NCBI GenBank assembly: GCA_017537965.1
Contig: JAFYJV010000020.1
Location: 1 to 64,000 of the forward strand
From: Bacteroidales bacterium
GTDB lineage: Bacteria > Bacteroidota > Bacteroidia > Bacteroidales > F082
Reading direction: 5' to 3'
Length of the DNA: 64,000 nucleotides
Part shown: positions 1 to 64,000 of the stretch, piece by piece
Position numbering within the stretch: the stretch's first letter is position 1
Layout of the letters: every line of letters begins with the position of its first letter
The notes under the pieces: model-generated
Told to the model about the DNA's origin: nothing
Database searches by the model: none
Seen by the model: the letters and a program-made list of their open reading frames with translations, nothing else
Program-made: the position numbers and the translations under genes

Positions 1-27
1 CACCGCGGATGCGGTGCCGACTTTTTT
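1..27 (+). terminator. possible hairpin terminator at the left edge
   Basis: CACCGC (1-6) pairs with GCGGTG (11-16), and a run of T follows at 22-27, so a gene to the left on the plus strand may end here. The gene itself lies outside the window. The stem is short and the left context is missing. Confidence 0.4.
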
Positions 28-51
28 ATACCAAAAACCAACAGTTAAAAG

Positions 52-2391
52 CTAATCACTCAAGGAATAAGGCTTGTCCTCGGGTCTCAACCCTCGTGAA
101 AGATTCGGCTCAGGACCCATCTCGAAATACAACTCACCACCTTGCATCAACTGTTCGTGAGTGAGATAAAGCTTGGTGATCTCCTGCCCATTAAGCGTCA
201 CCTTCTGCACGTATCGGTTTTCGTCGCTCACCTCCGGCGCCTTGATCTCCAAAGTTTTGCCATTGCCTAAACACACTTTCAAATACGGCAGATAAGGCGC
301 ACCCAACACATACTGGTCGCTCCCCGGACAGACAGGATAGAATCCCATCACCGAGAAGATGTACCAAGCCGACATCTGACCGCAGTCATCATTGCCACAT
401 AAACCATCGATGTTGTTCTTGTAAAAACGGTTCATGATCTCACGCAACCAATACTGGGTCTTATATGGCTGGGAAGTCCAGTTGTAGAGGAAAGCGATAT
501 GATGCGCCGGCTCGTTGCCGTGGTTGTAACAGCCCATCAAGCCTTCCTCGGTGACATCCTCCGTGTTCTCGAAAAACTCCTTGGGAAGCTGCATCACAAA
601 CAAGGTGTCGAGGTCGTGGATAAAACGTTGGTCGCCACCCATGGCTTCAACGAGACCTTTCACGTCATGCGGCACATAGAACGAATACACCCAGGAGTTG
701 CCTTCCACAAAGCCTTCGCCTTCCGTGTCAAGCAAGCTGAACGGCTCCTTCCACGTGCCATCGCTCATCTTCGGTCGGGCAAAGCCCAAGTCGGTATCGA
801 AAGTGTTGCGCCAGTTGGCGGCACGTAGCCTGAAGGTCTCGGCCAGCTCGTTGTTGCCAGCCTTCAAAGCCGCTTGATAGATGGCCCAGTCGTCGTAAGC
901 ATATTCCAAAGTCACCGACACACAGCCGCTGTTCTTGTCGAAAGGCACATAACCCAGCTGTTGGTAATCGTCAAGGTTGACATAATAGGGACAGGTAGCA
1001 CTGCGCTTCATGGCTTCCAACATCCCCGTTTTCAGCGTCACGACGCCTTTGATATAGGCATCGGCCAGCACCGAGACGGCATGATAGCCGATCATGCACC
1101 AGTTTTCGTTACCCATGTGTGACCAAACCGGCAATAGCCCGTGGACGCTTTGCTCGCTATGTTTCAACATCGATTGTACGATGTCGGCGTTGCGTTGGGG
1201 CTGCAAGAGGTTGAACAGCGGATGCAAGGCGCGGTAGGTGTCCCACAGCGAGAAGATGGTGTAATTGGTAAAGCCCTTTGCCTGATGGATGTTATGGTCA
1301 AGGCCTCGGTATTGCCCGTCCACGTCCATATACACCGAAGGATTGATCATGGTATGATATAAAGAGGTGTAAAGCATGGCTTTCTGGTCCTCAGAGCCAT
1401 CGGCCTGAAGGATGGAGAGTTCTTTGTTCCATTTGGAACGGGTCTCCGCCAGCAGTTGGTCGAAGTCACGTCCGTCGGTCTCGGCATGAAGGTTGCGCAG
1501 CGCACCGTCGGTACTGGTGGCGGAGAGGGCAACCTTCATCTCCAACGTCTCGGGATGGTCAAAGCTGAAATAAGCCACGATCTTTCGTCCCGTCATCTCC
1601 GGGAAACGATGTTTCACATCGAACTTGCCCCACATGCCATTGTATTGGGGTTTCTTCAACTCACGATAGCCATAGTCGGCAATGGGCTGGTTGAAACTGA
1701 CAGCAAAATAGGTGTAATTGGTCCTTGCCCATCCATTGGTGATGCGATAGCCCGTCAGCAGTGTGTCGTTTTCCACACGAAGATTGGCCCAAAGCGTTTT
1801 GCCGTCATAATTGTAGATGGCGTGTTGCAGGTCAAGGACGATGCTGCCGTCTTGACCTTTTGGAAAAGTATAGCGATGAATGCCAACATGTTCCGTGGCT
1901 GTCAGCTCTGCCTTTACGCCGTAATCATCAAGGACGACTGTGTAATAGCCAGGGCTGGCTGTCTCGGTATCGTGCGAATAGCGTGAGCGGTAACCCACAT
2001 CGGGATTCGTCTGGGTGCCGGGATTGAACTTAATCTCTCCTGTGACAGGCATCACCAGTATGTCGCCAAGATCGGAATGGCCTGTACCGCTGAAATGTGT
2101 ATGGCTGAATCCGACGATGGTGCTGTCCTTGTGTTGGTAGCCGGCACAATAATCGTAAACACGAGGCTGATACACACCGTCGATGTCATGCGGAACCGTA
2201 TCGGTGTCTGGGCTCAGCTGCACGATGCCGAAAGGTGCGCACGCCCCAGGAAAAGTGTGGCCCATGCCGTTGGTCCCAATGATGGGGTTGACATAATGCA
2301 GATAGTCGGAGTTGTCTGAGGTTTCTTGGGGATGATCGGAACAGCCGAAACACAACAGGCAGAATGCAAATAGCGGAAAACAATGCTTCAT
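52..2391 (-). CDS. GH92 family glycosidase (alpha-mannosidase type), lipoprotein
   Basis: A calcium-dependent exo-alpha-mannosidase-type enzyme of family GH92 that trims alpha-mannose from N-glycans or mannans outside the cytoplasm. From the ATG at 2391 the protein has 779 residues. It starts with a lipoprotein signal (hydrophobic residues 4-16, Cys17), so it is probably anchored in the outer membrane or periplasm. The family core begins at YVNPIIGTNG, and the GH92 catalytic-region motif NHGNEP lies near residue 624, followed by GNDDCGQMSAW. An upstream in-frame start at 2436 would add 15 residues before the signal and overlap the promoter element, so I reject it. No SusC/SusD pair is adjacent. 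A second GH92 gene lies at 36844. The family call is secure; linkage specificity (1,2, 1,3 or 1,4) cannot be read from sequence alone. Confidence 0.93.
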   Translation of the reverse strand: MKHCFPLFAFCLLCFGCSDHPQETSDNSDYLHYVNPIIGTNGMGHTFPGACAPFGIVQLSPDTDTVPHDIDGVYQPRVYDYCAGYQHKDSTIVGFSHTHFSGTGHSDLGDILVMPVTGEIKFNPGTQTNPDVGYRSRYSHDTETASPGYYTVVLDDYGVKAELTATEHVGIHRYTFPKGQDGSIVLDLQHAIYNYDGKTLWANLRVENDTLLTGYRITNGWARTNYTYFAVSFNQPIADYGYRELKKPQYNGMWGKFDVKHRFPEMTGRKIVAYFSFDHPETLEMKVALSATSTDGALRNLHAETDGRDFDQLLAETRSKWNKELSILQADGSEDQKAMLYTSLYHTMINPSVYMDVDGQYRGLDHNIHQAKGFTNYTIFSLWDTYRALHPLFNLLQPQRNADIVQSMLKHSEQSVHGLLPVWSHMGNENWCMIGYHAVSVLADAYIKGVVTLKTGMLEAMKRSATCPYYVNLDDYQQLGYVPFDKNSGCVSVTLEYAYDDWAIYQAALKAGNNELAETFRLRAANWRNTFDTDLGFARPKMSDGTWKEPFSLLDTEGEGFVEGNSWVYSFYVPHDVKGLVEAMGGDQRFIHDLDTLFVMQLPKEFFENTEDVTEEGLMGCYNHGNEPAHHIAFLYNWTSQPYKTQYWLREIMNRFYKNNIDGLCGNDDCGQMSAWYIFSVMGFYPVCPGSDQYVLGAPYLPYLKVCLGNGKTLEIKAPEVSDENRYVQKVTLNGQEITKLYLTHEQLMQGGELYFEMGPEPNLSRGLRPEDKPYSLSD

Positions 2392-2414
2392 GATAATAAA
2401 TAGGTATTTGGTTA

Positions 2415-2422
2415 CAAAAATA
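2415..2422 (-). promoter_or_regulatory. -7 promoter element (TATTTTTG) for the GH92 gene
   Basis: On the minus strand this reads TATTTTTG, matching the Bacteroidota consensus TAnnTTTG, 24 bases upstream of the ATG at 2391. No well-spaced TTG is obvious upstream. Confidence 0.55.
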
Positions 2423-2496
2423 AGGTTTTTATTCAATTGATTTTCAACGTTATAAAAATAATATCAATATTACAATTATAATATTGACAATATATT

Positions 2497-2504
2497 TATA
2501 TTTG
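2497..2504 (+). promoter_or_regulatory. -7 promoter element (TATATTTG) for the small gene at 2526
   Basis: TATATTTG fits TAnnTTTG and lies 21 bases before the ATG at 2526. This argues that the TTG at 2484 lies in the promoter region and is not a start codon. Confidence 0.45.
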
Positions 2505-2525
2505 CGTTATCTTTTTAATATAGTA

Positions 2526-3071
2526 ATGTTGATAATTGATATTAGTTTAACCTTTTTAGGAGAAGAAACTCACCCTCCACATTTAGAGACTTACCAACAG
2601 GACAAAGAAAACGAACTTGTTCTTGTGAGCCGTCTTTGCCAGCCTTCTGAACGAAACGAAAGCATTCGGATGACTAGGTTTCTAGCCGACAAAACACAGG
2701 AAAACGTCTTTGTTCTTACTCACATACAGCCAACCAAAAAAGACGCAGATAGTATGAGAAAAGAACTATTCCCAGAGGGCGTGAAAGATGATAAGAATCC
2801 TGATTACTATTTCAGAGGAAGGTTCTTGGATGGCAAAAACATGATATCGATTACTATGAAACCCGATAACTCAAAGGCTATAAAACGAAAAATACAAAAC
2901 AGGTTCGACGAGGCCTTTGAGCAGGCAGATGACGCATTCATTGAAATCAACACTTCGATTCCCATGGATTTGATAAAGGAGGCTGTCAAGGGTAAACTTG
3001 CATCCTCTCAACATAGACATATCGTGTATGTGAAGTATGGAGATGATTTGCTTGTGTTTGATGAAAAATAA
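2526..3071 (+). CDS. uncharacterised protein, C-terminal half possibly CdiA_C/EndoU-like nuclease fold
   Basis: A 181-residue soluble protein of unknown function, taken from the ATG at 2526 because the TTG at 2484 sits in the promoter. There is no signal peptide or membrane segment. The last ~95 residues follow a pattern I associate with small nuclease-like domains found at the ends of phage and contact-dependent toxin proteins (CdiA_C or the Barnase-EndoU-ColicinE5/D-RelE group): a DYYFRGRFLDGK strand pair, a basic helix (KAIKRKIQNRFDEAFEQAD), a strand FIEINT, then a helix and the terminal strands HIVYVKYGDDLLVF. This resemblance is weak and is inference. The gene stands alone between GH92 and a tRNA-like gene, and no antitoxin-like neighbour is visible. 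It may be a mobile remnant or an orphan toxin-like protein. Confidence 0.6.
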   Translation: MLIIDISLTFLGEETHPPHLETYQQDKENELVLVSRLCQPSERNESIRMTRFLADKTQENVFVLTHIQPTKKDADSMRKELFPEGVKDDKNPDYYFRGRFLDGKNMISITMKPDNSKAIKRKIQNRFDEAFEQADDAFIEINTSIPMDLIKEAVKGKLASSQHRHIVYVKYGDDLLVFDEK

Positions 3072-3074
3072 AAC

Positions 3075-3094
3075 GACCCTGCCGAAGCAGGGTC
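3075..3094 (-). terminator. terminator for the tRNA-like transcript
   Basis: GACCCTGC and GCAGGGTC form an 8-bp stem with a 4-base loop. On the minus strand the stem is followed by GTTTTATTTTT. It lies downstream of the tRNA-like sequence and fits as the end of that minus-strand transcript. It also sits right after the stop of the plus-strand gene at 3071. Confidence 0.7.
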
Positions 3095-3131
3095 GAGGGC
3101 GGTCGGAGTCTCTTTCGAGGCTCTATCCGAA

Positions 3132-3206
3132 CCGGTGAAGGGAGTCGAACCCTCAATATGACGACCTTTAAGTCCTCGTCGCTACCACATTGCGACCATC
3201 AACCGA
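3132..3206 (-). tRNA. tRNA-like gene, non-canonical (anticodon region reads UAA)
   Basis: The minus strand shows a T arm (GAGGG-TTCGACT-CCCTT), a D-arm-like hairpin (TCGC-AATGTGGTA-GCGA) and an anticodon-like hairpin with CTTAAAG at its tip, which would read UAA (Leu). The ends can pair as an imperfect acceptor stem (ATCGGTT with ACCGGT, one mismatch). Several things are wrong for a normal tRNA. The anticodon stem pairs best with a 6-base loop and contains a G-G mismatch. There are extra bases between the acceptor and D stems. The variable arm is short, although bacterial tRNA-Leu has a long one. It still has a well-formed promoter at 3250-3279 and a terminator at 3075, so it is probably transcribed. 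It may be a decayed tRNA or a tRNA-like small RNA. The exact ends are uncertain. Confidence 0.5.
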
Positions 3207-3249
3207 TTGATAAGGCGGCAAGAGTCACATTTAAGGCTCTAACCATTTG

Positions 3250-3279
3250 CAAAGGTACGAATAATTCTTACATATTCAA
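3250..3279 (-). promoter_or_regulatory. promoter of the tRNA-like gene
   Basis: On the minus strand TTG (3279-3277) is followed after 19 bases by TACCTTTG (3257-3250). This is the Bacteroidota TTG-19-TAnnTTTG arrangement. Transcription would start near 3243, upstream of the tRNA-like sequence. Confidence 0.65.
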
Positions 3280-3330
3280 CTAAAAACGAAAAAAAATTCA
3301 TCACAATTATCAATTCATCAAAACAAAACC

Positions 3331-3696
3331 ATGATAGATCCTCACGAACTTGGAAAACTGGGCGAAGACCTTGCCGTCAGCTATTTACTCAACAAAGGCT
3401 ACCAAATTCTCGACCGCAACTGGCGTTCAGGGCACAAAGAGATCGATATAGTTGCCCTGGATGGCGATACCTTGGTGGCGGTAGAAGTGAAAACACGAAA
3501 GTCCGATACTTTTGGCGAACCCGACATCGCCGTTGGCGTGATGAAACAACGCATGCTCATCTGGGCCGCCGATGCCTACGTCCGTTACCACAACCTTAAC
3601 GTGGATGTGCGTTTTGACATCATCTCCATTGTGTTCAGCGACACAGGGCATCACATAGAACACATTGAGGACGCCTTTATAATCACCTTAATGTAA
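3331..3696 (+). CDS. YraN/UPF0102 family protein, predicted nuclease fold
   Basis: A 121-residue cytoplasmic protein of the YraN (UPF0102) family, which has a restriction-endonuclease-like fold related to Holliday-junction resolvases. Its physiological role is poorly defined. Family hallmarks are visible in order: GKLGEDLAVSYLLNKGY at the N-terminus, NWR, then EIDIVALDGDTLVAVEVKTR, which carries the E-I-D and V-E-V-K residues of the nuclease-like core. The length is normal for the family. The stop codon lies 3 bases from the stop of convergent metG. The family assignment is firm; the biochemical activity is not shown. Confidence 0.9.
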   Translation: MIDPHELGKLGEDLAVSYLLNKGYQILDRNWRSGHKEIDIVALDGDTLVAVEVKTRKSDTFGEPDIAVGVMKQRMLIWAADAYVRYHNLNVDVRFDIISIVFSDTGHHIEHIEDAFIITLM

Positions 3697-3699
3697 AGA

Positions 3700-5760
3700 T
3701 TATCCCACCGAACATCCCGGAGCCACCACATCGCTTGGGGTGAGCAGCACGAGACGGCCGTCCTTGTCCTCGGCGGAGAGGATCATGCCCTCGCTGACCA
3801 CGCCCTTCAGCTTACGCGGCTCGAAGTTGGCGATGAAGCACACTTGCTTACCCACCAGCTTCTCGGGCTCTGTGTAGTACTTGGCAATGCCGCTCACGAT
3901 GGTGCGCTTGTTCATGCCGTCGTCGATGAGGAACTGCAACAACTTGTCGGCCTTCGGCACCTTCTGGCATTCGAGGATGGTGCCCACGCGGATATCGACT
4001 TTCATGAAGTCGTCGAAACTGACATGCTGCTTCACCTGTGCGGGCTTCCATGCATTCAACTGGTTGGCCTTTTTGATCTCGTCCAAGCGTTTCAGCTGGG
4101 CTTCCACCACACTGTCCTCCACCTTCTCGAACAGCAGCTCGGGCTGGTTGATGACATGACCTTCAGGCAACAAGACGGTGTTCTCGGCATCGTTCCAGCC
4201 ATTGACTTTCAAACCGATCATCTGCTGGAGCTTCATGGCGCTGAACGGCAGGAATGGTTCGCTCAAGATGGCGAGATGCGCCACAATCTGCAAACTGACA
4301 GCCATCACGGTCTTTACACGCTCGGGGTCGGTCTTGATCTGCTTCCACGGCTCGTTGTCGGTAAGGTATTTGTTGCCCAAACGGGCTAGGTTCATCAGCT
4401 CGGCAAGGCCTTCGCGGAACTTGTAGTTCTCGATGAGACCGCCTATCTTCTTCGGGTAGGCGTTCATCTCTTCGATGGCAGCTTTATCCGTATCGTTCAA
4501 CCCACCCAAAGCCGGCACAGCACCTTCATAGTACTTATGTGTCAGCACCAACGTGCGGTTGACAAAATTACCGAAGATGGCCAGCAACTCATTGTTATTA
4601 CGGTCTTGATAATCCTTCCAAGTGAAGTTGTTGTCCTTGGTCTCGGGCGCGTTGGCGGTCAAGACATAGCGCAGCACATCCTGCTTGCCAGGGAATTCCT
4701 TCAGGTATTCGTGCAGCCAGATGGCCCAGTTGCGAGAGGTCGAGATCTTGTCGTTCTCAAGGTTGAGGAACTCGTTGGCGGGAACGTTTTCGGGCATGAT
4801 ATAGTCACCGTAGGCCTTCATCATGCAGGGGAAGATGATGCAGTGGAACACGATGTTGTCCTTGCCGATGAAGTGCACCAGCTTGGTCTCGGGATCTTTC
4901 CACCACTTCTCCCAGTCCTCGCCACGTTGCTCGCAGATCTCCTTGGTGTTGGAGATGTAGCCGATGGGAGCGTCGAACCACACATACAGCACCTTGCCGT
5001 CGGCGCCCTCCAGCGGTACAGGCACGCCCCAGTCCAAGTCGCGGGTGACGGCACGGGGCTGCAAGCCACCGTCGAGCCAACTCTTCACCTGGCCATATAC
5101 GTTGACCTTCCATTCCTTGTGACCTTCGAGGATCCACTCGCGGAGCCATGATTCATATTGATCCAGAGGAAGATACCAATGCTTGGTGGGCTTCTTCACC
5201 AAAGCCGCGCCGCTGAGTTGCGAGTGCGGGTTGATGAGTTCGTCGGGGCTCAAGGACGAGCCGCACTTCTCGCATTGGTCGCCGTATGCACCTTCGGCAC
5301 CGCATTTCGGGCAGGTGCCCACAATATATCTGTCAGAAAGGAACTTCTGGCGTTCGGGGTCGAAGTATTGCTCCGTCTCCTTCTCGATGAACTTCCCTTC
5401 GTCGTAGAGTTTCTTGAAGAACTCCTGGGCCGTGGCACGATGCATCTTCGAAGAGGTGCGAGAGTAGATGTCGTAGCTGATACCCAACTCTTCGAACGAC
5501 TTCTTGATGATCTCGTGGTAGCGATCCACGATGTCCTGTGGCGTGCAGCCTTCTTTCTCAGCCTTGATGGTAATCGGCACGCCATGCTCGTCGGAACCAC
5601 CGACAAACAGCACTTCCTGGCCGCACATTCGCAGGTAACGGACGTAAGTGTCGGCAGGGATATAGACGCCGGCAAGGTGACCGATGTGGACGGGGCCGTT
5701 GGCGTATGGCAAGGCCGTGGTTACCGTGTAACGCTTGAAGTGTTTGTTGGTTGATTCCAT
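3700..5760 (-). CDS. metG: methionine--tRNA ligase
   Basis: Class I methionyl-tRNA synthetase, which charges tRNA-Met in the cytoplasm. At 686 residues it has the long form. The HIGH motif appears as HIGH in [11 protein letters not shown] near residue 21. A zinc knuckle (CPKCG...CEKCG) follows near residue 150. The KMSKS loop appears as DKISTSR near residue 337. The last ~100 residues form a Trbp111-like tRNA-binding OB domain ([22 protein letters not shown]). The start at 5760 gives the usual N-terminus [15 protein letters not shown]. The gene is convergent with yraN, and its promoter faces that of the DUF937 gene. No anomalies seen. Confidence 0.97.
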
Positions 5761-5784
5761 AGTGCTTAAAGATTAAATCGGGTG

Positions 5785-5792
5785 CAAAAATA
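5785..5792 (-). promoter_or_regulatory. -7 promoter element (TATTTTTG) for metG
   Basis: The minus strand reads TATTTTTG, 25 bases before the metG start. It lies 12 bases from a plus-strand element at 5805, so this is a divergent promoter pair. Confidence 0.55.
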
Positions 5793-5804
5793 GTGATAAA
5801 TTTA

Positions 5805-5812
5805 TACCTTTG
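5805..5812 (+). promoter_or_regulatory. -7 promoter element (TACCTTTG) for the DUF937-trkAH operon
   Basis: TACCTTTG matches TAnnTTTG and lies 96 bases upstream of the ATG at 5909, leaving a leader of about 90 bases. It could drive the DUF937 gene and the closely spaced trkA, trkH and cation-transporter genes. Confidence 0.55.
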
Positions 5813-5908
5813 CCTCCGAAATCCGAAAAAACAGATTATTGAAATAATTTTGCGACTTTTCCAACAAAAACATAAATTTGCATTTTCCAACATCTAAAAA
5901 CGAATACT

Positions 5909-6466
5909 ATGGATCTTAACAGCATCTTAGGAGCGTTGACCGCAGGAAACGCCGTCAACGACATGGGCAAACAATTCAACCTGAACAACAACCAGGTGAA
6001 CTCCATCATCACCAGCGCCTTGCCGACCCTCATCGGCGCCATGCAAAAGAACACTGCCACCGAAAGTGGTGCCTCGTCACTGGCTGGCGCTTTGGCCAGC
6101 CACTTGGGCGACGGAATCAACTTGAGCAGCGCCAACCTGCTCGACGGCAGCAAGATCCTGGGCCATATCCTGGGCGGCAACTCCAATTCCTTCATCTCGG
6201 CCTTGGCCAAGAAGAACGGGGTGAGCGACGGCCAGGCGAGCGGCATCCTCTCCGCCATCCTCCCCATGCTCCTCGGCCTCCTCGGCAAGGGACAGCAGAG
6301 TTCCAATACCGGCATCGGTGGACTTGGTGGCCTGCTAGGAAGCATCCTCGGCGGCGGTAGCACGACCCAGTCATCGGGCGGTGGACTCGGCAGCATCTTG
6401 GGCGGCGCCATGGCCGACAAGAACAACAACGGTGTCCCGGACATCATTGAAGGTTTTATAAAGTAA
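5909..6466 (+). CDS. DUF937 family protein
   Basis: A 185-residue protein of the DUF937 family, whose function is unknown. The first ~130 residues show the family's alternating short helices and Gly/Ala-rich turns (LNSILGALTAG, ITSALPTLIGAMQ, ASGILSAILPMLLGLLG). A Gly/Ser-rich linker follows (residues ~130-165). The last ~20 residues read DKNNNGVPDIIEGF, which resembles a calcium-binding thrombospondin-type-3 or dockerin-like loop. There is no clear signal peptide. It lies 22 bases before trkA, so the two may be co-transcribed. The intervening bases contain AAGTTAGAAGTAAG, which recurs at 36820. Confidence 0.8.
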   Translation: MDLNSILGALTAGNAVNDMGKQFNLNNNQVNSIITSALPTLIGAMQKNTATESGASSLAGALASHLGDGINLSSANLLDGSKILGHILGGNSNSFISALAKKNGVSDGQASGILSAILPMLLGLLGKGQQSSNTGIGGLGGLLGSILGGGSTTQSSGGGLGSILGGAMADKNNNGVPDIIEGFIK

Positions 6467-6488
6467 AAAGTTAGAAGTAAGAATTAAC

Positions 6489-7829
6489 ATGGATATTGTC
6501 ATTGCCGGTGACGGTGAAGTAGGATTGCATCTGGCAGAAGCCTTGGTGCGCGACAACCACAACATCACCATCGTTGACCCTCATGAAGAGTTGCTGAAGA
6601 TGGTGGAGTCACATTCCGACCTGATGACCATCACAGGTGACTCCACCTCCACCTCGGTGATGCGCAGGGCCAACGTGGGAAAGGCCGACCTTGTCATCTC
6701 GGTGGTTCACGACGAGCACATCAACCTGCTGACTGGCATCATCGCCAAAAAACTGGGCGCCAAGAAAGTCATCGCCCGCGTCAACACGATGGAGAACCTG
6801 AGTCCCGAGGTATGGCGCATGTACCAAGACCTTGGCATCGACGGGTTGCTCTCACCCGAAGACATCGCCGCACAAGAGATCATCTCTCTGCTGAAACAAA
6901 ACGCCTCGCTGGAGACCTACGACTTCTCGGGAGGCAAGCTGCAGCTGTTCATGGTGAAGCTCGAATCGGAAGCCGAGATCATAGGAAAGAGCGTCAGCGA
7001 AGTGACGGAACAGTACCAACACATCGACTTCCGTATTGCGGCCGTCCACAGGCGTCAAAACACATTCATCCCACAGGACGACACGGTGTTCCAGCTGGCC
7101 GACATGGTGTATGTCGTCACCAAGCCCCATGCCATCAAGGACATCATCCGGCTGAGCGGCAAGAAACAGATCAACATCCACAACGTGATGATCGTCGGTG
7201 GAGGCCGCGTGGGCAGGATCACGGCCAAGAGACTTGAGAACGACTTGAACATCAAGATCTTGGAGAAGAGCAAGGACCGTTGCATGGATCTCACCAATTA
7301 CCTGTCGAGCGCCCTGGTCGTCAACGCCGACGCCCGCAACCTCGACATCTTGGAAGAGGAGAACATCGCTGGAATGGATGCTTTCATCGCCGTCACCGAC
7401 AACACCGAGACCAACATCCTCACCTGCCTGCAAGCCAAGGCTTTTGGAGTGAAGAAGACCATCGCCCTGGTGGAGAACATCGACTATATCGACATCTCAC
7501 AGAACATCGGCATCGACTCCATCATCAACAAGAAACTCATCGCGGCAAGTTACATGGTGCGTTACACCCTCGGCGCCAAGGTCTCTTCGATGAAGTGCCT
7601 CAGCGGCATCGATGCCGACATTGTGGAGTTCGAGGTGCGTCAAGGCTCCGCCGTGACGCGCAAGATGATCGGCAAGCTGCCGATGCCCTCCGATGCCATC
7701 ATCTGTGGCATCGTCCGCGACGGCGACAGCTATATCGCCACCGAAGAGTTTGAGATCCAGACCGACGACCGTGTCGTGGTGCTTGCCTTGCCCAACGCCA
7801 TCCCCGCCGTCGAGCGTTTGTTCCATTAA
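6489..7829 (+). CDS. trkA: Trk potassium uptake regulatory subunit TrkA
   Basis: Cytoplasmic NAD(H)/nucleotide-binding regulatory subunit that gates the TrkH potassium channel. The 446 residues form two tandem RCK units. The first Rossmann half starts at the N-terminus with GDGEVG near residue 8, followed by a TrkA-C domain around residues 145-220. The second half has the GGGRVGRI motif near residue 238 and a C-terminal TrkA-C domain ending at DRVVVLALPNAI. The length is typical of full TrkA. trkH follows after 12 bases, so the pair forms a complete uptake system at the inner membrane. Confidence 0.95.
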   Translation: MDIVIAGDGEVGLHLAEALVRDNHNITIVDPHEELLKMVESHSDLMTITGDSTSTSVMRRANVGKADLVISVVHDEHINLLTGIIAKKLGAKKVIARVNTMENLSPEVWRMYQDLGIDGLLSPEDIAAQEIISLLKQNASLETYDFSGGKLQLFMVKLESEAEIIGKSVSEVTEQYQHIDFRIAAVHRRQNTFIPQDDTVFQLADMVYVVTKPHAIKDIIRLSGKKQINIHNVMIVGGGRVGRITAKRLENDLNIKILEKSKDRCMDLTNYLSSALVVNADARNLDILEEENIAGMDAFIAVTDNTETNILTCLQAKAFGVKKTIALVENIDYIDISQNIGIDSIINKKLIAASYMVRYTLGAKVSSMKCLSGIDADIVEFEVRQGSAVTRKMIGKLPMPSDAIICGIVRDGDSYIATEEFEIQTDDRVVVLALPNAIPAVERLFH

Positions 7830-7841
7830 GCCACACCTACG

Positions 7842-9302
7842 ATGAGCACAAACCGAAAAATCAGTCTGTCGGTGCTATTGCGCGTCCAGGGCTATCTGTT
7901 GCTCATCGAAGGACTTGTCATGATGGCCGTCGTGCCAGTGACCTACGTGCATCATGGCATCAACGCATTCAGCGTCCCCTTCTCCGCCCTCATCACCCTG
8001 CTGACCGGCATCGTCCTCTGCTTCTCGACTCGAAGGAGAAAGGGGCAACGACTCAACCCTCACGAAGGCGTCATCACCATCTCGCTTTCCTGGGTGGTGC
8101 TGTCGGTGTTTGGCGGCCTGCCTTTCCTGCTCAGCAAGAGCGTGCCCAACTTCACCGATGCCTTCTTTGAGGCCTTGTCGGGGTTCACCACCACCGGCGC
8201 CACCATCCTCACGAACATCGAGACGGTACCCAAGGACATATTGCTGTGGCGCAGCATGACCCAATGGTTGGGTGGTTTCGCCATCATCGTCTTTGCCGTC
8301 GCCCTCCTTCCTTTCTTAAGTGCTGGCGGCATGCAGCTGTTCATGACCGAGATGAATGGCATCAACTACGACAAACTGCATCCTCGCACCATGCATACCG
8401 CCAAGCGGCTTTGGGGGTTGTATCTGTTTTTCACCTTGCTCGAAGTCGTCCTGCTCTATTGGGGCGACATGGATCTGTTCGATGCCGTGTGTTACTCCAT
8501 GACCACCATCTCCTCGGGCGGATTCTCCACCAGGACCAGTAGCCTTGCCAGTTATTCCAGCTATTCGCAGATCGTGGTGCTCTTTTTCATGATCCTGTCG
8601 GGATGCAACTTCACATTGCTACTGATCACACTTGTCAGAAGACCCTTGGCGTTGTTCAAAAACGAAGAGTTTAAGCATTTCCTGATCACGATCCTCGCCG
8701 TGAGTGCCGCCCTGGCACTTATCATGATCTTTGGCATGAAGATGAGTGTCAGCCAGTCGCTGCGTTCTTCTATCTTCAGCGTTTCCTCGATGTTGACCAC
8801 AACAGGCTTCTTTGTTTGTGATTATACGCTATGGCCCACTGGCTTATGGGTGGTGCTTTTCCTGTTGATGTTCATCGGTGCTTGCTCTGGATCCACTTCG
8901 GGCGGCATCAAAATTATCCGTCATCTCATCTTCATGAAGAACGCCTTTTTGGAGTTGAAGCGCATCCTTCATCCCAACGCCGTCATCCCCGTCAAGATCA
9001 ACAAGAAAGCCCTATCGAAAAGTGTCATTTTCAAGACGATGACTTTCATTTTCGTCTATTTCTTCCTTTTCGTCATTGGAACGGTCATCCTACTCAGCAT
9101 GGGCATCGACTTCAACACCTCCATCGGTGCCTCGGTGGCCACTTTGAGCAATCTGGGCACTGGCGTGGGTAGTGTGGGACCTTACGGCACCTACGCTTTC
9201 CTGCCCCAAGCCGCCAAATGGATGCTGGCCTTGTTCATGTTGATGGGCCGTGTAGAGCTCTTCACGATGATTACCGTCTTTTCAAGGAATTTCTGGAAAT
9301 AA
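7842..9302 (+). CDS. trkH: Trk potassium transporter membrane subunit TrkH
   Basis: Ion-conducting inner-membrane subunit of the Trk K+ uptake system, 486 residues with about ten or more hydrophobic segments and re-entrant pore loops. Selectivity-filter-like segments include SGFTTTGATI (near residue 110), TTISSGGFST (near 223), TTTGF (near 320) and LSNLGTGVG (near 437). These are the four Gly-containing filter regions expected for the family. It directly follows trkA and is followed after 8 bases by a cation-diffusion transporter. A second, more distant TrkH lies at 22644. Confidence 0.94.
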   Translation: MSTNRKISLSVLLRVQGYLLLIEGLVMMAVVPVTYVHHGINAFSVPFSALITLLTGIVLCFSTRRRKGQRLNPHEGVITISLSWVVLSVFGGLPFLLSKSVPNFTDAFFEALSGFTTTGATILTNIETVPKDILLWRSMTQWLGGFAIIVFAVALLPFLSAGGMQLFMTEMNGINYDKLHPRTMHTAKRLWGLYLFFTLLEVVLLYWGDMDLFDAVCYSMTTISSGGFSTRTSSLASYSSYSQIVVLFFMILSGCNFTLLLITLVRRPLALFKNEEFKHFLITILAVSAALALIMIFGMKMSVSQSLRSSIFSVSSMLTTTGFFVCDYTLWPTGLWVVLFLLMFIGACSGSTSGGIKIIRHLIFMKNAFLELKRILHPNAVIPVKINKKALSKSVIFKTMTFIFVYFFLFVIGTVILLSMGIDFNTSIGASVATLSNLGTGVGSVGPYGTYAFLPQAAKWMLALFMLMGRVELFTMITVFSRNFWK

Positions 9303-9310
9303 CAATAGAC

Positions 9311-10201
9311 ATGAGCCGCGAAAAAGAAATCTATAAAGTAACGCTATTGGGAAGTGGTGTCAACGTAGTGTTGATGCTGTTTAAGTTTGTGGCTGGCGTC
9401 TTCGGGCACAGTGCCGCCATGATGGCCGACGCGGTGCATTCCTTGTCAGACTTCGCCACCGATTTGGTGGTGCTGGCTTTCGTACGCATCAGCCATAAGC
9501 CCAAGGACAAAGGCCACGACTATGGCCATGGCAAGTACGAGACCTTGGCCACCACCTTGATTGGTGTGGCTCTGTTTGCCGTCGCAGCGGGCATCTTGAT
9601 CGAAGGTGCCAAAAAGATTGCACTCTGGGCACAAGGCGGCACCTTGACCCAACCTGGGATGTTGGCACTCTGGGCTGCTTTGATTTCCATCTTATTGAAA
9701 GAGATCATCTTCCAATACACCCATCGGAAGGCCAAGAAGCTTAACTCGCAAGCCATGGAAGCCAACGCCTGGCATCATCGCAGCGATGCTTTGTCATCAA
9801 TCGGTACTGCCATTGGTATTGGCGGTGCCATCATCGGAGGAGAGCGCTGGGCCGTGCTCGATCCCATCGCCTCCATCGTGGTTGGTGCCTTCATCGTGAA
9901 GGTGGCCATTGACTTGCTTCGCAAAGGCGTAGGTGAGCTGATGGAAGAGTCGCTGCCCGAGGAAGTGGAGAACGAGATTTTGCAAATCGTCAATTCAGTC
10001 CCCGATGTGGTGGAACCGCATGATCTCTGCACTCGACGCATCGGCAACCATTACGCCATCGAGATGCACATCCTCATGGATGGCGGGTTACCCTTGAAAG
10101 AAGCCCATGACAAAGCCACGGAGATAGAGCATCGATTGAAGGAACGCTATGGCGAGGAGACACATGTCTCCATCCATGTGGAGCCAGTGGAAAACCATTG
10201 A
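9311..10201 (+). CDS. cation diffusion facilitator family transporter
   Basis: Inner-membrane cation/proton antiporter of the CDF family, which exports divalent metals such as Zn2+, Fe2+ or Mn2+. From the ATG at 9311 it has 296 residues with six transmembrane segments and a cytoplasmic C-terminal domain. Metal-site motifs are present: DAVHSLSDFATD in TM2 and HHRSDALSSIG in TM5. A C-terminal ferredoxin-like domain (residues ~205-290) includes the HxDGG-like segment MHILMDGG. An in-frame start at 9218 lies inside trkH and would add an unlikely N-terminus. The 8-base gap after trkH suggests co-transcription. Metal specificity is not resolved. Confidence 0.92.
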   Translation: MSREKEIYKVTLLGSGVNVVLMLFKFVAGVFGHSAAMMADAVHSLSDFATDLVVLAFVRISHKPKDKGHDYGHGKYETLATTLIGVALFAVAAGILIEGAKKIALWAQGGTLTQPGMLALWAALISILLKEIIFQYTHRKAKKLNSQAMEANAWHHRSDALSSIGTAIGIGGAIIGGERWAVLDPIASIVVGAFIVKVAIDLLRKGVGELMEESLPEEVENEILQIVNSVPDVVEPHDLCTRRIGNHYAIEMHILMDGGLPLKEAHDKATEIEHRLKERYGEETHVSIHVEPVENH

Positions 10202-10243
10202 ATTTCACTAACCAAAAGAAATTTGTTTACGACTACAATAGGT

Positions 10244-10921
10244 TTATCGGAAATCCTTAAAGAGTTTGGTCAACTGCTCTGTCAGGCTCTGACGGTCGAT
10301 GGGATTGTACTCGTAGCGTCTGGGGCGTTTTCCGTACCATACTGCCTCTCCAGTCTGGCTGTCGAAAACCAATGCGTATACGCCATTGAGATAGGCTTCG
10401 GTCTCTTTAGAGAAATCGATGTTGTTGTTGAAAATGTAATCCGCTATCTTCATGCCGATCTCAATTCCTTCTTCCAAAGCCAATTGTTTCGCATTCTTTG
10501 AATAGCCCACATCGGTGATCAGCAGACCGTAACGGCAACCGCTCTCGCGGACTGCGTTGCGTATTTCATCGGGAACAATCAGATACTGGGCTTTGCTTGC
10601 CGAAAGATCAACCAGATTGTACATCCAAGAACCCAACTTGGAATATTTGTTTGCTGCGTCAAAATCCACGGTCACGGTCTTTTTGATTGGCATACCGAGC
10701 GAGTTAACGATGTCGGTGATCAACAATTGGTTGAAGCGAGAGGCATCCGGGAGATAGTCGGTGGAAAAGTCGGCGATCGCATCCGTGATGTAGGAGTAGG
10801 ACTCAACCAAAGCAATCGGCTGGACGTCGGATGCTTTGTGGCTGAAAAACTTCGAGGTGCCGCATGATGTTAAGAAAACCATGCCGATGAGGCATACAAA
10901 GGTAATAACTGTTTTTTTCAT
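10244..10921 (-). CDS. uncharacterised lipoprotein
   Basis: A 225-residue protein I do not recognise. It has a lipoprotein signal (MKKTVITFVCLIGMVFLTSCG; lipobox LTSC, Cys20), so it is likely tethered to the periplasmic or outer-membrane face. The mature part is mixed alpha/beta, with YGLLITDVGYS in the middle and YALVFDSQTGEAVWYGKRPRRYEY near the end. The latter resembles the strand-turn pattern of lipoproteins whose last strands report a value or modification, but no named family is evident. It is convergent with the cation transporter, has a promoter element 54 bases upstream, and no operon partner. Confidence 0.8.
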   Translation of the reverse strand: MKKTVITFVCLIGMVFLTSCGTSKFFSHKASDVQPIALVESYSYITDAIADFSTDYLPDASRFNQLLITDIVNSLGMPIKKTVTVDFDAANKYSKLGSWMYNLVDLSASKAQYLIVPDEIRNAVRESGCRYGLLITDVGYSKNAKQLALEEGIEIGMKIADYIFNNNIDFSKETEAYLNGVYALVFDSQTGEAVWYGKRPRRYEYNPIDRQSLTEQLTKLFKDFR

Positions 10922-10974
10922 CTTTTTGAGATATTTAATGATTTGTTGGACTAAGATTATTTCAAAGAGTGTTA

Positions 10975-10982
10975 CAAAAATA
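10975..10982 (-). promoter_or_regulatory. -7 promoter element for the lipoprotein gene
   Basis: The minus strand reads TATTTTTG, 53 bases upstream of the start at 10921. Confidence 0.5.
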
Positions 10983-11144
10983 CAAAATAAACCAGTCGGT
11001 CAGAAAAACTATGAATCTGTAATTTTTTGAAACTTTCCGCTGAGTATAGGCGTGTTTTTCTGGTTGTACGGAAATGATAATAGACGAAATCCATCAAAGG
11101 TCGCCTTTTTTTCGTGCTAACTGTCGGACATTCAACTTTTTTCG

Positions 11145-11152
11145 TATTTTTG
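11145..11152 (+). promoter_or_regulatory. orphan -7 promoter element
   Basis: TATTTTTG on the plus strand with no plus-strand gene directly downstream. The next coding sequence is a minus-strand remnant. It may be the promoter of a gene lost in the rearrangement at 11600. Confidence 0.35.
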
Positions 11153-11192
11153 CCGCTCGTTTCAAAACGCAAAAAATTTTGTTGAAACCAAC

Positions 11193-11241
11193 TGAGTTTT
11201 TTCCAAAATCATCAATTTTTGGAAATTTTGGAAAAAACTCA
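11193..11241 (-). terminator. 17-bp inverted repeat, likely terminator of the ATPase remnant
   Basis: TGAGTTTTTTCCAAAAT (11193-11209) is perfectly repeated in inverse orientation at 11225-11241 with a 15-base spacer. It starts 7 bases past the minus-strand stop codon at 11248, so it most likely ended that gene's transcript. Confidence 0.5.
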
Positions 11242-11247
11242 ATTTAG

Positions 11248-11605
11248 TTAAAAGAACAAGTCATCCATCGTTAAAGTGGCAACAAAAGTAGAGGAATGTA
11301 CACCGTCTTTCAAACCATAGGTCGTCACAAGGGTTGGCCATAATGCTTCTTTGACTTCCGTTTCCTGACGAAACTTGGCGACTCTGGCACGCAACTTTTC
11401 ATTCTCCTCTTTGTCCAATGAATACTCGGATTCGCTATACTTCATCTCAAAGATATTGATAATTCCATCTGCACGTTCCAAAACCATGTCAATCTGTGCC
11501 TTGGGCTTTGCGGTCTCGCTTCTCCAGGAGTAGCATTTAGTGGCAATACGGTCAAGTCGTAAAGCTTGCTTAATTTGCGCAACATGTGCCATACAGAGCC
11601 GTTCG
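11248..11605 (-). pseudogene. 3' remnant of an AAA family ATPase with DUF234/DUF4143-type nuclease-like C-terminus
   Basis: About 118 codons survive, corresponding to the C-terminal PD-(D/E)XK-like domain of the large Bacteroidota family of ATP-binding proteins with an N-terminal AAA domain. Visible landmarks are ERLCMAHVAQIKQAL, YSWRSE, AQIDMVLERADGIINIFEMKYS (containing the D and E-x-K pattern) and the terminal TMDDLFF. The Walker A and B half, about 250-300 residues, is absent. Sense continues upstream of the first ATG (11592) to about 11605 and then stops matching the family. The same bases start the reading frame of an unrelated plus-strand gene. This is a deletion or recombination scar; residual function is unlikely. 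Confidence 0.75.
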
Positions 11606-12750
11606 CATTGTGGGTAACAATGAGGCTGGGGTAACGACCGACAACCTTGCCATCGGAGCCGTTGTGCAAAAAGGTAGGATCAATACCTATGGTGCCATTT
11701 CGGGACGAAACAACACAGGAACCATGACGAACAATTACTACATCAATTGCACTGTTGATGGAGTTGAAAACGCCATTGAAGTGGGTTGCGGAAATGCCGA
11801 CATCACCGACAACGACGGTGCCGTGCCAGGCAACAAGATTATCCTTGCCGATCATGTCACCTCGGATGCCACCATCTTCACCATCCCCACACTCGATGAG
11901 TTAGAAGAACAGACCTTCAGCGTGGCCGCCTTCGGTGCCACCGTCACCCTCGGCTATGAGCTTTCCGGCTATGAGGTCACCTATTATGTCGATGAAGAGC
12001 CCATCGAGGGCAACACCTTCACCATGCCTAATGCATACATCGAGGCAGTTGTTGTGGATGCAACGGTGATTCCTGTTGTTACGCTTGACATCGCAGGCTA
12101 CGGCACCGGCGACGGCGGCTACTACCTCATCGCCACCCCGTTTGAAAGTGTCGATCCCGCCGACGTTGAAGGCATGACCGATGGCAGCTTCGACCTCTAC
12201 CGCTTCAACCAAGCAGCAGACTTGGAATGGGAGAACTGGAAGCAGGAGGGCGACAACTACCACTTCAACCTTGCCAGTGGCAGAGGATACCTCTATGCCC
12301 ACCAAACGGATGTCACCCTCGTCTTCACTGGTGAGCCTTACAGCGGCAACGGCGAGGTCACGCTGAGCAAGAACACAGGCGTTGACTTTGAAGGCTGGAA
12401 CTTCGTGGGCAACCCGTTCAACGAGACGGCCTACATTGCCGACGGTCGTGCGTTCTACACCATGAATGGAGAAGGCAGCGAGATCATGGCCGCCGAGGTT
12501 GATGACATTGCACCCATGGAAGGGGTGTTTGTCATCGCCGCCGAGGACGGCGAGACCATGACCTTCACGACCGAGGCTTCTGGCAATGGCAAGGGGCTTG
12601 CCCTTAACCTCAGTCATGGCCGTGGCGTGATTGACCGCGCCATCGTCCGCTTTGGCGACGGCGGCATGTTGCCCAAGTTCCAGATGAGGAGCAACAGCAC
12701 CAAGGTCTATATCCCGCAGGACAATATGGACTATGCCGTGGTGAACGTTG

Positions 12751-12778
12751 GTAGAGACGGTGCATGCACCGTCTCTAC
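12751..12778. repeat. 28-bp perfect palindrome inserted in frame, copy 1
   Basis: Half-site GTAGAGACGGTGCA followed by its exact reverse complement. It is read in frame as GRDGACTVST within the T9SS cargo fragment. Copy 2 at 13090-13117 is identical. Confidence 0.9.
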
Positions 12779-12837
12779 AGAGATCCCTGTGAATTTCAAA
12801 GCGCAGGAAAACGGCACCTACACGTTGAGCGTCTCAG

Positions 12838-12885
12838 AATCTCTAAATTCTCAATTCTCAATTCTACATTTAATTGATAATTTGA
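12838..12885. repeat. AT-rich direct repeat (AATTCTCAATTCTCAATT type) in coding sequence
   Basis: Short tandem repeats of roughly TCTCAAT read in frame as SLNSQFSIL before the conserved LIDNLTG segment of the T9SS cargo. The pattern resembles intergenic low-complexity repeats of Bacteroidales and here lies inside the coding frame. Confidence 0.55.
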
Positions 12886-13089
12886 CCGGCAATGAAATTG
12901 ACCTGCTCCAGACCCCGAGCTACAGCTTCGAGGCCAAGACGACGGACTATGAAAGCCGCTTCAAGCTGGTGTTCGCCTCCGGAGAGGCCGAAGATGAAAC
13001 CTTTGCGTTCATCAGCAACGGCAGCATCGTCGTCAATGGCGAAGGAACGTTGCAGGTGATTGATATGTTAGGACGGACAATTGCCACCC

Positions 13090-13117
13090 GTAGAGACGGT
13101 GCATGCACCGTCTCTAC
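13090..13117. repeat. 28-bp perfect palindrome inserted in frame, copy 2
   Basis: Identical to copy 1 at 12751-12778 and read in the same phase (RRDGACTVST). The surrounding protein context differs, so the two are separate insertions and not a local duplication. Confidence 0.9.
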
Positions 13118-13208
13118 AAACGGGATGACGCCTGGCGTGTATGTGTTGCGCCTTGTCAATGGCGACGACGTTAAGACGCAGAAGATGGTGATTGAATAAA
13201 CGTAATAG

Positions 13209-13511
13209 TTACTGGATCTCAAACAGGTTCAAGAATCCTGTCATCATGAACACGCTGCGGATGTCGTTGTTGATGCCGCGGACGATGACCTTGCCGCCCT
13301 TTTCGGCAGCGGCTTTGCGTAAGGTGAGAAAAATCCGGAGGCCTGAACTGGAGATATAACTCATCTCGGTACAATCCATGATGATAGTGCCGGAGGCATC
13401 ATCGGTCAGGCTTTCCAACTCCTTGGAGACTTCCTGCGCGGCCAGCGTATCGAGGCGGCCTTTCAGATAGACCGTTACGACGGTGTTTTGTTTTTCAACT
13501 TTGATTTCCAT
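13209..13511 (-). CDS. STAS domain anti-sigma-factor antagonist
   Basis: A 100-residue single-domain STAS protein of the SpoIIAA/RsbV type. Such proteins switch partners with an RsbW-like kinase according to phosphorylation of a conserved serine. The expected site is visible near residue 58 in MDCTEMSYISSSGLRIFL. It lies one base after the gene for a combined phosphatase/kinase-like protein (13513), which supplies both enzymes for the switch. No sigma factor gene is nearby, so the output of the switch is unknown. It is the last gene of a five-gene operon beginning at 17425. Confidence 0.92.
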   Translation of the reverse strand: MEIKVEKQNTVVTVYLKGRLDTLAAQEVSKELESLTDDASGTIIMDCTEMSYISSSGLRIFLTLRKAAAEKGGKVIVRGINNDIRSVFMMTGFLNLFEIQ

Positions 13512-13512
13512 A

Positions 13513-14925
13513 TTATAAGTTTTTTATCATTCTCAAATAATTCTTCCCGTCTTTTCGCTCATAACTGAGGGTGTCCATCAACTCACGTACCAAATGGATG
13601 CCCAACCCACCGATGGAGCGTTCCTCAATAGGAAGAGCGGTGTCAATGTCGGGTGCGGCCGTGGGATCGAAAGGAACCCCACTGTCGATAATAATGAACT
13701 CCAGCGAGTCCTTCCGCAGGATGGCTTCCACATCGACCAAGCCGTCCGTTTCCTTGGGATAGGCATAGAGGATCACATTGCTCACGGCCTCTTCGAGGGC
13801 AAGGTTGATGCCCATGGCCAAACTTTGGCTTAAGTGCTTCTCCTGGGCGATGGTCTCCACAAAATCGGCCAGTTGAGGGATCTGCTGGATGTCGTTGTGA
13901 AGTACCAAATGGCGTTCTTGCAAAAGGGTGTCCTCCTTGGGGAGATAATGGATGAAGAGCATGGTGAGGTCGTCGCTTTGAGGCGCCTCTTTCACAAACG
14001 CGTTCACTGCCGACTGCAAAGCTTCCAAATGTTCCTGAGAACTGCGACGGGAGCGAAGCACCGCCTCTACCCTATCAAGACCGAATTGTTGCGCCTGTGC
14101 ATTCTCGGCTTCGGTGAGGCCGTCAGTGTAAAGCAACAATGAATCATCGTATCGAAGCTGGGTTTCCTGCTCACTGAATGTAAAGCCATACATGATGCCC
14201 AGTGGGATGTTCGGCTGGACAGGCAAAAGACGGATTTCATCGGTAAGGATGAGCGGAGGGTTATGGCCGGCGTTGCAATAGCGCAAATGGCCAGTGGCCA
14301 AGTTCAAAACGCCGCAGAAAAAGGTCACGAACATGCTGCTCTCGTTCGACTCCGACATGGTGTCGTTCATGGCCGTCACAATACGCTGGGGATTGGTTTC
14401 GTGAGCAGATGTGGCACGGAACAAGCTTCTGGTAACCGCCATCACCAACGAAGCTGGAATGCCTTTGCCTGAGACGTCACCAATGCATAAATACAGCTTC
14501 TCGTCACGGATGAAGAAATCATACAGGTCACCGCCCACCTCCTTGGCAGGAACGATGGAGGCGGCAAAATCCAAGTCCGTCCGGTCAGGGAAAGGTGGAA
14601 AGGTCTTGGGTATCATGGCCATTTGGATTTCTCTGGCGATATGCAGCTCGTTTTCCATACGCTCATTGGTAGCGGTAATGGCGTGGATCTTCTTCATGTT
14701 GCGCACGGCACGGATGATCAGCAGCACCACCATCGCCAGACCAAGGAGGAGCAAGAGGACAAAGATGTTGGCTGCCCGAGGGTCGGAGGCCTCGCGCTTA
14801 AAGTAGTAATATTGCATCAAGCCACCGCCTTCCAGCACGATGGCTGCCACCACGACGATGATGAGGCTCAGGTTCAGCCCAATCCGTTTGCGCAGTCGAT
14901 TGAAGATATTGTTGTCTTGTTTCAT
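13513..14925 (-). CDS. RsbU/SpoIIE-type PP2C phosphatase fused to RsbW-like ATPase domain
   Basis: A 470-residue inner-membrane signalling protein. Two hydrophobic segments (about residues 17-37 and 50-68) are followed by a short coiled linker. A PP2C-type serine phosphatase domain then spans about residues 95-320 (EVGGDLYDF near 132, GDVSGKGIPASL, QSDDLTML). A C-terminal GHKL kinase-type domain of the RsbW/SpoIIAB class follows (N box EEAVSNVILYAYP near 380, DSGVPFDP, GGLGIHLV). One protein may therefore both dephosphorylate and phosphorylate the STAS protein encoded next door. No periplasmic sensor domain of any size is visible; the signal may come from the stringent-response-like genes upstream. 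It overlaps the upstream kinase-like gene by 4 bases. Confidence 0.92.
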   Translation of the reverse strand: MKQDNNIFNRLRKRIGLNLSLIIVVVAAIVLEGGGLMQYYYFKREASDPRAANIFVLLLLLGLAMVVLLIIRAVRNMKKIHAITATNERMENELHIAREIQMAMIPKTFPPFPDRTDLDFAASIVPAKEVGGDLYDFFIRDEKLYLCIGDVSGKGIPASLVMAVTRSLFRATSAHETNPQRIVTAMNDTMSESNESSMFVTFFCGVLNLATGHLRYCNAGHNPPLILTDEIRLLPVQPNIPLGIMYGFTFSEQETQLRYDDSLLLYTDGLTEAENAQAQQFGLDRVEAVLRSRRSSQEHLEALQSAVNAFVKEAPQSDDLTMLFIHYLPKEDTLLQERHLVLHNDIQQIPQLADFVETIAQEKHLSQSLAMGINLALEEAVSNVILYAYPKETDGLVDVEAILRKDSLEFIIIDSGVPFDPTAAPDIDTALPIEERSIGGLGIHLVRELMDTLSYERKDGKNYLRMIKNL

Positions 14926-15752
14926 AGGATGGAGGTTAATGCCGCCCGCATCTCGGGCATGGGTCGTTTAGTGTCTCTTTCCACAATCAAGGTCTTGAGT
15001 CCGGCATAGGGACGGATGAGTGCTTCTATCTCCTTCAGCGGGATATCCTTCCCGAAATAGGCTGTTGCAAAACACTCCCAGAAACGGATAGCGAGTGCCT
15101 TCGACATGTGGAAGGTCTCTTGGATGAAGGCCTCGTCGCTGAGGCAACAGCAGAGATAGACCATGCCCACATCGAAGAGGTGGTTGCCCCAGCAGAAATC
15201 ACCCAAGTCGATGAAGTAACGTTTGTCGCCCACAAAGATGACATTGCTGTACTGGAGGTCGCCGTGGATGGCCGTGTCCTCGTCGGGCGTATCGGCGATG
15301 AAACGGGCCAGTTTGTCTTTTTCAGCTGTTGTAAAAAAAGGATTCTCTTTCAACAGGCGGTAGTAACGATCCTTGACATTCTCGAACTGCGTGGTATCCA
15401 CGTGGGTGGCATGAAGCTTGAGGCACATCTGGGCAAACTCGTCCGCAAATTGCGCCACCTTTTCAGGCTCGTCAGCCGTGGCGCGCGAATAGGATTTCTT
15501 GCCCAGGATACGCTTGAATCGGATGCCGTAGCGGCCGTCTTCAGTGACAACGTATTCGCCAGGCTCAGGCGTGGGGATGCCCATGTCATAGACCTTGCGG
15601 GCCAATTTCATTTCATCCAAAGGCTGCTGGATCTTGCCCGGAAAATAGAGTTTCAGCATCACCGAAGGGTCGGTCTTGTAGTCGTAGCTCTCGCCGTTGG
15701 CACCGCCACCTGAGAGTACATAGTCGTTGAGGGATATTTTAATGGGTTCCAT
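14922..15752 (-). CDS. aminoglycoside-phosphotransferase-like kinase (TIGR02172-like)
   Basis: A 276-residue protein with the APH/choline-kinase fold. The catalytic-loop motif HGDLQYSNV lies near residue 165, and the metal-binding segment YFIDLGDF follows about 20 residues later. The N-terminal Lys and strand region reads SVMLKLYFPG. It resembles the family once noted as TIGR02172, for which no substrate is known. It overlaps the upstream HD gene by one base (TGATG) and the downstream phosphatase by four, so it is translated as part of the stress operon. Drug resistance is not implied by the context; a role as a regulatory or small-molecule kinase is inference. Confidence 0.85.
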   Translation of the reverse strand: MEPIKISLNDYVLSGGGANGESYDYKTDPSVMLKLYFPGKIQQPLDEMKLARKVYDMGIPTPEPGEYVVTEDGRYGIRFKRILGKKSYSRATADEPEKVAQFADEFAQMCLKLHATHVDTTQFENVKDRYYRLLKENPFFTTAEKDKLARFIADTPDEDTAIHGDLQYSNVIFVGDKRYFIDLGDFCWGNHLFDVGMVYLCCCLSDEAFIQETFHMSKALAIRFWECFATAYFGKDIPLKEIEALIRPYAGLKTLIVERDTKRPMPEMRAALTSIL

Positions 15753-16327
15753 CAGTTAAATACTTGATTGATAAGTCGTTCAAATTCCTGATAGGCAAAG
15801 GTATCGCTAAGTTCGCGGAGGGCATCGGCCAGGCCTCGGTAGTGCCATTCGTGGTCTTTGGGATCTTTGGCGTGAAAGCGGCTCCAGAGGGCATCGCCTA
15901 TTTCGGCATAGTCGCGGGCGATAGCGCGAATGTTCGAAAGCTTGTCGCCCAAAGCCACTATCTTGGCATCGTGGCTGGCTCTTGAAAGGCGGTCGATGGC
16001 AGCTTGCTTGCGTTGATGCCAGCTGGCTTCCTCGGTCATGCCTTCAGGCATCACATCGCTTTCATCAGCCACCAAGGAGGCGATTCGCTCACCAAACGCA
16101 GCCCTGATCTGTTCCACGGTCACATCGGTATCCTCTACCGTGTCGTGCAATGCCGCCGCGGCCAGCAGTTCCTGATCGGCGGTCATGGTGGCCACAATCT
16201 CCACAGCTTCCATAGGATGGACGATATAGGGATAGCCTTTCCCACGGCGTTCGGTGCCTGCGTGGGCGTGGACGGCAAAAATGATGGCCCTGTCCAACAA
16301 TTCTGTATTTAAGGGGTTGTTTGCCAT
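15752..16327 (-). CDS. HD-domain (p)ppGpp hydrolase-like protein
   Basis: A 191-residue cytoplasmic protein consisting of the HD hydrolase domain found in SpoT/Mesh1-type enzymes, which remove pyrophosphate from (p)ppGpp. Metal-site residues are visible: the first His in HAHAGTERR, YIVHPMEAV, the HD pair in AALHDTVEDTDVT (near residue 60), and a later Asp in VALGDKLSNIRAI. It has no synthetase domain. The synthetase is encoded 3 bases upstream (16331-17425), so the pair looks like a split synthetase/hydrolase. The substrate is inferred from the fold and the neighbour. Confidence 0.88.
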   Translation of the reverse strand: MANNPLNTELLDRAIIFAVHAHAGTERRGKGYPYIVHPMEAVEIVATMTADQELLAAAALHDTVEDTDVTVEQIRAAFGERIASLVADESDVMPEGMTEEASWHQRKQAAIDRLSRASHDAKIVALGDKLSNIRAIARDYAEIGDALWSRFHAKDPKDHEWHYRGLADALRELSDTFAYQEFERLINQVFN

Positions 16328-16330
16328 AGC

Positions 16331-17425
16331 TTATTGATTCATAAAAGGAAGGTCTTTCGTTTGTTCCATCAGAAGTTCGGCCATCGCCTTGTTGACTTCG
16401 GAAGGGCCGTTCAGCGTGTCGAGCATCCACATCAACCCGAGGCAACCGCCTCCTTTTTTAAGGATATAGGCTGTACAGAGGTTTTGTGGTGCCACGGAGG
16501 AGGAAAGGATATCGATGTCGGTCAGGCCGATTTGGAAACAGGCGATCTGGTAGGCCGCTTCGGAATAGTCTTTTATCAGCTTATCAACATCGCCAAGCGT
16601 CTGGAATCCCATCGCCTTGAACAACGGCAAGAAATTGGAAAGGTCCGCGGGTTGAATCTCCGCTTGGTTGATGGAGGCTATTTGGCGCATAATTGCGTCG
16701 AAAGGCCCTATCTGTAGATAGCTCTTGAAAGCATCGCCGTCGAGCTGCACCTCGCTAAGGTTGCCCGATGCCACTAAGTTCTGCACCTGTCGGCGATAGT
16801 CGGCAAGCTCTTGACGGATACGGCTGAACTCATCGTCCACCAGTTCCAGCATTCCCGCCAAGCGACTCAGGTTGCGCTTATACACTTTGGGGATCTCCAC
16901 CCCACTCTTATAGCCCGTGTCGTGGTTCATGTTGGCCCAAGCATGTTGGAGGACGGTTCGCATCTGCACCTCAAAACGGATCTGGTTCAGCTCTGGATGC
17001 TCCGGGTTGGTGTAGGCCGACTCGGGGATGCGACAGATATAATGTAAGGATAGGTATCCGAAACTATCGATTTCATGTGCTTTGCGTTTGTCGATGGAGT
17101 TCTCCCAGTCGATTTCGAACAGACGTTCCAAGACGGAAGCCACCTTGTCCACATCGTCGTTATAGAAAGTGATCACGCGGATGCCCACCACGTCGGTGAT
17201 GTCGTGGATGCTGTGGTATTTGTCTCCTTTGAGTTGGAGTTTTCCCGCGAGAGAGCTTTCCGTCTTCACGCGATGCTCCACGGCGGCCACGATAATGCCC
17301 GCCTCGGCAAAGAACTCCTTCAGCTTCTCGGGAATCACCTCCGCCATTTGCTCATAGATGGGTAGCAGCTGGCGGTATTGCGCCAACAAGTCCTGTGTGT
17401 GGGGGTTAGGGGTCATGTTGTCCAT
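16331..17425 (-). CDS. RelA/SpoT-domain (p)ppGpp synthetase-like protein
   Basis: A 364-residue cytoplasmic protein with a RelA/SpoT nucleotidyltransferase domain in its first ~210 residues. Landmarks in order are KLQLKGDKYHSI, DITDVVGIRVITFY, SFGYLSLHYI, and FEVQMRTVLQHAWANMNHDTGYKS. These match the synthetase active site of small alarmone synthetases. The C-terminal ~150 residues are helical and unlike the TGS/ACT regulatory region of long RelA. It is the first gene of the operon synthetase, HD hydrolase, kinase, phosphatase and STAS. The product could be (p)ppGpp or a related pyrophosphorylated nucleotide. Confidence 0.9.
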   Translation of the reverse strand: MDNMTPNPHTQDLLAQYRQLLPIYEQMAEVIPEKLKEFFAEAGIIVAAVEHRVKTESSLAGKLQLKGDKYHSIHDITDVVGIRVITFYNDDVDKVASVLERLFEIDWENSIDKRKAHEIDSFGYLSLHYICRIPESAYTNPEHPELNQIRFEVQMRTVLQHAWANMNHDTGYKSGVEIPKVYKRNLSRLAGMLELVDDEFSRIRQELADYRRQVQNLVASGNLSEVQLDGDAFKSYLQIGPFDAIMRQIASINQAEIQPADLSNFLPLFKAMGFQTLGDVDKLIKDYSEAAYQIACFQIGLTDIDILSSSVAPQNLCTAYILKKGGGCLGLMWMLDTLNGPSEVNKAMAELLMEQTKDLPFMNQ

Positions 17426-17443
17426 GTTTTGCTAATATTGGGA

Positions 17444-17451
17444 CAAAGATA
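17444..17451 (-). promoter_or_regulatory. -7 promoter element for the synthetase-STAS operon
   Basis: The minus strand reads TATCTTTG, 19 bases before the start codon at 17425, giving a very short leader. No good TTG element is seen at the usual distance. Confidence 0.5.
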
Positions 17452-17452
17452 A

Positions 17453-19105
17453 TCATTGTTTCACGATTCTTAACATTAAGCCGTCAACTTTGATGGAATA
17501 AACACCAGGAACCAGTTGACTCAAGTCAAGTTGACCCGCGTAACGTTCATGCTTCACCATACGACCCGTCATGTCGAAAACGGTGATAGGAGTGCCATCC
17601 GCAACATCCAGGTAAAGGACGTCAACCACAGGATTGGGACGAAGGATAGCACTTTCGATAGTCTGTTGAATGACACCATCCCATTCGAATGCTGCGGTTA
17701 CGGCGGCCAATGCATCCACTCTTCCTGCGCCGGTGCGGTTGCTCTTGACCGGGGTCAATCTCAAAGAGGTCTCTTCGAGGATTTGGCAGATGGCCGCCGG
17801 GGTCAGTTCTGGGTTCTCATGCAGCATGAGAGCGACGATGCCTGCCACACAAGGCGTAGCTTGCGAGGTACCACTCATATAATCGTAGTCATAGATATTG
17901 TTATATTTCAGCGACCATATTATCACACCCGGAGCGCACACGTCGGGACGGATGAGACCCATGCCGGGATCGTAGGCATAGTCGCCGAACTCAGTGTCTT
18001 GCCAGGTTACCGGGCCTTCGGAACTGGAAGAGGCCACCGTGTCGTTTTCATCGACAGAGCCAACGCAGATTGCGCATGACAAAGCACCCGGATTTACCAT
18101 CTGGTCGGGATCGAGATAGGGTGGAGGACAGCTGCCTGGCACACGAACATTATATGGGATTGGGCAGAGATGCTGCAGGTTGTGTTCGTTACCTGCGGGA
18201 AATAAACCGACGATGCCTGCATCCAAAAGGGCTTCACAAGTATGGCGAAGCAGTTCTCTTTCAGACACCTCGGCTTTGGCTATGCCCATCGACATGCTGA
18301 TGACATCACAGCCGTGTTCCACTGCAAACTCCATCCCCATGACCATATTGACCAGCGTAGTGTGACCTTCGTTATCAGTGCACTTAATGCACATCAAAGT
18401 GGCTTCGGGAGCAACACCAGTACGCAAACCCGCAGTGCCATCACCGCACACAATACCTGCGCAATGTGTGCCATGTCCAAAGTCGTCCATCGGGTTATCG
18501 TCATTGTTTGCAAAGTCCCAACCATGATGCGGAAACTCCTCTCCCCCATCCCAGAGATGGTCGGCGATATCAACATGGTTGTAATTCACTCCCGAGTCAA
18601 TCACTGCAACCACTACACCTTGACCCTCGTTGCCTTGCGCCCACACCTGAGGCGCATTCACCTGTGTGAGGTTCGGGACAATCGTATAACGAGAATAATC
18701 CTTAACCTCACTGGCCATCTCCGCTTCTGGAATGCACTGATGTTTTCTGACAGGTGTAATGCTTTCAATATCAGGACGGTCCATCAGCATTGGGATGACT
18801 TCCTCGGTGGCTGTAAAACAGATGGCATTGGCTGACCAGAGGCTGCTTATCGATGACACCAATCCCTGTTGCTCAAGCTCATTAAGCGTGAGCATGAGGT
18901 CATGTTGAGAAGCTTCGGCATAGGCTTTCAGCTCATTAACCACGTAGTCGCGCCGTGCAGTTCTTGTGGGATAGAGTTCTGCCTTGCGGCACAACTCGGT
19001 GCGGTCATAACGTGCTTTCATCTGCACCATCACTTCAACTGGCTCCTCGGCAAAACTTGCGAGGCAGCAGTAAAACAGTATTATTGAGAGGAAGGGTTTT
19101 TTCAT
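17453..19105 (-). CDS. subtilisin-like S8 serine peptidase with T9SS sorting domain
   Basis: A 550-residue secreted protease. After a signal peptide (residues 1-19) come a propeptide-like region (about 20-120), the S8 catalytic domain, and a C-terminal T9SS sorting domain (LRPNPVVDVLYLDV...GVYSIKVDG). The catalytic triad is visible: Asp in VAVIDSGVN (near 170), His in FGHGTHCAG (near 211) and Ser in SGTSQATPC (near 413). It is therefore exported across the outer membrane and probably attached to the surface or released. It lies 17 bases after the C10 peptidase gene and is likely co-transcribed with it. All catalytic residues are intact. Confidence 0.95.
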   Translation of the reverse strand: MKKPFLSIILFYCCLASFAEEPVEVMVQMKARYDRTELCRKAELYPTRTARRDYVVNELKAYAEASQHDLMLTLNELEQQGLVSSISSLWSANAICFTATEEVIPMLMDRPDIESITPVRKHQCIPEAEMASEVKDYSRYTIVPNLTQVNAPQVWAQGNEGQGVVVAVIDSGVNYNHVDIADHLWDGGEEFPHHGWDFANNDDNPMDDFGHGTHCAGIVCGDGTAGLRTGVAPEATLMCIKCTDNEGHTTLVNMVMGMEFAVEHGCDVISMSMGIAKAEVSERELLRHTCEALLDAGIVGLFPAGNEHNLQHLCPIPYNVRVPGSCPPPYLDPDQMVNPGALSCAICVGSVDENDTVASSSSEGPVTWQDTEFGDYAYDPGMGLIRPDVCAPGVIIWSLKYNNIYDYDYMSGTSQATPCVAGIVALMLHENPELTPAAICQILEETSLRLTPVKSNRTGAGRVDALAAVTAAFEWDGVIQQTIESAILRPNPVVDVLYLDVADGTPITVFDMTGRMVKHERYAGQLDLSQLVPGVYSIKVDGLMLRIVKQ

Positions 19106-19122
19106 GGCAAGGGAGTCTATTC

Positions 19123-21108
19123 TTATTGCATAAGATTTATCTTATTCACCTTCACGCCGTTGGCGCTTTCAATGCGAACAAGGTAGATACCCGATCCGTT
19201 ACCATTCAAATCGAGGGTAGTATTTCCTTCGGCGTTCACTTCCATGATCTTCTGTCCCAATAGGTTGGTCACGGTGATGTGCATCGTGCCGTTGCCGCAA
19301 ACATGGAGCAGGCCGCTGGTCGGGTTGGGATAGACTTGAACACTTTCATCAGGTGCAACTTCAGCGACATCATTGGGTTCGCAGTCGTTTTCGTAAGTAA
19401 AGAAGACACCCGTTTGGAGATTGGTGGAGGTATAAACCTCCTCACCGTCAGCATTGAGGATGCTGAACGAGCACTCATCATCGGTGTCCCATCCTGGGTA
19501 AATGTGGAACCAACCGGAGTTCCAGACGAAGTTGAGATTACCTTTCAACAATGGCAAGGTGACAGTCTTCTCCGAGCCTTCATCCATGCCAACAATGGCA
19601 ATGCGCTGGCCGCTTTCGGAAGTCACGCTGATGCTGGCGCCTTTCCAACCATCGCCACCAGCGTCGTGAAGCTGGAAAGTGATGTCGCATTTCTCGCCGA
19701 CGATAACGCTGCGGTAAACGGTTTGGCTGATACCGGCCTCGTTGGTGACGTAGATGGCGTATTCATAAAGGCCGGTCTCGAGGACGTTATCCTCATATTC
19801 CATATCGGCACCCACTGGGGCATCGGTCAGTTCGGCGATGACCACGCGGTTGCGGCGGATGGTGACCGAAGTGATGGAGGCCAAGTCGTCACCGCCCACC
19901 GTCAACATCGGGTTGGTCCATTGCAGTTTCACACCGTCAAAATCGGCATTCTCAACGATTTTCATATTAACAATGCTGTCGGGACGGCTGTAGTATTCAC
20001 CTTCTTTTGGAATGATGTGGCCCGTGAAGCCCGTTTCCGTGTTGAAGGAATAGCTCGCATAGTTGAGCGCACCGATGGGGCACCAAGCGTTGTCGCTACC
20101 GCTCAACCCCCAATTGAAGTGGAAGTAGTCGTTTTCGTCATAACCGTCACACACAAAGGCATGACCAGCTCCGCTATTGTCGTCGGAACCGCTGTAAAAC
20201 AAGGGCAAGTGCTCGTCCAGACCGCCATTTTTGAGCATCTGGGCCCATTCCTCGTTGCTGTAAGGATTTCCGTTCCCGTCTTTCTGCTTATACACATCAC
20301 AGTTGTAGCGGAAATAAGAGCGGAGGGCACCTCCCACAACTCCAGAAGAGGATACACTGGCGTAAGGGCCATATACCATCTCGACGGCAATGCCGATATG
20401 GCGCAGGAGTTGGGCGATGTAGTAAAAGTCTTCTTCAGTACTGAGAGAATCAAGGGTATAAGGCATCAGCTCGAAATGATAGTCTGTCTCGCCGAAATTG
20501 GCAGTTTGTTGTCCATAGCCTCCTGAGAAGGAGTAGGTGTGCGACCCTTCTCCGTGATTGGGCCAATCGTGGTATTTCATCACCATGCCCAAGGCTGTGG
20601 CGATGCAACCAGCATAAACATGGCCTCCGGGACCTTGTGGGTCTTGGGGACACTGGCTGTTCCACGGAGAGTCCTGGTCCCAAAGCGTTTGACATAGCGG
20701 CCCGACCACGGCATGTGCCTGACAAACCGATTCCCATTCTGCGATGATGTCAGGAGTGGCACTGAGGTTGTGCTCTCGGACGTATTGGATTTCCTCGCGG
20801 AAAGCGTCCAAGGTGAATTGGAAGCCATCCGACACTTGGTCAGGATCGAAATGACCTGTGGTGGAATAGGCTAGAATGGGCTTCACGCGGTCGTCGGCTG
20901 CCACGATGACAAAGCCTTCTCCATTACTCACGTTGAAGGCATAATAGTCGGCAACCCCACGATCGGCAACAGTAGCCACCAAACGGAGTTGGCTCTTGCC
21001 CAGAAACTTGGCACCCAGTTGTTGAGCCTTCTGCTGGTCAACGAGACCGGCATTCATGCTACCGATAACGAAGGCGACGAGGCATAGTGTCAGAAAGAGC
21101 TTTTTCAT
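19123..21108 (-). CDS. C10 family cysteine peptidase (streptopain-like) with T9SS sorting domain
   Basis: A 661-residue secreted cysteine protease related to streptopain and Porphyromonas PrtT/interpain. It has a signal peptide (1-20) and a Spi-type propeptide (about 25-130). The catalytic Cys is in VYAGCIATALG near residue 168 and the catalytic His in GHAFVCDGY near residue 315. The segment FHFNWGLSGSDNAW supplies the conserved Trp/Asn region. The C-terminal half has an Ig-like part, a domain with HDAGGDGWKGASI, and a T9SS sorting domain (VQVYPNPTSGLLHVCG...GIYLVRIE). It precedes the S8 peptidase gene by 17 bases and has a good promoter upstream. Confidence 0.95.
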   Translation of the reverse strand: MKKLFLTLCLVAFVIGSMNAGLVDQQKAQQLGAKFLGKSQLRLVATVADRGVADYYAFNVSNGEGFVIVAADDRVKPILAYSTTGHFDPDQVSDGFQFTLDAFREEIQYVREHNLSATPDIIAEWESVCQAHAVVGPLCQTLWDQDSPWNSQCPQDPQGPGGHVYAGCIATALGMVMKYHDWPNHGEGSHTYSFSGGYGQQTANFGETDYHFELMPYTLDSLSTEEDFYYIAQLLRHIGIAVEMVYGPYASVSSSGVVGGALRSYFRYNCDVYKQKDGNGNPYSNEEWAQMLKNGGLDEHLPLFYSGSDDNSGAGHAFVCDGYDENDYFHFNWGLSGSDNAWCPIGALNYASYSFNTETGFTGHIIPKEGEYYSRPDSIVNMKIVENADFDGVKLQWTNPMLTVGGDDLASITSVTIRRNRVVIAELTDAPVGADMEYEDNVLETGLYEYAIYVTNEAGISQTVYRSVIVGEKCDITFQLHDAGGDGWKGASISVTSESGQRIAIVGMDEGSEKTVTLPLLKGNLNFVWNSGWFHIYPGWDTDDECSFSILNADGEEVYTSTNLQTGVFFTYENDCEPNDVAEVAPDESVQVYPNPTSGLLHVCGNGTMHITVTNLLGQKIMEVNAEGNTTLDLNGNGSGIYLVRIESANGVKVNKINLMQ

Positions 21109-21138
21109 AGTTTTGTGATTTCTCTTTGGAATTCACTG

Positions 21139-21169
21139 CAAATATACACTTATTTGTCACCTATTTCAA
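21139..21169 (-). promoter_or_regulatory. promoter of the C10-S8 peptidase operon
   Basis: On the minus strand TTG (21169-21167) is followed after 20 bases by TATATTTG (21146-21139), 31 bases before the start at 21108. Confidence 0.65.
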
Positions 21170-21179
21170 GAAGTTCGTC

Positions 21180-21264
21180 CAATGGCAGTACTTCTCAAGA
21201 ACCAAATGGCAACATTATCGTCAATGATGATCATGTGAAGACGCAGAAGATTGTTACCAATAAG
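21180..21264 (+). pseudogene. vestige of a T9SS sorting-domain C-terminus
   Basis: The bases translate in one plus-strand frame to VNDDHVKTQKIVTNK. This matches the end of the sorting domain at 13160-13190 (NGDDVKTQKMVI), and the DNA is similar too (GTGAAGACGCAGAAGAT). No preceding domain, signal peptide or plausible start exists, so I read it as the tail of a lost surface-protein gene. Confidence 0.5.
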
Positions 21265-21305
21265 ATTTTTTTATCGATTTGTGATCATCGAATCAAAAGA
21301 ATTCC

Positions 21306-21313
21306 TATTTTTG
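21306..21313 (+). promoter_or_regulatory. -7 promoter element for the AbrB-like/acyltransferase pair
   Basis: TATTTTTG on the plus strand, 46 bases before the ATG at 21360. Confidence 0.5.
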
Positions 21314-21359
21314 CCGAAAAGTTAGAAAAGTTATACCAATTACACAAATCAAATCAATC

Positions 21360-21563
21360 ATGTTAGAAGAACAAGGAAAATACATCTTCGGTGTAGTGAA
21401 AGTGGGCGAAAAGGGACAGATCGTCATCCCGAAAGACGCCCGGGAGATTTATGGCATCAAGGCTGGCGACAGCCTTTTGGTGCTCGGCGATAACAAAGGC
21501 ATGGCCATATTGAAAACCCAGGTATTTCAAGACAAAATCGATGAGATCCTAGAAAAAAAATGA
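21360..21563 (+). CDS. AbrB/SpoVT-type DNA-binding protein
   Basis: A 67-residue swapped-hairpin AbrB-type transcription factor or antitoxin-like protein. The DNA-binding half is visible as VVKVGEKGQIVIPKDAREIYGIKAGDSLLVLGD. Its last codons overlap the start of the acyltransferase gene by 4 bases (ATGA), so the two are translationally coupled and it may regulate this small operon. No toxin partner is evident. Confidence 0.88.
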   Translation: MLEEQGKYIFGVVKVGEKGQIVIPKDAREIYGIKAGDSLLVLGDNKGMAILKTQVFQDKIDEILEKK

Positions 21564-22684
21564 TTATGGAACGCAAACATTATTTGGACAACATCCGTTG
21601 GGTGACGGTGTTGCTGGTGCTATTTTATCACGTCATCTATTTTTATAATGCCAAAGGCGTGTTCGGCGGCATTGGCGGCTTCTATGAAGACCAACCTTGG
21701 GATGCCATCATGTCGATGCTTTATCCTTGGTTCATGATGCTGCTGTTTTTGGTGGCAGGCATCAGCTCAAGGTATGCCTTGGACAAACTGTCGCACAAGG
21801 AATTCATCAAAACCCGCACCCGTAAGTTGCTGGTCCCCGCCACGATAGGCTTGCTTGTCTTCCAATGGATGGTGGGCTATTTCAACACGCATGTGGCAGG
21901 AACCGATGTCCTGGCAGCCGTGCCCCAACCCGTCAAATTTCTCCTTTGGGGGTTGCCCAGCGGCATCGGGCCTCTTTGGTTCATCCAAGACTTATGGCTG
22001 TTTTCGCTGTTGTTGGTTTTGATAAGGGTGATTGAAAAAGACAAACTTTACGATCGCATCGGCAGATTCTTCCAAGGCGACAATCTTGGCAAAAGCATTG
22101 CCCTGGTGGTAATAGGCTATTTTTTGGTTTGGGCTGGTGCCCAAAGTACCATCTCGCATCCGAATCCCGAATCGCTCGACGGCCTTTGGAACCTCTATCG
22201 TCCCTTTGCCTATCTTGTGCCTTTCCTGCTGGGATATTTCGTCTTCTCTCACGACAACGTGCAAGACCGTATCGCCAAGATGCATCTACCCTTGCTGACG
22301 CTCGCCTTGGCCGCAGGTGTTTATTTCACCATTGTGATGTATGGTAAGAACGACACCGATCCCATCGTGCTGCAAGGCTGGCTCTGCAACCTCTTTGCCT
22401 GGTTCGCCATGCTCGCCATGCTGGGCTGCTTCAAGGCTTGGTTTGACCGGACCAACCGATTCGCCACCTACATGACCAAGTCGAGCTTTGGCGTCTATGT
22501 GCTTCATTATCTGGTAGTCGCCTCGTTGGGCTACATGATGAAGAACTACACCTCCTTGGCCCCGTGGATGCAGTATATCATTCTTTTCGTGGCAGTGATG
22601 ACCATTCCGTTCCTGTTGAACGAGATCATCAAGAGAATTCCGTTTATCCGATGGTGTGTGCTGGGGATGAAGAAATCCTCTTGA
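21560..22684 (+). CDS. acyltransferase family membrane protein
   Basis: A 374-residue integral inner-membrane protein of the acyltransferase-3 superfamily, whose members O-acylate sugars or other surface polymers. It has about ten hydrophobic segments. The conserved N-terminal helix reads HYLDNIRWVTVLLVLFYHVI and contains the family His near residue 24; an Arg-rich cytoplasmic loop (KTRTRKLLVP) follows. The start could be 21560 or 21566 (both ATG); the first gives the overlap with the AbrB-like gene. The substrate cannot be inferred. It is convergent with the second trkH, with overlapping 3' ends (22644-22684). Confidence 0.85.
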   Translation: MIMERKHYLDNIRWVTVLLVLFYHVIYFYNAKGVFGGIGGFYEDQPWDAIMSMLYPWFMMLLFLVAGISSRYALDKLSHKEFIKTRTRKLLVPATIGLLVFQWMVGYFNTHVAGTDVLAAVPQPVKFLLWGLPSGIGPLWFIQDLWLFSLLLVLIRVIEKDKLYDRIGRFFQGDNLGKSIALVVIGYFLVWAGAQSTISHPNPESLDGLWNLYRPFAYLVPFLLGYFVFSHDNVQDRIAKMHLPLLTLALAAGVYFTIVMYGKNDTDPIVLQGWLCNLFAWFAMLAMLGCFKAWFDRTNRFATYMTKSSFGVYVLHYLVVASLGYMMKNYTSLAPWMQYIILFVAVMTIPFLLNEIIKRIPFIRWCVLGMKKSS

Positions 22685-24131
22685 CCATACTTCCTATGAC
22701 AATTAGAATTGGATAGATTTCAAGTCTTCCCAGCAACATCAACACCGTGCTGAAGAGCTTCAAAAAGTCAGAGAGGCCTGCGTAATTACCCATGGAGCCG
22801 ATGACTCCGAAACCTGGTCCCACGTTGCCGAGACATGCGATGGATGCCGACATCCCGGTTTGAAAATCCATCCCACACAAGGTGTAAACCAACATGCCAA
22901 CGCCAACGAGAACGATGTAAAGCATGATGAAGGAGATCACCGACGACACCTCCTCCTCGGTCTTGGTGTTGCCGTCCACCCTCACATAATCATACTTGTT
23001 TGGGTTGGATAGCGACTTGAACATCTCGGAAGTGCCTTTCATGGCAAACCACACACGGTCGATCTTGATGCCTCCCGAGGTGGAACCCGAACAGCCACAC
23101 ACCAAAGATCCGATGATGATAACAATCTTGCTGAAAGAGGGCCAAAGGTTGGTGTCGGTGGTGGCAAAACCCGTGGTCGTCGTGATGGAACACACTTGGA
23201 ACGCCGCCGTCCTGAAAGCTGCGCCAATAGAACTGCAGGTCTTGGTAACCATCAAATTGATGACGATGCATATCGTTCCAAGCAAGACAGAACCAAGAAA
23301 CACCTTCACGATTTTGGTGTTGAACAGGTTTTTTCGATTGCTGCCACTTGGCCAAAAGGTCGAGAAAATCAAACTGAAATTGATGCCCGCCAGCAACATC
23401 GAGACAATCAGAATGGCCTCTACCGTAGGACTGTTGAACTCGGCGATGCTGAGGTTTTTCGTACTGAAACCACAAGTGCTGCATGCCGACATGGCATGGG
23501 TGGCGGCATCAAACCAAGTCAACCCTGCAAGATGCAACCCGTAAGTCGAAGCCAAGGTCAAGCCCACATAGACGGTCAGGATGCGATAGATGAACTGCTT
23601 CCGGCGGCCTCGGTAATACTCCTTGGCGATGGACGACAACTCCATGCAGGCCAGCTGCGATTGCCGGTCGTTACGGGTGGAGATCACGATAGAGACCAAC
23701 GACACCACACCGATGCCGCCGATCCATGCCGTTGCGATGCGCCAAAACAACAGGCCTTTCGGAACCGCCTCGATATCGTTCAAGATCGATGCTCCCGTAG
23801 TGGTAAAACCCGAGACACTCTCAAACAATGAATTGACGAAGTTGAACTCGTGACCATAAAGCAAAAACGGCAACGCGCCAAACAAACAGGCAGCCACCCA
23901 ACAGCCAGTGACGATAAAATACCCTGCCTTGAGGTCGATCTTTTGCTTGGCATTGGTGAACAATATGCATCCCAAAGCTGCCGCCAAGGTAATACCCGAA
24001 GAAATCAGCAGGGGATAAAAGCTGGCGTCTTGATGGTCAAAAAATGCAATCGCAGCGGAAAGTACAAGGAGTGAAAAGAGGCCCATCAAGGCAAAACCTA
24101 TGAATCGTATAGTGATCTTAAAGATGGACAT
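22644..24131 (-). CDS. trkH: second TrkH-family potassium uptake protein
   Basis: A 495-residue inner-membrane channel subunit. Filter-like segments are SGFTTTGASI (near residue 113), STCGFST (near 226), TTTGFAT (near 322) and LGNVGPGFG (near 446), plus GCSGSTSGGIK (near 352), which is shared with the TrkH at 7842. It has no TrkA gene beside it, so it probably shares the TrkA encoded at 6489 or uses one elsewhere. It is transcribed away from the AlkD-like gene. Confidence 0.92.
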   Translation of the reverse strand: MSIFKITIRFIGFALMGLFSLLVLSAAIAFFDHQDASFYPLLISSGITLAAALGCILFTNAKQKIDLKAGYFIVTGCWVAACLFGALPFLLYGHEFNFVNSLFESVSGFTTTGASILNDIEAVPKGLLFWRIATAWIGGIGVVSLVSIVISTRNDRQSQLACMELSSIAKEYYRGRRKQFIYRILTVYVGLTLASTYGLHLAGLTWFDAATHAMSACSTCGFSTKNLSIAEFNSPTVEAILIVSMLLAGINFSLIFSTFWPSGSNRKNLFNTKIVKVFLGSVLLGTICIVINLMVTKTCSSIGAAFRTAAFQVCSITTTTGFATTDTNLWPSFSKIVIIIGSLVCGCSGSTSGGIKIDRVWFAMKGTSEMFKSLSNPNKYDYVRVDGNTKTEEEVSSVISFIMLYIVLVGVGMLVYTLCGMDFQTGMSASIACLGNVGPGFGVIGSMGNYAGLSDFLKLFSTVLMLLGRLEIYPILIVIGSMVKRISSSPAHTIG

Positions 24132-24195
24132 GCATTGATTACACTTGAAAACAGCAAAAATAATGGTTTTGCGTACATTATCAAAAAAAACTGCT

Positions 24196-24203
24196 TATTT
24201 TTG
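24196..24203 (+). promoter_or_regulatory. -7 promoter element close to the AlkD-like start
   Basis: TATTTTTG ends only 9 bases before the ATG at 24213, so the transcript would be nearly leaderless. This supports that ATG over the in-frame start at 24135. Confidence 0.5.
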
Positions 24204-24212
24204 TCTTCTTGT

Positions 24213-24932
24213 ATGAAAACCAATAAACTATATGAATCCATCCTTGCCAAGCAAGATGCTTCGCAGGTTGAAGGCTTGATGCGTTTCTTCAAGACGGGCA
24301 AAGGACAATATGGCGAGGGTGATCAATTTCTTGGTATCAAGGTACCTGTAACTCGCGAAGTGGTGAAACAATGTTGGCAAGAAGTTGGTCTCGACGATTT
24401 GGAGACCTGCATCCTCTCAGAATACCATGAGATGCGCCTAGCCGCCCTGCTGACCTTGATCCAAATCTTCAAGCACGCCAAGAAAGACAAGACTTTGCAA
24501 CAGCGTTGTGTTGACTTTTATTTGGGTCATACCCAATACATTAACAACTGGGATCTAGTGGATTTGTCATGTTACGAACTGCTCGGAACATGGCTGTTGG
24601 ACAAGGACCGCGTCCTGCTTTACGACCTTGCTCGCAATGGCAAAACCATCTGGGAACAGCGCATCGGGATGGTGAGCACCATGCAGTTTATCCGTCATGG
24701 CCAAGTCGATGACACCTACGCCATCGCGGAGCTCTTTTTGGGCAAGCCCCAACCTTTGCACGACCTGCTGCAGAAAGCCGTCGGCTGGCTCCTCCGCGAA
24801 GCTGGAAAAAAAGACGAACAACGCCTGAAAGAATGGCTATCGAAACGATATAAAACCATGCCCCGCACCATGTTGCGGTATGCCATTGAGAAATTCTCCG
24901 AAGACGAACGACAATCCTATCTGAAACCATGA
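24213..24932 (+). CDS. DNA alkylation repair protein (AlkD-like)
   Basis: A 239-residue all-helical HEAT-like repeat protein of the AlkC/AlkD family of DNA glycosylases, which remove N3- and N7-alkylated bases. Family landmarks are FFKTGKGQYGEGDQFLGIKVP at the N-terminus, YHEMRLAALLTL, INNWDLVDLSCYELLG with the conserved Trp-Asp, and KAVGWLLREAGKKD near the C-terminus. The start at 24213 is preferred because the longer frame from 24135 runs across the promoter element. It is followed after 15 bases by a GNAT gene. Confidence 0.92.
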   Translation: MKTNKLYESILAKQDASQVEGLMRFFKTGKGQYGEGDQFLGIKVPVTREVVKQCWQEVGLDDLETCILSEYHEMRLAALLTLIQIFKHAKKDKTLQQRCVDFYLGHTQYINNWDLVDLSCYELLGTWLLDKDRVLLYDLARNGKTIWEQRIGMVSTMQFIRHGQVDDTYAIAELFLGKPQPLHDLLQKAVGWLLREAGKKDEQRLKEWLSKRYKTMPRTMLRYAIEKFSEDERQSYLKP

Positions 24933-24947
24933 AATCCAACTGATTGA

Positions 24948-25460
24948 ATGATGAATTACGCCATAAGAAAATCGACTTGGGAAGATCTTCCCGTCATTCT
25001 CCAATTGCGCGACACGGCCCGCGAGATCATGCGCAGTTATGGCAACATCTTCCAATGGCCCGACGGCTATCCCTTCGATGAGAAGTTTATACATGATATC
25101 GAAATGGGCTGCAGTTATGTCATGGCTGACAAAACAGGCGTCATCGTCGGCACTTTTGCTTTATTGCCTGGACCCGACGTAACCTATAAGGTCATCTACG
25201 ACGGCCAATGGCTCGACGACAAGCCTTATCATGTCATCCATCGCATCGCCAGCACCCCTGACTCTCATGGCGTATTAGACGCCGTGTTGGACTTCTGCGA
25301 AGCTATTGCTTCCAATATACGCATTGATACCCATGAGGCCAATAGCGTCATGCGCAAAGGCCTGGAAAAACATGGGTATCAATATTGCGGCATCATTCAC
25401 CTGCTCAACGGCGATGAACGCATGGCTTTTCAGAAAACAAACTTTATTTCACTATCTTAA
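24948..25460 (+). CDS. GNAT family N-acetyltransferase
   Basis: A 170-residue cytoplasmic acetyltransferase of the GNAT superfamily. The N-terminal part YAIRKSTWEDLPVILQLRDTARE is a typical GNAT strand-helix start. The region VIHRIASTPDSHGVLDAVLDFC sits where acetyl-CoA binds. The end, IDTHEANSVMRKGLEKHGYQYCGII, is the usual C-terminal signature. The acceptor is unknown. It may be co-transcribed with the AlkD-like gene. Its 3' end overlaps the convergent secreted-protein gene by 17 bases. Confidence 0.88.
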   Translation: MMNYAIRKSTWEDLPVILQLRDTAREIMRSYGNIFQWPDGYPFDEKFIHDIEMGCSYVMADKTGVIVGTFALLPGPDVTYKVIYDGQWLDDKPYHVIHRIASTPDSHGVLDAVLDFCEAIASNIRIDTHEANSVMRKGLEKHGYQYCGIIHLLNGDERMAFQKTNFISLS

Positions 25461-27498
25461 AGACGATAGGAAGCGCTTCGTTGCCATTCTCAAAGTGATA
25501 GGTGTTGCTTTCACTATTGACCCTGGTGCTAAGCGTCATCACGTAGGTCTTCTGAGGAGAAAACACCTTAAAGAAACCCGAATTCAATTCGGAGATTTCA
25601 TTGACATCGGTCACGGTCCTGGAGGCCAACACCTTGTTCCTTGAAACAGCCTCTTCCAAAGTTTGACCCTTCTTCACCTCATAGACATTCACCTCATACT
25701 CAACCTTATCCCCCTTGGCCACATCCTTGACAGGAGTCCAAGAGACAGGGAACGACTTGCTCTTTTTCACTTCGGGCACTGAGGCGGGAAGTTCAATATT
25801 AGCAGGATCATAGATGTCATCTTTCGTGCGATCCACGGGAACTACCCATTGCGGCGTCGTGAAGTTCGGCACCTTAGGATTGTCACCCCATTGGAAAAAG
25901 ACTCCATTGGAATACGCCAACGGTGTTTCAGTGAAGACACGTGAGATGGTGTCGTGGACGTGCTCGGCAATTTGTTCGTTGACGTAATAGATGGTATCGG
26001 AAACCACGTATTTCCAATACTCGACTGAAAATTGGCTTGACAGTTGCAGATAGTAGAGTTTGCCTTGTTCCAGATTGGCTCCCCATCCAGCAAGGGTACG
26101 GCTTATCACTTCATGACTATCCATGTTGTTGTATTTCTCGGGCACTTCTCCAATTTCCTCTCTGAACAGCGGCTCGTTGATTGTGGTGTTTTCAATACCG
26201 CCATCTGCATAATTATAGAGCTCAATCGAATAAGAGGCGTTTTTCATCGATGGATGTCGTGAAGGCATGAAACTAACCTCAAAATCATCCGTCATAGGAA
26301 CGGTGTAGTAGCCGTCACTTTCCACATAACGACGCTTGGGAGTGGGCACATATCCTCGTTCATTGGGATAGACACGCGTAAGGTTGGCAACGGCAGCTGC
26401 ATCTTGGATAAAACCAGCGAGGTACTGCAGTTTTATCTTGTTTAATATGGCCTCCAATTCCGACACCTCCATAACACCGCCTTCCCATTGAGTCAGACCT
26501 GCCACTCCATGACTTGTTTCTCCTTGTAAATCTTCATCATCCACGGTAAATCTATAATTTCTCGAGAATCCGTCAATGTCTTCAGGAAAATCCCAGAAGA
26601 ACAGCATCGGTTGGCTATCTCCATCATTGGCAATTATGAAAGGATCTGAATTGGTAGTGCTGATTACTTCGGCATGAACCTGGGCCGCATAAAGTGCACC
26701 TCTTTCCATCCGTACTTTGATGTCGCGTAAAGTATCGAATACGACAAAATTGTTATTGGGCACTTCTGCGGAAAAGACGGTAGGATTGAATTTGATGGCA
26801 TCCTGATAGTGCTGTCCCTCCAACACCTTCACCACCTTCAACATATAATTGAAGCGTGTTCTTCTGCCAGCACAGTTGGAGATGACGGGAGTCCAAAAGA
26901 AATTGACTTTCCGGCTGGGCGTCACCACCATGGCACCATTCAAGGCCATCTGGGCACCCGCCATGGGAGCAACCAACTCAGGTGCGGAGCCAGAATAGCA
27001 GATCTCAAACGAAGGACATGGTCCTGTGGTGGGAACAGGGACTCGTTCGGGAAGAGAACTCCAAAGATAGAAGTCCAAACACATCGTATAGGTGCCTTCG
27101 GGTAACTGTAGTGCATCTAGAGGACGATCATAATCAACATTGGTTTCCGTACGTTTCCAAACTTGGGTGTGCAACTCTTCAGGTTTCATCAAGTTGACTC
27201 CTTCGGAAAGGTGTATAGGCATCAAAGGTGGCGAACTTGGTTGAGTGCGGACATAGAAGGGCTTTGTATCGAGGGTGAAGTCCATGTCGAAGAAGACGTC
27301 CAGGCCCTCACTTCCCGAACCATTCACGATAAACTGTACGGTGAAGTAATGGAACGGATCATCCAAATAACTGGTTACTGTCGCTGGCAGGGCGCGAACC
27401 TTAGGGGTCAACAGCACCTGTATTGTCTGCGCCTTTACGGTCGTTAGTCCCATAATAAGAGCAACAGCCAAAACTAAAATTCTATTGTTGAGTTTCAT
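25444..27498 (-). CDS. large exported protein, possibly TANFOR-domain type
   Basis: A 684-residue protein with a signal peptide (residues 1-23, ending VKA). I do not recognise a characterised function. The first ~190 residues (TIQVLLTPKVRALPATVTSYLDDP, then GLDVFFDMDFTL and ICYSG) resemble the Bacteroidota TANFOR-type domain; this is a pattern judgement. The rest looks like a string of Ig- or fibronectin-like beta domains. There is no T9SS sorting domain, so it is probably periplasmic or held by the outer-membrane protein encoded 31 bases upstream, with which it is likely co-transcribed. Confidence 0.75.
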   Translation of the reverse strand: MKLNNRILVLAVALIMGLTTVKAQTIQVLLTPKVRALPATVTSYLDDPFHYFTVQFIVNGSGSEGLDVFFDMDFTLDTKPFYVRTQPSSPPLMPIHLSEGVNLMKPEELHTQVWKRTETNVDYDRPLDALQLPEGTYTMCLDFYLWSSLPERVPVPTTGPCPSFEICYSGSAPELVAPMAGAQMALNGAMVVTPSRKVNFFWTPVISNCAGRRTRFNYMLKVVKVLEGQHYQDAIKFNPTVFSAEVPNNNFVVFDTLRDIKVRMERGALYAAQVHAEVISTTNSDPFIIANDGDSQPMLFFWDFPEDIDGFSRNYRFTVDDEDLQGETSHGVAGLTQWEGGVMEVSELEAILNKIKLQYLAGFIQDAAAVANLTRVYPNERGYVPTPKRRYVESDGYYTVPMTDDFEVSFMPSRHPSMKNASYSIELYNYADGGIENTTINEPLFREEIGEVPEKYNNMDSHEVISRTLAGWGANLEQGKLYYLQLSSQFSVEYWKYVVSDTIYYVNEQIAEHVHDTISRVFTETPLAYSNGVFFQWGDNPKVPNFTTPQWVVPVDRTKDDIYDPANIELPASVPEVKKSKSFPVSWTPVKDVAKGDKVEYEVNVYEVKKGQTLEEAVSRNKVLASRTVTDVNEISELNSGFFKVFSPQKTYVMTLSTRVNSESNTYHFENGNEALPIVFKIVK

Positions 27499-27529
27499 AT
27501 CAAGATTTGTTTTTTAAGATTCTGAATTG

Positions 27530-29491
27530 TTATCTACTTTTTTTTGATTTAATCAAGCGCGAAGCGAATCTATAGCTGTATTCCACCATGAAACGCACAT
27601 CGGTATTGACCGCCACGTGCTGGCCAATGATGATGTTATCGCTATAATTACTGATAGCTAAGAAGGCAGATGCATTGTGGCGATCCTTATAATTCAACGA
27701 GGCACCCAGACGGGCGGAGACGGAGAAGTCGTTGGTTATCTCGGAACTTGCTGTTAAGCCCGTGCGACGTGCAAGTTGGTCCAAAACTTGTCTCTCTGAG
27801 TCGGTCAACTCTTGTGCTTCCGTCTTCTGAATGTTATATGCCATCATCAGTCTGGCATTGCCAGAAAGAATCAAGTTATCCCTTTGAATAATATTATAGG
27901 CAGTACCACCCGAGATGCAGTGGGAGTTGTAGTTGTTACTAAAGGAGCGTGACAAGGAATAGTCGTAATTGGCATCAAGCGAGAGTCGCGAACGTGTCAG
28001 ATAGACATTATAACCAAGGCCAAAGCTCGTAGTGGTGACATTGAGATTCATTCCCTCCATTTGCTTGTTACGGTTCTTGTTCTGCAACAAATTGAGATTC
28101 AAACTAAAAGTATGGCTATTGCCAAGCGTTAAGGTATAACTGGGCGAGAGGTTGATGGAATGGGTGATCTGATTGATGCGAAGGTTTTCTGGAACGACCA
28201 TCAGACCATCCAGTTGTTTCTGCGTCACGCCGTTGTACATGGCAGCCAAGGCTATATTATCACCAAAGAAATTGTTCCAGCTGATAGAATAGGAACCCAC
28301 TCGATTGGTATATAACTGTTTCTTGTCCATATTGTCATGTTGCAGGAAGCCGCTCAGGTTCAGGAAAGCGGTGTTCCCAAACAAAGATGTAGAAAGATTG
28401 CCGCCATAAGACTCGGAGTTTTGGTTGAATCCGTTGGCACCTAATGAGGTATAATCGGGCTGCACAAAACGGTAAGTAAACGTTGCGGAGACAGGACTGA
28501 AATTCAAATACAACAAAGCGTCACCAGCAAAACGAACCTCACTGCCATAACGGACATTGTAAAAACCTGAATTCCGCAATCCACCCATGATTTTGTTGGC
28601 TTTGGCAACATCCTCGCTTCCTTCCAGCACCACTTCCTCTCGAGCAATGTCGGGTGTAAATAAGCTGGCACCCAGATTGGCTTCAAACATCGCCCATTTG
28701 CCAAAGGAGAAATGCCCTTTCAAACCCAACGCCAGGTTTTCTTTACCTTTTACCGTGGAGTCACGCACAATGAGCGAGGTGTCAATCACATTGGAAGAAT
28801 ACACGTTGTACACATACCACTCCGATGGCAAGCTGTTCAGGTCGTCAGCAGCATGGAGAAGGCTAAGGTCCATATAGTTGCGCATACTACCAATAGCGAT
28901 GTGGGCAGCGTATGCCTTACGCTTGAACTGCGGGATGGTTGTATAAGCCACATTGTTCATACCCAGCAACGAGTCGGAAAGGTATTGGATGGCATCGCGG
29001 TCATCAAGCGTGGAACTGAAGGTGGTGGCGTGATTGAAATTGCCGTAGAAACCTCCAAAACGAAGCTTGTTCCCTTTATACTCCATGCCTACACCATCGA
29101 AGGAAATACCATTATAGGTATAGTTGGAGAAACTCATACTAGCCGTGCCAAAATAAAAGGTGAAGTTTTTCCACGAGGGCCTGAAGTTTGCCATGAAATT
29201 CGGCTTGGAAAAGGCGAACTGTTTGGCGCTCACGTTGATAAAATTGACATTCATCGGGACACTGATGCCATAGACGTTCAGTGTCATATTGGCATAAGCA
29301 ACGGACGAGAATGGGGAGTTGTAATGCAAGCCACTATTCCACGATGTGGTTACCTGTGTTCCGACCGTACCTGAAATGGTCAGCGGGTCAACTAAAGTTT
29401 GACGTTCAGGATTCTGTGCCATTAGGGTTAATGGAAGGCCGAACAACAACGAAAAACAAAGGAAATACAAAAAATGTAAACAACGTTTCAT
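27530..29491 (-). CDS. predicted outer-membrane beta-barrel protein
   Basis: A 653-residue protein with a signal peptide (to about residue 25, LMAQ). The remainder is rich in alternating aromatic and polar strands (SMSFSNYTYNGISFDG, NKLRFGGFYGNFNH, RLSLDANYDYSLS), and it ends in a basic tail after a strand with aromatic residues (VEYSYRFASRL). This is the appearance of an outer-membrane beta barrel. No named family is evident. It sits between the 2063-residue repeat protein and the exported protein at 25444, suggesting an envelope assembly. Confidence 0.78.
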   Translation of the reverse strand: MKRCLHFLYFLCFSLLFGLPLTLMAQNPERQTLVDPLTISGTVGTQVTTSWNSGLHYNSPFSSVAYANMTLNVYGISVPMNVNFINVSAKQFAFSKPNFMANFRPSWKNFTFYFGTASMSFSNYTYNGISFDGVGMEYKGNKLRFGGFYGNFNHATTFSSTLDDRDAIQYLSDSLLGMNNVAYTTIPQFKRKAYAAHIAIGSMRNYMDLSLLHAADDLNSLPSEWYVYNVYSSNVIDTSLIVRDSTVKGKENLALGLKGHFSFGKWAMFEANLGASLFTPDIAREEVVLEGSEDVAKANKIMGGLRNSGFYNVRYGSEVRFAGDALLYLNFSPVSATFTYRFVQPDYTSLGANGFNQNSESYGGNLSTSLFGNTAFLNLSGFLQHDNMDKKQLYTNRVGSYSISWNNFFGDNIALAAMYNGVTQKQLDGLMVVPENLRINQITHSINLSPSYTLTLGNSHTFSLNLNLLQNKNRNKQMEGMNLNVTTTSFGLGYNVYLTRSRLSLDANYDYSLSRSFSNNYNSHCISGGTAYNIIQRDNLILSGNARLMMAYNIQKTEAQELTDSERQVLDQLARRTGLTASSEITNDFSVSARLGASLNYKDRHNASAFLAISNYSDNIIIGQHVAVNTDVRFMVEYSYRFASRLIKSKKSR

Positions 29492-29602
29492 GGCATGGAT
29501 TTTCGTTATTATTGAATTTGTTTTGCAATAATACGAATTAAAAAATTAAAATTCTTTATTTTCCATAAAAAAATATCGCTGACTGCTAAAACTATTAAAA
29601 AG

Positions 29603-29638
29603 AAATTCCCCGCCACAAAAATTTGTGGCGGGGAATTT
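29603..29638 (-). terminator. strong terminator after the 2063-residue repeat protein gene
   Basis: A 17-bp perfect inverted repeat (29603-29619 and 29622-29638) with a 2-base loop contains the GC core CCCCGCCAC. On the minus strand it is followed by TCTTTTTAA. It lies 21 bases past the stop at 29659 and separates that gene from the two downstream. Confidence 0.88.
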
Positions 29639-29658
29639 TCGGTATTTTGAAAAAGGTT

Positions 29659-32600
29659 TTACTTCTTCACAAATTTTCTGATTTCAACAGCGCTGTCGGT
29701 GGTTAGGCGAATGACGTAAGTTCCGATAGCAAAGTTCTCAACATTGATTTCAATCATTTCGGAACAATTGCTCTGTTGGCTAACCAAAGCTCCATTGATG
29801 GTGTAGATCTCAAGCATCTTGACGGGCTCAGAAGCTTCAATGTTCAGCTTGTACTTAGCGGGGTTCGGGAACAATGAAACCGTGAAGCCGGTGTGTTCGG
29901 CAACGCCTTCCCAATGACGCAAATGAGCGACGTAGTTGCATGATTCTGTCACAACAAAGGAGAAGCTCGCCTCTTCAGAAACCACTTGGCCGTTTAATGT
30001 CCAATTGACGAATTGGTATTCGTTGAACGGGATGACGGTCAGCGTACAAGTCTCGCCATAGTTGTAGAAGCCAATGCCTTCGATATCGCCTGAGTCTTCG
30101 GGATCTGTTTTGGCCTTGATTTCAAAGGCAGCGAGGCTGAAGTTGGCGACATAAGCGGCGGCTTCAGTCACGACGAAGCTGTAGCTTGCATCGGTACTCA
30201 CCACCTCGTTGTCTTTCGTCCAGTTGACGAAGGTGTAACCCTCGGCGGCGGTGGCCGTCAACGTGCAAGTGAAGAAGTGGTTGTAGGTGCCGGCGCCCTC
30301 CACGGTACCACCCTCGGTCGGGTTGGCCGTGGCAGTGATCTCATAAGTTGCCAACGTGAATCTAGCAACCAGCGTCCTGGCTCCGGTAACAGTGAACTCG
30401 TACGTGGCGTCGGTGGAGACCGTCATTCCGTTTTCAGTCCATCTTTCGAAAGTATAGCCATTATTGCTCGTTGCCTTCAGTGTACAGCTCTCGCCGTAGT
30501 TGTAGGTACCAGCTCCATCAACGGTGCCGCCGTTAGACGGGTTGGCTGTCGCCACGATCTCGTAGCTGTTTAGCTCGAAGGTGGCGACCAGCGTCCTGGC
30601 TCCCGTCACCGTGAACTCGTACGTGGCGGCGGTCCCGACGGTCTCGCCGTCCTCGGTCCAGCCGGCAAACGTGTAGCCCTCGGCGGCCGTGGCGGTCAGC
30701 GTGCAGGTCTCACCGTGGTTGTATGTACCGGTGCCGTTGACGAGGCCTTCGCCCGTCACCGTGCCGCCCTCGGCGGGTTCGGCAGTCGCCGTGACCTCGT
30801 AGCTGTTCAGCTCGAAGGTGGCGACCAGCGTCCTGGCTCCCGTCACCGTGAACTCGTACGTGGCGGCGGTCCCGACGGCCTCGCCGTCCTCTGTCCAGCC
30901 GGCAAACGTGTAGCCCTCGGCGGCCGTGGCGGTCAGCGTGCAGGTCGTGCCGTGGTTGTATGTACCGGTGCCGTTGACGAGGCCTTCGCCCGTCACCGTG
31001 CCGCCCTCGGCGGGTTCGGCAGTCGCCGTGATCTCGTAGCTGTTCAGCGTGAAGTTGGCAACCAGCGTCCTCCTGCCTGTCACCGTAAAGCTATAAACGG
31101 CATCCGTAGAGACTTGGTTTCCATTCTGCGTCCATTTGACAAAGGTATATCCATCGGCTGCAGTAGCGGTCACCGTCGCAGTAGAGCCGTACTCGTACGA
31201 TCCTGTACCTGTGACAGTACCGCCTGCTTCAGGATTCGCTTTTGCAGTAATAGTGTATCTCTTCTTAGAAAATTCTGCCTCGTATGTTCCAGCTTCAGTG
31301 ACTGTAAAGGTAAAGGAGTTTTCGGTGGTCACTTGACTGCCGTCCTTGGTCCAATTGATGAAGGAATAGCCCTCATTGGCTATGGCCGTCAATGTGCAGT
31401 CCTCGCCGTGGTAGTAAGTGCCGGCGCCCTCAATGGTGCCACCCTCGGTCGGGTTGGCCGTAGCCTCGATCTCGTAGCTGTTCAGCGTGAAGTTGGCAAC
31501 CAGCGTCCTTGCGCCTTCCACCGAGAAACTAATGGTCGTATCAGTGGTGAAAATCGTTCCGTCTTCGCTCCAGCCCGTAAAGGTGTAGCCCTCGTTGGCC
31601 CTCGCCGTCAGTTCGCAGGTTGAGAAGTGGTTGTATGTTCCAGAACCATCGACAAGACCTTCGCCCCTGACGGTGCCGCCCTCGGTCGGGTCAGCCGTCG
31701 CTGTAATCGTGTAGCTGTTGAGTGCGAAGTGAGCCGTAAGCGAGACCGCTCCCGTGACAGTAAAGCTATACGTGGCAGTCGTGCTCACCACTTGACCATC
31801 CTCGATCCAGTTGACGAAGTGATAACCCACGCTTGGCACAGCGGTAAGGGTACAACCATCGCCGTAATTGAATGTTCCAGAGCCGTCAACGATGCCATCA
31901 CCTGTGATGGTGCCACCTTCAATTGGGTCAATCGTGACGACGGCAACCTCGTAGGAGTCGATCTCAAAATTGGCGACCAAGAACCGTTCGTCGGTCACCT
32001 GGAAGATATAGATAGAGTCGGTAGAAACCACCTCTCCGTCCTCGCTCCAGTTCATGAAATGGTAGCCCACGCTGGGCGTCGCCTTCACTTCGCAGTTCGA
32101 TAAGTATTCGAATGTTCCTACACCATTGACAAAGCCCTCGGCTATAACGGCGCCGCCCTCGATCGGGTTGGCAGTCGCCGTAATCTTAAAGCTATCCAGC
32201 TCGAAGTTGGCAATAAACTCGATTTCACCCCCTTCAGGATACAAGTCAGTCAAAATATGGTCAATGTTCATCGTGAAATTATAGACAGTGTCTCTGGATA
32301 GTTCCAAAGAAGGATTACCATCTTCATTTAAAGTTGTCCATTTGACGAAACGATATCCCCAATAAGGCCTGGCTTTGAGGATGACTTCTTCACCATAATG
32401 GATAATTTGGCTGTTGTCGCTATCCACCCAAGCATAGCCGTAGCCTTCGGGATAGGCCGTGATAGCGGGATAATACTCAATAAGCTGGAAGTTGGCAAAG
32501 AGCGTTCTCTCGCCTTCCACCACGAATTCCAAGGTGGCGTCGGTAGAGACCACGACAGAGTCTGCCGTTGCAGTATTTTCAGTCCAATTCACGAAAATAT

Positions 32601-35600
32601 AGCCTTCGGAGGGTAAAGCAGTGAGCGTGCATGTTTCACCATTTTCGAATTCTCCAACGCCGTCGATGAGGCCTCCACCCGTGATGGTGCCGCCATTGCT
32701 CGGATTGGCCGTCGCCGTGATGGAGTAAACCAAGGCTTCTGTGGTGAATTCAATGGTGGTGCTGGCCAGATTTTCGTCATAATTCCCGTTGGTAGCATCG
32801 ATGCCGCAAGATGGAACCACAAACGCCTGATAGGTAGTGTGGGGCTGGAGATTCGTGAGTATGAAAATAGTATCAGAAGCCTGCACAACCTGGTCTGGTT
32901 CGGCTGCTGGCGTTGGAACCGAAGGCACTGCATGGTAGTAAACGTACCATAAGTCTGCATTGGCATTCTCGATCCAGCTGAGGGTGGCTTGGTTGGTACC
33001 GACCTCGGTGGCGGTCAACTCGGTGGGTTGCTCGCACGCTACATTAAAGTTGGCAGTAAAATAAACGATGATGTGATCCAAACCATTTTCCAAGTCATCC
33101 ACACTTTCATTCACTTGACTCAGGAACGCGGAATCCACTAAGAAAGTGTAATGGGTGGAATCGGCAGCAAGCGTAAATGCCGATTTGGCATAAGATTCTC
33201 CCTCAACGGTCCATTTGTCGAAGACAAAACCATCGTTGATAGACGTATTGAGGGTGACCGTATCGCCTATAACAAAGGAACTATATGTCATCAGATCGTT
33301 CGAATCGTCACCAAAGTAAGGAGTGCCACCATCCTCAGGCATTGCATTCACATAGGCTGAATAATAGATGGTCGAGAAGTAGGCTGCGAAATTGACATTG
33401 CCTGTGACGACAAAGCTAATTTCGGTTTGGTTATACCAATCATTACCCTGCGCCCAGTAAGAGAACATGTAACCCAGTTTGGTCGTGACGGTCAGGGTAC
33501 AGCTGTCTCCCGGTAGGTAGGTACCCGTTCCTGTCACGATACCAGCCCCCTCGGGATAGCAAGTGACGGAGATTTCGTAGCCTGCGGTCGTGGTAAACTC
33601 GATGGTAGCGCTGGCCACATTTTCGTCATAGTTCCCGTTGGTAGCATCGATGCCGCAGGATGGAATCACAAACGCCTGATAGGTGGTGCTGGGAACGAGA
33701 TCCGTGAGCATGAAAATAGTATCAGAAGCCTGCACGGACTGATACGGATCGGCTCCCGTAGCCCCAGTCGATGGCTTGGGACGATAGTAAACGTCCCATG
33801 ACTCGGAGATGCCGTTCTCGATCCAACTGAAGGTAGCATTGTCGGGACCCACCTCAATGGCTTCAAACTGTGTCGGCTGTTTGCATGAAACTTTATAATT
33901 GGCAATAAAATTAATGGCAATGTTTCCGGAATCATCTAAGTTTTCTTCCACGCTCGCATATACATTGTTCAAGAAGACGGAGTCCACTATAAATGTGTAA
34001 TTAGCGGAATCGGTGGGAAGCTCAAATTCGGATTTGGCTTCAATCCATCCCCTAACGGTCCATTTGACGAACTCGTAACCATCGTTTAAGTAAGCATGAA
34101 GCGTAACTGTATCGCCTATTTTGATGAATCTCTCATTTTCATCTTCATCATCACCAAAAGTAGTATAGCCGACATCCTCGGGTAAGGATATCACATAGGC
34201 GTGGTAATAATTTGGCTGGAAGCGGGCTTCGATGAAGGCACTATCGGCAACGGTGAAGCTGTACGGATTGTCGAAAACAGCCGACTGTTGGTCTCGGAGC
34301 CAGCTCCAAAAGTAGTAGCCAATGTTAGGCGTGGCGGTTAGTGTGCAGGTGTCGCCATATCGGTAGAGACCCGCACCAGAAACAGTACCGCCGCCTAGGG
34401 GATCGGACGTGGTTGTAATCTCGAAGCTCTCTTTTTCGAAGTGAGCAGTAAACATTGCTAAAAGGCTTTCGCTGAATTCATCGAATTCAACGCCTTCGAA
34501 AACGCGGTTCAAGAAATCGAAATCCAAGATGATGGTGTCTTGGGGGCGAGCGGGGTCAAGCACAAACTGGCCTTTGTGTTGTTCAATACCCTCGACAGTC
34601 CAATTCACGAACTTGTATCCATGGTTGGGCTTGGCTATGAGGACAATCGAATCGCCTACCATGGGGTAAGAATCATCATCTTCACCTAACTCAACAAACT
34701 CAACCGTACCACCCTCCTCAGGATCGGCGTATATATCTACACTGATACCGCCCAGCTCGAAATGAGCTGTGAATTGTGCAGTGTCGGAGACAGAGAAAAG
34801 CTCGTCGGTGGCAGATAAGACGAGCGGGTTGTCATAAGCAAATTCTTCTCCATTTAAATACCACCCATTGAAAGAATAGCCAATGTTGGGCTTGGCTCTC
34901 AGGGTAATAGTTTGTCCTTCCCCATAGGTACCCCCGCCGCTAACAGTGCCAGCATCGACTGGATCAACCGTGACATTAATATGGTAGTAAGCAATATCGG
35001 GTTTGGTTAGGCAGTGCGACCAGTATATCGTCTGGGTCTCAGCACCCGTGCCGAGGATCTCAACGCCATACTCATACGAGCCTTCCGCATAATTGAGCCA
35101 ATTTTCATCGATGAATTGGTTGCCCGACACGTTTGAGGCAATTAATTCCTGGTTGGAAGTCACGCCATAGCATCTGTCAAGATAGATGTTGAAGCGGGTA
35201 TTGGCATCTATCTCGATATCAAAAGCCGCGGGTGTGGCAAGGCCGGTAAAGACCACATCATCCAAAAAGAAGGCGTCTCCATATCCTTCATCGGATACGT
35301 CCTTTGAAAATGACCAAATAAATGTATGCGAACCTGCACTTACCTGATAAGTGTAAGTGTCCCACGATTCTATACCACCATAGCTGAACTGTTCAACACT
35401 GTCGATGTAGAAAGTGCACAGATCATACGAATTGCCATAGGATGTTTCTCCAAAGCAACCGGCAAAGAAACTGATGGTACCAGCTTCTACAAAATCAACC
35501 GTAGCTTGTAAGGAGGACATGGAATTATCCACACCCTTGTTGCCACTCATCAGACATTTTCCACTGGGGCAGCCAGGGAAATCCGTCGAGTCAAGGGTCG

Positions 35601-35850
35601 TCACTACCCAAGGGTATGCGACGTCATTGTCCCAGTAGAAAGGAATGTCACCCGATTCAAAGTCGAAGGAAGTGTTGAACATTTCCGTACCCCAACACAC
35701 CTTGGCTGTGGTGCTGTTGAAAAAGCCGGCATCAGGATAATACTTGGCCTGGACCTGGAACGCCGAAGGTTGCGCCATCGCCCCTAAGGCAAATAAAAAG
35801 AGGAACGCTGTGAAAACAAGGTTCCTTTTTCGATGCGTACAATTTTTCAT
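29659..35850 (-). CDS. giant InlB-B-repeat surface protein with two fibronectin III domains and T9SS sorting domain
   Basis: A 2063-residue exported protein, probably a surface adhesin or stalk. A signal peptide (1-26) is followed by an N-terminal lectin/jelly-roll-like region (about 27-300; MSSLQATVDFVEAGTISFFAG) and about 18 repeats of 70-80 residues of the divergent InlB B-repeat type (consensus ATANPTEGGTV..G.GTY..G..CTLTA....GYTF..WT). Two fibronectin type III domains interrupt the series (starting CKQPTQFEAIEVGPDNAT and CEQPTELTATEVGTNQAT). A T9SS sorting domain ends the protein (VSLFPNPAKYKLNIEAS...GTYVIRLTT). Two central repeats are nearly identical at DNA level (30574-31047) and visibly richer in GC than their neighbours. 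It has its own promoter and a strong terminator. Confidence 0.93.
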   Translation of the reverse strand: MKNCTHRKRNLVFTAFLFLFALGAMAQPSAFQVQAKYYPDAGFFNSTTAKVCWGTEMFNTSFDFESGDIPFYWDNDVAYPWVVTTLDSTDFPGCPSGKCLMSGNKGVDNSMSSLQATVDFVEAGTISFFAGCFGETSYGNSYDLCTFYIDSVEQFSYGGIESWDTYTYQVSAGSHTFIWSFSKDVSDEGYGDAFFLDDVVFTGLATPAAFDIEIDANTRFNIYLDRCYGVTSNQELIASNVSGNQFIDENWLNYAEGSYEYGVEILGTGAETQTIYWSHCLTKPDIAYYHINVTVDPVDAGTVSGGGTYGEGQTITLRAKPNIGYSFNGWYLNGEEFAYDNPLVLSATDELFSVSDTAQFTAHFELGGISVDIYADPEEGGTVEFVELGEDDDSYPMVGDSIVLIAKPNHGYKFVNWTVEGIEQHKGQFVLDPARPQDTIILDFDFLNRVFEGVEFDEFSESLLAMFTAHFEKESFEITTTSDPLGGGTVSGAGLYRYGDTCTLTATPNIGYYFWSWLRDQQSAVFDNPYSFTVADSAFIEARFQPNYYHAYVISLPEDVGYTTFGDDEDENERFIKIGDTVTLHAYLNDGYEFVKWTVRGWIEAKSEFELPTDSANYTFIVDSVFLNNVYASVEENLDDSGNIAINFIANYKVSCKQPTQFEAIEVGPDNATFSWIENGISESWDVYYRPKPSTGATGADPYQSVQASDTIFMLTDLVPSTTYQAFVIPSCGIDATNGNYDENVASATIEFTTTAGYEISVTCYPEGAGIVTGTGTYLPGDSCTLTVTTKLGYMFSYWAQGNDWYNQTEISFVVTGNVNFAAYFSTIYYSAYVNAMPEDGGTPYFGDDSNDLMTYSSFVIGDTVTLNTSINDGFVFDKWTVEGESYAKSAFTLAADSTHYTFLVDSAFLSQVNESVDDLENGLDHIIVYFTANFNVACEQPTELTATEVGTNQATLSWIENANADLWYVYYHAVPSVPTPAAEPDQVVQASDTIFILTNLQPHTTYQAFVVPSCGIDATNGNYDENLASTTIEFTTEALVYSITATANPSNGGTITGGGLIDGVGEFENGETCTLTALPSEGYIFVNWTENTATADSVVVSTDATLEFVVEGERTLFANFQLIEYYPAITAYPEGYGYAWVDSDNSQIIHYGEEVILKARPYWGYRFVKWTTLNEDGNPSLELSRDTVYNFTMNIDHILTDLYPEGGEIEFIANFELDSFKITATANPIEGGAVIAEGFVNGVGTFEYLSNCEVKATPSVGYHFMNWSEDGEVVSTDSIYIFQVTDERFLVANFEIDSYEVAVVTIDPIEGGTITGDGIVDGSGTFNYGDGCTLTAVPSVGYHFVNWIEDGQVVSTTATYSFTVTGAVSLTAHFALNSYTITATADPTEGGTVRGEGLVDGSGTYNHFSTCELTARANEGYTFTGWSEDGTIFTTDTTISFSVEGARTLVANFTLNSYEIEATANPTEGGTIEGAGTYYHGEDCTLTAIANEGYSFINWTKDGSQVTTENSFTFTVTEAGTYEAEFSKKRYTITAKANPEAGGTVTGTGSYEYGSTATVTATAADGYTFVKWTQNGNQVSTDAVYSFTVTGRRTLVANFTLNSYEITATAEPAEGGTVTGEGLVNGTGTYNHGTTCTLTATAAEGYTFAGWTEDGEAVGTAATYEFTVTGARTLVATFELNSYEVTATAEPAEGGTVTGEGLVNGTGTYNHGETCTLTATAAEGYTFAGWTEDGETVGTAATYEFTVTGARTLVATFELNSYEIVATANPSNGGTVDGAGTYNYGESCTLKATSNNGYTFERWTENGMTVSTDATYEFTVTGARTLVARFTLATYEITATANPTEGGTVEGAGTYNHFFTCTLTATAAEGYTFVNWTKDNEVVSTDASYSFVVTEAAAYVANFSLAAFEIKAKTDPEDSGDIEGIGFYNYGETCTLTVIPFNEYQFVNWTLNGQVVSEEASFSFVVTESCNYVAHLRHWEGVAEHTGFTVSLFPNPAKYKLNIEASEPVKMLEIYTINGALVSQQSNCSEMIEINVENFAIGTYVIRLTTDSAVEIRKFVKK
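30574..31047. repeat. two near-identical 237-bp tandem repeats inside the giant gene
   Basis: Units 30574-30810 and 30811-31047 differ at only about half a dozen positions that I can see. The other repeats of the same protein have diverged strongly. Each unit equals one 79-residue InlB B-repeat. Confidence 0.85.
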
Positions 35851-35942
35851 AACTTAACTATTTAATTAACTATTTGATTGTTTGTAATTTACACTATATA
35901 TTGATAGATGAAGAGTCTTCAAAAAGACACTTTTCCATCATG

Positions 35943-35974
35943 CAAAGTTAAAAAAATCCTTCAAAAAACTCAAA
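35943..35974 (-). promoter_or_regulatory. promoter of the giant repeat protein gene
   Basis: On the minus strand TTTG (35974-35971) is followed after 20 bases by TAACTTTG (35950-35943), 92 bases before the start codon. Spacing and sequence fit the Bacteroidota consensus. Confidence 0.65.
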
Positions 35975-36011
35975 AATGATATTAAAATGGCAATATTTTA
36001 AAGAACAAATG

Positions 36012-36019
36012 TAATTTTG
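36012..36019 (+). promoter_or_regulatory. -7 promoter element for the EFR1-GH92-glycosylase operon
   Basis: TAATTTTG fits TAnnTTTG, 29 bases upstream of the ATG at 36049. Confidence 0.5.
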
Positions 36020-36048
36020 TGTTCGGTTTCCCTTAAAAACAAACACCT

Positions 36049-36825
36049 ATGATCTTCTATTTCTCCGGATGCGGCAACAGCCGCCATGTGGCCGAGACTA
36101 TCGCAACAAGCCTTCATGACACCTTGGTTTTCATCCCTGAAGCGGCACGCGAAAACCGCTATGAATATGCTTTATCCGAGGGCGAAAGGCTCGGCTTCGT
36201 GTTCCCCATATATGCTTGGGCACCTCCGAAGTTGGTGCTCGACTTTGTGAAAAAGCTCCAATTGGCCTCCATGCCCGACTATGTCTATTTCGCCTGTACC
36301 TGCGGCGACGAATGCGGAAAAACGGAGAACTTCTTCCGTAAAGCCATGGAAGAAAAAGGCTGGTCGTTGTCGGCCTGCTTCAGCATGAAGATGCCAGAGA
36401 CCTATATCGGGATGCCCGGCTTCAAGCTCGACACGGAGGAGAAAGCTGCGCAAAAGATTGAGGCCACTGAAGCCACCATGAAACGCAACATTCCACGACT
36501 GATCAACAAAGAGCAATTCTCGGAAATGGATCTGGGCAAGGCGGCTTGGCTGAAGAGCTATGTCATCAACAAGAGTTTCAACAAGTACGCCACCGACGAC
36601 AGCAAGTACCATGTGGATTTGAAGAAATGCATTTCTTGCGGCAAATGTGTTGAAGTCTGTCCCTTGCAAAACATCAAATTACCACAAGGCGAACCCGTAT
36701 GGCACGGACACTGCACCATGTGCATGGCTTGCTACCACCATTGCCCCGTGAACGCCATCCAATACGGCAAAGGAACCGAGGGGAAAGGACAGTATTATTT
36801 TAAGAAGACAGAAGATAGAAGTTAG
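36049..36825 (+). CDS. EFR1 family ferredoxin (flavodoxin-like plus 2[4Fe-4S])
   Basis: A 258-residue cytoplasmic electron-transfer protein. The N-terminal half is flavodoxin-like (IFYFSGCGNSRHVAETIA, an FMN-phosphate-loop pattern). The C-terminal ~65 residues carry two 4Fe-4S cluster motifs, CISCGKCVEVCP (near residue 196) and CTMCMACYHHCP (near 222). This is the EFR1 arrangement, whose redox partner is unknown. It lies 18 bases upstream of a GH92 gene, with no evident functional link. Confidence 0.92.
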   Translation: MIFYFSGCGNSRHVAETIATSLHDTLVFIPEAARENRYEYALSEGERLGFVFPIYAWAPPKLVLDFVKKLQLASMPDYVYFACTCGDECGKTENFFRKAMEEKGWSLSACFSMKMPETYIGMPGFKLDTEEKAAQKIEATEATMKRNIPRLINKEQFSEMDLGKAAWLKSYVINKSFNKYATDDSKYHVDLKKCISCGKCVEVCPLQNIKLPQGEPVWHGHCTMCMACYHHCPVNAIQYGKGTEGKGQYYFKKTEDRS

Positions 36826-36843
36826 AAGTAAGGAGAATTTGAG

Positions 36844-39072
36844 ATGAAACAGTATTGTTTTATGGTGGCCTTATTGTTGCTGCCGCTATTTACGATCGCA
36901 CAGAACACAAAGGATTATACCGAATACGTGAATCCTTTCATAGGAACACAGACCGACGAGACGGGAGCGTTGAGCGGAAGCACCTTCCCCGGGGCCACCC
37001 TACCACAAGGCATGGTGCAACTGAGTCCCGAAACGGAACAGATGGTCACATGGGATCCCTGCTCGGGCTACGACTATAATAAAGATGTGATCTATGGCTT
37101 CACCCACACCCACCTCAGCGGTACAGGCTGCACCGACCTCATCGATGTGAGCCTGATGCCATTAAGCCGAGAGGTGACACCCGAGCAACTTAAGGCAGCC
37201 GACTTCGGTCAGCATTACAGCCATGCCAAGGAATCCGCCCATCCAGGATATTATCAAGTACTGTTACAGGAAAGCGGTGTGAATGTGGAGCTTTCGGCTA
37301 CGGTACGGACAGGCATCCATCGCTATACCTTCCCCGAAGGAAAGCCCCAGACTGTCGTGTTGGACTTGGATCGTGGCACCTATCGGGGCGATGCCTATTA
37401 CTCCGGCCGCCGTTACTACGATATCATCCAAGCACAACTGCGAATCGTTGACGACCACACCATTGAGGGTTATCGTGTCGTATGCGGATGGGCTAAGCTG
37501 CGCAAGATTTATTTCCGCGCCGAATTCTCCAGGCCGATTACCGGGCATCTGCTGATGAACGGCGGGCTCGATGTCGGCAACAGCGACGTGGTGAACGGAC
37601 GCACATTGCGTGCTGCGCTCAGCTTCGACCCCGCCGAAGGTAAGGAGTTGACCGTGAAAGTAGCCATCTCGCCGGTGGATAACGACGGTGCCCGCAAGAA
37701 CATGCAGGCTGAAGCCGTCAGTTGGAATTTCAATGAATACGTCCAAGCCGCTCATGACGCCTGGCAGCGCGAGCTCAGCCGCATCGACGTTGAGGGCACC
37801 GTCGAGCAGAAGACCATCTTCTACACCGGCCTCTACCATGTGCTGATGCAACCCAACACCATGAGCGACGTGGATGGCCGTTACATGGACACCAACTTCG
37901 AGATCAAGCAGATGCCCAAAGGCCAGACCTACCACAGCACTTTCAGCTTGTGGGATACTTTCCGCGCCGCGCATCCACTTTATACCCTCATTGCGCCTGA
38001 CATCGCCGCACAGTTTGTCCGCGATATGGTAATTCACCATAAGACCTACGGCTACCTGCCTATCTGGGACCTTTGGGGACAGGACAACTATTGCATGATC
38101 GGAAACCACGCCATTCCCGTGTTGGCCGACGCCATCTTAGGCGAGATCCCCGGCATCGATGTGGAGGAAACCTATCAAGCCATGGTCGAAAGCAGCACCC
38201 GCAGCCATTTGAATTCGCCTTTCGAGATTTGGGAAAAGTACCATTACCTGCCGCAAACCTTACAGGACGAGAGTGTGAGCATTACCATGGAGCAATGCTT
38301 TGACGACGCTTGCGTGGCGTTAGTGGCCAAAAAACTGGGCAAGATGGATGATTACGAGCGTTTTTATCAACGCAGCATGTATTATAAGAATCTCTTTGAC
38401 CCCGAGACGGGTTTCTTCCGTCCAAAGGACGAAAACGGCAACTGGTTGGAAGGCTTCGATCCGCTCAGCTACGAACAGCCCTGCTTTGTGGAGGGCAACG
38501 CCTGGCAATATCTATGGTTTGTGCCCCAGGATCCGCAAGGTTTGATCGACCTATTCGGCGGCAAGAAAGGGTTCCTGAAGAAGCTTGACGAGAACTTCAG
38601 CCTCACAGCCACTTCTGGCGAGGTCAATGGCAACGCCAGCGGTTTTATCGGACAGTATGCTCACGGCAACGAGCCCAGCCATCACACCGTATATCTCTAC
38701 AACTTCGCAGGCAAACCCGAACGCACCCAAGAGCTGGTGGAACAGGTTCGTAGTGAGTTCTATCGGGCTACGCCATGCGGCTATGCAGGCAACGACGATT
38801 GTGGGCAGATGTCGGCTTGGTACATCTTCTCCGCCCTCGGCTTCTATCCTTTCCACGCCGGTTCAGCAGAGTATGTCATTGGCACGCCTTTGTTCACCAA
38901 GGCCACCTTGCATCTTGAAAACGGTAAGGATTTCGTGATCAGTGCTCCGAATAAAAACCCGGACCGCATGCATGTGAAAAGCGTGATGTTAAATGGCCAA
39001 CCCATTAAGGACTACACCATTACCCATCAGCAAATCATGGCTGGCGGGACATTGGAATTCAAGATGAAGTAA
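36844..39072 (+). CDS. GH92 family glycosidase (alpha-mannosidase type), secreted
   Basis: A 742-residue calcium-dependent exo-alpha-mannosidase-type enzyme. A classical signal peptide (1-20, LFTIAQ) replaces the lipoprotein signal of the paralogue at 52. The family start reads YVNPFIGTQTDETGALSG. The catalytic-region motif appears as AHGNEPSHH (near residue 607; the other copy has NHGNEP), followed by GNDDCGQMSAW. Length is normal. It is preceded by EFR1 and followed after 2 bases by a uracil-DNA-glycosylase-like gene. The two paralogues differ enough that distinct substrates or locations are likely. Confidence 0.94.
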   Translation: MKQYCFMVALLLLPLFTIAQNTKDYTEYVNPFIGTQTDETGALSGSTFPGATLPQGMVQLSPETEQMVTWDPCSGYDYNKDVIYGFTHTHLSGTGCTDLIDVSLMPLSREVTPEQLKAADFGQHYSHAKESAHPGYYQVLLQESGVNVELSATVRTGIHRYTFPEGKPQTVVLDLDRGTYRGDAYYSGRRYYDIIQAQLRIVDDHTIEGYRVVCGWAKLRKIYFRAEFSRPITGHLLMNGGLDVGNSDVVNGRTLRAALSFDPAEGKELTVKVAISPVDNDGARKNMQAEAVSWNFNEYVQAAHDAWQRELSRIDVEGTVEQKTIFYTGLYHVLMQPNTMSDVDGRYMDTNFEIKQMPKGQTYHSTFSLWDTFRAAHPLYTLIAPDIAAQFVRDMVIHHKTYGYLPIWDLWGQDNYCMIGNHAIPVLADAILGEIPGIDVEETYQAMVESSTRSHLNSPFEIWEKYHYLPQTLQDESVSITMEQCFDDACVALVAKKLGKMDDYERFYQRSMYYKNLFDPETGFFRPKDENGNWLEGFDPLSYEQPCFVEGNAWQYLWFVPQDPQGLIDLFGGKKGFLKKLDENFSLTATSGEVNGNASGFIGQYAHGNEPSHHTVYLYNFAGKPERTQELVEQVRSEFYRATPCGYAGNDDCGQMSAWYIFSALGFYPFHAGSAEYVIGTPLFTKATLHLENGKDFVISAPNKNPDRMHVKSVMLNGQPIKDYTITHQQIMAGGTLEFKMK

Positions 39073-39074
39073 TC

Positions 39075-39650
39075 ATGACCCTCGAACACCATCCTTTGGA
39101 GCCTTTTCTGCCCGAAAACGCCCGTCTGCTCTTCCTTGGGAGCTTCCCGCCGCCGAAGCAACGTTGGTGCATGGATTTCTATTACCCCAACTTCCAAAAC
39201 GACCATTGGCGCATCGAAGGGGCAGCGTGGTTCAACGACCGCAACTATTTCGTGGATGTTGCGAAAAAGCGTTTCATAAAAGAAAGAATTGTGGATTTCC
39301 TGAACCAAAAAGGGATTGCCTTATATGACACCGCACAAACCGTCAACCGACTGAAAGACAATGCATCGGATGCCTTCTTGGAGATTGTGGAGCCAACAGA
39401 TATCAAGGCTTTGCTGCAACACATCCCGCAATGCCATGCCATCGCCACCACAGGCGAGAAGGCTACAGGTGAAGTTTGTCGCTATTTCGGTGTGGAAGGC
39501 ATCCCCGCATTAGGAAGCAAGACCGTACTCGAAAAGGATCTGATTCTCTACCGACTCCCCTCTTCGTCAAGGGCGTATCCATTGGCTTTTGAGAAGAAAG
39601 TGGAGGCGTATCAAGCACTGTTTTTGGAGCTTTGGGGCACACTTAGATAG
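39075..39650 (+). CDS. uracil-DNA glycosylase family protein
   Basis: A 191-residue protein of the uracil-DNA glycosylase superfamily (the mismatch-specific MUG/TDG-like branch). The active-site strand LLFLGSFPPPKQRWCMDFYYPNF includes the G-S-x-P water-activating loop. The second motif LYRLPSSSRAYP is in the place of the HPSP/NPSG loop. It would excise uracil or damaged pyrimidines from DNA. The start is 2 bases after the GH92 stop, so co-transcription is likely although the functions differ. Its 3' end overlaps the convergent helicase gene by 8 bases. Confidence 0.85.
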   Translation: MTLEHHPLEPFLPENARLLFLGSFPPPKQRWCMDFYYPNFQNDHWRIEGAAWFNDRNYFVDVAKKRFIKERIVDFLNQKGIALYDTAQTVNRLKDNASDAFLEIVEPTDIKALLQHIPQCHAIATTGEKATGEVCRYFGVEGIPALGSKTVLEKDLILYRLPSSSRAYPLAFEKKVEAYQALFLELWGTLR

Positions 39651-41898
39651 GCGCATCCTCCGTCTGATCGAAAAACCCGTCACGTCGCAACTCACACTGC
39701 ACCATCTTGATCTCACTGTAGCCGTAATCGTCGCCGAGCACCTCTTTGGCCGAGCCAATGGCGGGATCGCACGTCGATTCAAAATAGTCGCGAATCGTGT
39801 TGTAATGCTCTTCGCTGACGAACTGAAACGCATCATATACGTCTTGCTCGATGAGGCGGTAAATGTGGCTGTAAATCGTTGACACCGTCATGTTTCGTTC
39901 CGCAGCAATCTGTTTCGGATTCAAGCCTTCGTCGATCATGCTTTTGGTGATTTCAAAAGTGCTGGTTTTTGGTGTTTTCATTTCCGTTTTTGTTTTCTTT
40001 TTTGACTTGGTCTTCTTTTGGGTACCAGTATCGCTGTCGTCGATCGCAGCCAATGCTTTGGCCCTCAGATACGCCTGGATGCTAAACCCCTTGAGGCAGG
40101 ACTCCAAACAGCGTTGCTTAATGGTAAGATCTTCCTTCAACTGGTTCAGGATTTCGTTAAATCGTTCATTGACAGCCTTGTTGCTGGTCTTGAAAGACAG
40201 ATCGAAAAGGCCGTCGGTCAGGTTTTCAAGATGCTCTTTGAAATATGCGGCTCCTTTTTTCAGTCGTTCTTGAAGCAACTGATTCTGCTCACAACAAGGC
40301 ACTTTGGCGTGAAGTGACTTGATTTGACTTTCAAACTTGCTGCTCACTCCGCACAGCGTTTCCAAAAACTTGCTCCGGCGTTGCGAGAGGTCTTGTATCA
40401 AGTCTGTGTTGAATAGGTTCTCGTTGTCGTAAAGCACCTTCATCAACTTGCCAAAATCCTTGTAAAGACCATAGAAATCAATCAGTTCCATCATGGCATC
40501 CTGCTCAAACTCATGCCGCAGTTGATCGACTTTTTCTTGTGTTGGCTCCAGTTCGGGGATGTGCTCCACAAACTGATTCACCGAGAAGTCGTTCACCAAA
40601 GCGTTGGAAGGAATTCGTGTTTTCAGCACCAGGCCATCAAGCGAGGTACAGCGACTCAAGGCAACATACACCTGCCCGTGAGCAAAGGCCTGCGCGGCAT
40701 CGACGATGAGTTTGTCGAAGGTCAGTCCCTGGCTTTTGTGAATGGTGACCGCCCAAGCCAACCGCAAAGGTATCTGGGTGAAACTGCCGATCTCGTTTTC
40801 CTCAATATTCTGGTTTTCGGCATTGATGCTGTATTCCATGTTTTGCCATGTCAACTTCGAAACAGCTATCACCTCGTCTTCGCACCGCACCGCCACACTG
40901 TTGGTATCCTCATCGTAGCCCACTACTCGCCCGATCTTTCCGTTGAAAAATGCTTTTTCGGGACTGGGGTCGTTCTTGACAAACATCACCTGGGCGCCTA
41001 TTTTCAGCTCTAAATTCTCTTTGGTGGGAAAGGTGTTTTCAGGAAAAGTCCCTTTGACCTCCGCCCTAATGACCAGCGGCTTTGAGGGAAGCGCTTTCAG
41101 CTTCGACTCGTTGATCTCATCCGCTTGAAAGTTGTGGGTCGTGAGGGTGATGTAGCCTTCGTTGTCGTCGGGAACAAAATTGGGCAGATACCGCTGGTTC
41201 AGCAGTCGGATACATTCAGCGTCCATACGGTTGTCGCGCACCTTGTTGAGCAGGGCGATGAAGTCGGCATCGTGTTGCCGATAGATATGATCCAGCTCCA
41301 CACAGAGATAAGGTGTCTTTTGCAGGACATGGCTGCCAAAGAAATAAACACTCTGATAATAAGGCGCCAGTATCTCCCACTCCTCGGGCTTGGCTACGGG
41401 AGCCAGCTGATGCACATCGCCTATCATGAGCAGCTGCACCCCGCCAAAGGGTTTCGGCGATCTCCTGGCACGACGCAGCACCGCATCGATGGCGTCAAGC
41501 ACATCGGCCCTGACCATGCTGATCTCATCGATGATAAGCAAGTCAAGGCTGCGTATGATGTTTAGCTTGCTTTTCCGAAGTTTCTGATATTGTGATGCTA
41601 AAGCTTTGGCCGAAGTGCCTTGGGAAGAATCGCCAGTTCGTGATTTTTGAGCGTCTTCGGGGATCTGTGGCCCAAAGGGCAATTGAAAGAAAGAGTGTAT
41701 GGTCTGTCCACCCGCATTGATGGCTGCCACACCCGTTGGGGCGACTACCACCATGCGTTTGTAAGTTTTTTCGTGTAGGTTTCGCAGAAACGTGGTCTTG
41801 CCCGTGCCCGCCCTTCCTGTCAGGAAGATGTGCGAGTCGGTGTAAAGTACCAATTCTTCAACAAAATCAAGCTTCTGATTGGCAAACACTTGTTTCAT
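39643..41898 (-). CDS. Pif1-like DNA helicase with C-terminal HTH domain
   Basis: A 751-residue superfamily 1B helicase, probably 5'-3', acting on DNA. Walker A is GRAGTGKTT (residues 28-36), Walker B region LDLLIIDEISMVRADVLDAID (near 125), and motif III GVQLLMIGDVHQLAPV (near 153). The C-terminal helicase motifs are in AWAVTIHKSQGLTFDKLIVDAAQAF and VYVALSRCTSLDGL. The last ~90 residues form a helix-turn-helix domain (MIDEGLNPKQIAAERNMTVSTIYSHI), preceded by a Lys-rich linker. This layout is common in Bacteroidota. Exact cellular role unknown. Confidence 0.93.
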   Translation of the reverse strand: MKQVFANQKLDFVEELVLYTDSHIFLTGRAGTGKTTFLRNLHEKTYKRMVVVAPTGVAAINAGGQTIHSFFQLPFGPQIPEDAQKSRTGDSSQGTSAKALASQYQKLRKSKLNIIRSLDLLIIDEISMVRADVLDAIDAVLRRARRSPKPFGGVQLLMIGDVHQLAPVAKPEEWEILAPYYQSVYFFGSHVLQKTPYLCVELDHIYRQHDADFIALLNKVRDNRMDAECIRLLNQRYLPNFVPDDNEGYITLTTHNFQADEINESKLKALPSKPLVIRAEVKGTFPENTFPTKENLELKIGAQVMFVKNDPSPEKAFFNGKIGRVVGYDEDTNSVAVRCEDEVIAVSKLTWQNMEYSINAENQNIEENEIGSFTQIPLRLAWAVTIHKSQGLTFDKLIVDAAQAFAHGQVYVALSRCTSLDGLVLKTRIPSNALVNDFSVNQFVEHIPELEPTQEKVDQLRHEFEQDAMMELIDFYGLYKDFGKLMKVLYDNENLFNTDLIQDLSQRRSKFLETLCGVSSKFESQIKSLHAKVPCCEQNQLLQERLKKGAAYFKEHLENLTDGLFDLSFKTSNKAVNERFNEILNQLKEDLTIKQRCLESCLKGFSIQAYLRAKALAAIDDSDTGTQKKTKSKKKTKTEMKTPKTSTFEITKSMIDEGLNPKQIAAERNMTVSTIYSHIYRLIEQDVYDAFQFVSEEHYNTIRDYFESTCDPAIGSAKEVLGDDYGYSEIKMVQCELRRDGFFDQTEDAPI

Positions 41899-41915
41899 TG
41901 CGCCAAACCATTTCT

Positions 41916-42953
41916 TTATCGCAACACCTTGCTAACCGCTGCTTCTATCTGAGCCTCTCTCAACCCGTTCGCAACGATGTTCCCGTCTGGATCGAATAAG
42001 ATGATGTGGGGGATGCCGGTGATATTAAACTGTTCAGCCAGCCTCTGCGTCGGGTCAAGCACCTGAGGATAATGGATGCCCAGATCCTTCAAAGCCTTTT
42101 TGGTTGCATCCAGCTTGTCGTTTACCGGCACGCCAATGACAATGAGACCTTTGTCGCGATACTTGTTGTAAACGGCCACCACATTGGGCGTTTCTGCCCT
42201 GCACGGACCGCACCAGGAAGCCCAGAAGTCCACAAGCGTGTATTTTCCTTTTCCTACATAATCTTCAAAAACACCTTGTTCTTCGAGAATTTCGTCGTTT
42301 TCGAGAAGCGTGATCACCCCCTCTTTCGGCAAGGACTTCAAGTATTCGTAATAGCCTCCAATAGCAGCGTCTTCTTGGATGGATTTGTCAGCCTTTTCGT
42401 AAAGCTCAATGAACTCATCTTGATCGATGAAATTCATCAACAAAGTCATCGCCTGCAAGCCAAGGAGGTCGGATTGATGCGCTGTATAGACCTCGCGGCA
42501 GTGGGAGGCCATCACTTCTTTCATCTCGGATTCAAGGGCTCTCATCCCTTCCGTGTCGTCAGCATCCATCAACGGCATGATCCGATCGCTATAGCCAAGG
42601 TAGGTGGTCTTTGCCCACTGTTGCAAATCCTGCAATTCTTGCGACAAGGGACTGCCCGTCACGACCGTGGCATCGTCAGACACGGTCACCTTGATCTTCT
42701 TTGAATCTAGAATCAGCGCGATAGGTTCGTAATCCTCGCCTCGCAAAATGCTGACACCGGTATTGGGATTGAAGTTACATTGCAAGGCAAAAGCGCCATC
42801 CTTGACGGGAGCGGCATCCAACAGGGCACCCGTCATATCCACCAAGCGAACAGTATCTATCGGGTCCGTAATAGTTCCACTGATTTTACAGAGTTGATCG
42901 TCGCAGGCACAAAACAGCATAAGGCCTAATAAAGCAAACAGTATTCTTTTCAT
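41916..42953 (-). CDS. TlpA-like thiol:disulfide oxidoreductase lipoprotein
   Basis: A 345-residue lipoprotein (lipobox near LMLFCAC, Cys16 or 17) likely facing the periplasm. The N-terminal ~120 residues form a DUF4369-like beta domain (CKISGTITDPIDTVRLVDM). The C-terminal ~140 residues form a thioredoxin-like domain of the TlpA/ResA type with the active site WCGPC (near residue 247) and the cis-Pro region GIPHIILFDPDG. It would reduce or protect extracytoplasmic thiols. It lies 17 bases upstream of the helicase gene but has its own promoter element. Confidence 0.92.
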   Translation of the reverse strand: MKRILFALLGLMLFCACDDQLCKISGTITDPIDTVRLVDMTGALLDAAPVKDGAFALQCNFNPNTGVSILRGEDYEPIALILDSKKIKVTVSDDATVVTGSPLSQELQDLQQWAKTTYLGYSDRIMPLMDADDTEGMRALESEMKEVMASHCREVYTAHQSDLLGLQAMTLLMNFIDQDEFIELYEKADKSIQEDAAIGGYYEYLKSLPKEGVITLLENDEILEEQGVFEDYVGKGKYTLVDFWASWCGPCRAETPNVVAVYNKYRDKGLIVIGVPVNDKLDATKKALKDLGIHYPQVLDPTQRLAEQFNITGIPHIILFDPDGNIVANGLREAQIEAAVSKVLR

Positions 42954-42982
42954 AGTGAGATGGTTTTATTATGTTGAAGCAG

Positions 42983-42990
42983 CAAATATA
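42983..42990 (-). promoter_or_regulatory. -7 promoter element for the TlpA-like gene
   Basis: The minus strand reads TATATTTG, 29 bases before the start at 42953. Confidence 0.5.
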
Positions 42991-43006
42991 AAAAATATTT
43001 AGAATC

Positions 43007-45058
<2,052 letters not shown>

Positions 45059-45076
45059 TTTATCTTAATTTTATTG

Positions 45077-45748
45077 TTACCAGATATAAGGAATCAACTT
45101 GTATTTCACCCGTTGTTTGTATTCGCTGTAGCCTTCCAGCCCATGTTCCAGAACCGTTTCTTCGTTGCGGATACGTTTGACGATCAATGGGATGTAGAGC
45201 AGCATGATGCCGAAGGAGATCGGCGAGGCCAGCACCAAGGGCATCATCAGGAAGAGGAGGGTTGTGGCGGTGTACATCGGGTGACGGACGATGCCATAGA
45301 GACCCGTGTCGATCACCTTTTGATGTTCTTGAATTTCGATAGTCCTTGAGAGATAGGTGTTTTCGCGTAGCACCTCGGCATAAAGAAGATAGCAAGCCAA
45401 GAAAATGCCTGCCGCCGTCCATACCGCCCAGTTGGGCAACACACACCATTGGAAGCGCCAGTTGAGGCCTGCCACCACAAAGGCCGCGATGAACAGCAAG
45501 CTTGACAGAACGACCACTATCTTTTGTTCCTTTTCTTGTTCTTTGGCGTTCAGCCGTTTTTGGAGCAGTTCCGGGTTTTTGACCATCATAATGAGCCCCG
45601 CAATGAACATCGGAATGAAGAGGATGCCTATCAGCAACCATCCCTGCCAATAGTGGAGCGACCAAGCCGGAAGGAAAATGAGGATTCCCAGGATGATGAC
45701 TCCGAGAAGGAATTTGGTGAGGGCTTGAATAAAGAGTTTAGTGTTCAT
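45077..45748 (-). CDS. isoprenylcysteine carboxyl methyltransferase-like membrane protein
   Basis: A 223-residue inner-membrane protein with about five hydrophobic segments, of the ICMT/PEMT-like methyltransferase family. The conserved C-terminal part is visible: YGIVRHPMYTATTLL (the R-H-P-x-Y motif), then RIRNEETVLEHGLEGYSEYKQRVKYKLIPYIW (E-E and Y-x-x-Y). Bacterial substrates are generally unknown. It lies 12 bases after the HAD phosphatase gene. A paralogue with the same layout is at 60230. Confidence 0.88.
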   Translation of the reverse strand: MNTKLFIQALTKFLLGVIILGILIFLPAWSLHYWQGWLLIGILFIPMFIAGLIMMVKNPELLQKRLNAKEQEKEQKIVVVLSSLLFIAAFVVAGLNWRFQWCVLPNWAVWTAAGIFLACYLLYAEVLRENTYLSRTIEIQEHQKVIDTGLYGIVRHPMYTATTLLFLMMPLVLASPISFGIMLLYIPLIVKRIRNEETVLEHGLEGYSEYKQRVKYKLIPYIW

Positions 45749-45760
45749 GGGTTATCATTG

Positions 45761-46453
45761 TTATTTATTATCAGGGAGAAGGATTTTTTGCAGTTCTTCG
45801 ACCGAACGAGCGACTGTTAGGCCTTGTATGCCTTCCATATTACGGTAGCCCCAGCCTACGGCGATGCCACGGATGCCACCGTTGGCAGCAGTTTCCATAT
45901 CGGTGTCCGAATCGCCTACTAGAACCTCACCCCCGGCCCCTCTCCCTGGGGAGAGGGGAGCGTTTTCCTTTTGGAGACCCGCTTTGCGAAGCACCTCCTC
46001 TACCACCTCCGGGTCGGGTTTCAGCGGGTATCCAGGGCGGTTGCCCAAGATGGCCACAAAAGGAATGTTGGGGAAGAACTCCTTGATCAGATGTTCTGTG
46101 CCTTCTTGAAACTTATTGGAGGCGACGGCTAGCTTTGTTCCCTTGCGATGGAGTTCGGCTAAAAGCTCCGGAATTCCAGAAAACGGCTTTGTAAACACAT
46201 CGATGTGCGTATTGTAATAAGTGCGAAAATCGGCCAGCACCTCATCAACGAGCTCCTCGTCGTTCCGATGTTCCGCAGGCAAGGCTTTTGTCATGAGGTT
46301 ACGCGCCCCATGGCCGACCATCATCCTATATTCCTCACGCGTATGTTGAGGGAAGCCCTTTTGTTGCATGGCAAAGTTGACCGCCGCACTGAGGTCGTCT
46401 AGCGTATCCAGCAGGGTGCCGTCGAGGTCGAAGATGATTAATTGTGGGTTCAT
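45761..46453 (-). CDS. HAD phosphatase (phosphoglycolate phosphatase-like) with in-frame repeat insertion
   Basis: A 230-residue HAD-superfamily phosphatase. Motif I is DLDGTLLD (Asp9 and Asp11), motif II is AVASNK, the Lys motif lies in YPLKPDPEVV, and motif IV is LVGDSDTDMETA. It resembles Gph-type phosphatases. Between the helix KAGLQKE and motif IV (about residues 164-176) it carries NAPLSPGRGAGGE, which other family members lack here. These residues are encoded by a GC-rich inverted repeat (45937-45958) that looks inserted in frame. All catalytic motifs remain. Its start overlaps the end of vsr by 4 bases. Confidence 0.9.
   Translation of the reverse strand: MNPQLIIFDLDGTLLDTLDDLSAAVNFAMQQKGFPQHTREEYRMMVGHGARNLMTKALPAEHRNDEELVDEVLADFRTYYNTHIDVFTKPFSGIPELLAELHRKGTKLAVASNKFQEGTEHLIKEFFPNIPFVAILGNRPGYPLKPDPEVVEEVLRKAGLQKENAPLSPGRGAGGEVLVGDSDTDMETAANGGIRGIAVGWGYRNMEGIQGLTVARSVEELQKILLPDNK
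45927..45960. repeat. GC-rich inverted repeat inserted in frame in the HAD gene
   Basis: CCCCTCTCCC (45937-45946) and GGGAGAGGGG (45949-45958) are perfect inverted arms with a 2-base spacer, preceded by CTCACCCCCGG. Translated on the minus strand as APLSPGRGAGGE. Confidence 0.85.
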
Positions 46454-47022
46454 TGTTTGGGTTTTGATTCATTGTTATAATCCAAGGCTTCTGCGGCCAT
46501 TGGAAGCGATCCTTCTTCTTCCGTTTGATAATGGAAGGGTACATGATGGCTGTAGAGGGAAAGTAGCTTCTCGTTGAGCAGCAGTTCCACTTGGGTCATG
46601 GTCTGTTCGATGCGTTTCGGCTTGAGTTGGCATTCCCAGATGACGATCACCTGCCAGCCGTTTTCCTGAAGCACCTGGTAGTTTTGTTGGTCCCGTTCCT
46701 GGTTTCTTCGGATCTTGTTCACCCAAAACTGCCGATTCGTTTGCGGTATTTTACAACAACTCGAACCATCACCTCTCACCTCTAAACTCTCACCTCTCAT
46801 CTCCACAAAGTGTCCATGCCAGAAGCACCCGTTGACAAAGATCGCCGTGCGGTACTTCCGCATCACGATATCCGGCTTCCCCGGAACTGACTTCACATTG
46901 AGCCGATAGCGATAGCCATGTGCCCACAGCCATTGTCGCACCTTCAGCTCTGGTTTGGTGTTCCGGCTGCGGATGTGCGACATGCAGCGATGCCTTTGTT
47001 CGGGAGTCATTTTATCAGTCAT
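46450..47022 (-). CDS. vsr: very short patch repair endonuclease with in-frame repeat insertion
   Basis: A 190-residue Vsr DNA mismatch endonuclease, which nicks beside T:G mismatches that arise when 5-methylcytosine deaminates. Landmarks are MTPEQRHRCMSHIRSRNTKPEL, the catalytic Asp51 in PGKPDIV, the zinc/active-site segment VNGCFWHGH (residues 63-71), CCKIPQTN and VIVIWECQLK. Two C5 methyltransferases in the adjacent operon would make such mismatches, so the pairing makes sense. Residues ~74-88 (EMRGESLEVRGDGSS) are an insertion between FWHGH and CCKIP encoded by an AG-rich repeat. The gene starts 147 bases past the nuclease gene, so it may be on its own transcript. Confidence 0.93.
   Translation of the reverse strand: MTDKMTPEQRHRCMSHIRSRNTKPELKVRQWLWAHGYRYRLNVKSVPGKPDIVMRKYRTAIFVNGCFWHGHFVEMRGESLEVRGDGSSCCKIPQTNRQFWVNKIRRNQERDQQNYQVLQENGWQVIVIWECQLKPKRIEQTMTQVELLLNEKLLSLYSHHVPFHYQTEEEGSLPMAAEALDYNNESKPKQ
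46766..46805. repeat. AG-rich direct repeat inserted in frame in vsr
   Basis: On the plus strand CACCTCTCACCTCT, CTCTCACCTCTCAT and similar units repeat over about 40 bases. On the minus strand they read as GAGGTGAGAGG-type units and translate as EMRGESLEVRGDG. Confidence 0.8.
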
Positions 47023-47069
47023 TGTACTACCAACTATTTGGGATCTTTTTGTGTTTTACTCAGAATCTT

Positions 47070-47165
47070 TCACGGATTGAAAACGATTAGTAACTTGTTA
47101 TTTTCCAATTAAGTATAAGTGTTTTTATTAAGAGTTTCACGGAAAATTCACGGAAACTCACGGAA
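47070..47165. repeat. short repeats TCACGGAA between vsr and the nuclease gene
   Basis: TCACGGAA occurs at 47137, 47148 and 47158 (spacing 11 and 10 bases), and TCACGGAT at 47070. They lie in the 147-base gap upstream of vsr. They could be an operator for vsr or simply a low-complexity extragenic repeat. Confidence 0.6.
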
Positions 47166-47169
47166 TTTT

Positions 47170-49392
47170 TCATTTTTCCGCATGTTCAAATGCAAATGTA
47201 AAACTATCCTGCAAATCAACTCCTTCATCCATTAGTTTCGCAAGTTGCTGAGGTGTGAAAGTTGTTCCAATAGCTGCAAGACGGTCGATGCCATAATTAA
47301 TTGGTTTCTTGAATTTGTGGTAGTTATTGAGCGTGAACAATAAACGCATGGGTTGTTTGGTGTCCTCAATATAGGTGATTCCAATAGAAACAATCTCATA
47401 GGCACCCAAAATCTCGTGATTGAATATCGGAGCAAAGTACTTGATACGTTTAAAGTCAAGCGACTTGTTGGGCTTGCGGCCAGAAATGAATTGGGTTGCC
47501 GTGCCGTTGAGCAAGGAGTTCTTATCATTGATTTTGGCCTCAAAGGTAGAGAGAAGCATTAATTCACCATCGACCTTGGGATTATCCAAACCTTTTGTGT
47601 AGCCCTTGTTCTTCAATAGTTCTGTTGGGTCTTGACCCAAGGTGTATTCACCTGATTTTGTCACAAAAAAATGCTTCTCAAGAGCGGCCAACAAAACTTT
47701 GTTTCCTTCACTTTCTTTTTCGCTGTTCTCCAATGCCAAAACAAACACTTCCTGATTGTCAAACGGGCTAAATACCTTGCCAATAACGCTCTTCAGGTTT
47801 TTGTCCAAATAGTCTTTAGCGCAAGTGGTAGCTTTCGGTGCAAAGGCATAAAAGTGGAATTTGTCAACCAAGACTTCTTGTATCTTCTTTCGGAAAATGT
47901 TTCTCACATGGGTTTTCCAATGGGCTTTTTCCGATGCCTTGTCGCGGGCATACATCCGTACGATGAACAAAAAGTTCACATCATAATACATCAAAAGCAA
48001 GGTGTCGCGGTCAAAGAGTCGATTGTCGAATTGAGTGGAAACAAAGGTTTCCTTGCGGGGCTTGATGTTCAAATCGTTGCCATTATCATCGCTGCCTTGG
48101 TCATATCTCAATGCTTCGTCCACGAATGCCGAAAGGAAGAAGTTGGGTATGATGTCATAGCCTTCGCTGGGTGAGTCAGGGCGCAAACGGACATTACGGA
48201 AATTATCACTGGTTTCACCGCGCAAACGTTTTCCTTCATCATCTTTTTTCCATAGGTTAATGTTCCATTGGATGACATTTCGAGCGTAAGTGTATTGTTT
48301 TGAGACAGACGGCTTGCCCAAACCCGTGGACATCTTATAGTATTTGGAGTCTCCAATGTAATAGACTTCACGATTTTTGGTTGAAGTGAGCGCTAAATCG
48401 GTGTACATGTGGTCCACTTGCTTGCCATCGTCTTGGTCGGCCAATCCAAGAGGTATGTCGTTGTGCGAGGTGCCAACCAATTCATCAATCATCGACTCAA
48501 AAATGATGTTGTACTTCTTGGCAAGTAAGTATTCTTTGTTGTCGGTGTTGGTGGTAAGCAGATAACTACTGTCAAAAAAAGCATAACACAAGTCCCAAAG
48601 CAACACGGCCTTGTCAGAGAAATACTTGTAACGCAGTTCCTTCAACCGTGTTTTTCCATAACCCTTGCGGTAGGTAGCAAACTGTGACTTGGTCAACAGC
48701 TCATACTGCATATTGATAGGCGTCCGAAAACCGTATTCCTCGTTAATAAAGTTAAGGATGGAGAAAAAGATGACGAACAACTCCTCGTCGAAGTTGATCT
48801 GCCTTTTACGGTTGACGGGACTTAAATAAATGGGCGTGCCGTCTTGAAGGAAAGCCTCCGAGTGCGAGATGGTACGGGTCCAGTTGATTTTGTTGTGACC
48901 CGAGTGGATATTCTTAAGTGTGTAGAGATAATAATCTTGGTTTTCTTGATTGAATTGTATAAGCGAGAGGATGATGTCCAAATAAGTGTTGGCCTTATGC
49001 CGCATACCCGAACCTGCGCGGGGCAAACGGCGGTAATAGATGGCCTTTGACTTTGGATTGTGCTGATGGTAAACGGCTATTGTCCGGTATATCCAAGTGG
49101 CAAACTCATACAGGAACTTGCGATATTCAGGGGTAAGGTATTCCTTTTGTCCTTTGGGAGTGATGATTTTTGAGGGATCAATGGTATGATTAGGCCCGAC
49201 TACCAGCTGGTCCTTTTCGTTAAGCAGGACTTTCGGGAGGATGAACACACAATCGGCAATGGCGGGTTCATAGTAGTAACCCACATAGCTCACGCTGACG
49301 TTTTGGTTGACGTCTTGAAGCTCGCTGATGCCATGCAGCACCTGCTTAACCTCCTCGGCAACGTATTGGTGTTCCTCAAAAATGATATACAT
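47170..49392 (-). CDS. LlaJI/McrC-like restriction endonuclease subunit
   Basis: A 740-residue nuclease subunit of a LlaJI-type system, the partner of the McrB-like motor encoded 8 bases upstream. The first ~280 residues resemble the McrC/LlaJI R2 N-terminal part. A PD-(D/E)XK nuclease core is indicated by REVYYIGDSKYYKM (near residue 349), where Asp and Lys are the D-x-K catalytic pair. In LlaJI and McrBC this subunit cuts DNA when driven by the GTP- or ATP-powered motor. The C-terminal ~250 residues continue with helical and strand regions without a motif I recognise. It is the last gene of the operon. Length exceeds McrC (about 350) but suits LlaJI R2-like proteins. Confidence 0.85.
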   Translation of the reverse strand: MYIIFEEHQYVAEEVKQVLHGISELQDVNQNVSVSYVGYYYEPAIADCVFILPKVLLNEKDQLVVGPNHTIDPSKIITPKGQKEYLTPEYRKFLYEFATWIYRTIAVYHQHNPKSKAIYYRRLPRAGSGMRHKANTYLDIILSLIQFNQENQDYYLYTLKNIHSGHNKINWTRTISHSEAFLQDGTPIYLSPVNRKRQINFDEELFVIFFSILNFINEEYGFRTPINMQYELLTKSQFATYRKGYGKTRLKELRYKYFSDKAVLLWDLCYAFFDSSYLLTTNTDNKEYLLAKKYNIIFESMIDELVGTSHNDIPLGLADQDDGKQVDHMYTDLALTSTKNREVYYIGDSKYYKMSTGLGKPSVSKQYTYARNVIQWNINLWKKDDEGKRLRGETSDNFRNVRLRPDSPSEGYDIIPNFFLSAFVDEALRYDQGSDDNGNDLNIKPRKETFVSTQFDNRLFDRDTLLLMYYDVNFLFIVRMYARDKASEKAHWKTHVRNIFRKKIQEVLVDKFHFYAFAPKATTCAKDYLDKNLKSVIGKVFSPFDNQEVFVLALENSEKESEGNKVLLAALEKHFFVTKSGEYTLGQDPTELLKNKGYTKGLDNPKVDGELMLLSTFEAKINDKNSLLNGTATQFISGRKPNKSLDFKRIKYFAPIFNHEILGAYEIVSIGITYIEDTKQPMRLLFTLNNYHKFKKPINYGIDRLAAIGTTFTPQQLAKLMDEGVDLQDSFTFAFEHAEK

Positions 49393-49400
49393 GGGGCAGA

Positions 49401-51116
49401 TTAGGCTTGGTTACCCTTTTCTTTGTTCCAATTCATTACATTGGCGATGAATTGCTTTACCACATCTTCTATGATTTCTCCCTTGTCGTCATAGAATTCG
49501 GGGAATGAGAGGTGACCTGTGGTTTCTTTTTCACTTCCATCTGTGGCTTTCTTTGTAAACTTGAACAAATCGCCTTCCTCGCCATCCATAGCGTAGGTTT
49601 TGAAGATGTCGTTCCAAAGGTAGAAGCACACTTTTGACACAAACTTGTCTAACGAGATGATATTATCATCCTCGGCTCTTACGAAGAAATAACCCAATTG
49701 TTTATCAGCGGAATTGGTCATGTTGCCGATGATGGCATTTATCTGTTGCAGGAATGCCCACCAGTCTGTTCCGTCAGCAATTTGCCAGTCTTTTTCTTTG
49801 GGTTTGGCAATCTTGATATACTTCCACTCCCAACGACGCTTGAAGGCCGAGTCGATGGGAAAGAGCGACTGGTCGGAGGTGTTCATGGTGGCCCAGATGT
49901 AGAGGTTGGCAGGCAGTTTCATGATTTCGCCATTGCGAATATCTTCAGGAACATCATTTTTGCCAGCAAAACAGCCTTTCAAGTAAACTTCCAAGGCATT
50001 ATCAGGTTTGATTTCGTAATCGGAAACGTCGTCATCACCTCTGTCCAAAAGTTGGAAGATGTCGCCGAAGATTTGGGCGCAGTTTCCACGGTTGATTTCC
50101 TCTATGACAAGGATGATGGGCTTGTCAGGGTTGGTCCATGCCTTGGTGTAGGCTTGCACAAAGGCTTGAGGCGTATAGTCGTAAACGATTTCGTCTTTTT
50201 GGGATTGTTGGCTTGTGGCAATATCAATCACGGGCTTTTCTTTTCCTTCCACCACGTAGGTTTGCGGCACCGATTTCATAATGGGTTTGTAGCAGCCCAC
50301 AAAAGTGGAGTAGTCGCTATCGGGATGGAAAGTAGTGCGGATGACCTGTTCCTTCTCGTCAATGCCATGCTCTTGGATGATTTCCTTGATTCTATGGGAT
50401 TTGCCCGTGCCTGGGGCACCGTAAAATATGACTTGGATGGGTAGGTCGCTTTCGAATTCAAATTTCTTTGAAGTCTTATTAGGCGTTCCAGTGATAGTTT
50501 CATCAAATGGGAAAACTCGTAAATCAGTTTTCTCAAAAGAAGACAGTTTATTTTTCTCTCCAATAGAAAGTAGGTATGAACCATTTTGAAGGACATTATT
50601 ACCTAAAGTTACTGAGTAGTAATCCGTCAAGTTAGGTGAGTCATTTCTCTTTGCAAGTGATGCCTTAAATTGTAGATTTAGAATCAGTTCTTGCTCATTC
50701 CATACTATAGGAATTTCATATATGTTCCCCTTTTTATATGGTGCGAGCCTATCAATATTTATTATTTCACCACCATTATGTCCTTGTTTAATTACAACTC
50801 TTTGGTGACGGTCAACATCAATGTAAGTACACTTGTCAACACCCTCCACGTGTGTTATAATTATCTCATCACCCATATGCACGTCGTAATCTCTATAGAA
50901 TTGCCCCATTTGGTTAATCCTAAATTCTCTCCCTTGTGCGGATTTTAGGTAGTATTTCCTATTAGAGGACACATCGGAAACTGCGATTTCTTCTCCCGAA
51001 GGAAATATTTTAGACAAATCGTATGAGTTTGGAATCAGTAAATAACACTCGTGAGTGTTTCCTTTTCCCAGCTCGGTGTTGTTTGGGAAATGAAAGTACT
51101 GCGTGATGGTAATCAT
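49401..51116 (-). CDS. McrB/LlaJI R1-like AAA+ restriction motor with N-terminal DNA-binding domain
   Basis: A 571-residue AAA+ protein of the McrB family. The N-terminal ~200 residues lie where LlaJI R1 proteins carry a B3-like site-recognition domain (FPNNTELGKGNTHECYLL...GDEIIITHV); that fold assignment is inference. Walker A is GAPGTGKS (near residue 235), Walker B is ILVIEEINRGN (near 339), and the McrB-family nucleotide motif appears as MNTSDQS (near 413), followed by the arginine-finger region FKRRWEW. In relatives the motor hydrolyses GTP and translocates DNA toward cleavage by the partner subunit. Its start overlaps the stop of C5 methyltransferase 1 by 4 bases. Confidence 0.92.
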   Translation of the reverse strand: MITITQYFHFPNNTELGKGNTHECYLLIPNSYDLSKIFPSGEEIAVSDVSSNRKYYLKSAQGREFRINQMGQFYRDYDVHMGDEIIITHVEGVDKCTYIDVDRHQRVVIKQGHNGGEIINIDRLAPYKKGNIYEIPIVWNEQELILNLQFKASLAKRNDSPNLTDYYSVTLGNNVLQNGSYLLSIGEKNKLSSFEKTDLRVFPFDETITGTPNKTSKKFEFESDLPIQVIFYGAPGTGKSHRIKEIIQEHGIDEKEQVIRTTFHPDSDYSTFVGCYKPIMKSVPQTYVVEGKEKPVIDIATSQQSQKDEIVYDYTPQAFVQAYTKAWTNPDKPIILVIEEINRGNCAQIFGDIFQLLDRGDDDVSDYEIKPDNALEVYLKGCFAGKNDVPEDIRNGEIMKLPANLYIWATMNTSDQSLFPIDSAFKRRWEWKYIKIAKPKEKDWQIADGTDWWAFLQQINAIIGNMTNSADKQLGYFFVRAEDDNIISLDKFVSKVCFYLWNDIFKTYAMDGEEGDLFKFTKKATDGSEKETTGHLSFPEFYDDKGEIIEDVVKQFIANVMNWNKEKGNQA

Positions 51117-52621
51117 AATATATATTTTTTTATTGTTTCTGCAATTTGTTTGGCCATCAATACTGGCACAGCATTACCTATTTGCATATAGGTTTTCAAG
51201 TATGCACCAAGGAATAGATAGTCGTCAGGAAAGGACTGAACTCTTGCGGCTTCGCGAGGCGTAATACTCCTTGTCTGAAAAGGATGTATGTGAGACAAAC
51301 AATCCATTTTCAAATGTGCGGTTATGGTTCTGCAAGGTCTATCTGCATATAATTTGAAATATTTATCTTTAAAAATGCCATTTCTCCTTGAATATGGCAT
51401 AATGTCCGCAATTTTGGGATTTGTAGCATCTTCACCTTGCCCTAAGCGCTTAAAGATTTCGTAATTGACATCACTACAATATCGTGCTTTATGGTTAAAC
51501 ACATAAGGGATGTTCCTTCCTTGATTAATACTCGATAGATAGGCGTTCCCACAACTGTCATAGGTGTTTAAACCTATCTTCATGCCAGTCTTTTCATCGT
51601 CAATCTCGGTTAAGCCTTTGATTCGAGAAGCGTCCAATGGTTTGATATATTCAAGTGCCGCTCTTAGATTAAATTGCTGGTTCTTTTCACATTCTTTTTC
51701 TATCTCTTGGAAAAGAGCTTCGGGCGTGACATGTTTATCACGGGCAACATCATTGCGGATGGCTATATAAATAAGGCGTTCTCTACTTTGCGCAACTCCG
51801 AAATTCATTGAATTCAGTAAACGATAAGATACATCATAAGTATAAGTTCTACCATCCTTCCTGACCTCAATAGCATTGTAATCTTCAACTACTTGGCTCG
51901 CAACCGAAAGCATGCCACGAACATTCTCCATCACAACAAATTTTGGGCATATCTTTTTAATGGCCTCAATATAGAACTTGTACAATTCATTGCGAGGGTC
52001 ATCAATAATGCGTTGCTGATTTGCGCTGCTGAATCCTTGGCAAGGAGGACCGCCAACTACAATGTCAATATCCTCGTTCACATAATCTTCTATATTGGTG
52101 ACAATCTTTCTTATGTCTTCTTTTAGAACTTTCTGAGCAGGTAGTTCAGGATGATTGTATCGAAAAGTTCTTACACAAACATCTTCAAAGTCGTTGGCAA
52201 AACAAACCTTAAAACCAGCTTGGGTAAAACCACAGCTAAGCCCTCCAGCGCCAGCAAAGAAATCTACTATTTTAGGTTTATCTAGTTTTGCCTCTTTTCC
52301 TTGAAGTTCTTTACGTTTTTTGTTGTTTAACTTATCAAGTTGGTTCCCGTATAATTGCTTGTGCATTAAAAAGAAAGAGAGGGCTGATAAAAACCTATCG
52401 TAATTGTCGCTTACAATCTTTTTGAAAAATTTAATGTCTTCGTCAGAACTAATAATTCCCATCTCTTCCATTTCTACAATCATTTCTATGGAAGGATCAG
52501 AAACTCTAGGAATACTGATATTTTCGCGTTCAGCCAACACTTCAACCAAACGAATATACACCAGAATCTTTTCTATGAATTCTTCCTTACTACTTAACCA
52601 TGTTACGCTTTCAAATATCAT
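51113..52621 (-). CDS. DNA (cytosine-5) methyltransferase 1 with N-terminal extension
   Basis: A 502-residue C5-cytosine methyltransferase that protects host sites from the operon's nuclease. About 115 N-terminal residues of unknown fold precede motif I (DFFAGAGGLSCGF, near 123). Then come motif IV GGPPCQGFS with the catalytic Cys (near 193), motif VI VMENVRG, the target-recognition region, and motif X QIGNAVPVLMA. It overlaps both neighbours by 4 bases. Two C5 enzymes in tandem suggest an asymmetric recognition site, one enzyme per strand, as in LlaJI. Methylated cytosines also explain the nearby vsr. Confidence 0.95.
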   Translation of the reverse strand: MIFESVTWLSSKEEFIEKILVYIRLVEVLAERENISIPRVSDPSIEMIVEMEEMGIISSDEDIKFFKKIVSDNYDRFLSALSFFLMHKQLYGNQLDKLNNKKRKELQGKEAKLDKPKIVDFFAGAGGLSCGFTQAGFKVCFANDFEDVCVRTFRYNHPELPAQKVLKEDIRKIVTNIEDYVNEDIDIVVGGPPCQGFSSANQQRIIDDPRNELYKFYIEAIKKICPKFVVMENVRGMLSVASQVVEDYNAIEVRKDGRTYTYDVSYRLLNSMNFGVAQSRERLIYIAIRNDVARDKHVTPEALFQEIEKECEKNQQFNLRAALEYIKPLDASRIKGLTEIDDEKTGMKIGLNTYDSCGNAYLSSINQGRNIPYVFNHKARYCSDVNYEIFKRLGQGEDATNPKIADIMPYSRRNGIFKDKYFKLYADRPCRTITAHLKMDCLSHIHPFQTRSITPREAARVQSFPDDYLFLGAYLKTYMQIGNAVPVLMAKQIAETIKKYIL

Positions 52622-53832
52622 AGAGCCAAATCGTCTAAATTAGTTTTGATTGATTTTGCTAATGCTTCTGCAAATAAAGGAGGAACTGCGTTGCCAATTT
52701 GTTTATATTTCTCGCCTCTAGAACCTTTAAACTCAAAATCATCAGGGAATGATTGTATTCTTGCCGCCTCACGTACCGTAAACGTTCTTCTCTGTGCTTC
52801 ATCAGGATGGATAAACTGGAAACCATCTTTGTGAATATGTGCCAAAATCGTCTTCGAAGGTAAGTCCCACCATTGAACTACATAGCTATTATCAAAGACA
52901 CGAGCGTGCTCGTGCTCATATTGAGGCATTTCTCTTCTAAGTTGTCCGAACGTCCAATGATTGTGTATCATAACTTGAAAACGTTCTCTGTCCAAATCAT
53001 TGTGACAACGTGCCACATGGTCCATTAGTGGATGGATTCCTTTTTTTCCAATTCGTCTAAGAAATTCATTGTTGCAAGGGTATAAGTATTCTTGCGTTGA
53101 TGCATCACAACCAGGCTCTACTGGAGGCAAATCGCCTATTGCTTTTCTAACATCAACAAAATGTTTCCTCCCCTGCCTTTCGTCAATAGGCGTTTCAGGA
53201 TTCCAATGAGTTTTAACTATATCTTCATAAAGCAATAACGGATCTTTTACAAGATCTTTCCGAACGCCAATAATAATGACACGTTTGCGAATTTGAGGCA
53301 CACCATAATCGGCAGTATTATGAACAAGACTTTCAGGGTTTCCAACCACCTTGTACTTTTTTCCAAGTGCCTTTAATACTTTAGGGAATATTGGCGCATT
53401 ATTTACTTGTGCTGAAAGAAGGCCAGTAACATTTTCAAAAACGAAATATTTTGGATTATAATGCTCCAGTATTTTTACATAACTTTCAAAAAGATAGTTG
53501 CGGGGGTCTGAAGCCATTTTCTTTCCATCTCTAACTCTACCTGCTGTAGAATATGCTTGACACGGAGGACCACCAATTATAATGTCTACGGTTCTACCAT
53601 CTACAGCACTATCAATCCTTTCAAGAATGTCTTTTGAAGTAATGTCGTGCTCAATGACCTCTTTGTCATATTCCTTATACCCATAATACTTCATTCTTGT
53701 TCGAAGAGTCTCGCAACACCAATGGTCAAATTCGACATGGGCAAGTGCCTTAAACCCTTGTCGATAGAACCCTTCAGAGAGTCCACCACACCCTGCGAAC
53801 AAGTCGATGAATGTATATTTTTTCCTGGGCAT
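52618..53832 (-). CDS. DNA (cytosine-5) methyltransferase 2
   Basis: A 404-residue C5-cytosine methyltransferase. Motif I FIDLFAGCGGLSEGF lies at the N-terminus, motif IV GGPPCQAYS near residue 91, motif VI VFENVTG, and motif X KQIGNAVPPLFA at the end. The region between VIII and X is longer than in the shortest family members and should hold target recognition. The ATG at 53832 lies 2 bases past the receiver gene's stop; a TTG at 53838 would give a 4-base overlap. It is not a recent duplicate of methyltransferase 1, since the sequences differ throughout outside the motifs. Confidence 0.95.
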   Translation of the reverse strand: MPRKKYTFIDLFAGCGGLSEGFYRQGFKALAHVEFDHWCCETLRTRMKYYGYKEYDKEVIEHDITSKDILERIDSAVDGRTVDIIIGGPPCQAYSTAGRVRDGKKMASDPRNYLFESYVKILEHYNPKYFVFENVTGLLSAQVNNAPIFPKVLKALGKKYKVVGNPESLVHNTADYGVPQIRKRVIIIGVRKDLVKDPLLLYEDIVKTHWNPETPIDERQGRKHFVDVRKAIGDLPPVEPGCDASTQEYLYPCNNEFLRRIGKKGIHPLMDHVARCHNDLDRERFQVMIHNHWTFGQLRREMPQYEHEHARVFDNSYVVQWWDLPSKTILAHIHKDGFQFIHPDEAQRRTFTVREAARIQSFPDDFEFKGSRGEKYKQIGNAVPPLFAEALAKSIKTNLDDLAL

Positions 53833-53834
53833 AG

Positions 53835-55004
53835 TCAATCGATTTTTGTTGCTTCTTCTGGAATTCTTGGAAGGGCTTGACGCTGCATATACAAAGCATA
53901 TTTTTGCACCAATTTGGTGATAAATGGCGGCAACAACCTGCCGATGCGCAACTCTTTCATTGCTGAAAACTTTTCAATGGAGAACTCGCCCAACTCAAAT
54001 TGTATAGCTTTATGGAAAATTGGGAAAACTGTCACACGAGTTTCTATATCTGCAAAACTACCATCTTTCTTGCTATAATGGCATTTGTCTATTGTTTTTT
54101 CAGATCCTTTTAACAAAAATAATTCCACATTATCAAGCAACATCCCATTTCTTGGAATGCAATCACACTGGGGCCGAACATTGATGTAGTACTCATTTTT
54201 GCCTTCAACATTTTTCAAATAAACATCACCTGTAAAAATCATATTTGGAGATAATCGATTGGCATGGAGGAATCTTTGTCCTTGCATCACATCCCTAATT
54301 TCACTAGCGTTGTAGTTTAGCTCTTCATTATCCGGGATTGGTACATTTGCTAGATCCATCATTGTCATTTGGGAATGAAGATTCTCGAATAACAATTCAT
54401 CTAATTCAAATGCTGTATCAACTCCGTCTTTAGTAGATGTTTTTAAAAAGACTTTAACCCAGTCTGGATTGAGGTTGTACAAGTCCTGAAACAAATTATT
54501 TGATGCCATGCGTTTTTTGCTCTCCCATTCCTTCAGTATATACACTGGCAACGTATTTTTTGTCCATTCTTCTATTGCAGAATAAAGCTTTGGTGAATCA
54601 TCAATCTCTGATTTATGTTTTACAAAAATAAGATTGTTCTTGGTGTCACTATATACACCCCTGTTTTTTAATGAATTGATAATGGCATCTGGGCTTTCAT
54701 TTGTGAATATGAATATCGGCGCAAAACATACATTATGAAATTCTCTAATAAAATCAATGTTATCATTCAGAAGAAACTCATCCGATGCGCCTGTATTCCA
54801 TTTCCAATCAAGTAAAACAAAACTCGCAGAATGAAAACTATGGATTTCCTCGTTTGTCGGCAATACTTCATAGGACAAATAGGGAATGTGTTTCTCTTTG
54901 AAAGATAGTGCTATTTTGCCAATACTACTATTAGCAACATTAATCTCATCGTCTATAATAATACCTATCCCTGAAAACAATTGTACTATATCAGTCATTT
55001 TCAT
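53835..55004 (-). CDS. receiver-domain protein with unknown C-terminal output domain
   Basis: A 389-residue protein. The first ~130 residues have the pattern of a response-regulator receiver: acidic pair Asp18-Asp19 in IIIDDE, phospho-acceptor Asp66 in FVLLDWKW, Thr101 in PIFIFTN and Lys129 in NLIFVKHK. All five key positions are present. The rest is not a known DNA-binding output domain. It contains INVRPQCDCIPR (near residue 270), a Cys-x-Cys element, and ends in a helical region. Its start overlaps the end of the GHKL gene by 14 bases, so it is the natural phosphorylation partner of that protein. The link is inferred from gene order and residues. Start could also be the Met at 54998. Confidence 0.8.
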   Translation of the reverse strand: MKMTDIVQLFSGIGIIIDDEINVANSSIGKIALSFKEKHIPYLSYEVLPTNEEIHSFHSASFVLLDWKWNTGASDEFLLNDNIDFIREFHNVCFAPIFIFTNESPDAIINSLKNRGVYSDTKNNLIFVKHKSEIDDSPKLYSAIEEWTKNTLPVYILKEWESKKRMASNNLFQDLYNLNPDWVKVFLKTSTKDGVDTAFELDELLFENLHSQMTMMDLANVPIPDNEELNYNASEIRDVMQGQRFLHANRLSPNMIFTGDVYLKNVEGKNEYYINVRPQCDCIPRNGMLLDNVELFLLKGSEKTIDKCHYSKKDGSFADIETRVTVFPIFHKAIQFELGEFSIEKFSAMKELRIGRLLPPFITKLVQKYALYMQRQALPRIPEEATKID

Positions 55005-57258
55005 CAGAATTTACAAAGTTAATAACAAAATTAGCCCCAGACAAGATTTGTTCTGAAGGAATCTCGGCCAAAGAAATGGAATACCCCATTCTTTGGAGGA
55101 GTTGTCTTGCAATATACAATCCCAAACCTCGTCCATCTTCTTTTCCCGAATAGAAGGCTTCAAAAATGAAAGGCTTATCGTCTTCACGAATACCTGGGCC
55201 ATTATCTGAGAAGATAACTTGTTGTTTTTCGCCGTCAAGTGTTATGGTGATTTTTTTCTCAACAGTATCAGGGGTGGCTAACCAATATACGGCATTATCA
55301 AAAAGATTGATTAGCAATTGTAGTATGACAGCATCCGTGCATTTTGCGATAATGGGAGACCCGATCTTGTTTACCAAATACTCAATATGCTCTCGGTTTA
55401 AAGTGCGTTTGTAGATTTTTTCCACTTTTTCCAGCAAATCCTCAAAACGAATCGGCCTTCTTCTTTGCTTCGATGATTTGAACATCAATTGAATATCTCT
55501 CATCTGGTCTTTCACAAATGAAAACATACCCCTAATGGAATGAAGTTCGTTTTCAACCTGCTCATCGGTCAACACACCACCATCGATATCTTTTATGAGA
55601 TTATCAATTGCATCAACGCCTTTTGTTAGCATCATTGACATATCGTGTGAGGCGGTTTCCACAGACAAGCCTACGGCTGCCAAATCTTCAGTGTTGTCAA
55701 GTCTGTTTTGGTAAAACTTCTTTTCAATTTGATACGATCTGTATAAATCGTTGTAAACAGCCAAAGCTTTGGTGTTTCCTCCGATACTATCTTTAAGTTG
55801 TGTGAATTGATTATCCACAACTCTCAATTTGTCAATTTGTTGCTCCTTTTGCTGCTTTACCCTTTCCTGATATTGCCTATAGGCATGTTGACGGATGAAC
55901 AATAGAAAAGAGTGTAATAGCACAATGAAATCTCTTGTGGCGTTCCCTTCCTCAATCAATCCCTCGCGGTTTGTTTTGTCTTTCAGTCTCGGATTCCCTT
56001 GTTTGGAAATATCAACAAACCCAACCACTTGGTCATTGCTGAGATAGTCGCCGGCACGTCCAACGCCTCTCTTTTTGTCAATTTCAAGCCAATCGTTGTC
56101 AGGGTCTCCGTATGGTGCAACCCGAATATGGTCTCTATACAAATATATCCTGTGTTCTTTTATTGTTTCTTTGTCTTTTTTATCTAAATAGTATGCGCCG
56201 CTTTCTCTATCAGCCGCAAAATCAAAAACGAAAAAATTAAACTTGAAATCTCCACATGTTGTGCTCCTAATTTCTGTTTCACCAAATAGATTCTTCTCTG
56301 CAAAACGTTCTTTGAAAACGGTTAACCCTGAAATTTGACTGTCTTTAAGCGATAGAGCATAAGGGACGTTGTTTATTTTGTAAGTAAAACGCCCTTCTTT
56401 TTCTGAATATAAGCCATTCGTTATTTTAAGAACCGCAGAATTTTCTAATAAAGATGACAATTCTTTTATGGTCTCATCAGAATACAACAATCTGTTGTCG
56501 TTGCATTCAAAACCAATTTCGAAAAGATCTTCTTTTTTCTTTTCGGAGAATATTTTCTCGAAGATAGATTCAAGCTTTTGAGATTCGGCATTTACTTTTT
56601 TAATCTTGTCAAAAGACCATTCTCCTTTCAGGTTGGAAATCTCAATAATAGTTCCATGATCGTTACCTTGCTCAAACACAGTATTATTGACAACCACTTT
56701 TCTATCTACTAACAGAAACGGTGTTTGCTCTGAAACAGGAATGTTGATATCGTCAATGAACAACTGTTTGTCTTTGCCATCTTCAGTTAGAAAATCATCA
56801 TCATACTGAGACAGTTTATAATCAATGACATATTCAACGTTTTCATCTTCGGGTCTTGTCGTAATCTTTATGTCTCTACCCAATTTAAGAATGGCAAATC
56901 GGCCTATGCCCTTTTCACCCTGAATGATACGGTGCTTCTTTGGAGTAGTCTTTACTTCTTCGTTTTCTCTTGTTTTTTTATTTGGCGTGGCGGGATTCAT
57001 CCAACTATCTTCAATGACTTGCAAAGTCATACCACAGCCATTGTCTTCAACTATAATCTTTGAATCTTTGGTTTTGAGGATTTCTTTTTTCTTCTCGTCA
57101 TAGCCAAAGTTGACAAAATTAACCTTGACCCAATCTGCATCGGCATCGTATGAATTTTTGATAAGTTCTGCCAATGCGATTTGCTCATTTTTTATGAGCT
57201 GTTCTCCAAGCATAGTAAGCAAACGTGCGTATGGCCTTATTTTCAACGTCTTATCCAT
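54991..57258 (-). CDS. dual-GHKL ATPase: MORC/HSP90-like N-terminus and histidine-kinase-like C-terminus
   Basis: A 755-residue soluble protein with two separate GHKL modules. The N-terminal one (about 1-230) has N box ELIKNSYDADAD (Asn35), G1 VEDNGCGM (Asp72) and GEKGIGRFA, as in MORC/HSP90/MutL ATPases. A middle region (about 230-470) and a coiled coil (about 465-530) follow. The C-terminal module has a histidine-kinase H-box-like SHDMSMML (His near 538), N box LLINLFDNAVYWL (near 654), G1 FSDNGPGI (near 684) and GRGLGLYIARQLL (near 711). The next gene encodes a receiver domain, so phosphotransfer is plausible. MORC-like ATPases are known in bacterial restriction operons; the fusion to a kinase core is the unusual part. 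Confidence 0.88.
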   Translation of the reverse strand: MDKTLKIRPYARLLTMLGEQLIKNEQIALAELIKNSYDADADWVKVNFVNFGYDEKKKEILKTKDSKIIVEDNGCGMTLQVIEDSWMNPATPNKKTRENEEVKTTPKKHRIIQGEKGIGRFAILKLGRDIKITTRPEDENVEYVIDYKLSQYDDDFLTEDGKDKQLFIDDINIPVSEQTPFLLVDRKVVVNNTVFEQGNDHGTIIEISNLKGEWSFDKIKKVNAESQKLESIFEKIFSEKKKEDLFEIGFECNDNRLLYSDETIKELSSLLENSAVLKITNGLYSEKEGRFTYKINNVPYALSLKDSQISGLTVFKERFAEKNLFGETEIRSTTCGDFKFNFFVFDFAADRESGAYYLDKKDKETIKEHRIYLYRDHIRVAPYGDPDNDWLEIDKKRGVGRAGDYLSNDQVVGFVDISKQGNPRLKDKTNREGLIEEGNATRDFIVLLHSFLLFIRQHAYRQYQERVKQQKEQQIDKLRVVDNQFTQLKDSIGGNTKALAVYNDLYRSYQIEKKFYQNRLDNTEDLAAVGLSVETASHDMSMMLTKGVDAIDNLIKDIDGGVLTDEQVENELHSIRGMFSFVKDQMRDIQLMFKSSKQRRRPIRFEDLLEKVEKIYKRTLNREHIEYLVNKIGSPIIAKCTDAVILQLLINLFDNAVYWLATPDTVEKKITITLDGEKQQVIFSDNGPGIREDDKPFIFEAFYSGKEDGRGLGLYIARQLLQRMGYSISLAEIPSEQILSGANFVINFVNSDEND

Positions 57259-57264
57259 ATCAAC

Positions 57265-58527
57265 TTACTTTTTCATTATTATCACATACTCATTCGGATA
57301 CACCTTTTTGCAATTCGGATTGTCCTGTTTTGTGAACCTACCTGTATTTTTATCCCTAAGAGTAGGCATTAATTTGTGAGGAATGCTTCGTTTGATTACT
57401 TTTACCTTACACAGTCCCGCATTGCGCAAAAACTCAAAGAAAACCTCAGCAGACTTTATCTGAACGTCTTTTATCTTTGTATTGCCAATCACAATGCAGG
57501 CATAGCCGTTGGGGGCAAGTACTCTTTTCATCTCTTGGGCCACCTTCTGCATGTCATTAAAATATTGGGCAACGTCACGAGCAATATGTTTGCTTTTTCC
57601 CGATAAATCATTGACAATCTTTTGGGCTTGTTTACTATCTGAAACTATTAGTGAATCATTTCCAGAATAGGAAGAACCAATGAACTTCTTGCGAAACTCA
57701 TGAATGTCAGAAATATACTCCATCCAATAGGCTGTTAACTGATGGATGTCAGCATATTCATAAGATGTCACATACGGCGGTGAAGTAATAATTGCATTTA
57801 TGCTTCCCGTCGGGATTGATGTATGGCGAGCATCCTCCAATAGGATTTCACATGTGGTATCCAAGTATCCTTTCTGACACAATTCTTCATAGAACTTTCT
57901 GTTCCATTCCATCATTCTCTTACAATGACGACAGAATTCCTTAAATGGGTCTTCAAGTTTCTTACCCATGTCCCTTTGAGGCTTTGTGCCGGATTGCAAC
58001 CACCATGAACAATTCTTTAAGATATGAGAGATACAAACATAGAAGAAATCCTTTATGTCATCACGAATAACCGAATGGTAAATCTTATCATACAGAAAAG
58101 CAATCTTTGCTTTTTGTGATGGAGTGAACCAATAGTCTATTCTTTCGTGCTTTTTTATATCCGCATAATCGGCTTCATTGTATTCATCAAACAACGCTAC
58201 GAGATTATTGTATGCTGATTGGAGAGCATCAAGCGTCAAAGGTGTCGTCTTTACCTTGGTTATTAGCTGAGCCACAGGATTGATATCCGTCCCAACAGAA
58301 GCAATACCATGAACTTTTGCTTCAACCAAGGTCGTTCCACACCCAGCAAACAAATCTGCTATTCGAATACTATCTTGTGCATAGTCTTCAATAATCTTTC
58401 TGACGACATCAGGAAGAAACTTCGCCGGATAACGATGGTAGCCATGGGTCCATTGTTCCGTAGAACGAACATTTTCAAATGCCCATTCCCGATTTTCTGG
58501 TATGTTGTCAAAACTTATATAGCGCAT
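57265..58527 (-). CDS. amino DNA methyltransferase (TSPPY type, probably N4-cytosine)
   Basis: A 420-residue SAM-dependent DNA methyltransferase. Motif I is ADLFAGCGTTLVEA (near residue 62), and the catalytic motif IV is TSPPY (near 249). TSPPY is most often seen in N4-cytosine enzymes but some N6-adenine enzymes share it. The N-terminal YPAKFLPDVVRKII segment is typical of this subgroup, and the end (RDKNTGRFTKQDNPNC, YVIIMKK) is normal. It is the first gene of the operon, 6 bases before the GHKL gene. Known LlaJI systems have only C5 enzymes, so this is an addition. Whether it protects the same site or marks another is open. Confidence 0.9.
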   Translation of the reverse strand: MRYISFDNIPENREWAFENVRSTEQWTHGYHRYPAKFLPDVVRKIIEDYAQDSIRIADLFAGCGTTLVEAKVHGIASVGTDINPVAQLITKVKTTPLTLDALQSAYNNLVALFDEYNEADYADIKKHERIDYWFTPSQKAKIAFLYDKIYHSVIRDDIKDFFYVCISHILKNCSWWLQSGTKPQRDMGKKLEDPFKEFCRHCKRMMEWNRKFYEELCQKGYLDTTCEILLEDARHTSIPTGSINAIITSPPYVTSYEYADIHQLTAYWMEYISDIHEFRKKFIGSSYSGNDSLIVSDSKQAQKIVNDLSGKSKHIARDVAQYFNDMQKVAQEMKRVLAPNGYACIVIGNTKIKDVQIKSAEVFFEFLRNAGLCKVKVIKRSIPHKLMPTLRDKNTGRFTKQDNPNCKKVYPNEYVIIMKK

Positions 58528-58597
58528 AATGATAAATTGTCTTTCATATACTCTTTCTTACCATCCAAATAATCATGTATAATACCCCAATTATTTG

Positions 58598-58605
58598 CAA
58601 AAGTA
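58598..58605 (-). promoter_or_regulatory. -7 promoter element of the restriction operon
   Basis: The minus strand reads TACTTTTG, 71 bases upstream of the first start codon (58527), within a very AT-rich spacer (58528-58711). It is the only TAnnTTTG I find before the operon. Confidence 0.5.
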
Positions 58606-58711
58606 AATATTTCTTTGAAATATTTACTTATTTACTGAATTATTTTTTTAATATTAATTATACTATTTTATTAAAAATGTTATTTAAAAATATAGTTTGT
58701 TAAAAAATATA

Positions 58712-59515
58712 CTAACAGCTTACAATTCCATTTAACTGCAAATGCAAAACCGATAAAATCTCACTTAAAATAGAGCTGAGTATATCGTGATTGTCTTGAT
58801 ATTGTCTATCAGACCTATAAACAGTTCCTATCTTTTTTGTCAACGATTCCATCTTCTCGGCAATCTGAATAATGAGCTTGCCCAAATCATCGGCTTCGGC
58901 CATTTCTGAAATCTTGATTTCAACTTTGTCAACAAACGTAGCGGGACGGAGGCTCTTGGATTCGTCTAAGATGTAACTCTCTACTTTCTTACCTGAGGCT
59001 TCTTCCAGAATGTCAATAATAGATATTTGCGAATTGGCCTTGAGTGCGCTGATCAGCGAATATAGATCGGCTGGTTTGGTGTCTTGGACAATATCCACAA
59101 AATCACTGTAGAGGTCGCTGAAAACAGTGTGGTATTTCAGTTGTTCGCGAGTGATGCCATGTGTTTTCACGGTGCCATCAGGATTGTAGTCTTTCTCATC
59201 ATCACTACCGTACTCATTAATATAATCAAGGCGTTTAGAGAGCGCATAATACTCCCAACTACCCGAATACTCATCAAAGTACTCATTGATGATGTTCGCC
59301 CATTCTTCCAATCGTCCAAACACACCATGAAGCCATTTCTCCCAAAGAACGGTCTCATAAAAACTCTGCATCTTGAATACCGCCAACTCGCCTGTCGCAT
59401 CACTGAATGTTCGAGGAATACTCATTGATCGCAAAAGTGAGAGTTTCATGATAATACGATTGAATACTTTCGCAAGGGGCAAATCGCTCTCTATGGGTTT
59501 CAGATAATCTTTCAT
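58712..59515 (-). CDS. uncharacterised protein upstream of the restriction operon
   Basis: A 267-residue acidic, mostly helical protein I do not recognise. It has no signal peptide and no membrane segment. Patterns include a Trp/Tyr-rich middle (YETVLWEKWLHGVFGRLEEWA, SWEYYALSKRLDYI) and a helical C-terminus (ELGKLII-like segment DDLGKLIIQIAEKMESLTKK). The gene shares strand and AT-rich composition with the restriction operon but is separated from it by 184 bases. It could be a further member of the defence island or an independent cargo gene. Function unknown. Confidence 0.75.
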   Translation of the reverse strand: MKDYLKPIESDLPLAKVFNRIIMKLSLLRSMSIPRTFSDATGELAVFKMQSFYETVLWEKWLHGVFGRLEEWANIINEYFDEYSGSWEYYALSKRLDYINEYGSDDEKDYNPDGTVKTHGITREQLKYHTVFSDLYSDFVDIVQDTKPADLYSLISALKANSQISIIDILEEASGKKVESYILDESKSLRPATFVDKVEIKISEMAEADDLGKLIIQIAEKMESLTKKIGTVYRSDRQYQDNHDILSSILSEILSVLHLQLNGIVSC

Positions 59516-59661
59516 GTTGTCAAAACTGATAGTTACATAAATAAGTAGCTAAAAAGGCAAAATGTTTCATTTCTGAATAAAAAATAATCGTACAACAATA
59601 ATAAAAAACTATAATAATTAGTATTGTTTTTATTTTTAATACATATTTAGAGAAACTTTAG

Positions 59662-59669
59662 TATCTTTG
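59662..59669 (+). promoter_or_regulatory. -7 promoter element for the small gene at 59691
   Basis: TATCTTTG matches TAnnTTTG, 21 bases before the ATG. A TTG start at 59667 would fall inside this element and is therefore unlikely. Confidence 0.6.
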
Positions 59670-59690
59670 CAGAAAAACACCACCTTGAAC

Positions 59691-60098
59691 ATGGACATTC
59701 CTACTGGAACAAAAAAAGAAGATTTCAAAATACGGGAAGAGATTATCACATCCTTTTACGTAGAGTGGGGGCGTAATAATCCAGAGCACCGAGTGTTTAA
59801 CAACTGTTTGAACGATTATATCTATGTGGCTTACTCGTCGCTCAATGAAACACGACGCCACGCAGCAAAGAGATTTCAATCGACGATGGCTGTGTTGCAA
59901 CTCGACACAATATTACGAACTGCAAAACGTGTCGGCAAGCCTCTTCCCATTAAACCTGGTTCTAAAAACCAAAAGAACTTCTCAAAAATGATCAGACTGG
60001 AATGTCAACTGGATGGTATCGGCAAAGTTAAACTCTTAGTGGGAATCAAAAAGAAAACCAGGGAAATGGTCCAGTACTGCATCACAGCACTTGAATAG
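59691..60098 (+). CDS. conserved small Bacteroidota protein of unknown function
   Basis: A 135-residue basic cytoplasmic protein. It resembles, from memory, a family of short proteins common in Bacteroides that begin IPIGTKKEDFKKRE and end KVQYCIT; no function is known to me. Visible features are TGTKKEDFKIREEIITSFY, LNETRRHAAKRFQST, and a C-terminal beta region (GIGKVKLLVGIKKKT). The ATG at 59691 is chosen because the upstream TTG lies in the promoter element. A strong hairpin follows the stop. It marks the right edge of the AT-rich island. Confidence 0.75.
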   Translation: MDIPTGTKKEDFKIREEIITSFYVEWGRNNPEHRVFNNCLNDYIYVAYSSLNETRRHAAKRFQSTMAVLQLDTILRTAKRVGKPLPIKPGSKNQKNFSKMIRLECQLDGIGKVKLLVGIKKKTREMVQYCITALE

Positions 60099-60105
60099 TA
60101 ACAAA

Positions 60106-60164
60106 AAAAACCGTTGGAGTTACTAGGGGCCTCCCGTACCGGAGCTTCCCGTCCAACGGTTTTT
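60106..60164. terminator. bidirectional hairpin terminator
   Basis: AAAAACCGTTGGA (60106-60118) pairs with TCCAACGGTTTTT (60152-60164). The 33-base interior has its own small CTCC/GGAG pairing. Runs of A on the left and T on the right allow it to end both the plus-strand gene at 59691 and the minus-strand genes at 60230. Confidence 0.75.
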
Positions 60165-60229
60165 CTGCTTGCAAAGATACAACGAAAACTTGATTTCGCA
60201 ATACTTTTGAAGAAATTTTTTTATCGTGA

Positions 60230-60724
60230 CTACAGCTTCTTCGGCCAAAACCTTCCCGTCCGCTTGCAATACACCTCATACTCTTCCCCGAAATCCATGC
60301 GAAGCCGCTTCTCTTCTGAAAGCACTTGGAACATCATAATAGCGATAAATCCCACAAATACCAGCAGTGCCGGCCATCTCCAAAGCAACACACAAACGCC
60401 AGCGAAATAGATGAAACTACCCGTCAGCATGGGGTTGCGGCTCAAGCGATAGGGACCTTCGGTCATCAGGTGTTTGGTGCGAGGCGCCACCTCGTGGCCA
60501 AAGGCGTCCATGGGGTTGCCGTCGCCCTTGCGGCGCATATAGACGATGGACCAAACGCTCAACGACAGGCCGAGCAACGCGAGCACTAGAGCAATCACCC
60601 AACGCCAGATGGGGACTGCCAACAAACAAGGCATCCCTGAAACCCACCACATCAGTGCAGGGATCAACAGCACGAATAGCAAGCCGCCAAGGGCATAGCC
60701 GAGTATTTCTTTGAGTTTTTTCAT
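60230..60724 (-). CDS. isoprenylcysteine methyltransferase-like membrane protein
   Basis: A protein of about 164 residues with about four hydrophobic segments, of the ICMT/PEMT-like family. The C-terminal signature is clear: GPYRLSRNPMLTGSFI (R-N-P-M in place of R-H-P-x), then LSEEKRLRMDFGEEYEVYCKRTGRFWP. I chose the ATG at 60724, which leaves a 13-base gap after the DUF4298 gene; another in-frame ATG at 60763 would overlap that gene by 26 bases. Substrate unknown. Related in layout to the protein at 45077. Confidence 0.85.
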   Translation of the reverse strand: MKKLKEILGYALGGLLFVLLIPALMWWVSGMPCLLAVPIWRWVIALVLALLGLSLSVWSIVYMRRKGDGNPMDAFGHEVAPRTKHLMTEGPYRLSRNPMLTGSFIYFAGVCVLLWRWPALLVFVGFIAIMMFQVLSEEKRLRMDFGEEYEVYCKRTGRFWPKKL

Positions 60725-60737
60725 CCCATGGTAGTTA

Positions 60738-61040
60738 TTATTGGTCCTCGCCAATCGTTTCATTGGCTTTTATTGTCTCTTTCAACCATCGATAATCCTC
60801 CAGCAGGTTCCAAAGCCCGTCCTCGCTCAGCACACCACGCTTAAGGTCTTTAGGCAACAGTCCAGCCTCATCAGCTTCAAAGTCAGAACGCCAGTCGGGA
60901 CCGTCGTAATAGGCTTCCAATTCCTCGATGTCAGGTGCCAGTACAGCGAAATCTTTAAGGGCGCTTTCCAATCGTTTGACAACCTCCTCACTCTTGTCGA
61001 AGAGGGCTTCCATTCGGGTGATGCGTTCGATCCGTTCCAT
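60738..61040 (-). CDS. DUF4298 family protein
   Basis: A 100-residue acidic helical protein of the DUF4298 family, function unknown. The family pattern is visible as MERIERITRMEALFDKS at the start and FEADEAGLLPKDLKRGVLSEDGLWNLL near the end. It lies 21 bases past the S46 peptidase stop and is probably co-transcribed with it and the membrane methyltransferase. Confidence 0.88.
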   Translation of the reverse strand: MERIERITRMEALFDKSEEVVKRLESALKDFAVLAPDIEELEAYYDGPDWRSDFEADEAGLLPKDLKRGVLSEDGLWNLLEDYRWLKETIKANETIGEDQ

Positions 61041-61061
61041 AGGCGAAAAAGGTGATGGCCT

Positions 61062-63194
61062 TTATTCCACAATGGTCATCTCATCCACCAGATGCCTGGC
61101 ACCGGCGAACTTATCCATGATAAAGAGCACATAACGGATATCCACCGAGATGTTGCGGCAGATGGCGGAATCGTAGATCAAATCGCTCATGGTGCCTTCC
61201 CAGCAGCGGTCGAAGTTCAGGCCCAGCAGCTGGCCGTCGGCGTTGAGGATTGGGCTGCCCGAGTTGCCTCCCGTGGTATGCACACTGGCAGTGAAAGCCA
61301 CATGCATGGTGCCGTCCTTGTCGGCATAACGCCCATAATCCTTGTTGTTGTAAAGCTCCTTCAACCGAGGCTCTACCACGTAGTCGTAGATGTCGGGGTT
61401 CTCCTTCTCCATGATGCCGTCCAAAGTGGTGAAATGACGGTAGTTCTTGCCGTCCTGGGGCTTGAAGCCCTCCACCTTGCCGTAGGTCACGCGCAAGGTA
61501 AAGTTGGCGTCAGGCGAGAAGCGTTTCTCGGGTTCCATCTGCATCTGTCCCTTCATGTAAAGACGCTGCAAGCGGTCGATTTCCTTGTTGATGGGCCCCA
61601 TCTTCGGGTTGACCTCCTCGCGATAAAAACCGATCATGCTCTGATAGGCCTGAAGGGCGGGATCTTTCTGTAACTTCTTGAGCTTGTTAGGCTTGAAGTG
61701 ATCCAAGAAATCATTGACTTGCTCCTCTGAGGCAAATATCGACTTCTTGAAAAGCTGCTCCACGTAGGCGTCAACATCCTTGATCTCGTTCAGGAAAGAG
61801 GGCCGGAAGTCGGCAGGTTGGTTCTCCAGGTATTCGCTCAGCATGGTCCTGGCCACCTCCTCGTCAATGGGTTGGTAATAGTCCTTGAAAAATGCCTGCG
61901 TTGCCTTCCGTAAAGAAGCAATCATCTTGTCAACGTCCTCTTGTGGGGTGTCGGCGGTGACCTGCGACAACTTGTTGAAATTGCCCGCAAAGTCAATGAT
62001 TTCGATGTTCAATCCGGCATTGCTCAGATAGGTGTATGCCACACGGTAAGGTTCCAGCTCCTTGTATTTCTCCTCGAACTGTTGCAGCAGATTAAAATAA
62101 AATGAACGTTGGAATGTGACATAGCACCATTTTTCAAAAGCCTCTTCGTAATAGCGTTTCTTCTCTACCCCATGGAAATGGTTGATGCCCTCGGTGACAC
62201 CCATCCACTTCTTCCAGCCGTTGCCCAATCCAGCGTGTTTCGAGGCATATTGGATACGCACCTTCTTGTCTTGCTCCTGATACTTGTTATAGATATCCAG
62301 AATCTCTCCGCGAAGCCTTACTGCGATGGGATCGATCACGTTGGCTTCCTGATCGACGGCCACGGCAGGCAGGTACTCGTTGGTGCGGGCGGGATAACCG
62401 AACACAAAGGCAAAATCGCCTTCCTCGGCGCCTTTTAGTGAGATGTCCAGATGTTTGGCTGGCTTATATGGAACGTTGTCAACGCTATAGTTGGCCGGAT
62501 GACCGTCTTTGTCGGCATATACGCGAAACACACTGAAATCGCCCGTATGGCGCGGCCAAACCCAGTTGTCGGTGTCGCCACCGAACTTGCCTATGTTGCT
62601 CGGGGGACAGCCCACCAGTCGCACGTCGGTAAACACCTCGTTGAGCAAAAGATAGTACTCGTTCCCTAGGAAGAAAGGCTTGATGGAGACTTTATACTTG
62701 GTGGACTTTTCCATCTCGGCGACGATCTCCTTGATGCTTTGGTCGATGGTGGCTTGACGCTTTTCTTCCGACATCTCGTCGGTGACGTGCTGCAACACCT
62801 GCTTGGTGACGTCGCGCATCTCACGGAGAATGGTGACGCTCAAGCCTGGACAAGGCAGCTCCTGCGAACGGTCCATGGCCCAAAAGCCGTCGGTGAGGTA
62901 GTCGTGCTCCACGGAGCTATGTTTTTGGATCCAGTCATAACCGCAGTGATGGTTGGTGAGCAACAGACCGTAATCGCTGACAATCTCGCCCGTACAGCCG
63001 CCGCCAAACAGCACAATGGCATCTTTCAAACTGCTGTGGTTGATGCTATAAATGTCATCGGCAGTGATGCGCATACCCATCTCTTGCATCTCTTTCTCGT
63101 TGTACTGAAGCAACATCGGGATCCACATGCCCTCGCCGGCAAAAGCCATCATCGAGGTAATCAAAAAAACAATTAATAGGTGTAACTTTTTCAT
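61062..63194 (-). CDS. dpp11: S46 family dipeptidyl peptidase, DPP11-like
   Basis: A 710-residue periplasmic serine exopeptidase that releases dipeptides from peptide N-termini, feeding amino-acid catabolism. Signal peptide residues 1-19. The catalytic His is His83 in TNHHCGYDW, the Asp lies in the DNWVWPRHTGDFSVF region, and Ser645 lies in GGNSGSP. Eighteen residues after the Ser sits Arg663 in GLNFDRCWEG. In Porphyromonas DPP11 the residue at the same spacing (Ser655/Arg673) is Arg and selects Asp/Glu at P1, whereas DPP7 has Gly. This copy should therefore prefer acidic residues. The symbol is by homology. Its promoter lies just upstream. Confidence 0.93.
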   Translation of the reverse strand: MKKLHLLIVFLITSMMAFAGEGMWIPMLLQYNEKEMQEMGMRITADDIYSINHSSLKDAIVLFGGGCTGEIVSDYGLLLTNHHCGYDWIQKHSSVEHDYLTDGFWAMDRSQELPCPGLSVTILREMRDVTKQVLQHVTDEMSEEKRQATIDQSIKEIVAEMEKSTKYKVSIKPFFLGNEYYLLLNEVFTDVRLVGCPPSNIGKFGGDTDNWVWPRHTGDFSVFRVYADKDGHPANYSVDNVPYKPAKHLDISLKGAEEGDFAFVFGYPARTNEYLPAVAVDQEANVIDPIAVRLRGEILDIYNKYQEQDKKVRIQYASKHAGLGNGWKKWMGVTEGINHFHGVEKKRYYEEAFEKWCYVTFQRSFYFNLLQQFEEKYKELEPYRVAYTYLSNAGLNIEIIDFAGNFNKLSQVTADTPQEDVDKMIASLRKATQAFFKDYYQPIDEEVARTMLSEYLENQPADFRPSFLNEIKDVDAYVEQLFKKSIFASEEQVNDFLDHFKPNKLKKLQKDPALQAYQSMIGFYREEVNPKMGPINKEIDRLQRLYMKGQMQMEPEKRFSPDANFTLRVTYGKVEGFKPQDGKNYRHFTTLDGIMEKENPDIYDYVVEPRLKELYNNKDYGRYADKDGTMHVAFTASVHTTGGNSGSPILNADGQLLGLNFDRCWEGTMSDLIYDSAICRNISVDIRYVLFIMDKFAGARHLVDEMTIVE

Positions 63195-63221
63195 TTCTTA
63201 AGCGTTTTATCGTTGTGGTTA

Positions 63222-63229
63222 CAAAAATA
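63222..63229 (-). promoter_or_regulatory. -7 promoter element for the S46 peptidase
   Basis: The minus strand reads TATTTTTG, 28 bases before the start at 63194. Confidence 0.55.
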
Positions 63230-63251
63230 AGTAGATTTTTTTCATTTTTTC

Positions 63252-63281
63252 TTGACACAATCAAAAAAACATGTACTTTTG
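63252..63281 (+). promoter_or_regulatory. promoter of the ABC transporter ATPase gene
   Basis: TTGACA (63252-63257) and TACTTTTG (63274-63281) are spaced with 19 bases between TTG and TAnnTTTG, an excellent match to the Bacteroidota consensus, 39 bases before the ATG. Confidence 0.7.
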
Positions 63282-63319
63282 CAGTGTTTTAGTAAACTAA
63301 TACACCAAACAACTAACGG

Positions 63320-64000
63320 ATGATACGGTTAGAAAACATCAACAAGACCTACTTCGGAGCCCAGCCGTTACATGTGTTGAAGGGCATCAACCTCAACGTG
63401 GAAGACGGCGAGATGGTGAGCATCATGGGGGCTTCGGGGTCGGGAAAATCGACCTTGCTCAACATCCTTGGCATCCTCGACAACTACGATACCGGCGACT
63501 ATTACCTTAATGATAAATTGGTGAAGGACCTCACCGAAAACCAAGCGGCTGACATGCGCAACCGGATGATCGGCTTCATCTTCCAGTCGTTCAACCTCAT
63601 CCCTTTCAAGACGGCGATGGAGAATGTGGCCTTGCCGCTTTATTACCAAAATGTGAACCGCAAGAAGCGCAACCAGCTCGCCATGGAATATCTTGAACGC
63701 TTTGGCTTGAAGGAATGGGCCGACCACTACCCCAACGAGCTCTCCGGAGGACAGAAGCAACGTGTCTCCATGGCTCGCGCCCTGGTGACCCAACCCAAGA
63801 TCATCCTCGCCGACGAGCCTACCGGCGCCTTGGACAGCAAGACTTCCGCCGAGGTGATGCAGATCCTTCGCGAAGTGAACCAGACAGGCATCACCATGGT
63901 CATCGTTACACATGAACGGGGCATCGCACTCCGCACCAACAAGATCATCCACCTGAAAGACGGCGTCATCGAAAACATCGAGACCAACAACCCTGACCAA
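63320..64000 (+). CDS. ABC transporter ATP-binding protein (MacB/LolD type), 3' end cut by the window
   Basis: At least 227 residues of an ABC ATPase that would power a MacB/LolD-type inner-membrane exporter or lipoprotein-release system. Walker A is GASGSGKS (residues 37-44), the signature is LSGGQKQR (near 141), and Walker B is ILADEPTGALDS (near 161). The Q-loop FIFQSFNLIP and the H-loop VTHE are also present. The start ATG is set by MIRLENINKTY and lies 39 bases after a strong promoter. No stop codon occurs before the window ends, so only the last few residues and the partner permease genes are missing. Confidence 0.95.
   Translation, partial: MIRLENINKTYFGAQPLHVLKGINLNVEDGEMVSIMGASGSGKSTLLNILGILDNYDTGDYYLNDKLVKDLTENQAADMRNRMIGFIFQSFNLIPFKTAMENVALPLYYQNVNRKKRNQLAMEYLERFGLKEWADHYPNELSGGQKQRVSMARALVTQPKIILADEPTGALDSKTSAEVMQILREVNQTGITMVIVTHERGIALRTNKIIHLKDGVIENIETNNPDQ

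What the first reader, a model, noticed from the sequence alone, without database searches (positions are those of the whole stretch)
47170..58527. LlaJI-type restriction operon carrying a GHKL/receiver pair and an extra amino methyltransferase
Seen: seven same-strand genes with 2-8 base gaps or 4-14 base overlaps. Known: LlaJI systems comprise two C5 methyltransferases, a McrB-like motor and a second restriction subunit, matching the last four genes. Inference: the first three (TSPPY methyltransferase, dual GHKL ATPase, receiver protein) form a sensing or control module that could gate cleavage, for example by phosphotransfer when foreign DNA or DNA damage is sensed. A restriction system controlled by its own two-component-like relay would be new to me.
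Basis: partly seen in the sequence, partly recalled or inferred. Interest (0 to 1): 0.85.

Follow-up and report, generated by a model that had tools for sequence, protein, structure and literature searches.

The report
Methyltransferase–kinase–receiver module beside restriction genes
A Bacteroidales bacterium carries a mobile three-gene signalling unit (a DNA-marking enzyme, a kinase that resembles DNA-clamp proteins, and its receiver) joined in one operon to DNA-cutting genes; elsewhere each half also occurs without the other, which hints that bacteria may read DNA marks through a phosphate relay.

Summary
The seven tightly packed genes are there, but they are two joined units. (1) A triad: TSPPY DNA methyltransferase (MT), MORC-like dual-ATPase histidine kinase (HK), receiver protein (RR). 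Among 80 kinase relatives, MT–HK–RR is adjacent in 60 of 64 loci visible on both sides; no other family recurs in more than 6 of 88 loci. Relay and ATPase residues are essentially invariant. HK and RR identities co-vary (rho 0.91); MTs were exchanged between HK–RR lineages (rho 0.29). (2) A LlaJI-like cassette, found in 3 of the 80, and on a Pedobacter plasmid complete without the triad. Other loci hold different restriction genes after RR, or the triad between type III mod and res; for most none was recognised. The pair is a distant branch of HEF_HK/Response_reg_2, published in 2021 as linked to R-M: a new variant of a known kind. Gating of cleavage is plausible, untested. Bolder, not excluded: the triad alone is a restriction-like system with phosphorelay output.

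The parts
57265..58527 (-). Amino-methyltransferase (MT), TSPPY catalytic motif; N4-cytosine type suggested by the motif (recalled); first gene of the triad
   Evidence: PF01555 E 1e-18; TSPPY invariant in 36 of 36 aligned members; adjacent upstream of HK in 66 of 73 loci with at least 1.3 kb visible
54991..57258 (-). Dual-ATPase histidine kinase (HK): N-terminal HATPase_c_3 (MutL/MORC-like), H-box His538, C-terminal HATPase_c
   Evidence: both ATPase domains in 37 of 37 members scanned; His538 in 81 of 82 rows (one gap), N-terminal E31, N35, D72, G74, G76 in 82 of 82
53835..55004 (-). Receiver protein (RR): receiver domain with Asp66, plus a C-terminal domain with a 'GD...P-x-CD' motif
   Evidence: D18, D66, W67, K131, G259, C280 invariant in 66; profile match to Response_reg_2 proteins over the receiver, probability 97.7%, E 2e-12, and separately over the C-terminal domain, 95.7%, E 9e-9
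52618..53838 (-). C5-cytosine methyltransferase 1
   Evidence: PF00145 E 7e-66
51113..52621 (-). C5-cytosine methyltransferase 2
   Evidence: PF00145 E 5e-66
49401..51116 (-). R1, McrB-like AAA+ restriction subunit
   Evidence: AAA_5 above its cut-off; PADLOC REase_II E 1.5e-44; 33% identity over 319 aligned positions to the AAA protein of the LlaJI cluster on pNP40
47170..49392 (-). R2, predicted PD-(D/E)xK-type nuclease subunit (D348-S-K350 with D327/D332 upstream)
   Evidence: No significant family hit; those residues invariant in the 4 aligned sequences; weak, non-significant profile match to LlaJI R2 with the DxK and KQxTY stretches in register
46450..47022 (-). Vsr mismatch endonuclease, 147 bases downstream; expected companion of C5 methylation
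   Evidence: PF03852 E 4e-33, TIGR00632 above cut-off

Best explanation
The run is a composite. Its first three genes are a self-contained, horizontally moving module: a DNA amino-methyltransferase, a MORC-like histidine kinase, and its cognate receiver protein. This is a diverged branch of the published HEF_HK/Response_reg_2 pair. Its last four genes are a McrBC/LlaJI-like restriction cassette with its own C5 methyltransferases. Proposed working: the methyltransferase marks self DNA; the kinase's N-terminal clamp-type ATPase senses unmodified or damaged DNA; its second ATPase phosphorylates His538; the phosphate passes to Asp66 of the receiver; the receiver's C-terminal domain delivers the output. 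In this operon the output licenses or represses the McrB-like motor nuclease made from the same gene run. Shown: module, conservation, co-variation and exchange. Inferred: the signal, the phosphotransfer, the output, and that restriction is its target.
For: Triad adjacent in 60 of 64 loci visible on both sides, mostly with short overlaps or gaps. His538, Asp66 and both ATP sites essentially invariant. HK and RR identities correlate at rho 0.91 over 64 loci, MT with HK only 0.29. A second HK clade (11 of 28 tree rows) is one fully supported clade in both HK and RR trees, and is rejected as a clade in the MT tree (AU p 1.9e-62). McrBC-type loci have MTs 70-97% identical to each other across both HK clades, and three of four type III loci have MTs 70-81% identical across both, as if MT travels with the restriction type. 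In L026, L082 and L089 the triad lies between mod and res of a type III system. In the window the RR and first C5 MTase genes overlap by 4 bases or lie 2 bases apart.
Against: After RR no restriction gene was recognised in 18 of 28 Bacteroidota loci (17 if a res relic in L025 is counted) and 32 of 33 others, so restriction is not the module's obligatory target. The whole four-gene cassette occurs without the triad on a Pedobacter plasmid, so it does not need the relay. In L016, MT (91%) and HK (96%) match the window but RR is about 40% identical and the restriction genes differ: RR may adapt to the cassette, or neighbours may simply be replaced. L019 and L020 share RR (99%) but differ downstream, against a strict RR-cassette match. 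The type III locus L089 has an MT 56-59% identical to the other type III MTs and 61-62% to the McrBC-type ones, and groups nearer the latter; L020 and L021 also fall in or beside the McrBC-type MT group without such a cassette. No biochemical data; the structure prediction of RR never returned.
Confidence: 0.47

Rival explanations
1. Neighbours, not partners: the triad is a complete system of its own (defence or epigenetic control), and the LlaJI-like cassette is independent cargo at a defence hotspot that happens to lie in the same gene run.
For: Only MT, HK and RR recur; the next family is in 6 of 88 loci. 28 of 54 loci with RR and at least 1.5 kb beyond it have no same-strand gene within 250 bases (this includes L085, whose cassette starts about 370 bases on). 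The complete cassette stands without the triad on a Pedobacter plasmid. Window, L016 and L029 share flanking DNA but differ in cassette. L016 keeps a short stretch like a C5 MTase start, and L025 one like a type III res start, just after RR (by eye): cassettes come and go.
Against: Restriction genes of unrelated types sit directly after RR in 10 of 28 Bacteroidota loci, and in three loci the triad sits inside a type III operon. MT type tends to follow restriction type across HK clades, with exceptions.
Confidence: 0.36
2. Transcriptional control: phosphorylated RR sets expression of MT and restriction genes (establishment control, like C proteins), without touching the nuclease.
For: Three phased repeats TTAGTGGGTAAST, 21-22 bp apart, lie just after the RR stop and before the next genes in L018, L019, L020 and, degenerate, L080.
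Against: The window has no such repeats within 2 mismatches and no space for a promoter between RR and the first C5 MTase. No known DNA-binding domain in RR. A further exact copy of the repeats lies beside another gene on a viral contig.
Confidence: 0.1
3. MORC-motor reading: HK is chiefly a DNA-looping ATPase that works as a subunit of the restriction machine, as Iyer et al. 2008 proposed for paraMORCs; the kinase half is secondary.
For: N-terminal HATPase_c_3 with intact boxes in 82 of 82 rows; 37 of 37 scanned members keep it.
Against: The C-terminal kinase ATPase, His538 and the receiver's Asp66 are just as invariant.
Confidence: 0.07

Closest known systems
HEF_HK / Response_reg_2 pair (Bellieny-Rabelo et al. 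2021, PMC8011034; Pfam PF19191, PF19192)
   Same: HATPase_c_3 + H-box + HATPase_c kinase next to a receiver protein; linked in that paper to C5 MTases, Vsr and R-M genes; receiver and C-terminal domains of RR both homologous by profile. The five PF19192 loci that I opened (of seven found in 295 genomes) all show C5 MTase-HK-RR.
   Different: Window proteins miss both Pfam models; kinase about 750 against 970-1010 aa, receiver about 390-480 against 540-550 aa; the fixed MTase is of the TSPPY amino type, not C5.
LlaJI restriction-modification system of pNP40 (PMC1459862; L111)
   Same: Gene order C5, C5, AAA subunit, nuclease subunit; AAA domain 33% identical.
   Different: R2 is 740 against 414 aa, without a significant sequence match; a triad precedes it here.
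Cassette on Pedobacter sp. plasmid pA27BH1 (L113)
   Same: C5, C5, AAA (43% over 282 aa) and R2-like (31% over 501 aa) in the same order.
   Different: No triad in the 19.5 kb fetched.
MORC / paraMORC GHKL ATPases in R-M operons (Iyer et al. 2008, PMC2292703)
   Same: N-terminal GHKL ATPase beside methylases, Vsr and restriction genes.
   Different: A histidine-kinase half and a receiver partner; no SF2 helicase hit among the window's operon genes.
McrBC-type cassettes with DUF2357/PDDEXK_7 (L016, L018, L019)
   Same: McrB-like AAA protein plus PD-(D/E)xK protein downstream of RR.
   Different: Nuclease subunit of another family: A5 against A6 shows no convincing homology.

Membership tests
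HEF_HK / Response_reg_2 two-component-like pair | Window proteins match PF19191 / PF19192 | tested here: not met
   No hit at E <= 1 for the window proteins; the PF19192 search finds none in the window's genome. Relatives: 6 of 66 RRs (best E 1.6e-5) and 3 of 37 HKs (best E 0.0033) match at E <= 0.1
HEF_HK / Response_reg_2 two-component-like pair | Homology of receiver and C-terminal domains to Response_reg_2 proteins | tested here: met
   hhalign 97.7%, E 2e-12 over the receiver; 95.7%, E 9e-9 over the C-terminal domain
HEF_HK / Response_reg_2 two-component-like pair | HATPase_c_3 + H-box His + HATPase_c kinase, adjacent receiver gene, R-M or C5 MTase neighbour | tested here: met
Two-component system | Conserved His, Asp, acidic residue and Lys; kinase ATP site | tested here: met
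Two-component system | Phosphotransfer from HK to RR | not testable with these tools
   Needs purified proteins
LlaJI-type R-M system | Two C5 MTases followed by a McrB-like R1 and a nuclease R2 | tested here: met
   R2's nuclease nature rests on motif only
LlaJI-type R-M system | R1 homologous to R1.LlaJI | tested here: met
   33% identity over the AAA half; no real alignment of the N-terminal half, which PMC1459862 reports as usual for R1 homologues
LlaJI-type R-M system | R2 homologous to R2.LlaJI | tested here: inconclusive
   tblastn of R2 finds only the Pedobacter plasmid, not pNP40; hhalign probability 0.9%, E 0.064, motifs in register
LlaJI-type R-M system | C5 MTases homologous to M1/M2.LlaJI | not tested
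   Both are C5 MTases; not compared one to one
MORC / paraMORC | N-terminal GHKL ATPase with intact motifs | tested here: met
MORC / paraMORC | S5 domain after the GHKL domain and family-specific motif | not tested
   No structure obtained; the motif was not aligned

The most novel reading that the evidence does not exclude
The stand-alone triad is itself a restriction-like immunity system with no nuclease gene. MTases (two in a recurrent proteobacterial form) mark self, a MORC-like kinase reads unmarked DNA, and the receiver's C-terminal 'GD...CD' domain is the effector. Conventional nucleases (McrBC/LlaJI-like, type III) have been plugged in behind it, or around it, repeatedly in Bacteroidota. 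That would make a phosphorelay the restriction arm of an R-M system.
Probability: 0.22. Interest if true: 0.87.

Novelty: new variant of a known kind. Interest (0 to 1): 0.62.

Why it matters
The 2021 paper left open what a kinase/receiver pair does beside R-M genes. The triad defined here, often without any recognised restriction gene and in some lineages with two methyltransferases, makes that question testable in a small construct: does deleting the methyltransferase become harmful only while kinase and receiver are intact? If so, DNA modification is read by a phosphate relay, a mechanism not known to me in R-M. If not, the module is a methylation or expression control unit that nucleases have repeatedly joined.

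Tried and rejected
Rejected: (a) 'one LlaJI operon with accessory genes', by the 80-locus survey and the Pedobacter cassette. (b) A strict pairing of RR class with cassette: suggested by window/L016 and L018/L019, contradicted by L019/L020. (c) RR with a known DNA-binding output domain: no family hit, no PDB relative by sequence. (d) A recurrent overlooked companion nuclease within the loci: no further family recurs beyond 6 loci. (e) Phage-borne origin: a viral-contig scan with the window kinase alone found none; with the four-kinase alignment it found 6 contigs, one of them the contig of L055; not pursued. (f) Promoter and terminator scan: uninformative. (g) Paper searches for a kinase/receiver/methyltransferase defence or R-M system. 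Nothing closer than PMC8011034 and PMC2292703 in the lists shown (and others listed only the top of longer lists); passages of PMC12839542 (BREX) were off the point; a figure legend in PMC13092281 (DefensePredictor, 2026; passages) names HATPase and REC domains among predicted, unvalidated systems. The library lacks most subscription papers.

Limits: the 80 loci are the best of 254 found with an alignment of four kinases, all from triad loci, so the sample leans towards kin; two of those four lie on contigs that are also in the 80 (L013 = L060, L014 = L083), so the 88 loci and the rows hold two duplicates. Many loci are metagenome bins whose taxon may be wrong; phylum labels were assigned by me from record titles. 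Restriction genes after RR were recognised with seeds taken from Bacteroidota loci, L051 and L106, so unrelated ones elsewhere could be missed; the next genes of 11 further loci that I read by eye did not look like restriction genes to me, apart from a truncated Dam-like gene in L020. One search counts a Schlafen-type helicase (L021) as a hit. The 'McrBC' group was named after seeing the identity table and includes L017 (contig ends after RR) and L020 (Dam-like neighbour, by eye). MT and HK trees were 'quick' trees with long branches flagged. Spearman values use non-independent pairs.
Full report
WHAT IS THERE. Seven minus-strand genes run from 58527 to 47170 with gaps of 6 and 8 bases and overlaps of 14 and 4 bases. 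In order: amino-methyltransferase (MT), dual-GHKL kinase (HK), receiver protein (RR), two C5 methyltransferases, a McrB-like AAA protein (R1), and a 740-aa protein (R2) without significant family hits. A vsr gene follows.

THE FIRST THREE GENES ARE A UNIT OF THEIR OWN. Close relatives are rare: in the window's order 2 of 295 genomes have an RR match, the window's own included; in the phylum 3 of 395, own included; in the family 4 of 173 have an HK match at E <= 1e-30, own included. Among these, where at least 1.3 kb is visible, MT is adjacent upstream in 66 of 73, RR adjacent downstream in 69 of 70, and both in 60 of 64. The loci that miss MT are L076 (broken frames), L079, L088 and L092 (an 819/821-aa gene between MT and HK), L093, L094 (its MT overlaps an over-long HK ORF) and L095; the one that misses RR is L076. 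Record titles include Bacteroidota, Alphaproteobacteria, Burkholderia, Bacilli, Clostridia, Planctomycetota, Verrucomicrobia, Nitrospirales and several candidate phyla. Clustering 1225 ORFs of 88 loci (two of them duplicates) leaves HK (88 loci), MT (81) and RR (79); the next family reaches 6.

THE RELAY LOOKS WORKING. His538 is present in 81 of 82 kinase rows (one gap), the N-terminal GHKL residues E31, N35, D72, G74 and G76 in 82 of 82, and the C-terminal N-box and G-box residues N651, D654, N655, G687, G711, G713 in all rows without a gap there. In 66 receivers D18, D66, W67 and K131 are invariant. MT keeps TSPPY in 36 of 36; that this motif points to N4-cytosine methylation is recalled knowledge. 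HK and RR identities correlate at rho 0.91 over 64 loci; MT-HK 0.29 and MT-RR 0.31.

MODULES ARE EXCHANGED. A second HK clade (11 of the 28 rows in the trees; about 32% identical to the window's HK) is one fully supported clade in the HK and RR trees, but in the MT tree its members scatter, and holding them together is rejected (AU p 1.9e-62). Example: window and L080 share MT at 85% but HK at 32% and RR at 19%. Conversely L016 shares MT (91%) and HK (96%) with the window but RR only at about 40%; DNA similarity stops 56 bases inside the window's RR gene. L018 and L019 (HK 99%) break at the same distance into RR. Window, L016 and L029 share flanking DNA, so this is probably one site with changing contents. 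L016 still has about 40 bases resembling a C5 MTase start after RR, and L025 the start of a type III res gene (read by eye).

WHAT FOLLOWS THE TRIAD. A restriction or defence gene was recognised directly after RR in 10 of 28 Bacteroidota loci and 1 of 33 others with at least 1 kb visible. Seen in these loci: McrB-like AAA plus LlaJI-like R2 (L029, L080, L085; 3 of 80, and the window), McrB-like AAA plus DUF2357/PDDEXK_7 (L016, L018, L019), type III res (L026, L082, L089), HNH (L019), a Schlafen-type helicase (L021), mod (L051). In L026, L082 and L089 the order is mod-MT-HK-RR-res. MT sequence tends to follow restriction type across the two HK clades: McrBC-type loci 70-97%; type III loci L025 (relic), L026 and L082 70-81%. 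L089 is an exception: 56-59% to the other type III MTs, 61-62% to the McrBC-type ones, and nearer the latter in the tree. In seven proteobacterial loci of the 80, and on the Allorhizobium plasmid, a second TSPPY MTase (53-77% identical among themselves) lies next to the triad, while no nuclease family recurs; two other proteobacterial loci with that side visible, L058 and L059, show none. Two MTases beside a kinase/receiver pair, with nothing else recurring, is what prompts the novel reading.

THE CASSETTE ALSO STANDS ALONE. Pedobacter sp. plasmid pA27BH1 has C5, C5, AAA (43% over 282 aa of R1) and an R2-like gene (31% over 501 aa) in the window's order, and profiles of MT, HK and RR find nothing in the 19.5 kb around it.

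RELATION TO WHAT IS KNOWN. Bellieny-Rabelo et al. 2021 (PMC8011034; abstract, introduction, results and discussion read) described HEF_HK kinases and Response_reg_2 receivers, 91.6% linked in 644 regions, enriched beside R-M genes, C5 MTases and Vsr, and speculated on control of R-M. The window proteins miss both Pfam models, but the RR profile matches theirs over the receiver (97.7%, E 2e-12) and over the C-terminal domain (95.7%, E 9e-9). The five such loci that I opened, of seven found, have C5 MTase-HK-RR. So the window's triad is a sister form with an amino-MTase in that place. Iyer et al. 2008 (PMC2292703; abstract and two of three parts of its main section read) placed MORC-like ATPases in R-M operons. 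LlaJI (PMC1459862; first of six parts read) has the same four-gene order; its R1 matches in the motor domain (33%), its R2 does not significantly.

JUDGEMENT. Established here: a conserved methyltransferase-kinase-receiver triad, a co-varying HK-RR pair, exchange of MT and of cassettes, and an adjacent LlaJI-like cassette that also occurs alone. Likely: a working phosphorelay. Open: what it senses and what it drives. Gating of the adjacent nuclease is reasonable in this operon but is unlikely to be the module's general job, since no such gene was recognised beside most copies.

Noticed in passing
L018:13429-13484, L019:6115-6170, L020:6703-6758, L080:13433-13487: Three phased repeats TTAGTGGGTAAST (21-22 bp apart; degenerate in L080) right after the RR stop codon. 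Exact pairs: 0 of 247 genomes of the order and one viral contig, L112, just after a gene end that looks helix-turn-helix-like, with integrase-like ORFs upstream (by eye). Operator or recombination site unknown.
   Followed up: partly
L026, L082, L089: The triad sits between mod and res of a type III R-M operon.
   Followed up: partly
L045, L052, L055, L056, L061, L067, L087, L012: A second TSPPY methyltransferase (about 390 aa in most, 'HPFPARMAP' near the start) next to the triad, divergent in seven of the eight (same strand in L052).
   Followed up: partly
L088:7480-9939, L092:7470-9935: In two Flavobacterium genomes an 819/821-aa protein, perhaps Hsp90/GHKL-like (a guess from its start), lies between MT and HK.
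   Followed up: no
L013:131-4052 and L013:9475-15080: One contig carries both forms: the amino-MTase triad (MT cut by the contig end) and a C5 MTase - 994-aa kinase - 525-aa receiver triad.
   Followed up: partly
window 58712-59515 (-): 267-aa protein upstream of the operon with no convincing family hit and no phmmer relative in 84 loci.
   Followed up: no
A3 members (RR): 21 of 66 receiver proteins match OKR_DC_1_N (a receiver-like fold, recalled) weakly, more than match Response_reg_2 (6 of 66).
   Followed up: no
plasmid collection: Of 96 plasmid records with a match to the HK's first 556 residues, 41 are Campylobacter; their neighbourhoods were not opened.
   Followed up: no
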